A stretch of 64,000 bases of DNA, taken from positions 62,001-126,000 of the forward strand of contig OZ017753.1 in assembly GCA_963969365.1 (NCBI GenBank), given 5' to 3'. Position 1 is the stretch's first letter, and the number at the start of each line of letters is the position of its first letter. The notes beneath the pieces were generated by a model that saw only the letters and a program-made list of their open reading frames with translations, did no database searches and was not told the origin of the DNA. Below, piece after piece: positions 1 through 64,000 of the stretch. The stretch comes from Asterochloris sp. CNOR1 (lineage: Eukaryota; Chlorophyta; Trebouxiophyceae; Trebouxiales; Trebouxiaceae). The position numbers and the translations under genes were made by a program.

Positions 1-3000
1 ATAAGACCAACACCACCCACCGGGTGGCACTGGGCGCCTTCACTCAGGGCACCAAGCAGGTGGCGCTCTATGACACCCCCGGCATTGTGAGCCCCAGGTG
101 AGAGAAAGCAATGTACTCTCACACTCGCAGCTACTGGAGCCTGCATGCTTGGTTGGCTTTCAGAGGGTGCGGTAGCTCTTCTTTTTCAGGCATGTGAGCT
201 GCTGGCTGTGAGGCAGCGCTCATGCCCAGCACCATCAGTTGCAGGTGAGTGGAGCAACAGCACTCTCACAGACATAAAGCCAGATGCCTTCGTGTTGGCA
301 CCTGCCGCAACGGGTGCAGCGCAGCAAGCAGCTGCCGCGCTGGCGGCTGCAGAGGACCTCGATGGCATTGACTGCAACCCCGGCCTGTGGGTGTTGGTCT
401 GCCTACTGGCGGCTCTTGAGGGTGTTCTTCTGCCATGCAGGCAGTACCGGGACATGGGGCACGAGGCCAACGTCAAGTCGGCCTGGTCAACAGCTGGCAA
501 CTGCGACATGATCATGTTCATTGTTGATGCCCATCGTCAGGTGAGCTGCCCTCTGTGCAGGCTTGGTCAGCTGGTGTGGGCCAGGCCGGCAGTCATGCTT
601 GCCCAGATTGAGTCCCGAATGAGGCTGGGTGGCCACTTCTGAAGTCTAAGTGCAGGCAGCACACAGATCATCCTGGCCACGTGTTAGGGCTGTCCCCTTG
701 CGTGCTCTGCGGCAGAGCTCACATGTTGCTCCAAGATGTTGTGCCGCGCAACATTTTGCTTAAAACATGTTGGCTGCAACGTCTTCTACATGCGGCAGCA
801 TGATGCACCAGGCGCAAAAATCTGCGCAGGCCACTTATGCAGCCTGGCTCCAGAGCAACATGAGAAATTCCTACTTGTCCTGAATGGAGTAGATGCACTG
901 CTCACTGCTCTGCCTGTGTTCTGTGCAGGTCGTGCAGCCCGACCCTAGGGTGACCCGCTTGGTGGAGGAGCTGAGCAACTCCCTCAAACGGGAGGCAGAG
1001 CTGCCTGAGGGGGACCAGATTCCTGCCGTCCTGGTCCTGAACAAGGTCTGCTGCAACAGTTTGCTGTCAGCTGAGTCCAAGCATGGCAGGACTGTTAGGA
1101 GCCTCACACATTGCAGAGGGTTTGCTGTACAGTGTAAAGCTGCATGGTGCGTTCTACGACCCGGTCTTGAGTCAGAATCCTGCAATGCAGTCTGACGCAA
1201 GGAGGCGCGCTCCCGTCCTCAACCAGGTTCGAGTCCTGCATCCTGCAAAGGGCAGCAATGCATAAGGATGTGGTTGAGGCTGCTGAGGACTTCCCACTGC
1301 CAAGCAATGGCATGCACACATATGTAAAAATTTCAGCGTACATGTCTACCATGGTTGCCCCACAGCCAGGCGAGTCCCCACCACAACAGCATCCATGCAA
1401 TTGCGCTGCAGATGAACCCTTCCGCAGATTCTGATGGCTCTGCCCTTGATAGCATCTCATGTCCTGCGCCAGCAACAGGCAGACATGCCACGCCCCTCTG
1501 TAGGCGTGCCTCAACATCCCATGTCCTGCTGGGGTTATGCAAGGACAAGTCTGGCACAGTGGCATGCAGCTGGTAATGCTGCCCATGAAGGGGGGTCACG
1601 ATTGCAGATTCATAGATCTGCCCCGGCTGCCGTCAACACATTTTGCAGGCTCCCAGCTTTGGCCCCTTTCAGCATTTTCATCTCTGGGCACAGCTGGGGC
1701 ATGCCCTCGCATCAGCATCCTACACAGGCCTGCCCAACTCAGAGGCAATGCAAGCAGCCACACACGTCATTCTGCGCCTCCTGGTCTTCAGAGGGGCTGC
1801 ACATGCTGCACCTGCTGAAATGCATGCTGCAGAGGTCCGCTCCCTGCTTCTCTGGCGCACTGATTGGCGCAACTCCTGGCTGCAGGCGACCATGCTGCAT
1901 GTTCCAGCTGCAGAGGCGCTGCAACATCCCACCACGCTTCGCGGCATGTCAGGAAAGCTATATAAAAACAGTCCACATGGTGCTGGACACTGCATGCATT
2001 CACGCTGCACTCCATGGCTGCAGGTGGACATGCTGCGCATGGAAGGGCGCTCCGGCATGAAGGAGCAGGCCCTGCGCCTGTGCGAGCAGTTCAACGCGAT
2101 GCACAAGTTCGAGGGCAGCTTCTGGGTGTCCGCCACGCGAGCCTCCGGCGTCCAGAAGCTCAAAGACGACCTCTTGTCAAGGTCAGCAGGTTGTGACGGG
2201 GCGCTGTTCTGGGGAGTCCCCCTCCCTCAGGCTGCAAACAAGGGTTGTGTAAGGGGCAGAACCCCTGCAACTGCCATTTGAGCAGCTGTTGATGAGCATT
2301 TTGGCAGCCTGCCAGCTGTGCCTGGGGTGTCCAGGAGCTGAAGGGACCACCTCCCTCTACAGGTCAGCATCTCGGAATGGTCTCATCGTGGGAAACTTCT
2401 CTGCCTCAGGCTGCAAATAAGGACCTGCGAATGGCACCACCTCTGCATGTGCCGCGTGAGCAAATAGAGGGGAGGATGGTGACAGCCAGCCAGCTGCGCC
2501 CCAGGCGTTCACAAATCCTTGGCCGGCTGCCGGCATCCTACCTTGCTAGGTCAAGACGTCTCCGTCATGAACTGCATGAAGAGTGTTATGCAGAGCAGTG
2601 GCAGTGCTGCCCTCCTCCTGCTTGTAATAACCCCCTTCACTGCACCTTCACAAGAATCATCTCCTGCATTTGCACTGCAGTAGATACCCTGTTAGACTCA
2701 GCAAGGCCACCGCCCCGCAGCGCTGAATCCAAAAGTGGCCACTGCTGCAAGTGCACTCTCAATGGGAGCTCCTGTCGGCCTCGGCAAGGGCTGCCCCTCA
2801 GCATTGAGCCCTTTGGCCACTGCTGCAGGTGCACCCCCGGGGAATGGACGCTGTCAGCCCACGAGACCACCGACCTGACAGTGACGCAGCTGGCGCGGGA
2901 GGTGGTACGCGAGAAGATCTTCCGCTACACTCAGCAGGTGACCTTCCTGGCCTACAAGTGGCTTGTAGCGGCAGTGTGACTGGTGTGGCTTAGCATGTGC

Positions 3001-4082
3001 AAATTGCATGTCCAAGAAGCTGCTATGACCCTCACAAGCCATCTTAGAGTGCCGTGTAACTTTCACAGCAGGATGCCTGGGCCTGCAGCGTGAGGCTCAG
3101 CATGAAAACCTCAACTTCCTTATGTGTCACGGTTGTGACCCACATCAGCCCATCTCGACTGTTCTCTGTGTGTCACAGCATCACCCTGGTTCTGCTGTGC
3201 CCTGCAAGAGGTGCCCTATGAGACACCGTGACCCTTACCAGCCATTGAGGCTGCTTTCTGTGTATCGCAGCAGTGACCTGGTCCTGTCGTGACTTGCAGG
3301 AAGTTCCATATGAGACGCGGGTGCAGCCAATCTCTTTCAAGCAGCTGCGCAGCGGGGACTGGCGTATTGAACAGGATGTCCTAGTCCCATCTGAGGAGGT
3401 GGGTCGCAAAGCAAAGCGCCTTCTTGATGGTGCCCACTTGTATGGTTAGAAAGGTTTTTAATTTACTCGTGGTCGCTGTCTGTGATGCTCTGGAGCCCTT
3501 CATATGAGGTGATGGGGTGAGTAGAGCTGAGGCAGTGTCCTGCTGTTGGGCCGCATTAAGCAGGGCATGGCAGCCTCTGCGCCAGGCAGGTCTGTTAGTA
3601 AGCATGTGGGGAGAGGCGGCCTCTGAGAAGCAAATGAGAAGCTGGGGGCACACTTGCTTCAGATGGCATTGCACTTGAGCAGGTCATATGGTATGACGCC
3701 CTTTTCCAGATCTCCTCACCCAGGGGCTTCTGCACTGCAAGAAAACCTTACCCTACATCAAACCATCAAATCTGACTCCCTCGTTGCCCTGCCTGTAGTC
3801 ACCAAAAATCGTAACTGCCTTCAAATGTTCAGTCCTTCCTGGGCACATTTCATTCCGCTAGTGCAGAAAGTGGTTTTGTCGTTGTGCACGAGGCCCATGG
3901 TACCAGCTGCTGACCTGAACCCGCAAAGAAGGAGTATGCCGCCCGTGCAGGTCAAGAAGATCATTGTTGGGCGTGGAGGCGTGGTCATCTCTACCATTGG
4001 CAAGGCTGCCCGCCTTGACCTGCAAGCCATGTACCGCCGCCCAGTGCACATCATTCTGACTGTCAGGGTTGATAAGAAGTGA
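1..4082 (+). CDS. Era-like GTPase, organellar ribosome assembly factor (5' partial)
   Basis: Seven exons fit in phase: 1-97 (cut by the window edge), 441-540, 929-1045, 2024-2181, 2829-2937, 3300-3398 and 3951-4082, with TGA at 4080-4082. The visible protein starts just after the P-loop. It shows the switch region KTNTTH, the G3 motif DTPG, the G4 motif NKVD split by the intron after 1045 (NK|VD), and a C-terminal KH domain with GRGGVVISTIGKAAR. The order GTPase then KH is diagnostic of Era. Bacterial Era and its mitochondrial and plastid relatives bind the 3' end of the small-subunit rRNA during ribosome assembly. KTNTT resembles plant ERL proteins more than bacterial Era, so an organellar location is likely, but the transit peptide lies outside the window. 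Family identity is firm; the organelle is inferred. Confidence 0.9.
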
Positions 4083-4827
4083 GGAGTCCTCAGCAGCAGC
4101 GCCCCCACACAGTTTTGTAGTGGCAGCACAAGACAGCTAGATGCTGGACCACCTGGCTTGTTTTTGTTCATAGGACTGCAGCGTTGCTTGCACTTTTATC
4201 TGGTTGGGCCGCAGTGAGTCAGTTGATGCTTGAGAACTCCATGAAGTAAACTTATGTGGTCTGCTGGTATTTCACCAGCAGCCTTGCAGTGGACTCTCTG
4301 CTGTCCAGATTCTGGTCTCATGTTGAGTGCAAATCTTTGCTGTGATGTTCAGATTGCTCAGCCTGATAGGGTGGGCCATAATGAATAACAACTTTGCCGG
4401 CCTCAGATGACAGTGACATTCAGGGTGTGTGCGTCTTGTCTTATGCTGCTGACTGGTACATATCACTAGGACAGGACTGGCATTGAGCCAAGTGCTCACA
4501 ACCTGCACGAAGGTGACCTCCAAGTGCAGCTGCCTTGCACTTTCTGGGGGCCATGTGAGTGAATCCCTTGGCCAGGAACTTTGTTCACGTCCTTCACACT
4601 TGCAAGCTTTTGTAACACATTTCAATGGCAAGGACTTCCCCTTCCAAAGTGGTGCCAATGATTTCACTCGACTGGTGATCTGTGTGCTAGAGTAAAGGGG
4701 ACATTCACTGACATCAATGAATGGTCTACAGTGCTTAGAGCAAGTCTAGCCACTTTCAGAGCTTCAGCTACACATACAGGGGCAGGAGGGAAGACATAAA
4801 AGGAAGGGCTGAGGCATGATGGAGCCA
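4083..4827. other. Convergent intergenic region between the Era-like and ZNF598-like genes
   Basis: No exon-like coding was found on either strand. The region should hold both 3' UTRs. A TGTAA motif at 4611-4615 on the + strand matches the chlorophyte poly(A) signal and lies about 530 nt after the Era-like stop. I saw no convincing mirrored signal for the minus-strand gene. Confidence 0.5.
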
Positions 4828-7800
4828 TCACTTCCTGAAGGAAGCCTTTAAGGCCCGCTCCTGCTGCGTCAGGGCAGAGGGCCCACTGCTGCCCCAGGCT
4901 CCTTTAGAGGCCACAGCTCTGCCAGGGGCATCTGACTTCCGTGTCCAAACATTCTGGGGCTTGACCTGATGCCCCCCAGCAGTGTCCAGCCAGTTCTGGG
5001 TTGCTGTAGCGTCCCCACCTGCGAGGCCACAGAATGTTTTTGCAGGAAAATGAGTTGTTGCACTGCAAACCTCTGCGTGAGGCCTCTTAGGTTCTGTTCG
5101 CCAGCAGAGGCTGCAACGGGTCTGTATGCCTGCTGCGCTGAGTTGCTGTGGCACAGCCTAGCAGCAGTCTGGGCTGCAAGAGTGATAGGTGCAGCGACAC
5201 TTTGAACAGAGTTGTCAGGACTGGAGCACCAACACTTCAGGGGAGCCTGGTCGCTGCAGTGCACTGCCTTGAGGTGAGTTCTTGTCTGGCCACACCTGTG
5301 AGTCGCAACCGCTCAAACTTGGGGACCTTCTTGCCCTTGCCCTTCCCCTTGCTGTTTGCTGCATCGGACGCGGCTGCTGCCGCTGCCTCGGCTCGGTCTG
5401 CAGCATCGGCCACAGCTATGGCCTCTGCTGCCTCTCGCGCCGCAGCGGTGGCTCGCGCTATGGCTTCGCTGCCTGCCTTCGATTGCTCACAATTTTCACA
5501 GGCTCCCTCCTGCAGCCACGGACGCAATCAAGCACAGTGCTTGACATCTTCACGTTCAGGGGTCCCTGATACGCGGCTTTCATGCAAGGTAGCCAGTGAC
5601 AGGAGGCAGACGATACAGACTGTGTGTCATGCTGCAAGCCTTGTGATGATGCAGCCTTTGTTCCACCAACAGGTAAACCCCACAGCTGCAGGAAATAGCC
5701 TCATGCTTGCTGGCCACACCACACAGCAGCCTCAGGCTGCAGCAAGCTAGACCATGTCAACAGCAAAGCCAAGCTGGAAATGAGATTCATATTGCTTTAT
5801 GGTTCACAGCCTGCTCACCCTGTGGGAGGCTGGTGTGGCTGCACACCTGACACAGCAATGCCTGGTTCACTGCAAGCATGGCCTGCTCACCTGTGGGGCA
5901 TTGATGCGGCTGCACACAGCACACATCCATGCGTGGTTCTGCGTTGCTTGCTCCACAGCTGCCAGCGCAGCCTCAGGCGGGACCCAGCTCCCATTGGCCG
6001 CCTGCAGGAGCACAAGGAGCCTGAATCAAGGGCCAATCAGCCCCAACCAGCAGTCTGGCAAACACGCCCGCCATGCTCCTCATGATGGGCGCCCAAATAT
6101 TGCTTGAAGCAGGAGGCCAAGCGTGTGCAGGGCCACTGCTGATCGTGCAGGCCTTCCACAGCATTTGCAAAAACCATCTGCCATGTCAGAACTTGGACTT
6201 TTTCAAAGCATGAGTCACCAGAAGCCAGCAAGGTGCACGATGCTGCAGCAGAATGCTGACCAGCTGCCACATCCTCACGGCAAGTTGGTGGCAGGCAGTA
6301 GGGTTCCGCAACACATGCTGCCCCCGCCTCACCTCAGTGCTGCACCCCTCCGCAAAGGTGTCGCTGTGGGCCTGGAGGAGCCCCGCTCGCCGCTCTGCAT
6401 CTGGGCACAGCGCGGCCAGCTCCGGCGCGAGGGCAGCCAGCTCCAGGCGCACTGCGCTCGCGTGCAGCTCGGCCGGCGTCAGCTGCCCGTGCAGGAACTC
6501 GGCTGTCTGCTGCTTGAAGCGGGCAAAGGCCTCTGGCGCCAGGCGGCCTCGCATCTTCTCAATCAGGGCCTGCAGAGGGTGCATCCAGAAATGCCTGGCA
6601 TGGTGGCGATGGACAGCTCCGTGCCAATGAAGGAAGTATATGACGGCAAAAGGGCAAACCAACATCGTCCATTTTACGTGCTTCATCAGAAACAAAACAG
6701 AGGCAGTGAGAGATGCTGCATCCTTGCCATCAGGGAGAGCAGAGCATGCAGCAAAAAGTGCCTGGCGTGGCAGCAGGAGTGCCTAGCATGCTGACGATGG
6801 ACACCAGGCTCTTCACATGCAAGGGAGCAGTGGTGCTGCAGCAACTTGACACTTGAGATCTCATGCATCAGAGCTGCACCTGATTGGCTGTGTTCATCCT
6901 CTCAAGAGAGGCCGATAACCACCTGACATTCCTCCACCTGCACCTGCCCTGCCTTCCTGCCCTCATCTTGATGGCTGGCTTCAGCGCCTCAGAGAGGCCA
7001 TCCACAATGCGATTCACAATCTGACACACCTCGAATCTGTGCCTGCCCTGCTTTGCTGCCCTCACCTTATTGGCTGCCTTCAGAGCCTCAGAGGGGCCAC
7101 CGACAACCTGAGGAACTTCTGCCTGCGCCTGCCCCGCTTTTCTACCGCGTTGAGCGCCAGCGGCTGCCTGTGGCGACGCTGCCTGTCTGCCGGGGCCTCC
7201 CAGCGCCGGGAAGTCCTCCAGGGCCGGGGGCCGCCCGTTACCAGCTGCGGCGGGCGCTGCAGAGGCGGCTGGCCTCCTTGCGGCCCTGCCGTATGCTGCA
7301 GGGCGTGCCTGCTCTCCCCCTGAGGCGGCCCCAGAGCTGGCCCAGCGGTCCTTCTGCGCCTGTCGGGGGCCCTCCTGCTGACTAGGTGCCCTGCAGATCA
7401 ACACAGTGTATGCTGGCATTGGCACAACTTTGTCCTGACCAGCAGTCAGGACTTCGACATGAAGGCGTCCCGGTATGTGCGCCACACTGCCAATGACTGG
7501 ACTGCTTGGAAACAAGTGAGCCTCCGACCTGACGGGCAGACCACCGCGAGTTGCCAAAGCAGACCAAGCATGCCACAGCCAGGCTCCTGCTAGCTCATTG
7601 TGCGCAGAGGAGACTGCTGCAACTGGTTGCTGGGAGCGCAGGGTAGGCTGTTTGGCCTGATGGGGATGCCCAGCGAGCCCCTGTGAGATGAGGCATGCTG
7701 CACGTTTATGCAGAGCATTGCATGAGGCCTCTGAAGCACACAGGGACGCAGCCCCCAGGACCAGACTTTGTGAAGACATCAACTAGACCGAGTCCGTTCA

Positions 7801-10800
7801 GGGGCAGCCGCTATACCACCTGCTTGCTGGAAGAGCGGGGTAGGCTTCTTGCCCTGCTGGTGAGGCACCAGCGAGGCCCTCACCATCGCTGGGTCCTGCC
7901 ACCTCAGCATCGGATGCTGAGGCCTCGGCCTCCGACAGGTTCTGCCAGCTGGCAACACGAGGCTGCAGGGATGCAAGGACTGGCTCAGAGAAACCTACTC
8001 TAGCAGCTCTTGCAGCAGTTCAAGGCTTTTGAAGCCGAACACTTGGGCAGGAGGATGCTGGTGGCAGCGCATATAGGAGGGGTGTCGCAGCCAGGGACGC
8101 CGCTAGAGGTATCTAGAAGTGGCATGAACAGGGTGGAGCAGCAAGCAGCCCCAACTGCCTGTCTTTTGCAGCAATGTATGGCCATCGATCTCAGGAACAA
8201 CATGCATGAGGAAGGGCGAGTCACAGCCGCTGTGGCAGCGGGCACTGCTGTGGCGGAGGGGCCCGCCTGCGCAGCGCTGCCAGGCTGCTGCTCCTAGCAC
8301 CATACCATACATGAGGCAGGGCGACTCACAGCTGTTGTGGCAACAGGCGCTGCCGAGGGGCCTGCCTGTGCGGCGCTGCTGGGCCGCTGCCGCGGTTCTG
8401 GATGGCCCCCAAGGGCAGGGTAGTGCTCAGCGGGCTGCCGCGGGGGCTGCTGCGCTGCCGGCGGCTGCGCCGGCGGCCCTGCAGGGCGTGTGGCTGCGCC
8501 GCCGCCCAGGGCTGGGTAGGCTTCCTGCCGCGCCTGGGGCTCCTGGCTTCGCTCCTGCGTCCGCTGCTTGGCGCGCTGCTTCCTGCTCTTGGGCTTGGAC
8601 CCTGCAGCACGACATGCAAAGTGACTGTCTGAGCGCAGCTGGCGGCTGCTCAAGGTTGGGGAGATGCGAGCCATGGCATGTGAGCTCAGACGTTTGTGAC
8701 ATTTTGCTGGAAGCCAGTGGGATGCAGGCTGTGGCATGCAAATGAGTGGCTTTCCGAGCGCAGCATGCTGCCACAAACAGTCACTGCTCCCTGCTTGTTG
8801 GCCCCGCCCCGCCCCCTCAGGGCTCAATGCACAGCTTCTCACTCAGCCATCCCCTGTGGACACCTGGAAGAGCAGGGAAGTCCTCTGCTGCCAGGCCCCC
8901 CCCGCCAGCGCCGTGGTCCCTGCCAGCCCACTGCCCAGAGGTCACTGCTGCAAGGCCGGCGCCACCTGCTGCCGGGAAGGCCTCGTCGGAGAGATGGGAC
9001 CGGGCGGCGCCATTGTCCCCCTGAAATAAGGCAAGCAGCACCCTGGCAAGACACCGCACTGTATATGATGCAGCGGTGCACCTGGCTGTGCCTGCTGGCG
9101 CATCGCCTGGGACTGTGAAGAGGACGGCCAGAGACCATTGCAGAGCTGGACACGGGCAGCAATGAGGCCAATGAAACAGGATAGGGCACCAAACAGTGTC
9201 TGCCCTGATTGGGCACGGCAGGGCCTGGAACTGAGGCAGCTAAATGCCCCACTGAGCACGGCAACAGGGCCTCAGTTTGCATGGGAAAAGTTGCGTGACC
9301 AGTGTGCTGCTGTCTGACATTGCTGCAGCAGCAGCGCGTTAGGTCAGTTGTGCTTGCATGTATGCTGCAGCTTGCTGCATGTTGATGTGTCTCCTTAAAG
9401 AAGGTCATGACAACAAGAGACAGTCTTCCTCTGATAGATGCTGAGCAAGCAACTCAAGGAGTCATGCTGAGCAAAGACAGTGCGGTTCACAAACATGCTA
9501 AGGGTGCAGCCACGTGGACCGCAGACCAAGGACCACTTCAATTGTGCAAAGCACTAAGACGAAGCGTGGCCAGGTGGTCTGTCAGCTTGCTACACAAAAG
9601 TGTGCTGAGCACAGCGCACCATGGAGCCACATGTCTGCGCACCTGTGGCCCTCTTACAGCTGACTCCCTCAGAGCTGCCTCAGTGTTGGCGCTGTCCATG
9701 CTGTTGGCAATGGCAGCATTGAGGGCATGCCCCTCTGCCACGGCGGGCTGGGGGTATCCGCGTCGCGCAAAGCGCGAGCGCACCCCGCCAGAGCCACCAA
9801 TCGTGATGCCGCTTTGATGTGCGTCCACCTGCCGCTGCTCCTCGGCTGACCGGTTGTACTGCAGGCAGTGAGCAGGCAAAACTCTTTGAACTCAGGACTG
9901 TGCTTCAGGCAGACAGGACTGAAGAGTTGGGACATCAGCCGCTAAAGTGGTGAAGTTGCCGGCGGGAAACACACCAGCTGTGTGGCACATGCAAGCAGCC
10001 ACCCTTCAGCTCTCCAGTGGCATGTGGACTCTGGCCACATTGGCGCTGGCATTGGCAGTGAAGCAACTGGGTATTTGAAGGGACATGCGAAGTACAGAGA
10101 TAAGCAGCGGCACAAGTGAGAGCCAGACGAAGCCTCCAGCTCCTGCTGTTTGTGGAGGCAAAAGGGCACTATGTGCATGCTGCCAGGGCTTTGAAAGAAT
10201 TTGCCTGCTATGCATGGCTCTTGCAAAGCTCTGTCTGTTTCAAGCATGCGGCAGCTAGATTGCCTGAGCTGTCAGAGAGTGCCAATGCCCAGTCTCACCT
10301 GGATGGGGAGCTCTATGCGCCTGGCGGCCTTGCGCTCAGCTGACGACATGCCCTCTGGGTGCTGCTTGACCTGGTGCTGCCTGAGCTCTGGGGCTGATTC
10401 AAAAGCAGCATACTGCCTGTCGTCCAGCAGCAGGCAGTTTGAGTGCTCGCACAGGTGGTGCTCATGACGAAAGTGGTCTGCAGTGCACAGACCCAAACCA
10501 TGTCAGCAGCTGGTGCTCGAGGTGAATGCAGCCTCGTGGTCAAACGCATTTGCGACAAATTGCTGAGGTTGCAAGCAACCGGTGCAGAAGAGGCAGGTCA
10601 CACTTCTTGAAGCAACAAGTGAAAGTTGGGCAGTAGGCCCAGTGCCTAGAGGCTGCAGAACGCTGAGCGGCTGCCCAACCAGCACAGCCAACAGCATGTC
10701 ATAATGCATGCAAGGAATACAGGTCAAGGTGTGATAACCAACAAGAACCTGAACTGGCCCTGCCACCCTTGTAAGCTACCCCCTGACACCTGCACACGTG

Positions 10801-13194
10801 CCTGACAACCCATGCAGACCTAAGCAATACAACACGGGCGCTCACCTGCCAGCTCCTCCAGGTCCCGGTAGTAGACATATTTCTGGGGCTGCCGCCGCCG
10901 GCAGATGAAGCAGTGCTCATGCCGTGAGTGCATGTGCTGAAACAAGGCATTATCGTCATAGTGGTGCTGCCGGCAGAACCTGCGCGCCAGACATGGCGTT
11001 TGGAGTATGGCCTGCTTGAGGTCGATGCTGTTTGCTGGCAGGCATCGGTGTATGCGACTTTAACAGCGCTGTGCGAGCAGGGCTTTCGTCACGCACTTGT
11101 CACTCAAATTGCCATGCAGGGTGCGCTGGGCAAGGCACATCACGGATGCAGTGGCAGTCAGCGAACTTTGAAGACTGATATGGCTTTGATTCAGCAAAAG
11201 TGCTGTCCACAAGCATTTTCTCATCCCTCTGCCAATGGATCAGTGTGGCTCACAGCTGGCAGCAAAAATGTGGAAAGCTTGCCTGCACATTGGGTGGCCC
11301 TTAAATCCACTCTCAGCCATGGGCCCCTCAGTGTCGCCTGACTTCATGTGGTGCTTCAGGTCCTGGCTGCTGTACAACACCTGCTCACACAGGAACACCT
11401 GCACAGGCAAGAGTGCAATGTGTGGGGATGGCACGCCAGTGCAGCAGGCCAAGCAGCGCTGTGCATCTCGAATAGCTCACTTTTGCTGCAGGTGTCAAAC
11501 CATTTACGTGCAGGCAGCAATGAGCAGCGCTCTCGGTTGACCCTTGCAAGTGCAGCCAACAGGGTGCAGGCCCCCACAGCTGCTCCAATGTCTGATCCAG
11601 GCTGCAGACGAGCTCTACTGAGGCAGGCTGCATGCGCCCAACTGTAGACATTGCTGCCCCTGCTGAGCAAGACATAGACACGATGGCGCCAGCAGCAAAC
11701 ATTGGCCCAGCAGGGGCGGGCCTGGCAACCCCTGGGAGTGCAGCAGGTCCCTGACAGCTGACAGGCGCTCAATGCTCTGCCTGGGCATGCCAGATGCAGT
11801 TTGTGGCCCACCTTGTTGCAGACAGGCAAGTGCCCTCCCTCCAAGAGTCTGTACTTCCCCCAGTGTTTGTCTCAAGATACATACATAAACTTCACCAACA
11901 TTAGAACATGAGCAGATCAGAGTCATTGCAGCACCCAAAGTGACCTGCCATAGCAAGCCTGTGCTCCAGCAGCAGGCAGAGGTTGGCCACCCCAGCACCT
12001 GCTGACAGCAGGTACCACCCTGTGCTTCGGGTTGAGCCCACGCACCTTGCGGCCCTCCAGGCAGATGGGGCAGAACTGCAGGCCACGCTGGATCTGCAGC
12101 TGGCGCTTCAGGTCGTTCAGGCCCCTGAAACGCTGGGGGGTCCCGCCGCCCTCCAGCAGCGCGGGGTGGGTGTAGCTGCACAGCTCTCTGCAGGTAGGGG
12201 CGGGTGCACGTAAGCTTGGATGCGCAGCCAGCTGGCTGAAGCGATAACGGGTTGGGCCCATGTCACCCATGCCGGCGGTAGGACCAGGTGCAAAGCACTG
12301 TGTGGGGCAGCTGGTCACGATGGCGCTGGCTAAATGTTCAAATGGCGTCTGGTGGCGCAGGCTGGCTGCTGAGAGCTGCTGCTGGGTGGATGCGGGCTAC
12401 CAGGCAGGCTGACACCCTGTACCTGGCAGCACCTGTGCATGCAGCACGACAGTAGGCTTGGACCTTGGCTTGCCTGATCTCATTAAAGTGCTCCTGGTCG
12501 TCGAAGTATGCGTCTGCAGCTGAGAGGTACCACAGCTCCCTTGCCTTGCTCTTGGCCTGCACAGGCAGGCCACTGACTGCTTAGGAAGTTGCTTGCCCGG
12601 CAGACAGCATTCAGTGACTTTGTGGCCAGGAATGATGTGGCCTACAGCCATGGCATGCCGCTGGTCTGACCATGACATGCCACAGAGCAAAAGATCCAGT
12701 CAGATCAGACCGTCAATGTTTGAGTTAAACCATGGTTTCACGCGACCAGAATCGACTGTACCGGCGCTGCCTGAAGCTGCGTGCAGGCAGACGAGTGCTG
12801 CGACTATGCCCAGCTGCAGCTGAGCATGCCGGCAGCACGGAGTACAGCTCCGCAAAGGCAGACACAGGCACGTGGCCAGCAGAGCGGGAGCTAACATCAT
12901 CAATGCATCGCTTGGTGAATTGCAGGCGGCTGCATGCATGCACCATCTTGCAAAGACTGAAACTCAGCCTACCTTGAGCTCGGCAAAAGCATCGGCTGGT
13001 AGGGTGGCAGTGAAATCCCCCAGGAAGCGAGTGATCATGACAGTTGCATTGGCCTGCTGGCAGATGACGCAACGCTTGTCCTCCAGCACAAATCTTAGGC
13101 GCGTCGCACACTTGGAGCAGGCCTCCTTGTGGCCGCAGGGACCATACGCTACCCATGCCAGGGGCTCCGCGCACACTGCACAGCAGTCTTCCAT
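4828..13194 (-). CDS. ZNF598/Hel2-type RING and C2H2 zinc-finger E3 ubiquitin ligase
   Basis: Fourteen exons agree in phase: 13194-12973, 12556-12474, 12187-12046, 11398-11283, 10979-10846, 10477-10299, 9858-9658, 9020-8864, 8601-8330, 7962-7820, 7390-7066, 6569-6333, 5509-5296 and 5018-4828, giving about 871 residues (human ZNF598 is about 900). The N-terminus is a RING (CCAVC, GPCGH, CSKC, RCVIC). A run of C2H2-type fingers follows, with the family signatures AYFDDQEHF, CLEGRKVFLCEQ, HPMCRFC, HEHCFICRRR and HHLCEHSNC. A low-complexity tail carries repeated motifs of the form EDFPALGG or EAYPALP, then a helical segment and a conserved C-terminus around PQNVW. The family ubiquitinates small-subunit ribosomal proteins on collided ribosomes and starts ribosome quality control. 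The ATG at 13194 was chosen because it opens the RING; an in-frame ATG also exists at 13281. Introns after exons 2 and 4 have GC donors. Confidence 0.9.
6941..7098. repeat. Tandem duplication of an exon 3' end in the ZNF598-like gene
   Basis: Two copies of about 59 bp lie 99 bp apart (6941-6999 and 7040-7098). The right copy holds the real 3' end of exon 7390-7066 and its donor. The left copy lies in the following intron, still reads as a similar peptide on the minus strand (SEALKPAIK against SEALKAANK), and has its donor changed from GT to AT. Confidence 0.75.
8216..8383. repeat. Tandem duplication creating a possible extra exon in the ZNF598-like gene
   Basis: The 3' end of exon 8601-8330 plus its donor region is repeated about 105 bp away. 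On the minus strand the second copy could be read as an in-phase 69-nt exon, 8293-8225, coding a peptide close to the first copy (SAAQAGPS in both). It lies between a TAG acceptor and a GT donor. The gap between the two copies (8329-8294) is only 36 nt, which is very short for an intron, so use of this extra exon is doubtful. Confidence 0.7.
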
Positions 13195-16100
13195 AGCTGC
13201 TGAGCCTATTACCCCACCAGGGGCAACACCAGGCTGTTTGTTACTCCAGCCAGCTGCAGGTGAGGTGACAGCTTGTTGCAACGCTGCCCAACAGCACAGT
13301 TGGCAATGACAGTGCTGCTAGGGAGGGTGCCAGATCTGGATGCTGCTCAATCCCGAGTGGCAGAATTGACATTATCCTTATCAGGCCAAGACAGAAAGCA
13401 CAGCAAGCAAACAGACGCCTGAACATTTGCAGACTGGAACTAGAACTAGCAACTTGCATAATGGCTGAGGTGTATCTGTTGGGCATGGCCTCAAAGGTGC
13501 TTTGAATTTTTGCCAAGCAACTCTTTTGTACAAGACGTCTGGCAGTGACAGCTTTAAGGAGTTCCTGAAAACACTTGCTGGCAGCGTGCCAGATCTTCAC
13601 CTCAAGACAGGTGCATCTGGAAGTGTGCTCATGCTGCCAGGCCTCTATCTTGTCTCACAACGGAAAACTGTGTTGCAGACGCCATCAAGACCAAGATGGA
13701 GCAGATCCTCACCAAGGTGGAGGATATGCAGACCCATCAGGAGGAATTCTGCGGCTGATCGAACAGCAAAACTTTGTCAGCCCTGACATGGCAGTGCTCT
13801 GCAAAGGGTGATTGATGCTGTGTATGCTGGCAGTGACTTGCAACTGCAGGCTGTGCTGGAGCTTGCTGTGGGACAATGCCCAGAGATGTTCTCAGCAACC
13901 TCTTCCGGGTTCCATGGTGTGCAACGGGCCCTTGGAGACGACCTTGTCACTGTGCTTTGTAAAGTTGCTGAGTTCCACAGACACGCTGTCGGACTGGCCC
14001 CAGTGCGTCTGGTGAATGCCCTTGGAGGGTCTAGGCAAGTCACAATTCGTATTGGTCTTGGCATCAACCAATGCCTTGGCACCCTTGTTGTGAGTGCTTG
14101 TAGCATTCCTCTTTTGTTCCTCTATGCTAGGCCTTGTGCTTGTTCTGTAGGACAAGATGAGCAGAAGCAGCACACCATCTGCAAGCTTTGCACTGCACCT
14201 TGCAGCCATACCCCTGTCATCTCAGGCAAGCACATTGCGCTCAGCCTGGATATGCCTTTTCACCTCAGCAACATCGCCCTGGCAAGCTCTGCACTGCACC
14301 TTTCAGCTTATCAGGGCGATGCTGCTGTGATCAAAAGGCTCATTCAGGCTGAGCAAGATGTGAATGCCAAAGATGGCAGGGGCCACACTGCCAAACAGTG
14401 TGCAGCCCAGGCAAGCCAGAGGGATGCTGACTGAGAACTGATTGGCCACTGTGCCACCGGGTGTAGCATTAGGTGGCAAAACATGCACTTCAGCCATGCC
14501 CTGACATCTGTGTCCCTTGAACTGGCATTTCAGCCATGCTATTAGACACACAATGTAACACTTCTGTGGTCAACTTGCCGTATCATGCAAAAATCATGTG
14601 TGAGAGTGCAGGAAAGTATACCTTGATCTGTCAGTTCAAATCTTCACCATGGTTCTGATTCCAGGCAGACTATATCTGGCAATGTCTTTGTTCAGTGCAT
14701 GAGTTGGGAGGGCATCACGCCCAGATGAGCACACATGACCACACTCTCTGATGTCTCACAGCTGCACAGGCACCTGTGGGCAGCTGAGCCTCTTTGTTGG
14801 CAAACATGGTGTTGGCCTGGCTCTTTGGGAGTGGATATGGCTGTGGAGAACGTCACTGTCTTCACTGCAGGCCAATCCACTGAGAGGTATTGGTCGGGGG
14901 GCAAAGGGGGGAATTTGAGGAATTTGAGGAGCTGTCTACATGGCAGGTCAAGTCTATGGGGCAAGGGTGGGACGGGCTTTCGGGTAGGACTTGCAGCCAG
15001 ACTGTGTGCAGCCACACTGCAGCAATCGGTACTAGGGTTTGAGCCCGCCTGCAGGCCCCAAGAGGCACTGCTTTTTGCAGCTGACTGTTGCAGCACAGAG
15101 GTGTTGAGTGAAATTGGAGGGACTGCAGACGCATAGTTAAGGCTAAAAGCTGAGAAGTGCACTGGCCTCTGTATGATCTCCGCTCCACTCCTTGAGCACT
15201 CTTGCTGAGCTGGCGCCTCAGACAGTCTCTGCACAGACACTCTTGGCATCAGATGAACCTGGTTGTTTACCCGACACAACAAGTCCTAACATCATCAAAC
15301 GCAGGTTCAGCTGCAGAGCGCTGGCATCTGTGCACAGTGGACACGCACCGGAGGAACGCTCTGAGCTTACCTGCCTGCAACACAGCTTGGCGCAGCAGTG
15401 AGGGTGTGGCAGTAAATGTGGTACATAAGGCTCAGGGTAGCAGCTGGCTGTGAGAGCTGAGTGCCTCAGCACACAGGACAGCCCCCAGCAATGTACCACA
15501 CTCAATGTACCATGTCAAGTTGGCAAAGGGGCAAGGCGTGTGCAAGATGTGGACGGGGCTCCCATTCTGCCATGGAGGCTGTGTGGCTGGGGCACTGCAC
15601 ACCCATCTTTGCTGCCAGCTGCAGTGTGGCGCCGTGTATGCACTAAACGTCCAGCTGGTGCTTCGGCACCAGTTGTCCAGCAATTCCAGGCACCAGTAGC
15701 CCAGCATCCTGTCGACATGGCACTGCGCAGCTCCCTGGTGGGCCTGCTGGGTCCTCTGCCCAGATGCGAGCACACAGCAGGTTAGACAGACATAGCACCA
15801 GTGTCTGGGTTGACAGAACAGAGAAATGGCTGCCTTGATACCCATATCTAATTTGCTTAGACTCCAGCCAAGATAGTAGAGACAGAGAGCAGCAAGGGCT
15901 GCACTGTCAGCTCCAGCCTCCGCTGTTTGAGGTAGGCCTGTCTGCTGGGGTTCATCTTGCTGCCTGAGAGGTTGTACAGGGCTGTCCTGGCAGCTGTCTT
16001 CCTGAATCAGGCTGCACATTAGACCATTGATGAGTGCCCCTGCCATGCCTGCAACAGCTGACGCCTGACTGCTTTCCCGTCAGTGGGACCAATAAAACGC

Positions 16101-16439
16101 CTGCAGACTGCCTGCTTGCAGGTGCATTGCCACCATCCCTGGTGCCTTTATGGTGAGTTGATCCTCATGAAGCAGGTCCCTGTTGGCAGGTCTAGGCAAT
16201 GGGGACATTGACAAGGTGTCTGGCATAGTAGCGAAGTACAGCTCCATGCTGCCCAGCCATTGGGCATCCTTTTTGCCTCTCTCTGTACCAAAGCCTGGGG
16301 CTAGGCCACAGGAGGCTGGTTGAATGCCCGGCTTATGGGTCTGTCCATGACAGCTATAATCAATACAGGAGGAGGAGAGGCTTGGAAGTGATCTAGGGTT
16401 GCACACAGCCTCTCCTATCTGACAGCACGCTCACCCATC
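13195..16439. other. Gene-poor spacer between two divergent genes
   Basis: This 3.2-kb stretch lies between the divergent 5' ends of the ZNF598-like and peroxiredoxin-thioredoxin genes and should contain both promoters. Apart from the ankyrin-like fragment at 14269-14434, I found only weak coding hints: a coiled-coil-like segment near 13680-13745, and on the minus strand near 15510-15560 a short LicD-like peptide (GTLLGAV). No complete gene could be assembled. Confidence 0.45.
14269..14434 (+). pseudogene. Ankyrin-repeat fragment, probably decayed
   Basis: After an acceptor-like TTTTCACCTCAG the + strand reads SALHLSAYQGDAAVIKRLIQ and then DVNAKDGRGHTAKQ before a TGA at 14432-14434. This is one good ankyrin repeat (ALHLAA..G....V..L...GADVNAKD.. 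pattern) and part of a second. Upstream, near 13680-13800, a heptad-like segment (KTKMEQILTKVEDMQ) seems to continue only after a one-base frame change (LRLIEQQNFVSPDMAVL). That suggests the 3' remains of a coiled-coil plus ankyrin gene. I could not find a start codon or consistent exons. It might instead be a genuine small gene with undetected exons. Confidence 0.35.
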
Positions 16440-19400
16440 ATGGCAGGCAGGCGATTGCTGCATGCCATTCCCCGGGCCCTAGCTGCTTCGGCAGGAGCAG
16501 GTGAGACACTGCTCTCAAATATGTGATCTGACGATGAGAGGTTTAGTGGTGATCTGATGATGAGAGGTTCAGAGCATGCATGTACGAGTCCCATGTCATC
16601 TGAGCTGCCTCAGGATTAACAATCTGCTCTCATCAGCCTGACATGAGCCACTGGGTGATGTCACATGTAGGGCGCCTCACTGGAGTGGCAGGTCCACTGC
16701 TGGCGGCATCAGCTGTGTGCTCAGCGGCTGCTGTCCAGGCTGTAGCAGCGCCTGAAGTGCCACTGGGGAGCCGCCCATTTTCAGCTGGGATCATCTACCC
16801 ATCCCCAGAGGCTGTGGTTGGAGCACAGGTCAGCAGCAGTCAACCATCGCCAAGGTGTACACCTTGGGCCTGTCATGGCAGAGCTGCTGCATCTCTGCTG
16901 CCCGCAACATCAGCACTTGTCCGCATGTATCAGTGACATGAAACAGCCTGCAACCCCATTCAGTGCTCCACCGTACTGCCTCAACACTGGCCCAGAATTT
17001 GCAGCAAGCTGATAGCCCTCTTGCCCCTGCAGGCGCCAGACTTTGCAGCTTCAGCCATTGTGGACAATGAGATCGACACAGTCAAGTTGTCCGACTACAA
17101 GGGGAAGTGAGTGGCTTGGCTCAGCGCGAATGGGGGCATGTGGCTCCTGCATGACTCTGCCCCTGCCTGGCAAGCTCAGGGCTGCTTGACTGCAACTGCC
17201 AACATAGAGAAGGTGCCAGGGCAGGCTTCTACATGACCGAGAGCTTCTTCTTAGAAGCATGGCTGTGCTGATGGCACGCCTTGGATGGGCCCTGCAGTCT
17301 TGCTGGCAATTACTTGCATGCCGCAGGTCCCTGGCTGCTATGGATGTCATCCAGAGTGTCACTGATTGCTGCAGGTGGGTGATACTTTTCTTCTGGCCGA
17401 AGGACTTCACCTTTGTTTGGTGAGCCCCATAGGCTTTTGTGATGTGCATTTCTGACACTTGTGGGCTGCTTGTGGCTCGCAGCGTCAAGCCTGCCGGACA
17501 CAGCTCAGAGCCAACACAGATAACCAGCTCAGCGACATATCGTCAACCGGGACTGATAGTCGTCTGGATTGTCAGAAGATTGCGTGTATCAGAAAGGCCC
17601 TGAAGAAACCCCTTTGACAGCTACATTTGTGGGAGTGATGCACGCCTGGCTGCCTGCATTGGAGATCTAAGTGCTGTTACGCTTCAAGCTGTTGGTCGGC
17701 AGCTGTCTGAGGCGTGGCTTGCCAAACAATGACAGAACTTTGTTCTACTGCCTGCAGCCCAACTGAGATCATCGCCTTCTCAGACAGAGCCAAGGAGTTT
17801 GAAAAGCTGGGGTGCCAGCTGCTTGGTGAGCTGCTCGCTGTCTGGGAGCACTGGTGGTGGCTCAGTGCCATGCCTGGGGCAGCTGAAGCTCCAGTGCAAC
17901 ACGCACCCCTGCTCAAGCAAGGCAGGGGTCCCAGTGCCTGATGAGCGCTGAGGGCGGACCTGCAGAGACAATGCACCTGCCCTGCTGCTGCCTGCCATGC
18001 CGCACACAGCAAGCGGCCCAGCAGCAGAGGCCCCTGTGGCGCACATGCTGGTGTGGGATAGCATGACCTCACAGCAAGCAGCTGTTCAGCAAAATCAGTA
18101 AAAGTTACCCTATGGTGATGGTTCAAATGATGAGTGACAGCATGATGCATTGATTGCCTGCCGCTGGCTAGAGGCACACCTGGCTTCTTCAGCTGAAGCC
18201 TCAACTGTCCAGGAGAGGGAAAGGGCAGCTGGTCGCTCACCTCCTGCCCCAGGCCCTGCAGCACCACAGGCTTTGTCTGTAATGCCCAGACGCCCTGTCT
18301 CTCTGAAGTCTTCGACTTATGGTCATGCGGTTGACTCTGATGGGCCAGCAGATGTAGCCACACGCAAAGGTCCCAGTCCAAACTTCATGCTCCAGCTAAG
18401 CGAAGTTGTCCTCCTGTAGTTCCTGACATGTGACCATGTGGCACTGACTGTGCTGGGCCAGCAGTTTCCAGCCAAAGCGAATGCCCCGGTCCCAGAGTTT
18501 TGCAGCTCAAGCTGGGCTGAGTCTAATCCTACTGCATTGCTCAGTTGTGCCTGTTTCTGCTGCAGGTGGGAGCACCGACACTGAGGAGACCCACCTGGCC
18601 TGGATCAAGACGCCCCGCAAAAAGGGTGGACTGGGCAACATTAAGATTCCCCTGATTGCTGATACCACAAAGGTATGCAGGCCTGGCCTGGCATAGGCTG
18701 CCTTTGAGGTCCCTGTACAGGTCAGTACTGACAGCAGGTAGGCGCGCAGGCTGGCCAGACACAGCGGCCGATGCAATCCCTGCTAGGTGTTGAAATCTAC
18801 ATAGGACTCTGCCAACACCAAAAGGTGCCTGGCCAGCGGGGTGCTGGCTGCCTTTGCAGTCCATGCGTCATTGTTGACAGAACCCTACATAGGATCATGC
18901 CAACACCAGAAGGTGCCTGGTTAGCAGGGTGCAGGCTGCCACTGTGGTCCCAATGCAGGTCAATGTCGGCAGCGCAGAGGTGTGCAGGCTGCGCATGTGC
19001 CAGGCACTCTGGCATGCTGTGCTGAATGACCTTGATCTCTGAGTGTGGCATTGAGACAACAAGGGTCCAAGCTGTTGCATGTGCCTGTAGCTGAGGTTTA
19101 GGGTTTAGGGTTTAGGGTGGGCAGATGTCTCATCAGTGACAGAGCTGCGATAGGGCGACTGAAGGGCTGCGCACCAATTCACAAATCCTTTCTGTGGCAA
19201 ACGAACCAGTTTGACATGGTATGATGTGTTGGTACCCTGCAGGTGATTGCGGCAAAGTATGGTGTGCTCAAGAAAGACTTGGGCGTGGCGCTACGTGGCC
19301 TGTTTGTGATCAACCCAGGTATAGCCCCAAATGTGCAGCTTGCACACCGCAGATGCCCCTGCCAGCGACTTCACAGCCGTTTAGTCTGCAGCGGCGACTG

Positions 19401-22400
19401 CGTTGAGCTCGGCTCCGTGCTTACCTGTCCTTTGCATGTAACCTGTCACTCCTTATGCCGACCATCCTCCCCCGCTTTCCCCTGGGCCGGGCATCAGCCC
19501 AGCAGGGATTCAGAGCAATCGATGTCTGATGTGCACAGAGCTGCTGTACACGAGTCCAGATGGTCTCTGTTACAGCGAGATGCCTCCCAGGCGCTGCTGT
19601 CGACCTAGCAGACAAGGGTCTTGAGCTCTGCCCCACAGCCCTGTGAAAGGCGCTCTGCGTGACCAGTGGCCCTTGCCTGCAGACGGCGACATTGAGCACA
19701 TCACCATCAACAATTTGGGCATTGGCAGGTGAGCCCTGCTCTGCACTGGGTCAAGGGTTAGAATTTCGTGTCCCTGCTCCTATCCTGCTATGGTGCAGGT
19801 CTCAGACGCACAACCTGAGATGCTGCATGACACGATAAGGCCGCAGCCTTCACCCCAGCAGCTTCAGCTCTAGGAAGCTGAACAGAGCCTCCCTCTGAGC
19901 TGTGCAGTCGGCGGTGCTTGAGGTTCCTGTGCTCTACCTGCCTGGTCGGCATAAGAGGCTGCCCGACCAGATAAGCCTGCCAGACATGTCGCGCGACTGT
20001 CTGTGTCGCAGTGCACCTTCTTTCCCCCTCTCTGCAGCCTGCTTCATGACCAGATGGGCCTGCCAGCTGTGCATCTTCACCAAGAAACTCACAAACCCCT
20101 AATCCTGTGTGGTCTGCAACGTAGCCTTCCCCTCTCTGCAGGAACGTGGACGAGGCTCTGCGGCTCCTGCAGGCCGCGCAGTTTGTGCGGGAGCATGGAG
20201 AGGTGTGTTGCAGCCTTGGCTGCATTCGGGTCGGTTGCGGCACGGGTGCCTCTGTCCTGTCGCAGTGACAGCAGCCTTGGGGGGCAGCATGTGCTGCGTG
20301 TCTTTGCTGGCCAGGTGCTGCCGCGCCAGCCTCTACAGCCCAACAGCACAGCTGCGGTCAAAAGGACATGGGCCTTGCTGATCATGCACCCTGACCTGCA
20401 CAGCACGCTGTCAGCTGTATGTGCCCTTCTGACTAGCAGCCTCACGGGAGCTCCCTGCACTGCTGCACAGCACACAGGCTTTGCTGATGGGTACAAAGCT
20501 GACCTGTGCAGCATGCTGCTCGCAGGTGTGCCCTGCTGACTGGAAGCCTGGAGAGCAGTCCCTGAACCCAGCAGAGTCCGACAAGTACTTTGAGAGCGCA
20601 AAGGCGTCGCAGGACGTGGAGGAGACAAACCTCAAGGTGGGCACTGTTGGGGCACAGGTCTCACATATGTTTTTGGGCAGCTGGGCCTCTTGCTATGGCA
20701 AGTGGTGTCACACCTGCAGTCAAGCAGCTGGGCCTTTGCTAGGGCAGATGGTTCACGCCTGGACTGAAGCGGCTACACTGTCCAGCATCACAAAGGCTAG
20801 AAACTGTCACAGCCTTACAATCTCTCGAGGAGGCAGCCACGATGCTTGAAAGTGACACGGCCTTACAGGTTATAGAGGAGGCAGCCACCTGTGCTTGGTA
20901 GCATCACAGCGTTACAAACTCTAGACAGGGCAGCTCTGAAGCGATCTGGCTGCAAAGTAGGCAAGCTGGCCATCATAGCATGTGGAGGAGACAACACAAC
21001 TTTCAGCTCTGCAGTAACAGCTTTCTGATGCAGTGCTAGGGCATGAGCAACAACTTGGGTCGTGCAATCGTCGGGCACGCACTTGTGTTGCGTGAGGCGG
21101 GTGAGTTGCTTGTGTTCTGACTCATGCAGCCTTCACTTCAACCATAATGCGATGCGTCGGGACATCCAGCGCCCAAGCAGCCACTGAAAGCAGCGCTGTC
21201 CAAGGTACAGCCGGACAGTACGCATGGAGTCTTGCTTGCACAGGAGGCTCTCAACTACTTGTGGATCTGTAGTGCCTGCTCCACACAGGCTTTGGGCAAG
21301 CCTGCCATTGGTGATGCCAAAGGCATCACATGGCGCGCTCCGTATGCGCCAGACTGCCTCACACCCACTGCAGGTGCTGACCGACAAGAAGGACTTTGAG
21401 GCGCTGATGCAGAAGCCCGGCAAGGTGGTGGTCGACTACATGGCCAGCTGGTGAGTCACCCTTGTCTCTTTGCTCCCGTCTGCTCTGCACGATCATGCTG
21501 CTGCTCTGACGCCTAGTGTCATGGGGCTTGCCTCGGCTACCCCAGACTCAAGCCCCGCTTTCTGACAGCTGACCTCGTGACAGCCACGCCTGTTGCCTTC
21601 ACTGACCCATCAATGCTCTTCAGCTTCAGCTGCTCCATTTGTTGTCCTGCTCCAGCTGCTCTGGTTGTTATTGTTGTGCTCAAGCTGCTCAGACACCCAG
21701 CCAACATCACGCACCTTTGTCCCTTCTGAGCAGTGTTCATCCTTAATTGCAGGTGCGGCAAGTGCAAGATGATCAAGCCCACCGTGGAGAAGCTTCAGGA
21801 CAAGTACCCTGACATCACTTTTGCACAGTGAGCCTTCAGCCACCTCCAGAACTAATCCTTTGCCCCCCCCGGTCAGCCTTACAACACAACAGGCCCCGCT
21901 AGAAAAGCGCCACTTCAGCGCCTCGTCCCCATTATTGCATTTGCAGAACCTGTACTGGTGCATCACATGAGACTCTGCTGCACACTGCACAGCTCTGCTT
22001 GGCATTGCCATGCATGGCTGCATGCATGGCTGCTGCGACCATATGGCCGCAGCTGTGGCAAGCTCTGGCCCATCCTGGATATAGGGCGCCCTGCTGCCAC
22101 ATATTGGCTCCTGTGAGCTGCTGCTGTGTAGCTGTCCTGCAAAATGAGGTTGGCTGCAGGAGGTGTTGTGTCCTGCCTCATTTTGGTCTTGGCAGCCTCC
22201 CAATTGGCTCCCCATCATTGGCTGTGGCCCTTGCCTGACTCCAGCTACTGTTTGCAGGTTTGGCACTGACGAGGAAAAGTTGGAGGGCCTGGCAGCAGAC
22301 CTGGGCATCAAAACGCTGCCTGCCTTCCGTTTCTACAAGGATGGCAAGGATGCTGGCATCAAGGAGATTGTTGGCTACAAAAAGAAGCCCCTGACCGATG

Positions 22401-22426
22401 CAGTTGAGGAGTTCGTCAAGCAGTGA
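16440..22426 (+). CDS. 2-Cys peroxiredoxin fused to a C-terminal thioredoxin domain
   Basis: Thirteen exons agree in phase: 16440-16500, 16614-16828, 17033-17106, 17375-17419, 17758-17825, 18566-18672, 19243-19318, 19683-19728, 20142-20202, 20526-20636, 21374-21450, 21753-21827 and 22258-22426 (TGA), predicting 394 residues. Residues 1-92 are Arg/Ala-rich with few acidic residues, like an organelle targeting peptide. The typical 2-Cys peroxiredoxin domain follows: APDF, FTFVCPTE with peroxidatic Cys132 (codon split by an intron), THLAWI, GGLG, and EVCPADW with resolving Cys253, then KYF. From residue 289 comes a complete thioredoxin fold with DYMASWCGKCK (Cys315 and Cys318), KPTVEKL and the cis-proline region [13 protein letters not shown]. 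The exon 10 to 11 join is phase 0 with no stop. The enzyme would reduce peroxides, with the thioredoxin domain as likely electron donor in cis. GGLG and YF mark the hyperoxidation-sensitive type. Domain identities are firm; the fusion rests on splicing. Confidence 0.85.
18790..18960. repeat. Diverged tandem duplication in intron 6 of the peroxiredoxin-thioredoxin gene
   Basis: Two diverged copies of about 70 bp (around 18796-18866 and 18888-18958) share the words ACATAGGA, GCCAACACCA, AAGGTGCCTGG and GCAGGGTGC-like segments. A third, weaker copy may lie just upstream near 18700. No coding is apparent. Confidence 0.6.
19097..19117 (+). repeat. Interstitial telomere-type repeat (TTTAGGG)3
   Basis: Three perfect TTTAGGG units preceded by GG lie inside intron 6 of the peroxiredoxin-thioredoxin gene. 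TTTAGGG is the plant-type telomere unit also used by many green algae. The array is short and far from a chromosome end in this window, so it is an interstitial copy. Confidence 0.9.
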
Positions 22427-22600
22427 GCACCCAGACATAAAATGTCCATACAACCATGATACAGCAGCAATGGCGCAATGAGCTTTGTGGCCTTTGCTGA
22501 CTTCTGCCTGGTGGCAAGATGTGCAACCCAGGACTCCCACTCTCTTTCAAGTTTCAAGTTGACCAGAAGATGTACTGGCAGTTATTTACTGAGGATGGCA

Positions 22601-22605
22601 TGTAA
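22601..22605 (+). terminator. Candidate TGTAA polyadenylation signal of the peroxiredoxin-thioredoxin gene
   Basis: TGTAA lies 175 nt after the stop codon at 22426. TGTAA is the usual chlorophyte poly(A) signal. The convergent HOS1-like gene ends at 22682, so the two 3' UTRs must be close or overlap. Confidence 0.5.
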
Positions 22606-22681
22606 CATAAGTTCAGCCGTTCTACAGAGTCCATCTACACATACTCAAAGGTGAGGATGGCAGCCACTTAAATTCCGTTTG

Positions 22682-25600
22682 TCATCCTTTGAGCTTCTTG
22701 GAGTCTCGCCGGGGCCCGCCTCCCCTCCTGATGCCAGTAGCTGCTGGTAGAAAGAGTCCTGCAGCCCAGCGATGTCAACTTTAACTTCAAGGGTTGACAG
22801 GCACATGTGCCTTGCACTAGACCTGCTCTCCAGCAGTCATGAGTAAAGCATGACGGGGCTCAGCATGTCCCAGAGTACCGCAAACTCAAGCCACCAGCGG
22901 CCAGCAAGTGCCACTTTGAGCTCACCTGTAATTGCCTGCTGCTCACGCTGCGCCGACTGCACCAGTGTATTGAAGCTGGCGGCCCCAGCATCTGGCGCCT
23001 GCAGCTGATCGCTAGACCCAAACGTGAAGCGGGGCTGCTGCTCACTGGCAGGCTGGGCATCCATGTCGACTTCAGGCGGCTGCTGGTAGGTGTCCTCAGA
23101 TGGACTGCTCCAGGGAGGCTGCACGAGGGGAGCAGCGCTCTGGCTGGTGGGGCGGACAGCAATGGCAGGTGCCACCGACGTGGTAAGGCCATGGGCTGCC
23201 TCCTGCAGGGCACGATGGCGTCTACTGGGTGTAGTGGGTGAGTGATTTGACCAGCTGTGGGGGCAGCTATCAAACAGTCTGCCCTGATGAATGTGCGACA
23301 GGCTGGCCCGGCAGGGCACCATTGAGGCTACTGAGTCAAGTGTAAGAGCGCATCAGCCAGCATGGTAAGTGACCCACACTGCCTTTTGAGCAATGACAGA
23401 GTGCCCAATCCACTGATGGGCCCAGACTGGCCGAGAGCAGCATGTATGGCTGGGCTTTAAACCATGCTGTGGACCTGCTGCCACAGGCTGCTAGGCAGCA
23501 AGCACTGACATGTAATTGCCTGAATCGGTGTAAGCTGTGCTGCCTGTACACCCTGAGTGCAGCGCCTGTCCCTCGCTTCAACATGTGTGCTCGTGCTGAT
23601 GGCTGGCCTGCTCCCTCCCTCCAGCAGCACATGCAGGTCATTCTGTGTGATGCCTGTACCCCTGACACAGCCACCTGTTCCTTACCGTTGAATGCGTGCC
23701 AGTGCTGATGGCTGGCCTGCTCCCATCCTCTGGCAGCACTTGCAGGTTGCGCTGGACGCTGGGGACGAGGGCGGCAGCCGCCCCCATCAGCTGTTGCAGC
23801 TGCTGGAGCGCCTCACTGTGGCCTGCAGGAAGCGGGAGAGGCTGGGACCTCCAAGCTGGGCTGAGGCAAGAGATTAAAGGCTCATATTGTCTCAGCTGTG
23901 CAAACGGGCATGTAAAAATTAATGGTCTGCTGGCCGCTGGGCACAAGAGGGTCAGCAGCTACCATGAGGTTCTGCAGCCCCTGCAGCGCCTCACTATGGC
24001 CTACAGGGGAGGGGAGGGTGCGATGAAGCAGCATGAGGTGATTGGTGTGTGCAGGGCCGCGTGAAGTAAGGAATCTGTCACAGCATGGGCTGCAGCAGGT
24101 GCAACTGCTAAGCGCCCCACTGTGGCCTGCAGAAAGGGGATGGGCGTGGGGGTTCAACGGCGTGGTCCATTCTCTGTGCAGGCCCCTATAGGAAGTTGGC
24201 TCCAAACAGACGGGCAGCAGCAGCAGTGAACAGGTGCTGGGGCACGTTGCTGTGGCCTGCAGGGAGAGAGGGGCTCAACATGTTAAGACAAGCTGTGGCA
24301 AACACTCGCAACTGGCACTGCCCACCCTGAGCAGCGCCGCTCTGCTGAAGCTCCTGGTAGGCGTGCAGAGCCTCGACCAGGCGGCTGCGCTGCAAGAAGT
24401 AGAGGGGCAGCAGCAGAGCCACTCCACTGCCTTGCGCCGCCTTTCTGCGCAGCCAGCCGTGCACCACCTGCAGCCAGCGCTGTTGTGAGGGAGCGTGTGC
24501 ATGCCAGGTGGCTTGAACTTGTCTCAGAGCTCAGCTGCAGACCTGCCGCTACCCAATCATGCCTGCTGCGAGAGGAATGGCCCCTGCAGGCATGACCTGG
24601 GAATGAGTCATGCAGCACGGCATGAGTGAGTAGCGGCAAGGGGTGCCCACTGCCTGCCTGCAAGAGGAATGACACAAAGGCCTGCAGGGGCAGGGTCCGG
24701 CAGCCTATGCTGCAGGTGACCCTGCAGCATAGGCTGCCGGACCCTGCGCCTCTCTGGACAGCTCTGCAGCGTGCTGCAGAGCACTTGTGCAGCGCATGCT
24801 GCTTCTGGTCACCGAGGATGCATGCAAGTTTGGCACCCCCCACTGTGCCGTCACGGGGAAACTCATTCATCAGCCAGCCGAGTGGCTGCACAGGGGCGTC
24901 ATTTGACCACAACACCTGGCTGCAGACTGGCTGCACATGCAACAACCCATCTGCTCCTCCAGGCCATTGAAGGGGAAGGTCAGAGCTGCTGTCACCCACC
25001 CATCTTTGAGGCCCCGCAGTGCTCTCAAGGGAGACTCACTCAGCAGCCAGCCAAGTGGCTGCAGTGCACAACACCCAAGGGCAGATCAGCTGCACATGCA
25101 GGGAGCTACCTGCTCCTCCAGGCCATCAAATGGGAACGTCAGAGCTGCTGCCACCAGGCTGGGCTCGCCGCCTGTACGCTCCTTATCTCTGGCAGCCGCC
25201 CACTCCAGCATCGCCACCAGCAGGTCCTCCACCTGCTGCCTGCGCTCAGCAGGCGGCAACCGGCTGCAGCGCTGGCGCACCTGCAGGTGCAGAGGTGCAG
25301 CTGAGATGAGCCTGGAGAACTGATAATGTGAGCTGCATTGAGCAGACGGCAGCGGGCTGCAGCGCTGGCACACCTGCAGGTGCAGAGGTGCAGGTGTATT
25401 GAGCTTGGAGAACTGATGATGGGAGCAGCACTTAGCGGGCGGCAGCGGGCTGCAGCGCTGGCGCACCTACAGGTGCAGAGGTGCAGCTGAGATGAGCCTG
25501 GAAAAGTGATAATGTCAGCTCGATGGTAGCTAGGGCGAGCTTTAACAGAGGCAGCTGGCTGCGCTGCTGGGGTGCCTGCAGGCGCACATGAGCAGCTTGA

Positions 25601-28600
25601 GGTGCCAGGAATCTAAATGGGTCCTCAACGGGGGTGACTCTGGTTGCAGTGCTTGCCCCATTATTGCAGATGCAGAAGCGCAGCCAACTACAACTCCAGG
25701 TTGTACTTCATTCACACTCAGTAGCGCCACAAGCGGCCGTCAACAGCCAATGCGGAAACCAGGCAGCTTACCCTGCAACAGCAGCCACCCAGCAAGGCAT
25801 GCTGCATGCCTATCTATCTGCAGCTCCTGAAAATTCCCGGGCAAAGCCTCACCAGATGTTTCTATTTGTTGACTAGTCAACCTGGCAACAAGTGAGCTGG
25901 AGCAACCAGACACTTGCATTCTGAAAGTCCCTCGCTCAAGGAGAGTTTCTAGAGTCCCACTACGTACGAATGCAGCTGCCGGCAAGCTGTCGCAACTCAC
26001 CTCTGCGTATGCCTCTGGCAGCAGGCCGCACTGCAGCAGGAGACGCATCCCAATCCGCACTGCCTCCAGCCCGTGAGAGGCAGGCAGAGCCCCGCTGCTG
26101 CTGCCCTGCCGGGCCTGCAGCACTGCCAGGGCAGCCTGGGGTCGGGCCAAGTCCTCCAGGCGCTCGACAGCTTTGAAGGGCGTCCCAGGGCTGGCCACCC
26201 CTGCAGCACTGCACACTGCCTGTCAGTCACTGGGGGTCTGTCAATAGACGTCTGTGTCTCTCCTTGTCAGTGAGGCCATGAAGAGCTTGTCAGGGGTGGA
26301 GACCCCGGCTGTCCTCTTAAGTCAAGAGTCTGAAACTCAGCGTTGGAGCTCCTGATACTTGACAGTCCTGTAGGGCGTGCAAGGCTCTGCAACTCCCTGC
26401 CAACCAGAGCACAGCCGCGCCGAGGACATTCAGGCAAGGGCGCAAAGCAAGCCGACCCTGAGACAATGCAGCCTCGGGAGGTTTTCTTTAATTCCCTGCA
26501 GACCTGGTTATGCTGCGCAGTAATGACGGCTCTTTCACAAACCACCATAAGCAGTGCTCAGCAAACCATGCGCAGCACCCCAGGTGAGATGCACCTCGCA
26601 GCTCCATCAGGCTAAGCTTGCTGCATCAGCGCATGCATCCTCACAAGATGCCCATCACCTGTGTGGCTTGCATGATGCATGCCCAGCAACAGGCCGCACG
26701 AACAGCTGTCCAGTGCCTGACCTGGCAGCACCTGCGCAGCCTGCTCCAATGCTGCTGCGGCAGCCTGGTCCCCAACCGCAGCCTGATCCAGCTTCCACAG
26801 GCAGCGCCACTCTGTGACTTGACCCCTGCTCAAAGCAAAGTATCGCCTGCAAGCAGACATCACAGGGGCACAGTGTGCAGCTGGTTGCTGAGAGTTGAGC
26901 CTGAGCAGGCAGCAGCAGTGCCTGCAGGATGGGCGCTGACCCTGGTTGGAAAGGGGTTGTGAGTGGCATGCGTTTCAGCACTGTCAGGGCAAGAAGCCCT
27001 GCCTGGGCCTGAGTCACACCCCACATGGTGTGGCACAGACCAGTGTTTTTCAGAAGCTCCCACACACTGATAGATTTGTTTTCATAATTTGCAGAGCACA
27101 GAGAGTCAGGCCCCTGCTGCTCAGCTGTATATATGCACAGCAAGCTTGCCTACTTCGACCTCAAAACTTGAACTAGAAGCTAACAGCAGTGTCTGTCAGT
27201 TTGACTCACACGAAGTGCTCCACCTGGTCAGGCCCTGCAGTACCCGAGTCCAGCAGGTGGTACAGCAGCAGCCCCAGCTTGCTGCGCCAGCCTGCCAGAC
27301 CAGCAGCAGGCTCCAGGAACACAGCTTGGACGAGGGCCTCCAGGCTCTGAAAAGGGTAGGCCATTGGCTGATTGGGCACCTGCAAACATGACATTCACTT
27401 TGGCTGCTGGTAAATGCAGCTGGCAGAGGTAATGAAGAGGCTCAAACGATTAGGCCATTGGATGAGTAAGTGTCGGCACCTACAGATCAAAATGTTGCTT
27501 TGGCTATTGCTAAATGCGGCTGGGAAAGGTAGCAATGAGGCTTTAAGGGGTAAGCTGTCAGCTGAGAGGGTAGCTGCATGGCCAACTTCGCTGTCGGGGT
27601 GCTGAGAGTGGCAATGGTCAGCTGACATGAGGCAGCAGAGCCTGACATGCAGCCCTCTGCTTGACCAGCTGATTCCCTTATCAGCTCTGGGCCACTTGGT
27701 AAAGCCAGGAGGATGGACAGCTGCACAGACGACACTGTGGTGAGGCCCATGGGAGTCCATGTAACAGGAGGAGGCAGTGTCTTGAGGGACCTGCAGGTAC
27801 ACCCTGGTGCCCAGATCGACTGCTGGGTCTTGGGTCCTTCGCATGCTACAGATGGCGGCCAACGAGATGGACAGCTGCGCCATACACGCTGGACAGGTGC
27901 TGCAACGCTTCTGCAGAGCATCTGGCTACCCCTACGCTCTGCAGGTGCACGCATACAGGTGCGCCAGCCCACCTGGTGCTGTTTACAGCACGCACCCACC
28001 ACGCCACAGTGACCTGGCCATCTGTGAGAGACATGCTGCCATGGGTGCCTGCTGGTGGGGTCAGCATGCAGGGAGCAATGATGACCTGGGCCATGTGCAG
28101 TTTGCCAGAAGGCTGATACCCAGGCTCTGGTGCACGTCCCCATCCTGTGAACACGCAGGGGAAGCCCACCTGTGCCTTGACCTCTGCCAGGAGGTCGTCC
28201 ACAAACAGGGACCCGCACGCGCGGGAGCGGGCCTGGTTCAGCTTCCTCTGCCAGTCTGCTTGACTAGCATGCATGGGCTCGCTCAGGGAAACGCTGCCCA
28301 GAAACGAGAGCACCTGCAGGCGGAGCCAATGCAGACATGCTCAAAATCTGCTAAACACATGCTGCATCAGTCGCAGCACCCCTACGGCACTTTCTTGTTG
28401 GCCACTCTCTGAGGGTTGCGCTGCCTAGAGACATCTGCAGAAACATAAGCAGGTGGCTGTCACCTGAATGACCAAAGGGCTGCCTAGTGTGCGCAGGCAG
28501 CTGCACAGTGTGCTGTGAGGGGAAGATCACACTCTCTATTTGCAGACTGCCAGGCATAGCATGTAGGGCATAGGTCCTGGCCAGACCCCTACAATAACTT

Positions 28601-30422
28601 CCAGACTCAGGCATTCAATGCCCTTCCCAAGGGGCGCTGGCTGAGCAGACATGATAACAGTAGGGTGCCAGAGCTAAACAGGAAGGCTCGGCAGGCAAGG
28701 AGGCAAAGCCAGTGATTGAAAGTCAGGCAGCCCACCTGTGCAGCCTGCAGCAGACCCTCCACCTGCCTGCAGCCACGGAGGCATGGACATCAGTCTTGCA
28801 TGCCACATAAGCAGTTATGCATGGCAGGTCTGTCATGCATTCACAGCAGGCAGGACAACGGAGTATCACAACAAACACCACGGCTATGGCTGAGACCCTG
28901 CACTGCAATGCTGCCAGCAGGTTCACCGACGTCCAGTGTGCGTCACGGTGCGCCGGCAGAAAGACCGGGCTCCGCAACATGGCTCTGTGATGGCATGGGG
29001 CCTGGCACTGCCTCACGGTGAATGGGCTGAGGCTGCCTGTTCCAGAGCCTTCTCCCTTCTCACTCTCCTTTCTCTTTCCCTCTTGCGCCAGCACCTGGCC
29101 GCCTCCTGAGCTGTGTTCTGTGCAACATCAGCTCTGTCTACCGCCCAATGATGCATGCTGCATAGGGATGCCTCACCTGGCAGCCTCCTGAGCTGCTCTT
29201 TGCGCACCCTCAGCTCTGGCCCCTGCTTGATCCTTCCCGGCGCTGCCAAGCACCTGCAGCCACAACAGCAGAGCTGCAAGTCAGAACCCAGTGGCATGGC
29301 TAAGACAACAGATGCATGCAGAGCATGGCCGCGGTCGCCCAGTACTATTTCTGCATGCACCTGGCTGTCCCATGCCAGGCCCTCGCTGCACTGCCCAGCA
29401 CCGGCTGTGTGCATGGCAATGCTGCTGGCATGCTGAGAGGCCAGTAGTCAGGCCAGCTGAGGGACCACAGTGGGTGCGTAGCGTGGCCGCGATTGCCCAG
29501 CAGTTTCCCTTTTGTCAGCCCCTCCCCATCCACCAAGCGCGTCTGTGTGCATGGCAATGATAGTAGCATGCAGACAGGACACCAAGGTGGGCCAGCTGAG
29601 GCGGCAACATGGGTTGGCTGCACTGTGGTCACTCCATATCTTTTTTCATGCGCATGGCTGTGCACTGCAGGCATCATTAATGTTGGCATGCCATCACCAT
29701 GCCAATGGCAGATGGCACCTCCAAATTCAGCTCTGGCTGCATGTGCCTATACTCTGCCCTGGCCAGCATCAGGGATGATATGCTGTGTGAACAACAGAAG
29801 GTGCCTGCCTGGAAGACCGCCGCCAGACCCCTCAGTTGCGCAGATGCTGACAGAAGTTTGCCCCCTGCAGCCTGCTGGCTATCGGATCCCGAGGCTGGCC
29901 CGCCCCTCAGGCGTGCCTGGCTGGCAGGCAGCTCCCTGATGCACTCCTTGATCAAACTTTTGTAGTGGTGAAGTTTCATGGTCGCCCAGTCATTTACAAA
30001 TTTGCCATCGCGCATCTGAGTCTCCACGGCGTCGCTGCTGCCCTGCATGTCAGCCAGACAGCAATGCTGTGCATGCAGCAATCCTGCACAGGCAGTGTGC
30101 TTGGTACATTGGCAGCAGACTGATTGAGCAACTTGCTGAAGCATCGGGGGCATACCTGCTGGGCAAGGCAGACATCCTGCACAAAGCTGGCAATGATGCA
30201 GGCCAGGCCATGTTGCAGAGCCACTTGGAAAAGCTGCAGCAGTCGGTCTCCATCATTTCTGACAGGGCCACATGAAGGCTGCACCAGATTGACGCTGCAG
30301 CATTTCGTGTGGAGATCATGAAGCCTGCGATTTCCCCCAGATTGCTTGCGCAGCCAATACTTGGTTGGAGTCGTGGCAAGGTCAGACAGAGCAGCATGCC
30401 TTTGCTGCTGATTGAGCTCCAT
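22682..30422 (-). CDS. HOS1/ELYS-like protein without an evident RING
   Basis: Thirteen exons agree in phase: 30422-30156, 30042-29809, 29253-29177, 28766-28736, 28313-28170, 27379-27210, 26846-26722, 26200-26001, 25280-25110, 24467-24326, 23822-23686, 23202-22926 and 22758-22682 (TGA), about 683 residues. The protein follows Arabidopsis HOS1 in order along the ELYS-like helical region: LFQVALQHGLACII, FVNDWATMKLHHYKSLIKE, ACGSLFVDDLLAEV, AYPFQSLEALVQAVFLEP, LSRGQVTEWRCLWKLD, MRLLLQCGLLPEAYAE and LPLYFLQRSRLVEALHAYQE. HOS1 works at nuclear pores in mRNA export and, in plants, as an E3 ligase in cold signalling. The cysteine-rich RING of HOS1 should precede the first motif. Here the first exon starts with MELNQQQ and the formin 3' end lies only 190 bp upstream, so no space for a RING exon is visible. 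The donor after 29809 is GC and is the least certain join. Confidence 0.8.
23813..24262. repeat. Four dispersed copies of one acceptor plus exon start in a HOS1-like intron
   Basis: On the minus strand the sequence CCTGCAG followed by GGCCACAG or GGCCATAG recurs near 24258, 24131, 24003 and 23825. Only the last copy continues into a peptide that fits the HOS1 family (LQQLQQLMGAAAALVP). The others soon reach stops or lose similarity. They look like tandem copies of the 5' end of exon 23822-23686. Confidence 0.65.
24690..24747. repeat. Perfect inverted repeat with 27-nt arms and a 4-nt loop
   Basis: Arms 24690-24716 and 24721-24747 are exact reverse complements around the loop TGAC. The element lies in the intron between exons 25110 and 24467 of the HOS1-like gene and could fold into a long hairpin in DNA or pre-mRNA. 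Confidence 0.9.
25262..25520. repeat. Three-copy minisatellite, about 93 bp unit, containing a splice acceptor
   Basis: Units begin at 25262, 25355 and 25448 with GGCTGCAGCGCTGGC. On the minus strand each carries the acceptor and first codons of exon 25280-25110 (VRQRCS or VCQRCS). Only the lowest-coordinate copy continues as the exon (LPPAERRQQVEDLL); the other two sit in the preceding intron. Confidence 0.85.
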
Positions 30423-30612
30423 GGCGTTTGGTCAAAGAGACAGATCGTTCAAACCATCAGATTGGATTGCATAGAACACTGTCATGTTCAAGTTCATGAT
30501 GAAAACGGGGGCCAGCAGGCCAGCTAAACACAGAGGAGGGAGGGGGTTCTGGCAACACCATGGTGCAACCATATAAGTTATGCATCTAGCGTATGGGCCC
30601 TGCATACAGGTC

Positions 30613-33600
30613 TCAATTCTTCAAATGTTTCTCAAGCGTCCTGCACAGGGCCGCAGCCGCTCTATCAAACGCGTCTGCAAATGACAATGTGTGGGCAAAC
30701 AGCTGCGCTGCCTCTAACGCCGGTGGTTCGCCAAGCAGCACAGCCAACTTGCTGATGTTCTGATAGGTCTGCTCAGCCAACTCCCCCAAGGCAGCCTTGT
30801 GGTTCTGGGCATTCTCGAGGAACTCCCCGACCACGCCTGCAAAGCAGGACTCCTCCTCTGCCTCTCTGAGAGATTGGCCCACACTGCCAGCCCCCGCGTC
30901 GCTGTTGCCTGACCCCAGGCCATTGGTCTGCTGCGGTGATCGTGGGCTCTGCCGCAGCCTGCCCTTCAGCAGGGGGCTGCCCTGTGCGCCCCCAGCACTA
31001 ACCCCGACAGCAGCCGCCGGCTCCACACCATTGGCAGGGCCACCACCAGGGCTCGTCGCGCCCTGGTGGTCTGCTGCACCCTCGGCTGAGGCTCTGAGGG
31101 CGGCCGCCCCGCTGCCGGCCTTGAGGGCCTGCTCGTGCTCCTGCTTGGCAGCTGCCACGCCCAGGTCCACTGCTTTGAGGGCCTCCTGCATCTCCCCCTG
31201 CATCAGGGGGACAGGGGATGAGGTGACAGCAGATCAACCGCAGAGCAACAGATGTCGGCTGGATAAGGAACAGGCGGCCGGCGAGCAGGGGGATAGCCCC
31301 CAGGGGAGGCAGGACGCTGGCAGGGCAAGCCAGGCAGAGGTATGCTATGCTGTGGCAGCAACCACCCCTAGTGCCCCTTGAGCAAGGCACCATCTTCAGA
31401 GCGTCAGCAGGCTGCAACATCGTGCATGCAGGAGAGCGCCAGCAGCTTCTTTGCAGCCCCTGATGTATATGCAGCAAGCAATGTCATGCACAACTGTCAT
31501 GATGGCGCTGCCACATGGCACAGCCTGCCACAAAGCCTCCAACACAATGCAATCGGTTTGGAGGCTGTGCCATGGCCGCTGCTACTGGATGGGCTGTGAG
31601 CGCCAACTATACATACATCCAACCTGCATGCAGGCACCAGCACACCTGGACACGACCAGAAGCCTCCCGCACAGATCCCAGCTGGTCCGCCAGGTAGCCC
31701 CCGTGGTGCTTCGCCCACGCCTGGCGCTGCCGCTCCGTGCAGCTGCAGCCCGGCAGGAACCAACAACTCAGCGCCTCAGCAGCAACCGGGGCCGCCGCTG
31801 TGGTCTTGCAGCTCTGCCCGCCACTTTCTCGCGGCTTGTCTGATGAGACCACTCGCACACACAAGCAAAGCCAAGCCAGCAGCATGGACAACTCTGCATG
31901 GGGCTGCATAGAAAGAGCAGCACCAAGCGGGATTCATGGCCTTGCGGCACAGACGCTTACATTCCCTCGCATGACAGCACAACTCAAGTGGTCGAACCTG
32001 AGGAAGGTGGCCAACACCACCAGGAGCCGAGCCTGTGACACACAATCCATCAGTTCCACATGCTGTCGGTCGACAGCATGACCCAAGCAATGCCAGCAAA
32101 CCTTTTTGCATGCCCACCACTAGAAGCAGCACTTGCTCTCACATGCTGTCAGCTGCCAGCGCCACATGAGGCAACAACTGTGGCAGGGTCACCGCAGCAG
32201 TGGCAAAGCTCTCACCTGCTGTCGCCTGACAGCACGACCCAGGCAATAAACTCCAGCAGGGTGGCCACCTCTGGCACCACCGCTGCATGCTCCCGGCTCC
32301 CAGGTTTGACGCCATTTGCTGCAACTGGGGCCACTGGCCCATTGGCCTGGGGCTTGACAGCTGCCTCTGCCCCTGCTGGTGGCTTTGCAGAGTCTGCAGG
32401 CCCCTTGTCTGCCTGGTTGGAGGCAGGCTTGGTGACCTGCAAGCAACATAGATACGTATCTATATGGGTGTGTATGTACATCCATGATCAGAAATTGCAT
32501 GAACCTGCAACCATGGACAAAAATGGCAAGCAATGCAACAACATCTGCCCCCGCATGCAGGCTGCAAGTGCATGCACTACCGCAGCGTGCATCTGCAAAG
32601 ACGCCCAGGAAAGCACTCTTGAGGGCGGAGCAGCCTTTTGCCTACTGGAATGAACCCCAGAGCCTGACCTTGACGTCTGCGATCTTCAGGAGCGACTCCA
32701 GCTTGATGCCCTCTGCATTGGCACGCGGGGTGCCGGTGTTGAGGGCATTGCCTGTGGCCAGCACGGCGCGCAGAACTGCCTGCAGGCGCCGACTCTCGCT
32801 GACCTCGCGGCAGGCCTGGTTCACGCACTCGACTGAGGCCCTGGCAGACTTCACAAACCCCTGCAGGGCAGGCACAGGGTGTTGCTGCACCGGGCATGCA
32901 CTGCCCAGCCAAGGGGTGGACGCACTCCTCTTCGAGTAATTTGGGCATGCCGCACGCAAATTATAAATCCTGGCAGCCCGGGAAAACTTCCTGCATGGCA
33001 AAGGCAACATCTTACTGCACCAGGCATGCGCTGCCCGGCCTAGGGTTGGAGGGACTCTTGTGTAAAACGCTTGCGGCATGCAGAATGTGGTTTTGGAGTG
33101 CGTCTCACCTCGAACTGGTGTATCAAAATGAGGATGTTGATCTTGTTGGTGAGGCGGGGGACAGAGGCCATAATGTACAGGAATTGCTCAGGGGGGCTCA
33201 GCTCCTCAAAGGTCCCGCTGTAGCCCTGGAAGGCTCTCAGCTCATCCTCTTTAGGAGCAATCTGCAGCAGAAGCAGGCATGCTTATGTGTTAAGGCATAC
33301 GGCTGAAGGCCAGATGTGGCATTGCAACCCTCTACGAGCTCTGACACATGCATTGCCAGAGATTGTTAATGCATGCGGCGTGAGAGAAAGTGAAGCAGGG
33401 TCAGCATGATATGGGTCTCAGTCTAGGAAATCTGGTACTGCTTGCAGAAAGTTTGAGGGAGGATGCTTTTGAGAACCTCACAGGTTGCGTCACGCCACAC
33501 CATCCATGCAGCAATGCAACAGATGTAAGCATCAAGACAAAAAGGATACATGCATCAAGGCAGAGAGGTTTGCACAGTACTGCTGCACAGTTCATAAAGC

Positions 33601-36600
33601 ACTGCAGCATAGCATTACTGAAATGGTGGCTGACCCTGCAGCTGCCAATGGACACTGAGCCCCTTACCAACAGGGCCAAGGGATCTTACAAATGGTGTTC
33701 GTGACCCATTGCGGGCCCAGACTGACAGCAGGGTGAGGTCGCAACAAGCGCTTGCCTGCAGAAGTAGACTGAGGCGCTCCAGGCTGAGTCCATGACCCGT
33801 GACGAGGGCGCGGCGAATGCCCTCGGGGCCGCTCTTGAAGCTGGAAAACTGGGTGAGCATGATGGAGACGTTGTTGGCACGGGAGAGGGGGATGACCTTC
33901 ACTACCTGCTGCTGCTTGGCTGTGCTCTTGCCTGCAGGTCGACCAGGCAAGCTAAGCCTCCAGTACAGACCATTGCCTGCAGTGACATGCTGAGAGGCCC
34001 GCTACAAAAATCGTGACCTGCAGAAAAAGGCTGAGGCAAGGAACCCTGCTGTGAGAATTGACATTTTCATCTGCCCAGCAACAGCTGTATAGCTGGCCAC
34101 TCATGCAAGCATTGCCGCCTGGCGCTGCTGACAGAAGCCATGAAGTGTCCCTGCGAGAAAGAGGACATGCTGCAGATGCTGGCCCCAAGCATCATGGCTG
34201 TACTGTTGCAGGCAAGAGGCATTCTGCTGTGGATGCAGGCCTGACGCATCATGGCTGTCCTACCCCCTCTTGCTTTTACCACAGGCGGCGCATACCATGC
34301 TCATGCCTGTGAGCAGCATGGTGGTGAAGTAAGACCCCAGTGGAGGCATGGCATGCCTGTTCGACACCCTGCATATCTGCTTCTCCATATGATAGACAAG
34401 TACCCGCATTTCTTCCATAGGGGAATGTGCCAACCACAACAGCGTCCTCTCAGCAGAGCAACCATTCAGGGCCTGACAGCCTTGAGCACTGCACAACCCC
34501 TGGCAAAGTGCAGCAATGTGTGCCTAACACGGAAAGACCTGCACTCCCGCCATCTGGTCGCCACCCAGGCTGACCTGGTGCCAACTTCTTGGCGCTCTTT
34601 GCGGGGGAGGCTGTCTGAACAAAGAGGTGCTCCAGGGCGGCCATGTGCTGAGGCTGCAGCTCCGGCGGGGGCAAAGCCACCCGGCTCCAGATGTTGTCCG
34701 GCTTCTGGGGCAGCTTGCTCCAGAAAAAGGGGCGCAACTTCACACGGGGCTGCAGCACCTGCAGGGTGGGCAGCCACCACTCCGCCCGACTACCTGTTGA
34801 CATGCTTTCTCCTGGCTGGGTATTCTCTGCTCAGCACACCCACAAAGCAGGCATTTGGTGCACCAGCAGTGGTGCATGCCACCTGGCGCACAGCAAGGCT
34901 GGCTCTCTGACGATGAGGCAGGTGCCTGGGGAAGCAGCAGTGCTTGTCAACAACCCAGGGGCAGACAGTACATGCTGTCATCTGCGGAGAGGTGGCCCCG
35001 GCTGTGCGGTGTGCTGCATGAGGAGATAGCAAAAACAGCATCATCTCAACGGGTGATCAGGAGAGGAGTCAACAGGCAGGTGCCGTTTGTAGGGTATTTG
35101 TGGGGTTCTGCAGCAAATCAGTCCAGTCCCCAATGTCTGATGGGTTGTTTCCTCTAGGGCAGAATAGACGTGCTGTGCCGATCCCTGTGATGCGCACAGG
35201 GCGGAGGAGATGTGCACTTTGCAGGCAGTGCCAAGCAGGTTCCCAAGCTCGGCAACGCACCTGAGGTTTTGAAGGGGGAGGCGCGGGTGGAGAGCGTCCA
35301 CCTGCAGCCAACAATGGAAAATATGGCAAATATGCAATCTTGAAACGGAATGACAGGGCAGTAACACATCCATGCAATGGCTGAGATTGACAGCCCTGTG
35401 AACGGGCATGAGTGCCTGCAAAAGCCTGCATGAGCCATGCTGCCAATGTTGGGCCTCCACACTGCTGCTTCCCCAACTCCATAATTCCACGGCTGGACCC
35501 CAGGGTGCTGCAAGAAATGCAGAGCTTAAGAGGCGACACCCCAGCCCAGCCACAGTGCCTCCTGGCTTGTCCTGCAGCTTTAGCCCAACTGAAGGCAGGA
35601 CCTGTGAAAGCCAGGCCCGTGAGCAGTACCTGTCGGGCTGCAGCACAGCCCCTCTCACAGTCGTTATACAGGTGCACAGCAATACACGCTGACCTTTGTC
35701 CGCCTGTGAGAGGGGGCTGTGCTGCAGCCTGGCAGGTAATGCCCACACACGTGCAGAGCAAGCAATACAAGCGCACCTCTGGGCGAGGGCGGGGGAGGAG
35801 GGCGTGGCCCCTTGGCGGCCCCTGGGGGTGGGGGCGGTGGGGGTGCGCCAGGCCGCCGTGCGCCGCCTACAGACAGCACACCTCATTCCTGACACCGTTT
35901 GGGTCACGGGTAGTGCCAACTTCTCCTGCAGGTGGCACCTGCCTTGTGTGTCACAGGGCCACCAAGCTGGACTGGGGACTCGGCCCCCAGCTGTGGGTGC
36001 TGCCAGGCCTTTCGACATATTCCGAGTCTGAGAGTGGCGGCTAGATTCAGTGCAGAGATGCTGACCAGCAACTGGGTGCCTCTTGCAGGAGGCAGCCCCC
36101 ACCAAAGGTGCAGTCAAGTGCGCCTGTGCTGCTGGAACAGGTGAGATGGGCAGCTGTCGAAGAAGCACCAAGCAGTGGCAGACTCAGCAGCCGCAGAAGC
36201 TGTGTGTGTGAGTCACCTGGAGGCGGCGGAGGTGGTGGTGGCCCTGCCCTCAAGCCGCCTGCAGCAGGGAGTACGGTCAGAAACCCCCTGCTTGTCAGAT
36301 TGGGGTTGCAGGAAGTGCCTCAGCTCAAGGGGATGGTCAGCAAGACCCCTTGGCCTGCACGCTGAAGTGACAGTGTGCCAGCTATACAAGATCCTGAGGA
36401 GGGAGCGGCCGTGTGTGAGGAGCAGAAATGACCTGAGCAGTGGGCTGAGCCAGGCCTTGCCAGCTCAGTTGGCTGGCAGTCAGGACAGCAGATATGTGGA
36501 CTCAAGGAAGTGAACAGTGCTCACCTGGGGGTGGAGGGGGTGGCGGCGGTGCTCCAGCTCTCCTTGCTCCTGCGGCAAGGAGCACAGAGCAAGATATCAG

Positions 36601-39600
36601 AATTTCCCAGCGGAGATGCGTCAAGCCAAGACAGATGCACTAGTGCAACGCAGGAAGATGCTCCGATTACTTTGGCCCGGCTAAGGGTGGCACCCCAGCA
36701 AGACGTGGTTCACAGGACGGCAAGGACTTCAGCTTGAAAGTCACACGAGGAGGCAACCCACTGGCAGCCCAGGACGCAACTACTCTATCTGCAGGCAGCT
36801 GACCTGGGGGTGGAGGGGGCGGTGGCGGTGCTCCAGCTTTCCTGGCCCCTGCAGTGAGCAGCACAGATGAAAGCGCCACCCTAGACCTGAGAGGTGGCAA
36901 GCCCAGGCAAATGCACCAAATTGTTCTGAGTGGGCTTGCTTGAGTGACCACGGAAGCCCCTGCAGCGGGTAATCTGCAGGCAGCGGAACACCCTGGAGGG
37001 GCTGCAGAGGAGGACACACTTGCAGCTGAGGCATCTGCAACACTACAAGTGAGGCAGACACATGCAGGATTCTGAATTTGCCTGCGCTGCTGAGGACTGC
37101 AGCGTTACAGTAGGGGAGGCAAAGCAGAGGCTTCCCTTTCAAATTGCTCTGTCAAAGCAACTCAAATGAAGAGCCATTTCGAAGAAGGCTTGTGCTCTGA
37201 CTTACGAGCAACCCCTTCATGCAAGGACATGGCATGGAAGCAGAGGCAGGGCCAGCTGGGGCCTGCCACGCAGGCCCAGCGTAGGCCTGCTAGACCAGTC
37301 TGTGCATTGCCTGCAAGGGTCATGATTGCAGCGCGCGGTTCAATCTGCAGCGTACTGACCTGGGGGTGGCGGGGGTGGTGGCGGGGCCTTAGCAGGCCTC
37401 CCTCCTGCACAGGGCAACCAGGCAAGGTTGGGGCAGCAGTCAGAGGCTGAGTTGGCAGTGCAAGGCACATGTAGAAGGTGAGAGTGAGGCAGAAGGTGTG
37501 AGTACACCTGCCTGGCAGTGAGCAAAAGCCTGTCAGGTATGGAATGCACAGATGCAGTATGTCAGTGCACAGAGTGTTCTGCAGGAGATTGACCTGGGGG
37601 TGGCGGTGGTGGTGGAGGTGGGGCACCACCCTTTCCTGGCAGTGGGGGAGGTGGGGGCGGCGCTGCCCTCCCTGCAGCTGCACAGCAGTGCATGTGTCTC
37701 AGTGAGCACATGAGCCATGCGCAACAACCGCCCGCTGTCAGTGCAAGACTGCCAGCAGCAGCAACCGGCTCATCAAAGGCAGCAGGCAGGCAGCTACTGC
37801 TCAGGATGCCCTGTCCCCACAGGGGTGCTGAACATCAGTGCTGTGCTGGCTTACCAGAGATGACAGCTGAAGAAGCGGGGGGTGGTGGCGGTGGTGGGGC
37901 CTGTGCTCCCCTGCGTGGGGGTGGCGGTGGCGGGGGTGGAGGCGGTGCACCTACAGTAGGAGACAGCCCTCAGAAGCAGCAAAGGGGGAGGACCAGGGCA
38001 TACGAGGGGCTCACTGCACAAGGATGGTGATGGTCTGGGAAGTATCTGGTGCACCTGCACAGAGAGAGGGTGCTCAGCAGCGGCAACAGCAGACTGGCAG
38101 GGCATATGAGGTGCACCTGTGCGCTGATGTGGTGGTGGTTGTATACCCCCCAGTGATAGTTGTCACAAGACAAGGCTCAAGAGCAGCCCGATTGACCTGG
38201 CAGCTAGGAAGCTCCTCGGCATCCGCACAGAGCGAGATGACCAAGCATGCGTCCAAGCATGAAGCTGCCTGGGATGCATTGGGCAGGCAGCGCTGACAAG
38301 GCATAGCATGAGCTCGCGTTCTGATAGATAAGCATGAAGCTTTCTGCATCTACAAAAGGAGGTTGTTGCACTGCATGTGGGGTTCAGAGCACTCCCCTGG
38401 AATCCCACTGCTGTGCATACGTCAAATCCTGGCATGGCAGGCCAGGCAGGGGGCATCTGCTCTTGATGGCAAAATTAAGAGGATCACTGTCTCTGTGATT
38501 TGCCCAGAGCAGAGCTTTGTGATGCTGGACAGGAAGTTGAGTGAGGACATAGGGCAGCAGCCCAGTGCAACTGTCCAGCTCAAGCCAACTTGAAGGCTGC
38601 GGAGACAGGCCTGCCAGCATGAGAACTGAGCCATGCGAGGTATCACCTGAGACTGCTGACGTGGCAGGCTTGGGCTGCAGAGGTGGGTGAGGCGGTGCTG
38701 CTGCAAATGGGCTGCTGGCTCCTGCAGCAACAAAGGGCTGTCTCAAAAGCCAAGGCCAACAGCACAGCTCCAGCAGGTCAACACCTGTTCAGAAGCAGCC
38801 TGGAGCAATCACAGTCAGCCAAAAGCAACACATTGAGCAGACAAAGCTGAGAACACAGTCTGCCAGCAGCAGCTGCATGACATCTGCACGCCCTCAAAGC
38901 CCATGCAGCTGCTGCTGGCTTGCACAGTCAGGCCTTATGGCTTCCTGTGAGTCCAAGGCTGCGCATGTAGCTGTGCGCATCGCAGATAGTCCCACATGCA
39001 TGCCAGCTCCTGCAGAGCACAGCCTTGCAAGTGCACCTGCTGGTGGAGGGGGCGGTGGCGGTGGCGGTGGGGGGTGGGGCAGCCCTGTGCACTGCCACGG
39101 CAGGGGGTGCCAGGCCAGAAGGCCCAGCCACCCCTTTGCCTGTCGCTGCTGCTCCTGCACTGGCTGTTGCAGCGCCTGGTGCTGCTCCCACTTCCGCATC
39201 TGCTGGCAGCGCGAAAGGCGAGGCTGGCACAGCAGCAGATGGCAGCAGTGGGCCCTGCGACCGCCGTTCCTTGCCCCCTTCGAGCCTTTCAGCTGCAGCC
39301 TCAGCCACAGACTCAGGCTCTGCCAGGTGGTGCTCGGCTGCCCCGGCGCTGACATCGAGGGAGGCAGCGGCGTCGCCCCCTTTGCTGATGTCTCTGGCAG
39401 CTGAATCCTGCTGACTGCTGCCAGCTGCGGACCTGCTGGGGGCTTCATCCCCCGAAACCCTCTGACCCTGCCTGCTGGCTGATGCTCTGAGGCGGTGCTC
39501 TGGCGGCCGCAGCTCTGGAGGCAGCGAGGGCGGCCTAAGGGTCCCAGCGGGGGGTGTGCCCATGGTGGGGTCATGCACCACCTGAATGGTGACCACCACG

Positions 39601-42600
39601 CGCGGATTCCCCCCCGCGTCCACCACCTCTGCCACAGGTGCCTCCTCAGTGAATGTGAGGCAGGTTCGGGCGCTGGAGGCGCGCTGGATGGCAGAACCCT
39701 CATCTCTGGCCTGCCCTGAGCTGGGAGGGGCAGGCAATGGAGTGGCTGGTGCAAGAGCACCCTGTGCAGGTACCTCTGGCTGGGGCACCTGTTCCTGTGT
39801 CGGCTCGCTGTCGGGGCGCAGGCGCTTGGCACTGCTGCGCCTCTCCACTGCTGTGGGGGTGCCCACCACTGGCCCTGCGGCAAGGGGCAGGACCCAGAAG
39901 TGGAGCTTGGTGCTGGCGGCATAGGGGATCACCAGGAAGGCCCACATGGGCGCCCTCAAAAATGGGGAATCAGAACGCCATGTATGACTCAAGGGGCAAG
40001 AAACCTGCATGACTGACTCTGCACGAAGCCCTGAAGAGTGCCGTGGACCTTTATGGCAGCCTGACCTTGCATGCTGCGCCGTCGCCAGACCGTTTGGCTT
40101 GACCTGGAGATCAGCCGCAGTGTCACAAGCACAGGTGTGTCCGCCAGCAGGCCCCACCTGCCACAGCTGTGTCCCACACAGCTGCCTGCCGCTGGTCAGG
40201 CGGCGTGGCAGGGGAAGAGGCAGCCTCAGAGCCCTCCGAGTCTGCCCGCTCCCGCGCATGACTCAAGGGTTTTGGAGACCCTGCCATGGAGGCCACTGAG
40301 GAGCTGGCCGACCACTCAGAGCCCTCCAGCTCGGCTCCTGACCGCTTCAGGGACAGCGAGCGGAGGGGCCCTGTCAAAGTGGACAATGGCAACTGATCGT
40401 TGTCTGATGGGCCTGCTGGCTCAGCCGGCGGCTCAGTTGCGCCTGCTGGCTGAGCTGTCGGGGTCTCTTTGCCTGGTGCCGGAGCTGCAGCAGTCTGCAG
40501 TATCAAGCACAGACGGGCCTCAGGGAGGCTGCCTGGATGTCTGACAGACTGACGCCTGAGCAGGCACTGAGCTTTAGGCCGTTCAGCCCTCCTCAGATGC
40601 TACTGCGATTGAGAGAGCTGCAAGCGGAGATGGCAGCCCACCACATCTCAACACAGTCGTGCTGGTTGCATGATGCGCCAGTGTTGCCGAAGGACAGCGC
40701 TGGGAGTACAGCCTTGCTGCACCCGAGACTGCCAAGGCTGCATGCAGCTCCACTTAGCACGCAAGCCCTGAGGGAGCTGGGATGAAACGTTGTAGAGGGC
40801 ACATGGTGGGTCATGGCATGTCAGGCTGCATGCACAGTGCATGCTAAATCCTAAATCCTAAACCCCACTCACTGGAGGGGCGCTCCTGCGGGCGTCTGGC
40901 AGCTTGCTCTCCATCACGCGCCGCGCATCATTGAAGGCATCACTGTGCAGGGTCTGCAGGGCAGATAGGCACAGCAGGCTTTTAGCAATCGAAACCCACT
41001 GCGAGAGTGCATCTTGACACCAGGCAGCCAAGAGGATACCTTTGTTCAAGAGCACTTGGCCTGTTGCTGTTGATGCCTGTGTGGTTCTGGGGGTCTTGCA
41101 ACTGCTGCAGCCTGGCGGAGCAGTCTCTGGTGCAGAGGAAAGATAGCAAATTCATCTTGAGTGCATGACCCGCTTGAGGAGCTGCATGGGTAGTGAGCAT
41201 TTGGCCGCCTCAGGGACCGATGCTGACACTGGAGTGTTTGATGTGCCCCATTGCCTACAGATGGCTGCTGTTTGGACGTGCTGGCAGCTGCTGCAAGACC
41301 AGACGGTGTCAGTCTGTCTTTCTTTCCCTTTGAAGGCGCTACTGCCCAGCGAGTGTGCTCCAAGCAATGCCAGTTCAGGGCAGTCATTCAGTCTCCCCAC
41401 CTCAGCTCGCCGTATCCTGTAGCGCGAGACAGCCCTGACCAGGCCTGCAGCAGGCCTCTCAGCTGCAAGCTCCCCCACTTGTGAGTCCAGCTCTGAAGGC
41501 TCTGCACACAGCAATCCCAAGCTGAGCAGGCGCACAGCAGCAATGCAAGCTGCAGGACACACTGCTCAGGCACCGGCAAGCAGTATGGCACACCACCACA
41601 GCCACATGTCACAGAACGACGCAGATTGGGCAGAGATGATGCTTGAACGCAGGCACCAGATGGGCACCAGCTCAGGGAAGACGAGGTGCACAATCCAGAC
41701 ACAGCAGCGCAGCAAGCATGCAACATTCTGCAGGGCTGACAATGCTACTTTGACTCCAGTAGACGCCAGCGCACATGCTCTAGGCATTTGCTGCAGGCAG
41801 TGCGCTCTGGCATCTAAATAGCATGCACTGCTGGCTCCCAGTCTGACAAAGACGGCGCAATAGTGGTTCTGGACTAAACCCAAGCCACCTGTGCTCGATG
41901 ATGTGCTCTAAAAGTGGTCACTTGACCATCATAGATCGCGATATGTTGGTGACGCTGCGCTTGGCAACGCCAGGAGGGTAACACTTGGCTCGCTGCCAGT
42001 CCTTGCAGGCAGCCCGTCAGCAGCATCCCACCTTGCGGCAGCGGCTCCAGACTGACTGAGGTGGCCGTGATGGCAGTCGGCCCAGCTGGGGCCCCAGCTG
42101 GCGCCCCTGCCTGCTTGGCGCTGGCCTCCCTGCGCCCCTCCTGCAGCCGCTGCACCTCCGCAATGACGCTGTCCATCTCCAACGTCCGCCTGCAGTGCAG
42201 TGAGCTTCCAACGCACATGAGGAAAATGCTCATATAGGTGCATTGGCTGCTGGGCCAGCCTCTCGACGCCGCCCCTTCCCAACAGCGCAATGATGCTGCC
42301 CAGCTCCACTGTCTTCTACACAAGCAGAGGCTGTCACCATTGTACGCCGCTGCAGCAATATTGTGGGCTGTCAGCCTGCAAGCCATCAGACACCACAGTC
42401 AACAACACTGGGTGTGTGGACTGCAGCCTTGCAGGCGCACCATCTGTCGTCACCTTCACCTGTGCCCAGCTTTTCACATGTCATCCTGCTTTTCTTGATG
42501 TGGCAACTGACATACAGGTTCTCAAAAAAGCACTGAAGCTGCTGCTGCTGCTGCTGCAAGCCATTGAGACGCCATGTGCAGCCTAGTGTGCTCTGCACCC

Positions 42601-45600
42601 ACCCAGGTGCAGCAGCATTGACACGCCACATGCAGCCTAGTGTACTCTGCACCCACCCAGGTGCAGCAGCATTGACACACCGCGCGCAGCCTAGTGTGCT
42701 CTGCACCTATCCGGGTGCAGCCCACCACAGGCTGTGTGCAAACCCAGCGAGCATGACCCCTGATGCAACTGGCAGCCCTTACTTGGGGCCGTCCTGGGCA
42801 GGCCCTGCTGCTGGCTCTGTGCCATGGACCTTGATCATTGTCTCCCGCCACTTGCTACGCATCCACTGGCAGTCGCTGCTGTCCATGTCCTCTCCACTGC
42901 AGGCACATGTATGTAGTATGAGCAGGCAGACCTGTACCTGCCCCACTGGTCAGCTAGTCCTGACGCAGCAAGGCATGACGCGACACAATTATCATAGACA
43001 GAGCAGGATAGCAAGCGTGACGCAGCCAGAGGGAGCCTGACGCACAAGTGCCATATCTTCACCACACCGCCCTGTCATGTCAGCTCCTCAGACAGGTAAA
43101 CAGGCACAGTTCAAAGGCGTCCTGGCAGGCCTTGGGATGCAGTCTCTAGACTGATTGCCAACACGCTGGCTTGCAGGTGAAAGCCCCTTGAGCCAAAACA
43201 GCTTTGTAGGCCTCTTGCTCACTCTTGAATTTTAGCGCCATCTGCATCCTCCAGCGTGATGTCCATGAAGAAGTTGGCCGTCTTGTCTGGAGGGAACAGA
43301 GCCTGTACAGCAGACACACAGGGCTTCTCAGCCTTACCAGAGAAGAGAGAATGCTGTGAGCTGCCAGTGCTGGACAGACAGCCGTTGCTGGGCTGCAGCC
43401 AGGAGGCACTAGTGCCAGTGCAGCACACCCAGGGCGTCAAGCAAGAGGCCCGTCTGGTCTTGATGGCACATTGCCTTGCAGTTTGCAAAATAGAATTATC
43501 AAGCAACACTGCTGCACCTGCCACTTCGTGGTGCAAGACGCCGCGCTGTCAGTGATGCAGCTGGCTTTGCTTGGCGGCTGTGGGAGACAGGGGTTGCAAG
43601 CCTTTTCCACACAGAGCTGGGGAGCAAAGCTGATGCCACTACAGTGAAGCAGGATGGTCAGGCGAGAGAGTCCGTAAAGCGCCAAAGGCCTGTCATGCTG
43701 AGCTGGTGTTGAGCATGGGCTACATCCCCTCCCATAAGGAGGCATGTCTGCCCTGGGCTGCTACCAAAGCAAACAGGCCCACCCTGCCGCTGATGTCCAG
43801 CGTGGGCAGCTGCACCTGATCAGCGCCCATCCTGACATCTGGGCGTCTTGCGACATCTGGCAAGGCAGGGGGCCAATTGACATGTGGGACTGTCCAAGTG
43901 GGGTTTTGTGCACCACATCGCCTGACCTTGTTGCTGATGTCCAGCATGGGCAGCTGGATGCGGTCAGCTCCAGACTCCACAAAGGCTGTGTGAAACGCGA
44001 AGGAGAAGGCTGCCCGACTGTGCAGGCGCTGCCCCAGATTGCGGTGCCCAAACCAGACTCCGAGGGTGATGTCGCCGCGAACAGCCACGCCAATGTTGAA
44101 GGGAACCAGGCCCTCCTGCAGAAGCAGGCATGTCAAACTTGTGGCAACATGCTGTATGAAGAATGTAGGGCCAACACGGGGATGCTGCACGACAGCAGTG
44201 CCAAGGTTGAGGGGCAACAGGCAATTGTGAACCTTTTCGTCATGCAGGCCATGCCAGCAGCAAAGGCCAGCACAAGCAGACGGGCCCACCTGAGGCCCAG
44301 CCTGCCTGCCAGGCTGGCCACCCACAGCACAGCATGGGCCCCCGTGCTGGCGCCACAGAACCCACCTGTGCATCTGGCGGCCCTGCCCAGACGCTGCGTC
44401 CATGCTGATAGACAACCATGAAGGGTTGTGGGTCCTCGTCCGGCCACTGCCCATCGATTGCTGGGTCAGCAGCCGCTGCAGTGACGAAGTCGAAGGGGCT
44501 GAACACGATGCGGCGCAGGGACTTGGCCGCCTCGCTGGGGCTGCGCAGGGATGGGCTGTACAGGATCTGACTGAAGTAGGCCCCGTAACGCTGCTGGGCA
44601 GGGCCCACATACCTGCACGAGGCGCTTGCACTCACTGCAGAGCAGCCTGCACGTGCCAGCGCTGAGGAGCGGTCAGCCACACTCAAGTCGAAGCCCCGTG
44701 GGCGGCAGTGACACCTCTGAGTTAGTCTGCTCTGCTGACCACGCTGTGGAGTGTTGACAGCAGAGGTGAAACTGCTTGGTGCAGGCTGCCCACAGCCTGA
44801 ATGGCAGCAGCGTCATAAGGGCAGAGCCTTAACTCAAAGGCTTCGTTCACCCCCAAATGGACATCATTGTGTAACACTGGGCACCCAAGACAGCACAGGT
44901 GGCTCGTTGGAGCCTAGTGTACTGGCGTCTGAGCTGGGTCCCCAGCTCAGACGCCATCCTAGACGCCAGCAGTCTGGGAGCTGCCAAGGCGGCCTCTCTA
45001 ATACATGCCGCCCCCTCACCTCGTGCCGCTGAAGTGCTGCATCTTCATTGATGTGTTGCCCACCAGCAGGTGTCCAGGCTCCCCCTTGTGCTGCTCCTGC
45101 TGGGTGGCTGATGCACCTGCAGTAGCACAAGAGTTTATAAAGAACATGAGTCTGACCACAGAACACGCTGCAATGGCAACCCAGAGGGTGCAGGGCAGGC
45201 ACTGTCAAAGCAAACCCAAAGACAAGAGACGATTCAGGCGCAAACAGATGTGTCAAATACTGCTGTGTTTGCCATTGATGCCTATGAGCGGGGAGGGGTT
45301 CCTGAGCAGAACCTTGTTTGCACAAAGGAGCTGAGTAGGTGAGACAGAAGATGGCTGCCTGGGACATGTACCAGCTGTAGAGTTTCACTTCTTGACAAGA
45401 CAGCATTTGGTGCTGTACATGTATGTCTGGCGCCTCCCCTGTGCATAGTTCAAGCTTGAAACTTGGAGAGCTACGATGTGGCACTCACTGCAGGTGGCTG
45501 GCAGTGAGACAGGACAGAAGCTGCCAGACGAGCTGAGGCTCCAGAGGCCTGACTTGCTGCAGACATTTATAGGAGAAAAGAACAGGGATTGGGGGATGCA

Positions 45601-47573
45601 TGAAAGCTGACCCTTCTGCTGTGAAGGACCACTGACCTGGTGCAATGGCTCGCCGCAGGGTGGGCAGCGTGGGCAGGGTCTCCTGCGCCTTGGCCACGCT
45701 GTCGCAGTCCATGTTGAAGGTGAGGTAGCACGCCGCCAGAAACCTCACAAAGTTCAGCCCCGTGCCTGAGCGGCTGCGGGTGTGCAACACCTGCAAGCAC
45801 CAGGGGAGGGGCATGTCACGTGCCTGGCAGGAGAGAGCGTGTGTGGTTGCGGATGTGGGTGCCTGGTCACTAAGGTGATGTGCAGTGGTGGTTCTGGGTG
45901 CCTGGCAAAGGAGATGATGTCGTGCAGGCAATCTCGCCCAATGTCGACCTGAATTCTTCATCAAGCTTGGATCGTATATCACATGGTGGTCCTCTTCTAG
46001 AGAAAGCCAGTAGACTGAAAAGAATGCTTGCTCCACCCAGAGGACTGCAGGCCAGCCCATTCCCTCACCACGTGGTGGTCCTCGTTGAGGGAGCGCAGAC
46101 AGTAGGAGAAGAGTGTTTTTTTCTCAAAAGACCCCCAGAGGTCTGCAGGTCAGCCCAGTCCCCTCACCACGTGGTGGTCCTCGTTGAGGGACAGCCAGCT
46201 GGACATGGACAGGCAGACTTGGAAGACGACGTCCAGAGGGGCAATGCCCAGCCCCGGGGGGCTCTCCCAGTCCTTGAACTGGATCTCAAACACGTTGGAG
46301 TTGAACAGGTCATAGGCATCGCTGTTGCCCCACAGGGGCCCCAGGTTCAGCAGCAAGACCCCCGAGGTGTTGCCCAGATGATCCTGGAGGCTGGTGGAGG
46401 CCGCAACGAGCGTCTCCTTGTACCTGCACAGCGTGGGGGAGGTGAGAAGGGACACGGGTCCGTGGTCTCTTGTTGCAATGCCTACATGCAGGCAGGCAGC
46501 CATGCCTGCCCCCATGGTTCATTGAACCCGTCCAGCAGGCACCAGCTGACATTGCTGCAGTGGCTCTGCAAGTGGGCAATGCATGCAAATTTCTTGTCCT
46601 GCTTGATGGCGGCCATGGCGTCCGTGACACTGAGTGCGCTGCGCAGGCTCAGCCGCCTGACAGCTTCAGGCCCTGCTGCTAGCCTGAGCTGGTCCGCCAC
46701 GCCAGCAGCGACTGGTGCAGGCTGTCGTGGCAGCAGCTGCCTCGCGGAAGCATGGGCCCCCCGTGAATTGGGCAGTGGTGCACATGGCTCTTTCAGGTGC
46801 CCTCTGCTTTACCGCTGGGCCAAGGGAGTCTGACAGGCACTGCTGCAGGCGATGTGGTCGAAACAAAGAGCACTTCCCCCGCCCACCACCATCAAGTGAC
46901 CGAGGGGCATGCATGTGATGCAAGTTGTATGAAGCTTTCTGGACAGCTGAAAGGACGAAGCACCCTGTACGGAGGCTGGGCTCCAGGCCTGGCTGGCCAA
47001 TCTGAATATCTAGGCAAGGCATGGTTCAATGGCTGCTGCATAGCGTGTTTGCTGCTGGCCCCCATTGTAGCAGACCCCCATTGGTACTCCTCCTGTGAGG
47101 GCAACCTGTGAGGGCTGCAGTCCATTCGAGAGCCCATGCAGCAGGTGATGTTTGGATGCCCACGCTGGCGCTTCCCAGGTACACACCTGTCTGAGAGCGT
47201 GGCAAGATGGAACGCCTCTGTCCATGTTGAAAAGTCCTCTTCCTCTGCAGCACGGAATCGAGGGACATGCTGTTGCAAACGGGGGATACCTTGATGCAGC
47301 AAGGCTGCATGCATGCAGCTGTCTGTGGCCTCTTTTCAGAGGGTCAGACCATGCTGGGCAGCTGATGTTGCTCAGGTGCACAGACCCACCATAGACAAAG
47401 GCCAGAATCCTATCTGCCAGCTGCACAACAGGTGCATTGAGCTCTCCCCTTCGGAAGGACAACTGTGAGGAGCTCCTGCTGATGCTGGGGCTGTCTGTGG
47501 TGCTCACACCCGCTGGAGTGGAAGGCCTGGGCTGGGTCTGGGCCTCAGTGGCCTTCCCCAGCCAGCTCCACAT
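30613..47573 (-). CDS. Class II formin: PTEN-like head, FH1 and FH2 domains
   Basis: Modelled with 32 exons that sum to a whole number of codons (about 1753 residues). Head exons: 47573-47390, 46711-46543, 46423-46168, 45790-45637, 45116-45020, 44612-44366, 44115-43927, 43302-43223, 42896-42783, 42189-42032, 41501-41401, 40953-40873, 40494-40158, 40103-40066 and 40004-39161 (last donor uncertain). Ten FH1 exons run from 39084 to 35261. FH2 exons: 34758-34575, 33931-33756, 33261-33109, 32860-32669, 32436-32216, 31742-31646 and 31197-30613. The head shows a phosphatase-like fold (NEDHHVVLHTRSRSGTG) and a C2 part (FSFAFHTAFVESGAD). FH2 shows KLRPFFWSKLP, SRANNVSIMLTQF, LSPPEQFLYIM, LRAVLATGNALNTGT and LESLLKIADVK. 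Formins nucleate and elongate actin through FH2 and bind profilin-actin through FH1; PTEN-like heads anchor plant class II formins to membranes. It shares a 194-bp divergent start region with the FAHD1-like gene. Confidence 0.85.
35261..39084 (-). other. FH1 region: ten small polyproline exons of the same splice phase
   Basis: Exons: 39084-39037, 38721-38647, 37950-37855, 37671-37594, 37404-37360, 36848-36804, 36569-36525, 36258-36217, 35866-35777 and 35301-35261. All start in phase 1, and all but the last end in phase 1. Most encode one module such as ARKAGAPPPPPPPPG, ARRAGAPPPPPPPPG or RPAKAPPPPPPPPG. Because nearly all are symmetric, any subset could be skipped without breaking the frame. 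Confidence 0.85.
40844..40866. repeat. Degenerate telomere-like CTAAATC/CCTAAACCCC tract
   Basis: Two CTAAATC-type units followed by CTAAACCCC occur directly after GCATG in the formin intron below exon 40953-40873. This resembles the complement of TTTAGGG with single-base drift. A similar CCCTAAACCCC is present at 51929-51939. Confidence 0.6.
42571..42720. repeat. Three-copy 54-bp minisatellite next to a CTG run
   Basis: The word GCAGCCTAGTGTGCTCTGCA (one mismatch in the second copy) starts at 42578, 42632 and 42686, a strict 54-bp period, in the formin intron between 42783 and 42189. A run of six CTG units precedes it near 42538-42557. It has no apparent coding role. Confidence 0.85.
43755..44000. 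repeat. Tandem copy of the C2-coding exon end in the formin gene
   Basis: The 3' end of exon 44115-43927 (minus strand GADRIQLPMLDISNK) is repeated in the next intron near 43830-43780 as GADQVQLPTLDISGR, still with a GT after it. Only the first copy fits the PTEN-C2 family. Confidence 0.75.
45977..46191. repeat. Triplicated exon 3' end in the pseudophosphatase part of the formin gene
   Basis: The plus-strand word CCCTCACCACGTGGTGGTCC plus CTCGTTGAGGGA occurs at 46161-46191 (the real exon end and donor) and 46062-46092, with a weaker third copy near 45977-46015. The extra copies lie in the following intron. Confidence 0.8.
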
Positions 47574-47767
47574 AGCACCTTTGTTGCCCCTCTTTCAACT
47601 CATGTCAGCTGCCTGCGCATCAGATGCATTCCAACTGTGTAAGCTGCATGGCGAGGTATCGGCCTGACAGTGTCATCGCGCTGCAGAGCAGCAATGCAAG
47701 AAAGTAAGATGCCAGAGTCAAACCTTGGCTCGACTATACTGGCTGAGCGCACATCACGTCTGCTTCA
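47574..47767. promoter_or_regulatory. Short divergent promoter region between formin and FAHD1-like genes
   Basis: Only 194 bp separate the formin ATG (47573, minus) from the FAHD1-like ATG (47768, plus), so both promoters and 5' UTRs must share this stretch unless one gene starts inside the other. I see no clear TATA box or other known element. Confidence 0.5.
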
Positions 47768-48733
47768 ATGCTGATCGGCAAGGTGGACAAGTTAGTATGC
47801 CTGGGCAAGAATTATCTGGCCCATGCCAAGGAGCTGCAGAAGGCTATCGGGGATCAGGTGCATGACCATCATCGCTTGCCAGCTACTGACTTTAGCCCTG
47901 TTCCTGATGATTTCATGCAGCATCCTGATCAACCCTATATGCCGGCAGGTGCCATCAAAGCCCGTCCTGTTCAACAAGCCAGCCAGCGCTGCAGTGGCTG
48001 TGACAGCACAGCACGACACGCTGCAAGTCAGGCTGCCCAAAAACAGAGGTGAGTGGGTCAAGCTCAGCCTGCCTGACCTGTCATGCCACATCTCAAGCGG
48101 CTGTGCAGGTGTGATCAACTATGAGACGGAGATCATCCTGAGAGTCAAGGGCGACTCCTTTGACGCAGTCAGCCTAGGGCTTGATCTCACACTGAGGTGT
48201 GAGCTTTTCACAGGAGCTACCCCTTCAATGCCCTATAGGTCCACGTCATGAGTGGGGCCTCTCTACTGCAGGGACGTGCAGACTGAGCTGAAAAGGAGTG
48301 GTTCGCCCTGGGAGATAGGCAAGGTCAGGGCTCCCCTCCAATCAACTTTGTGTTCTTGGTGCCGCCAGCCGAGGCTGCTCACAGCCAATCGCACCCCTCT
48401 TGGGACACGGCAGGCTGCAGACAGGTTCTCACACTTCTTCAGGTGTTCCCAAATAGTGCCATTACTGGCCCTTGGATCTTGAAGTCCGACTTCCCCGGCT
48501 TCATGGACCAAGAGTTTAATCTCAAGATCAATGGCAAGCAGGCTCAATATGGCAAAGGCAACGAGATGGGCATGGGGCCAGATGAGGCACTGGCCTACAT
48601 TCGTGAGCACTTTGACCTGTGCGAGGGCGACATCATCTTCACTGGGACGCCAGAAGGCGTGGGGCCTCTGGAGACTGGGGACTTGGCAGAAGTGTCCTGG
48701 GGAGACGAGCTGGCATACTCTGTTCAGTTCTGA
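47768..48733 (+). CDS. FAHD1-like fumarylacetoacetate hydrolase family protein
   Basis: Five exons agree in phase: 47768-47857, 47949-48048, 48109-48196, 48272-48323 and 48443-48733 (TGA), predicting 206 residues, close to human FAHD1 (224). Family motifs appear in order: KLVCLGKNYLAHAKEL, PVLFNKPASA, the metal-binding INYETEI (Glu-x-Glu), LGLDLTLRDVQ, GSPWEIGK, then FPNSAITGPW, GKGNEMGM and IIFTGTPEGVGPLETGD. FAHD1 enzymes hydrolyse acylpyruvates and decarboxylate oxaloacetate, usually in mitochondria, with Mg2+. No long targeting peptide is visible; the protein begins only a few residues before the conserved region, so an upstream in-frame start cannot be excluded. All introns are short. 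Confidence 0.9.
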
Positions 48734-48987
48734 CTTAGTGTGGGCATTACAGGAGGTTAGTGATAGTGACAGCCTGTGAGAGTTGCCTCCAGCAGAGGCA
48801 AAGCTCCCAGAAAGCAAATGAACACCCCTGCATCTAATCCAGAGCAACGCAGCCAGGCAGACGGCATTCAGTCATGTGACAAAGCAGCACTCCTTCCTCA
48901 GCTGTGAAATGAAACGCTCCCAATGAATTGGCTGCACAATCATGCAGCAACATGAACAATTTGCATCTTTGCGGGGACTCCTAAGTT
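48734..48987. other. Short convergent intergenic region
   Basis: About 250 bp lie between the FAHD1-like stop and the end of the HECT ligase reading frame. The stretch must hold both 3' ends. I see no obvious TGTAA signal or other structure. Confidence 0.45.
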
Positions 48988-51900
48988 CTAGTGATCTGTG
49001 AGCTGAAGAGCTGCTGCTGGTGTCATTAACTCACTGCAGGCAGCAATCATCCTGAAAAGTTGTGACTGAATATCCAAGGAAAGGATCTGACAAACGCCTA
49101 CCTGAAGGCCAAAGCCTTTGGAGTTCTCGATGGCAAGCAATAGGCGTTGCTTCAGCTTATCCTTGTCCTGCATGAGGACAGATGTATCATGACGACATCG
49201 CCTGCAGCATGGTCAAAGGCAGTCATGGCCGCCACATTAGCCAGCAGTACCTTGTATTCAGGTAACAAGATGTAGTTGAAGCAGGTGTGCGCTGTGGGCA
49301 GCCTGCAGATACACGCATGTTGAACTGTGTCAGTAGACGCTCAATGTTGCTGAGAGATAGATGCTGAGGCGGGCAGGCTGCATGATATCAAATCAATGCA
49401 CGCAGTGGGGTACGCCATCAGGAGCTGGGCGCACCTGTCAGAGTCTGGACCACCGCGTTGCACCACAAGTTTAAGCTCCCCAAGGCCCCCAACAGGCGCC
49501 CTGCAGCGTAAGGTATATGAACTGAGCTGTAAGGTGAGGCAAACCCTGTGTTGAGTTTTACCTGCCACATGGTGTGTGACAAGGGCAAGGGAGGTCACAG
49601 TTTTTGCAGAGCAGGCACCTCGCGCACTGCTGCCAGTGGCCTAAGCGCCTCTCTCAGAGCTGCAAGCTGTGAAGCCTCACCTGTCGCTGCCTGTTGTGAA
49701 GGCCAGGAACCTCTTCTTGGCATCTAGCGGCAGTGAGTGCAGCACTTCCCAGAACTGCCTGATGGTAGGGTGCTCGGCGCTGAAACCGCCCTCATAGCGA
49801 GCGCTCCTCTCAAGAGCCTTGAAGTCCAGGTGGGGCAGCCCACACACAAGGAGCTCCAGCTCAAGGAAGCTGAACAGGGTCAGGGCAGGACCGCCACACA
49901 CCTGCACTGGGCAAGGCATCGTGATTTAGAAGCGCAGGGTGGCTGGTGAGAGGCCGTCACACACCTGCAATCAGAGCATTCTCGTGGTTCGGAGACAACA
50001 GCGGGCTTGCAGAGGCCGCCATACACCTGCAGTCAGAGAGGCCGTGTGGTCTCGGCACCAAGCGGGCCTGTGCAAGGTCGCAGTTGGATTGCCACACAGC
50101 TGCAGTCACCCAATGATGTGCCTAAAGATAGGCAGTTCAGGCCATTGCTGGGCCTTGGGCTTGGGCATCAGCGTGCCTCAAGGTCTGCATCAGCAATCTC
50201 ACTTTTGACACAGAAGCAAAAGCGTGGGCGTCGACTTTCATGGCTTCAGGAGGTTTCCTTTGCTGATTGGCATCAAAGCTTAAGATAGTCCCAGCTCGGC
50301 TGCACAGTCTGTGGCCCTGACCACCAGCAGACCTGCACAAGATGGGGAGGGGCTGGGGCACACCTATGTTCAGGAAGTAGCATAGAGCTGTGGCAAGCTG
50401 CAGGCAAGGAGGGTCGAGGCAAGGTTGCCCATCCAGGAAAGCAACCTACAACAAGCTCTTGGCAGGCGCATGTGAGGAGACAGCAGCTGCAGGAAGCTCA
50501 AGAGGGTTGCTGCTATCCCCAGGCTGCCCCTTGTGGCAGGCACAGCAGGGCGGGATGAACAGCATCGGGACTTTTCTTGGTTTTGCACAAACCCCCCTAA
50601 TTCAACTGATCGTGGGCAGTGCTGAAAGCATTGTGTGGCCTGGCCTGGCCCTCTCATCCACTCTGCCCCCAGGCTCTCACCGACATGAAGCCGCTCCTGA
50701 AGGCGGTCAGCTGCTCCTTGATCGAGTCCCCCAGCCGCCACTGCGTGTACAGATGCACATACTCCGCCCTGCAGGCCAATGGCAGCTTCATCAAGGGATG
50801 TTGGGGAGGCTGCCTGCGGCAAAGCTGCACGCACTTTCAATGAAGTCAGTCCTACAGCAGCAACTCCTGCTCTCCTCTCCTTGGCTGGTGTGTAGAGCTG
50901 CTAGCATTGCACCTTGGGAAGCACACCAAGCTTGCAGCTGTGCACCTGTTTTCAGCCGTGACGGGGATCTCCGAGCCTCCAGGCTTGAGCTCGTGTGTTC
51001 TGATCTCCCCGAACACGTCGTACTCTACAGCAAACACCTGCAAAGGCATCTAAGACTGAGCCGCATCTGACTATTGCCTGGTGCACAACAGGGCAGGACA
51101 AGGTCTGACAAGCTCAGGAATGCACATGGAGTGCAAGATGCAACAAAACCACAATCACAGTGCACCCCAGTCTCTCGGCCCTCGCCGCTGGCAAGCATAT
51201 CTTGAAAAGAAGTGATAAAGCTTCTGACAAAAGGGGACACTGTATGACGCTGATCTGGCTGGACTCATGATGGATAGTAGCAGAGTAGGACGCCAAGTGA
51301 AAAGGAACCTCACAGAGGTGTAGGACCTCATGAAGGTGAGTAGACTTCCACAGACGTCTGAGGGTTTTGTCACTAAGCCTGATTCTGCTCACTCTTATCT
51401 GCTTTTGGCTGGTTCGTTGAAGCAGTGCTTGAGAGACTTTCCTGACTGCTCCACACATCGCTCCACACTTATGAGCAGAATGGACCCTCGGGTGCCCCCC
51501 CGCAACTCACCTGCCCGAGCTCCTCTACGTTGCCATTGTAGTCGAGCAGCTGCTGCAGGCCCTTGCCCAGCTCTGGCAGGGTCTTTTTCAGGTCCTGCAG
51601 GCAGTGGGATGCATCAAATTTGTGGGGGCAGGGTGCTTGCAAAGTGCCCCTGCAGACTGAATCTGGTTCGGCTGGTGAGCAGCTTGATGAGCCAGACCAA
51701 TAATGCACATCAAAGCTGACTGGGACATACCACAGGTCAGTACCCAGAGGGAGGCATTTGGCCCAGCATGGTCATTGGTGGCCAGGGCACATGCAGGCAG
51801 CCATGATGAGCTCACACTGCCTTGACATGTGAGCATGTGTATGTGCTGCAATGTGAACACAGAGGCAGTGCGCATGCCCAGCGTATGCAGCAGTCACCCC

Positions 51901-54900
51901 TGAGGCAGGATGCAGAGGGCATGCTAGACCCTAAACCCCAAGCTCAGGCAGCAGTCACCTCAAAGGTGAAGGGGCGATTGAGTAGCTGCTTGTAGATCAG
52001 CAGGGGGAAACGTACATCGCCCAGGATGACCGAGTTGTAGATGGCCTGCAGCAGGGCAGGCACTGGAGCGAGGAATGAGGTGGGAAGCTTCGAGCAGGCC
52101 TTGACCACATGGCCTAGTGTGACATGGGCTCTGAATGCCTGCGGCAGGGCAGGCATTGGAGTGGGACTGGAATGGGAGGCCCTCACACACGACTCCGATA
52201 TGTCGCCTGATATATAGGGCCCTCAGCAGGGCACACTTTGGGGCTAGGGTCCCTGCAGGGGTCAATGTGCTCTTCGATCTCTCAGAGAGGGCAGTGTACT
52301 GTTTGCTGGTGCAGCTAGCCAGAAAATTGCAATGAAAAGGCCTGTGACACTGCCGGCACTGCAGCATGAGTTCAAGTAGGCACCAACTGGTCTGAAGGCT
52401 GCTGCTTGAGGCCTGTGTGATGGCAAGACATGTTTACTTGCGCGTGCTGGTGCAGGCAAAGGGCTACAGGAGGGCACGCGCTTGCAGCAATATTGCTGCA
52501 AACTGTTCTTGCCCAGTCGTGAGGGTGCTGCATCAGCACCAGAAACAGCAAGCCATCCCTGAGGTCAGTTGCTGTGAAGGCAGGCAGGCAACAGTACTGC
52601 AGGCACACCGTTGCAGATTGGCGCTTTGCTGGACAGAAGGCAAGAGAGATGCTGGGCAGAGTGCTCCTCATGCCGCTGCAGGTCGGCTCACCAACCCCAG
52701 GATGCTGCCAACCAGCTGGTACTCATGTGCCAGCTCTGCTGCAGCCTGATTGAAGAGGAAGGTGCGGGTGGACTCCTGCCACACAAACATGCCGTAGTCC
52801 TGGAGCACAGACGCAAATACTCAAACAGGAAGTCCACAACCAGATGCATGCCAATTACGATGCATGAGGGTAGCAGCACAGGTTGCTACAGCCAGGCTGC
52901 TGTGCAGAGCAGTGCATGCACTCACTGGGTTGAAGAGCTCCCGCGTCAACAGCATGAAGAACCTGCAGCAGGGGCATAGGACACATAGTGCACCTCATCC
53001 AGGGCTGCACAGCCTGGCTGAGCAGGTCACTGTTTGACTGGGCACCAAGGAACAGCCAGCAACTGGGCATGATGGATCTGAGCATGGCCCAGCCGCTGCA
53101 AGGCAATGTCAGAATGCGATATCTTGGTGAAATGGCCCGCATGTCCATGCTTGATGTTTCAGCAGGGCTTTGGCCATGTGGCACAACTTTGTGGCAGGAC
53201 TTCAGTCATGCCGCACATTTTGTGCCAATGTGTAAGCCAGGTGGCACAGATTTGTGGCAGCCCAGCCTGGCTGTTCAGATCTGCGCCTGACTGAGTGCAA
53301 GGGGGGGCGCAGGTGTAATGACATCACGGAGGCACAGCCGAGCCAGGCGTCAGTACGTCAACAGGCAGCAGAAGTGCAGAGGGTGGGGGGCCCAAACAAC
53401 TGCGTCTGCCTCATGTGCAGTGATTGACTTGCACGTTGGCGGACTCCCAGCTGCTGCTGGCATGTGCAGTGCTGCTGCTGCAAGGAGTGACGTGGCAATG
53501 GTCGTCCCTGAGCCAGTGGCACAGCAGTCACAGCTGTCAGATATTGCTATAGCGCCAAGAAAACACAGCAGGTGCACCCCAAGCCATGCTGCCCTTGCCC
53601 TAAAACAGCAGCAGGCTCACTCTTTTGTGACACCACCCTCATCCAGACCCTCCTCCTCCACATCGTCGGATACAAAGCGTACCTGCACATGAGAGAGTAC
53701 TGTTCACAAGCACTGTGGTGTGCTATGCAACAACAGCCAAGTCAGACCATTCAGGACTAAGGGCAGGCAGGCAGGCAACAAATGTTAGCAGCTGCAGACC
53801 CTTTGCAGACTTATTACATGTAAGCGCATGCCAAACCCTAAGGGCCCACATGTAAGCAAGGGCCAAGTGGCACAACCATGACATGAAGACACCTGCCCTT
53901 ACCAAAGTGCCCGTCTGGTGGGCCAGGACACAGTGTACGCTGTGCCAGAGCAATGTACTTGCGGGCGAGAGGGGTGCAGCACAGGTGGCTGCACGATTGT
54001 TGCGCACCAGCCACTCAGCAGCCCAGGCGGACCCTCACAGCGGCTTACCCTCAGGGGCTTCCCCAGCTCGCTGCCGCGCCCTGTCAGCTGGTTGAGCGCA
54101 TCTTGCATAATGTGCTCCCTGCGGACCCGGATGTCCAGGCGAGCGACCATGCCAGGGTGCACCCCCTGGAAGATGGCCTGCAGCAGCAACAGTACCCCTT
54201 CACCCATGTTCCTTCATGCGCACCGGTGGTCAGCCAGCAAAAGGCGCTGGATTGTGCTGGTCTGGCAAATGAATGCACCGCTCTGACATTGGCCTCCCTT
54301 CGAGGTCAGTGCCTGTCCTAGGATTCATGAAAGGACTTACCACATGTGCTAAGATCTGCTGATTGACTTCGATGTTTGTGCAGCAAACAAGACAAGGCTA
54401 GAGAAGTCCCTTCGTTTGGCTGCAGAAAGAAGTGCTGGTCCCAATGATCTGCAGCTGCTCCATGACCCCTCAACCCAAGCAAGTCAAGCCAGGCTCACAT
54501 TGATCACGCTGGACTCCATCTCCTGCTGCTTGCGCATCATGGCCTCCCCGTGCAGGATCTGGGTCTTTGCCTCGGCCGTCAGCACAAAGGGTAGCTGCAG
54601 GATGGAGACCAGCTCTGCGGGCTGCCCACTGATTGCCATGCGCTGCAGCCAAGCAAAAAGGAAGCACTCAGCGCAGAGAACATGTGCAGGATGACAACCA
54701 CTCAGCAGGATTCCTGCTGGTCGCCATGCGATGCAGCCAGACACAAGTAGCATTTAACAAAGGCCTTGACTCTATGATGCAAGCAAACCTGGACAGTATT
54801 GCAGAGGGGGCAGCAGGACTGGCTGAGTTGCCCCTTGTCAGCCAAAGACACCGTTGCTGCACAGCAGATGAAAAGGACAGGAGAAGCTTTCCAGCGCCTG

Positions 54901-57900
54901 CTGTCGGGTTGTATAATAAGCATGCTGATCTGAAACCTAGCTCGTCTCCCAGAATCCTGCTTGACAGGCTCCTCAGCCCAGCAGGACTGGACTGTAGCAG
55001 GGCAGATCCCCTACACCTGGGCCAATGCACCCGGCACTTGCCAGTTGGCGGCGCCACCAGACGTACTCCTGCTGCAGGTTGGCCGCCTCGCTGAGCGCCC
55101 GGTTGTAAAAGTCGGTCAGGGGTAGGCCATCCTGCCGTGCACTGTTGCTGGTGTAGCACAGGTACAGCAGGTGCAGGGCACGCATCAGCAGGCGGCGGTC
55201 CATTTGGTCATGCTGCAGCAGGGGCATGGCGAACTCTGAAGTCATCTCACATTTGCGCGAGCCATTAAGGTCAGCTGCAAGCCGCTATGCTGCAGCATGG
55301 CTTTCGACCGCCTCTTGGCGCCTCTTTTTGTGCAAAGAGGCAGTAAGGCACGACACCTAATCATGCTGCAGGGACATGAAGACTTCCAGCTGCAGAAACT
55401 TTGCTGCTCAAAGGACTGCAAAACATTGAGGCAGCACTGCCTGCGACTTAGGCCATGAACATGGCCCCTACCTGAGCATCTGCTGCAGTGGGCTCATGCA
55501 AAGCTTGGACGTCGGTGACAAGGGGCAATTGCAGTAGAAGCTGAACAGGGAACACCAAAAGAGGCAGATGGACCAAGCAAAGGACCCTGAGGACAGGGTT
55601 TCGCCAGATAAGAAGAGCCCACTGCCCTGTGCACCTGGTGCTGCGCAACGTTGCTCAGGTAGGCTTGCACGGGGCCCACAACGCGTACGGAGAATTGCTC
55701 CAGCATCAGGTCCTGCAGGCACCTTGGCTGCTAAGAGAGAGGGAGCAGACCCTGAGCAATGAAGGCCAGCCAGGAGAAAGCACGTGCCTTGGCATGGAGC
55801 CTCAGGGCATGCTTCTGCGTCGCAACGACCAGCCGGCGAGGGTCTCAGCCCTCAGCTGGCATCTCACCTCTGACTGGCCACAAAAAGAGCTGAAAACAGG
55901 CACTTCACCTAGACGCAGCAAGTTGCACAGCTCCTGGCAAGCAGACCTTACTGGAGGACGCACATGAGCGCATGCTGCAGCACTTGCAACGCACCAGCTC
56001 TGGATGCAACCATCAAGCCCAGGACAGGCTTGTTACACCTTAATGCTGAATCCTGTCCAGTCAGAAAGATCTTGCAGATGCAAGGCAGGCAGGCTTGCCT
56101 GCAGCCAGTAGTGCAGCATCTGTTTGTATTCTCTGGTCAACTCTGAGGTTACAGCGGCCAGCTGGACCATCATCTGGCGGCCCAGCGCGCTACTGGACGA
56201 CAGCAGCGGGTTTTGCTGCAGACAGGCACAATTGATTTACTTGTTTGTTGGCAACTTCACCAGCCAGCAGTGCACTGCTTTAGATGACTGCGGCGCCAGC
56301 GCTCCAATCACTTTTGGCACATGAACAAGGTTTGGATGCAGATGAGCTGGCAGCTCTGAAGGCAGCATGAATCAGGGTGAGAGAATCCAAGCCCAGGGGC
56401 ACAGAGATGGTGCCTTACCTCGGGAATACACCCGCTCCTTTGAGCTCAAGCATAACAGCCAGCAGCCGAGCAAACCAGGTTGTTGATGTTCGTAGTGCTC
56501 GCAGACCAGGCTAGGCAGTCCCATGCAGCTGCGCACCATAAGGATGAAGATGGCTTGGAGCAGTGTGGCTGCGTCTCCAATCAGAGGCGGCCGCTGAGTG
56601 TTGGGGGGTGGCGTGGTCAACAGGGTGGTCAAACCATCCAGCGTGCGTAGACATGCAGCCCGCAGCGTCTCAATGAGCTCAACGCTGGAATACTGCAGCA
56701 CACAGTCGCGGTTATTTGCAAGTGGTGCTGGATGTGAGGCAAGAGACATGCACTGTCTCAGAAACAAGTATGGCAGCAAAAGTCAGTAGGTGCAGTGCAA
56801 ATTGTTGCATGCAGGACTTGGCTGCCCCTGGTAATGCAGAGGCCAGGCAGCCTAAAGGCCCCTGTACTGAAGGGCAATGTGATGTCCAGGGATCTCTGGT
56901 GCCCACATCAGTGATTTCCTGCTCAGCTTTTGCTCTGCAAGCTTCTCCCACTGCTGTGCAGCGAAATGTTTTCATGGTGTGGACGCCCTGATGGCACACT
57001 GCCTCTGGTTGAGGGCTGTGGGTATCCCCTCCATCCCTGCAGGCAGTGTTTCTGCCTGAGGCCTGGTGAGGAAACCTCCAGCCCCCAACCAGAAGCAGTG
57101 CCTGCAGGGCACCCTTGACTTCAGCACCGCATGGTGCTGATAGGCGCATGTAGCCTCACATGCACGCAGTTCCAGACCCTGCCCAGCTGCCAGTAGTGGC
57201 TGCACAGCAGATCAGCATCAGCACTGCATGTACCTGTGTGCCATGCAGGGCAACATCACAGTTCAGCTGACACACCCAAGCCTTAGACCAGAAGCTTCAC
57301 TTGAATCATGTACAAGCCCGCTCAAGGCATCACTGCCTGGCAGGGAGATTTCAGAGACAATGCCTGCACAGCAGCCCCGCCACAACCACTGTAAAGTGCT
57401 TTGTGCAATGACATGAGATGCGAAGCAAGAATGCCCAGCAGGGACAGTCCAGAGGCAGTGCCCGCGTGGTAGCTCACCATAAGCATTGCGTGGTACATGT
57501 GGGCTATGCGTGGGACGTCCAGCCCATGCTCAGTGGCCATCATCTGCTCTGAGGCAGACAGCTTTGCCAGAGCCTGGCGCTGCTGCGGAGTGCGCTGACT
57601 GGGCTGGGGGCTCCGGAAGGCAGCCACCAGGTAGGCTGGGTTGCCAAACAGATTGGAGACGGCAACTCGCAGCTGAGCTTCCTGCAGGCAGGTGTGCATA
57701 TATGAGAGGCGGCGACTTGGCTGCTGAACAGGTCAGATATACAGGCTTGTAGCAGAGATTTCAGCAGAAAGGTGTGAAGGCAGGTCAAAGAATGAAGCTG
57801 GGCTGCAGAATGGGCTGAAGTCAGCAAGTTGCATAGCTTCCTGCAGGCAGTTGTGAAAGCAGGGAGGCTGCAGCTTGGTTGATGAACAGAGTGGAGATGG

Positions 57901-60900
57901 TGACTTACAGCAAGGCTTCCTGCAGACAGGTCTGGGGACACATGGGAGGCTGCAGCTGGGCCAAACACAATGCAGAGGCTGCTTGCAATTGCTCTGCCTG
58001 CTGCAGACAGACAACTGATTGCAGAGGCATGGACACAGCAGCTTTGATCAGTTTCAAGTGCTCACATGGGTCCTCTGCAAGCAGGGTAGCATGCAGGTCG
58101 AAAGCAAGACGCAGCCAAAGAGTCCGAGACGGCAGTTGGCAGAAAAATGAAGGCTGTTGGTACACAGGCCGCCGTGGCTGCAGTGGTCATGGGGCAGGCT
58201 GTGGCTGCAGTGTCTAACAAGCTGGAGGCAGCTGTTGTCTGCAGACAGCCTTGCGGAGAAGCACAACCCAAACAAGCCCAGGGAAGACAAGAATCTGAGG
58301 CTTTTGCACGCAGCCATAGCTGGAGCACAGCAGCCATGAGTCGCTGCTGGAGATGCACTGCACCACCGCCACAGCTGTGTGTGAGGCAGGACGCAGGGCG
58401 TGTAGATACCAAGTAGCTGTCAGGCTCGAGGCACCCACTACTGCCTTGCACTGGTCTCACCTGCTCTGGCCGCTCATGGAGGTTAGCATATGCCTGGGGA
58501 TCAGCAGCCATGCGTGGCAGCTGTAGGGGTATGAGGCCGTCCCCGCAAGCTGCCTTGGGCCCCACACTCAAATGCTCGCCAGGCTTGGGGTGGCGCATGG
58601 AGGCGATGCTGTGGTCGCCGCCTGCAGCAGTACACGGCAGCGCCTGGGTGCTAAGGCTGTGCAAGGGTTAATAGCCAGCAGCTGCATGCACTCTATCCTG
58701 CCTGCATTGGGGCACACAAGAGCAGTGTCTGGGGTCTGAAGCTGCCATCTTTTGGGCATCCAGGCACATCAGGTGGGTGCACTCAGTACCCGCCTGCAGC
58801 AGCGCCGCCATATGCAGTTGCCAGGGCTGCAAGTGACACCCAGGCAGCATCTGAGTGCACACTGTGGCAGGCCCATAAACTGGGGTCCACGGGTGTGCAT
58901 GGCGAAGGGTCTCGGGTCCAAGGCTGTGCATGCAACCCAGCTGCTGGCTGGGTGCGATCCAAGGCAGGGCACAGCACGACAGCATCTACATAGACCCACA
59001 GAATTGACTCCTGCTCGCAGGGATATGCTGATTCTATCAGCCTAATACCCCCATGCCACTGTGAGGGAGCGACCTTGCAAAAGGGCTTACTGTGGATGGT
59101 GCTCCCCATGCCAGCTCTGGCTTGGTGCACTGAACACAAGTGTTCAAGTCGAATTAGAAGGTTCCACTGCGCTGGACGTGCTCAAGCATTGACGCAGCAC
59201 AAACATGTGAGCCAGGCTCGGCCTGACCCCAGAAGACAGAGTAGTGGTCTTGTACCTGCAGGCCGCTGCTGTGATTTGGCAGTGAAACACATGGCTCAGC
59301 CAGCTGCCCACCTGCGACCACAAACTGCACCACGGCGCTGTCTGGCAGGCCCTGCACCAGGACAGGGCTGGAGCTGCACTCCTGATGTGAGTCTTGGCCC
59401 AGCTGGCCCTCGCTGTTGTCCCCAAAGGCCCACAGCCTGTTGTCAGCGCCCAGCGCCAAGGTATGGCGGCCTCCAGCGTTGACCTGCAGCAACATTGAGA
59501 TATCTCTCAAAAGTCCAGCGCCAAAATACAGCGGCCTCCAGCGTTGACCTGCAACCAAGTTCAGATATCCTCACAAATCTAGTACGTTCACATGTTGCCT
59601 TCTTTAATTGTTGCCTCCTTCAACCAGTCACTGCAAAATGCTCCTTGCTGTGAAACCCTGGCTCCTCATCAATCCTGCTGTATAAGGCCGGTGACACATT
59701 ACTGAGACAGAATACCCCCAACATGCCCCAGAGTGGAGGGTGCTGCGACTACTTGCGCCTGATGGTACTGCTAAGAGACTGAGCGATGGATGGGGAGGCA
59801 GCAGAAGGTGTGCCTGACCATGACAAGGCCAAGAGCATGCTGCAGCTGCAGCTGACATGAGGGCCACTTCTGATGCTGTGGTATCTTTGCCTTCAAAGGT
59901 GGCACAGCTGTCTGACATGCACACCCTGGGCCCCCCAGCTCAGGAAGGCAGACTCCAATCCCACCTGCACAATGCGCTCGTTTTTCAGAGTCTCCACTCG
60001 CTTTGGGTAGACACAGGCGGGGTTGGTGTCTCCGTGACCTGTTTGGCCCCATGTGCCTGCAGGAGTACTGCATGCTGAGGCAAAAGGTGTTAGCAAAGGT
60101 AAAAGATTGCAATTAATACATAGTGGTTACTGGATTGTTGAAAAGAGATGCAAAGTCTGGCAACATGCTACAGATCATGTGCAGCAAAGGCTGGGGCAGG
60201 CAGGCCACTTGACTGGCTGCAAGCCTTTTCGCCTATGCAATCATGATATCGCTCTGTTTATTGCTGCCTTCACAGCAGCTGATGGGTGCAGGCTTTGCCG
60301 TTTTGTGGCTGGCACTGCTCTGGCCACGTACTCTTCACAGCATGCTATTTTTGCTCTTGCCTTACGGGAAGATCATCTTCAACTGGCTGGGCCTGCCCTC
60401 GACATGAGGGCTTGCGATGCATGCTCTAATGAGGTGTGCTCACCTTGCCCCCAGCTCCACACCTCGCCTTTGTCTGTGAGGACGACGGTGTGCTCAGCAC
60501 CGCAGGAGATCTGCAGACAGCCACAAATTGGCATAGCTACACAAGGTTGCACTGCAGAGGGCCCTGTCAGGCATGAGCCTTGAGCCAGCAGCAGGGGCAC
60601 TGCGGTGCATTGCACAGGGCACAAAAGCGGCAGACACATGACAAAGCAAGCATTGATTGCTGCTGATGCAGTGTTTTCAGACAGACGCATTCCTGGCAGC
60701 AGCAGGGGCACTGCAGTGCACTGCGCAGAGCACAACAGCGGTAGGCAAGGTATAAAGCAACTGTCGAGGCGCCTTCAGGCACCGAGCTACAGCTGGAGGC
60801 ACACCTGTGTGACCTTCTGCGTCACAGTGCGCACTGGCGCTGGCGTGCTGGCATTCTCGACAGTGCCTGAACCCAGCTGCCCATATTTGTTCCACCCCCA

Positions 60901-63900
60901 GGTGTAGACCCTGCAAAAGCAGGTGCGCCTCTTCATGCAGAGCATGCCCCACGAACTGCACAAGCACTCTCAGGGCCTGCTGCACACGCAAACAAGCATC
61001 AGCATACACTGCCAGACTGCAAAGGCCCAGATGTTCCAAAAGCCAGTCTTTGCTAACAGTCAGTCAGCAGTCACAGTTATGTGCCTGCATATGGGGAACT
61101 GATGTGGGCAGGGCTTTCTCAACTGTTGCATTTATGTAAGGCTGCTAATGTCAATCCCTGCAGCACTCACTTGCCATCCCAGGTGAGGGCAGCCGAGTGG
61201 TGCTGCCCACAGGAGATCTGCACCACGCCGACCTGCCACAGGACCTGGACCTGCCGCGGGCGCTGCAGCTCTCCAGACCCCACACCTGCATTGCAGGGAC
61301 AGTCAGGCATGTGAGGGGTGATGCCTGGCCAGGCAAAGCCCTGGTGGCCAGAGCCACAGACACGACATGACCTGGATATGCTGCAAGCGCTGTGTGATAT
61401 CCACATGGAGCAGCATGCGCAGGGCTGCGCTTTCAAAAGATGTTGCCCAGCTTGGCAGCAGCAAGGACAGGCGCAAGTCTGTCTGTTTCTGGCCTGCTGG
61501 GGACTTGGCCTCACGAAGAGAGCGCACAGCAAAGATCACTTTGTCAAGATAAGCGGGGCAATTGAGCGGGGCAAGCACTGCTGAGAACATGGAGCTGGCG
61601 ACGCCTGAGCTACAGAGAGTGCAGGCTCATGTGCCCAGAGTAGCAGGGGCACTTCAAAGCTGCAGGAAGTGCACACAGCGCAGCCACCTCTGTCCTTCAT
61701 GCAGGGCATTATGACCTGCATCTAAAAGTCTAGCAAGCAGGGGTGGCGCTTGCGCTCCCTGTCTGCCTCCATGTATAGTTGCAGCTCGCAAATGAAGTGC
61801 AGCAAGAGTGATGACTTGCACCCAGCTGTGGGCAGGCCTGGCCACAGCCGCAACCGCAGGTGACCACTGAGCTCTCACCTACTTCACCGTATCTGTTGCT
61901 GCCCCACGCCCAAACATTGCCGGTGGTGGTCAGCGCGACGCTGTGTTCTGACCCAGCTGCCACACGGGCAAAGTGCTGCACGGGCAGCACCCGGGGATGG
62001 GCCACCACTGTGCCAGCGTCCTTATGCCCTGCATGACAGTTTGTGTCTGGTCAGCATGTCCCATCTGCTGGTGTACCGCTGCTAGAGGCGGCCAGCTCTC
62101 ACCCTGCACAACTTGCAGCAGCCAGTGCAAGCTGCCCACCAGGCTGCAAGCTGATAGAGGCGGCTGCTGGGCCTGCATCAGCTCTTCAACTGCATGATCT
62201 GCAGGAGCCAGCGCGAGCTGACCACCAGGCTGCAAGCTTACAGGGTCATGCAGATTCCGGGCATGCACACACACCCTGCTGAGCGCAGGGCTTGCTCACA
62301 GTGCTGTCCTTGCTGCGCCCTCTTGGCCAGCCATGTCATCTGCTATCTAGTGGCTAAGCCCATGGCACAGCTTGTTGTGGCAGCTCAGAACAGCAGGCAT
62401 GCTATGCCATGGATCTGATTGCTGCACCTGCCCCACCATCTGGTGTGCCCATGCCGGCCGAATAAGAACGCTAAGTCCACCCACCAGCTTGCAGAGCTGC
62501 ACTGTCTGCTGCACAACACTGCTGAGTGCGCTCACAACTCCCCAGCTGTCCAGCACCGCAGCCATGCGCTGATGCTGGACCAGGTGCTCCTCAAGCCAGG
62601 CGACTGACTCTCAAACACTCCACAGAGCTCCCCCACCCGCCTGATCAAACTCCGATGTGAATCCCCACCTGCTTGTTCTGACTGCGATGCGATACCCCCA
62701 GCCCAATGCAGGCATCCTCTCCTGTCTGCTCCCGGTCTGCAGTGCCGCAGCCAGGCAAGTCTCTTCCCTTGCCAAGACAGTGCACCCACCTGCGTACCTT
62801 GTTCTGCAGCCCCAGGGGAGCGATCGCACTGCAGATCATGCCCCCTTGCAGCAGAGCAAGCCCAGATCTGGCTTACAGCTCCCCACCTGTCTGCTCCAGG
62901 TCTGCAGCGCCCCAGGAGGCGATGGCGCCTTCCCGGATTACTGCCAGCACATGCGCCGGCCCGCAGGCCACATTGCTGACCCCGACAGTGTCCAGGGCCT
63001 CCAGCCTGCAGGGGTTGGCCTGGACCTCTGGGGGCCCTCTGTGACCTAACTGGCACGACTCATTGCTGCCGCACATGTACAGCTCAGCATCGCCTGCAGG
63101 CAGGGGGAACCTTGGGAGTGAGCTGCCTGGCACTGCAGACATTGACGGTGGTGGGGGTCTGTCATTCTGGCAGTGTGGAGCTCGCCAGGGCAGCATACAG
63201 CAGCACTTGCCACCTCAGCCCTCACGCAGGAGCACATTCTTTGAGGGCGCATCCAGGGCAGGGCGGCAGTGATCGAGCACAGGGCAGCCTGGAGGCTGCC
63301 ATGCGATGCCAGCCTGTTGCATGCTTTTCTACATGTTTGATCTCACAAGCAGCTCAGTGGATCGAAGTGCATGCCACCTGGGGGGGTCGACAACTCTTGA
63401 TGTGAGCCAGAGCCGATTGAGCTGCGTGGAGCTGCTGAGGGTGACCAGCCTGGGTGGACCTTGACCTGAAAGACTCGGCTGACCTGTGACAAATGCTGAG
63501 TTAAACAGGTTGGCGGCCGCGTGCAAGATGACCTTGCGGTCCAGCACCTGCACCCGCTGGGGGGCTGATGTGCTGCCCTCCCCACCAGTGCCCAGCTGCC
63601 CCAGATCCCCACGCCCCCAGGCATACACGTAGCTCTCTGTCACGGGCGGCGGGCGGATGTGGAAGCTGCTGCGGCTCTCCAGGGGGGCCCTGCATGTGGT
63701 CGATTGTGGTGCAGTTTATGCGACATTGCAGCAGCAGCTGTGGCAGCTAATTGGGGGCAACCTGCTTTGGCGATCAACAGCTGCATGAGAGCAGGAGCTG
63801 TCAAGGTGCTTGCTTACTACGTGGGCAGCAGAGGAATGCAAACGCTCCCCAGGGGAGCCCTGCAAGTGGCCATGAGGACTGTGATGCAGGTCTAGAAAAC

Positions 63901-64000
63901 TGAGGCAGCAGCTGTGGCGGCTCTTTGGGGGGGACCTGCCTTGGCGATCAACAGCTGCGTACGCGCAAGAGCTGACGAGGTGCTTGCTTGCGGGATCGGC
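48988..64000 (-). CDS. HERC-like RCC1-HECT E3 ubiquitin ligase (5' partial)
   Basis: 28 exons agree in phase: 63689-63484, 63093-62887, 62028-61879, 61285-61171, 60910-60805, 60510-60444, 60056-59965, 59483-59312, 58621-58461, 57681-57478, 56692-56537, 56215-56099, 55712-55635, 55540-55472, 55212-55015, 54642-54499, 54177-54049, 53682-53621, 52962-52926, 52799-52692, 52045-51959, 51594-51511, 51037-50946, 50768-50681, 49901-49681, 49500-49435, 49302-49251 and 49167 to 48988. About 1148 residues are seen. The N-terminal half has RCC1 blades (YAWGRGDLGQLGTGG, VWAWGSNRYGEVG, VYTWGWNKYGQLG, LWAFGDNSEGQLG). The C-terminal half is a HECT domain: RFVSDDVEEEGLDEGG, AIYNSVILGD, ELKPGGSEIPVT, RYEGGFSAEHP and LPTAHTCFNYILLPEYK with the catalytic Cys. 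This order matches small HERC proteins (HERC3/4). The true 3' end is uncertain because a good donor follows GFGLQ at 49102. The start lies beyond 64000. Confidence 0.88.
49890..50110. repeat. Repeated acceptor segment in a HECT ligase intron
   Basis: The plus-strand pattern (CCGYCA or CCGCCA)(C/T)ACACCTGCA recurs around 49891, 49955, 50018 and 50089 with drift. The first copy is the acceptor and first codons of exon 49901-49681; the rest lie upstream in the same intron. Confidence 0.6.
57676..57925. repeat. Three copies of one splice acceptor region in the HECT ligase gene
   Basis: GCTTCCTGCAGGCA-like segments with similar flanks (GGCTGC..CTTGG, TGAACAG) occur near 57677, 57836 and 57911. 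Only the first precedes family-like coding (EAQLRVAVSNLFGNPAYLV). Confidence 0.6.
63670..63983. repeat. Tandem duplication of about 160 bp at the right window edge
   Basis: Segments from about 63680-63828 and 63849-63983 share an acceptor (minus strand CAGGGCCCCCCTGG and CAGGGCTCCCCTGG), GCAGCAGCTGTGG, CCTTGGCGATCAACAGCTGC or CTTTGGCGATCAACAGCTGC, and GGTGCTTGCTT. The left copy holds the real acceptor of exon 63689-63484. Confidence 0.75.

Follow-up and report, generated by a model that had tools for sequence, protein, structure and literature searches.

Few redox partners have been studied as closely as peroxiredoxins (Prx) and thioredoxins (Trx), and the specificity and rates of their reactions are usually treated as those of meetings between separate proteins. 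The catalytic cycle of a typical 2-Cys Prx links the peroxidatic cysteine of one subunit to the resolving cysteine of its partner by a disulfide, and it is this disulfide that Trx reduces. The motifs GGLG and YF mark the hyperoxidation-sensitive eukaryotic members of the group. NTRC is an NADPH-thioredoxin reductase (NTR) with a C-terminal Trx, and it belongs to the electron chain that runs from NADPH through NTR and Trx to 2-Cys Prx. Bacterial hybrids of Prx and glutaredoxin (Grx), such as that of Haemophilus, combine a Prx5-type peroxidase with Grx. Land-plant mitochondria use PrxIIF in place of a 2-Cys Prx.

Here, we describe a locus of the green alga Asterochloris at which one nuclear gene is likely to encode a typical 2-Cys Prx preceded by an organelle leader and followed by a C-terminal Trx that would reduce the Prx disulfide. 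The Prx part has FVCPTE, GEVCPA, GGLG, and YF in common with the eukaryotic Prx1/2/3 group of typical 2-Cys enzymes; however, those proteins end a few residues past YF, where the predicted protein continues into Trx. The fused Trx has the CxxC and cis-Pro of eukaryotic-type thioredoxins, from which it differs in its WCGKC site and in its position behind a Prx. NTRC is also a fusion within the same electron chain, but there Trx is linked to the reductase, whereas in the predicted protein its partner is the peroxidase, which would make the protein, if true, the mirror image of plastid NTRC. The bacterial Prx-Grx hybrids likewise hold peroxidase and reductant in a single chain, but they pair a Prx5-type enzyme with Grx, and the Asterochloris fusion pairs a typical 2-Cys Prx with Trx.

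The locus thus appears to hold known domains in a combination for which we found no description and which may be regarded as analogous to the bacterial hybrids and to NTRC. A natural Prx-Trx fusion was not found in the open-access literature, of which coverage was partial, so that priority is not established; none is described in passages of PMC5354554 or PMC7539508. A natural pairing in cis would make it possible to test whether tethering accelerates reduction or changes sensitivity to hyperoxidation and whether an organelle peroxidase can be isolated from the general Trx pool. Placing Prx and Trx in one chain could let both act as one molecule.

Gene structure

The window (the whole stretch of 64,000 nucleotides that was analyzed) comprises bases 62001 to 126000 of a 3.1-Mb contig, C8, in a genome of 56.4 Mb and 21 contigs; unless a contig is named, positions are those of the window. 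The gene model has 13 exons between 16440 and 22426 on the plus strand, which join into 1,128 bases and a single closed frame of 375 amino acids followed by TGA (22424 to 22426). All 12 introns have GT-AG borders, and 10 of the 12 acceptors end in TGCAG. The features, including the frame on which a competing reading depends, are as follows.

Exon 1, 16440 to 16500, plus strand: start ATG and first portion of an Arg/Ala-rich leader; coding score of −0.41 per codon (intron-like).
Exon 2, 16671 to 16828, plus strand: remaining leader (RPFSA, residues 55 to 59) to the start of the Prx domain; coding score of −0.19 per codon.
Exon 3, 17033 to 17106, plus strand: Prx domain (APDF...).
Exon 4, 17375 to 17419, plus strand: Prx; intron 4 splits the codon of the peroxidatic Cys113.
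Exon 5, 17758 to 17825, plus strand: Prx.
Exon 6, 18566 to 18672, plus strand: Prx, with the GGLG motif inside.
Exon 7, 19243 to 19318, plus strand: Prx, RGLFVINP.
Exon 8, 19683 to 19728, plus strand: Prx.
Exon 9, 20142 to 20202, plus strand: Prx, ...REHGE.
Exon 10, 20526 to 20636, plus strand: resolving Cys234, KYF (252 to 254), and a 15-residue linker to NLK; ends in phase 0 without a stop.
Intron 10 (the fusion intron), 20637 to 21373, plus strand: 737 bases, without TGTAA; the read-through frame closes at 20847.
Exon 11, 21374 to 21450, plus strand: first portion of the Trx domain, ...DYMASW; coding log-odds of +0.65 per codon.
Exon 12, 21753 to 21827, plus strand: Trx active site, (W)CGKC.
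Exon 13, 22258 to 22426, plus strand: remaining Trx, cis-Pro (TLP), and stop TGA.
TGTAA, candidate poly(A) signal for the fused gene, 22601 to 22605, plus strand: 177 bases from the stop codon.
Competing frame, 21224 to 21373, plus strand: 50 open codons with an ATG, adjoining exon 11 upstream; coding score of −0.47 per codon.

The exons themselves are real. The N-terminus (exon 1) is the least certain part of the model, because exon 1 scores like an intron and intron 1 ends in the lowest-scoring of the 12 acceptors (TGTAG, 8.2 bits); an in-frame ATG also lies 10 codons upstream of where the full codons of exon 2 begin. Bacterial origin or contamination was considered and ruled out, given the 12 introns of the model and the size of the contig and genome to which it belongs. 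Intron 6 contains a short interstitial telomere-like run, with three copies of TTTAGGG at 19097 to 19117. TTTAGGG repeats, together with a plant-like 2-Cys Prx and the NTRC-like gene, point to a green alga.

Domains and nearest relatives

Pfam domains occur in the 375-residue protein in the order AhpC-TSA (residues 70 to 202; 142.9 bits), 1-cysPrx_C (residues 223 to 251; 38.1 bits), and Thioredoxin (residues 272 to 366; 71.6 bits against a curated cutoff of 23.5), the first two likewise scoring over their curated cutoffs. The cysteines are C37, in the leader; C113, the peroxidatic residue, within FVCPTE; C132; C234, the C-terminal resolving residue, within GEVCPA; and C296 and C299, in Trx. 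GGLG at 156 and KYF at 252, the motifs of hyperoxidation-sensitive eukaryotic enzymes, are both present. Judged by these features, the Prx half is a typical 2-Cys peroxiredoxin. In the PDB it comes closest in sequence to animal chains named Peroxiredoxin-2 (5ijt, 2.4e-76; 1qmv, 2.6e-76), and chloroplast BAS1 (5zte, 2.9e-68) lies somewhat below them.

In addition to its Pfam score, the Trx half has the CxxC of a thioredoxin, as WCGKC, and the cis-Pro, as TLP. It falls below the cutoff of the NCBIfam equivalog TIGR01068 (62.4 versus 96.8 bits), a model that serves prokaryotic annotation and is no requirement for a fused eukaryotic domain. Its top PDB matches are LAFCA and LECA thioredoxin (2ypm and 2yoi, about 7e-20), presumably ancestral reconstructions, followed by other Trx chains, and the next-best places in its own genome have 47% and 39% identity over short stretches. 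The Trp codon before CGxC is split by the intron on the 5′ side of exon 12. The same holds for three of the seven other Trx/PDI-like loci examined (present in L142, L143, and L146; absent from L028, L141, L144, and L145), and the Trx exons of the fusion gene look like the body of an ordinary Trx gene.

Evidence for a single gene

Several tests on the sequence favor one fused gene as the best gene model, and we consider a fused coding sequence highly likely. One open frame with GT-AG splice sites runs through both domains, and the joined exons contain no stop between them; the predicted peptide at the junction of exons 10 and 11 reads ...EETNLKVLTDKK.... The first-pass annotation had proposed such a fusion from an exon at 20526 to 20636 that ends in phase 0 without a stop and one at 21374 to 21450 that starts in phase 0. 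Both observations were borne out: the donor reads AAG/GTGGGC and the acceptor ends in TGCAG, with both borders of intron 10 in phase 0. The second exon had also been taken for a complete Trx domain, which is wrong, as three exons are needed (21374 to 21450, 21753 to 21827, and 22258 to 22426). The claim that Trx lacks its own ATG holds only if the intron is assumed, for the reading frame used by exon 11 stays open for 62 codons upstream and includes an in-frame ATG at 21224. The proposal of one gene stands on the closed frame and on the domain, splice, codon, and TGTAA tests, with a separate Trx that starts at 21224 as a real rival.

The end of the Prx domain is unusual for the family. Two further 2-Cys Prx genes were identified in this genome, and both have a stop in the last exon at the usual place (after SKEYFAAI and after EGLSK), whereas exon 10 of the fusion gene runs 15 residues beyond YF to a splice donor without one. 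Among 80 bacterial Prx relatives (of at least 577 loci), a stop follows the match within 28 residues in 79, and the remaining one runs off its contig.

Intron 10 ends at 21373 in an acceptor of 11.2 bits, a score matched by 0.87% of 5,294 AGs in the window, and this acceptor stands alone in 20637 to 21450, with no other within 2 bits of its score. At 7.0 bits the donor is less strong: 4.2% of 3,148 GTs do as well or better, and a donor-like site at 21101 scores 7.5. The donor hexamer GTGGGC also occurs at the apparent used donor of another gene in the genome (L146). Both splice sites of intron 10 rank second from the bottom among the 12 introns; however, intron 10 was left out of training and the other eleven were not, so the scores of those eleven are flattered by their presence in the training set. 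The splice and codon models both derive from this single gene. With 737 bases, intron 10 matches intron 5 (740 bases) in length.

Codon scores from the left-out calculation mark both flanking exons as coding (exon 10, +0.49 bits per codon; exon 11, +0.65). The read-through of intron 10 scores −0.45 per codon and is intron-like, given a mean of −0.46 and a standard deviation of 0.16 for 482 overlapping stop-free intron frames. Translation of this read-through (20637 to 20846), into which the genome search extends exon 10, slightly resembles a Trx active site, probably by chance.

TGTAA is the green-algal poly(A) signal. It is absent from intron 10 (20637 to 21373), and it is also absent from 20847 up to 22601, where the copy downstream of the fused stop codon begins. 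This evidence is soft, because TGTAA has a background of 0.47 per kb on this strand, lies within 200 bases of the stop in only two of three Prx genes of the genome (the Prx gene on C18 lacks one for 1,100 bases past its stop), and occurs once each in introns 5 and 7 of the fusion gene.

Predicted location and electron path

The first 66 residues contain 18 Ala and 5 Arg, with 1 Glu and neither Lys nor Asp, a composition that makes an organelle leader plausible. The leader and its RPF/SA sequence resemble a mitochondrial presequence with the R-3 cleavage motif, and the fusion protein is probably mitochondrial by this reading of its leader. The predicted precursor has a mass of about 40.6 kDa, which would fall to about 35 kDa on cleavage ahead of residue 58. 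A mitochondrial 2-Cys Prx in an alga would be unusual, if true, compared to the PrxIIF of land plants. The fullest form of the proposal, a mitochondrial 2-Cys Prx with built-in Trx in which a decamer is ringed by ten tethered reductants that take electrons straight from NADPH-thioredoxin reductase, as a natural fusion not previously described, is one that we advance tentatively and with some doubt.

We infer splicing in vivo, mitochondrial location, the oligomer, and the following electron path. Peroxide would oxidize C113, which, going by the chemistry of the family, would form an intersubunit disulfide with C234 of the partner. The Trx domain, tethered about 15 residues past YF, would then reduce this disulfide through the cysteines of WCGKC, either in cis or across neighboring subunits of the ring, and a separate NADPH-thioredoxin reductase would recharge it. 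The region behind YF lies near the active site and is mobile in the disulfide form; with the Trx tether starting just past YF, the predicted layout could plausibly allow reduction either inside one chain or between the two chains of a dimer.

At C5:702.7-705.7k (L140) lies an NTR-like gene whose CxxC reads CAVC. It is one of two NTR-like genes, both of which were matched exon by exon, with no single exon reaching the whole-protein cutoff of the family. The suggestion in the first-pass annotation of a self-sufficient peroxide detoxifier of an organelle must accordingly be divided. The fusion is not self-sufficient, because its Trx domain still needs electrons from thioredoxin reductase, for which the reductase-like gene lies elsewhere in the genome; the organelle role keeps its plausibility through the Arg-rich, Lys-free leader.

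Alternative readings

The open frame upstream of exon 11 could instead belong to the second of two adjacent genes on the same strand, a 2-Cys Prx that ends at 20847 or via a short exon and an organelle Trx that starts at ATG 21224 with a 50-residue leader. We consider this arrangement distinctly unlikely, although the 50-residue stretch is basic and could pass as a leader, and the stand-alone Trx L142 seems to be built in this way, one open stretch holding both its leader and its first Trx strand. The intron-like codon score of the putative leader (−0.47) does not decide the matter, as exons 1 and 2 of the accepted leader have negative scores too. Across 4,511 intron positions of the fusion gene, an equally long open run arises at about 11%, and 7% have an in-frame ATG 45 or more codons upstream; chance thus adequately explains both, yet the two-gene reading stays alive. 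What it must further accommodate is a strong acceptor placed by chance exactly where Trx homology starts, and a Prx with either a cryptic end exon or a tail of 85 codons past YF. A stop-free run of that length follows 4.8% of 4,859 intron positions, and it is not unique to intron 10, as the read-through of intron 7 extends for 96 codons. For a cryptic end exon, no comparably strong acceptor is present elsewhere in 20637 to 21450. The read-through, moreover, scores as intron, and TGTAA is missing from the stretch between 20847 and 21224.

The coding structure would also permit both kinds of product, that is, the fusion together with a free Trx from an internal promoter or start near 21224, or with a Prx bearing a 70-residue tail through retention of intron 10. 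Both additional segments score as intron, however, and we regard such dual output as very unlikely. A further alternative accepts the fused chain and assigns its Trx another task, that of a redox relay or sensor that would, for example, pass a peroxide signal from Prx to other targets rather than reduce the attached Prx. The active site is WCGKC instead of WCGPC, and changes to WCGPC can shift redox potential, which gives this idea some footing. Nevertheless, both sets of catalytic motifs are intact, and enzymes of the typical 2-Cys group are usually reduced by Trx; we therefore judge a relay or sensor role unlikely.

Other redox genes and searches for further fusions

An exon-by-exon search of the genome that scored the best candidates found no second fused copy. 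In prokaryotes, none of the 80 Prx loci kept (of at least 577) reaches the Trx part, and their flanks (up to 2 kb) gave no Trx match by tblastn with two queries at an E value of 0.001. Because these 80 loci have no Trx match in sequence or flanks, operon pairing lends no support to a Prx-Trx link. Viral contigs contain no relative of the fusion or of its Trx alone; phage Trx matches came to 88 records, all below 60% identity (20 of the 88 listed).

The second NTR-like gene, L139 (C5:1284600-1288000), combines NTR-like exons with a Trx-like exon downstream of them (APSCGPCRTLKP) and resembles an NTRC gene. The NTR CxxC pattern was not found in it, and an intron may split the site. On the same contig as the fusion, a third and more divergent 2-Cys Prx gene (L026; C8:2958000-2961300, minus strand) carries FVCPTEL and GEACPATWKPGQK and is without Trx.
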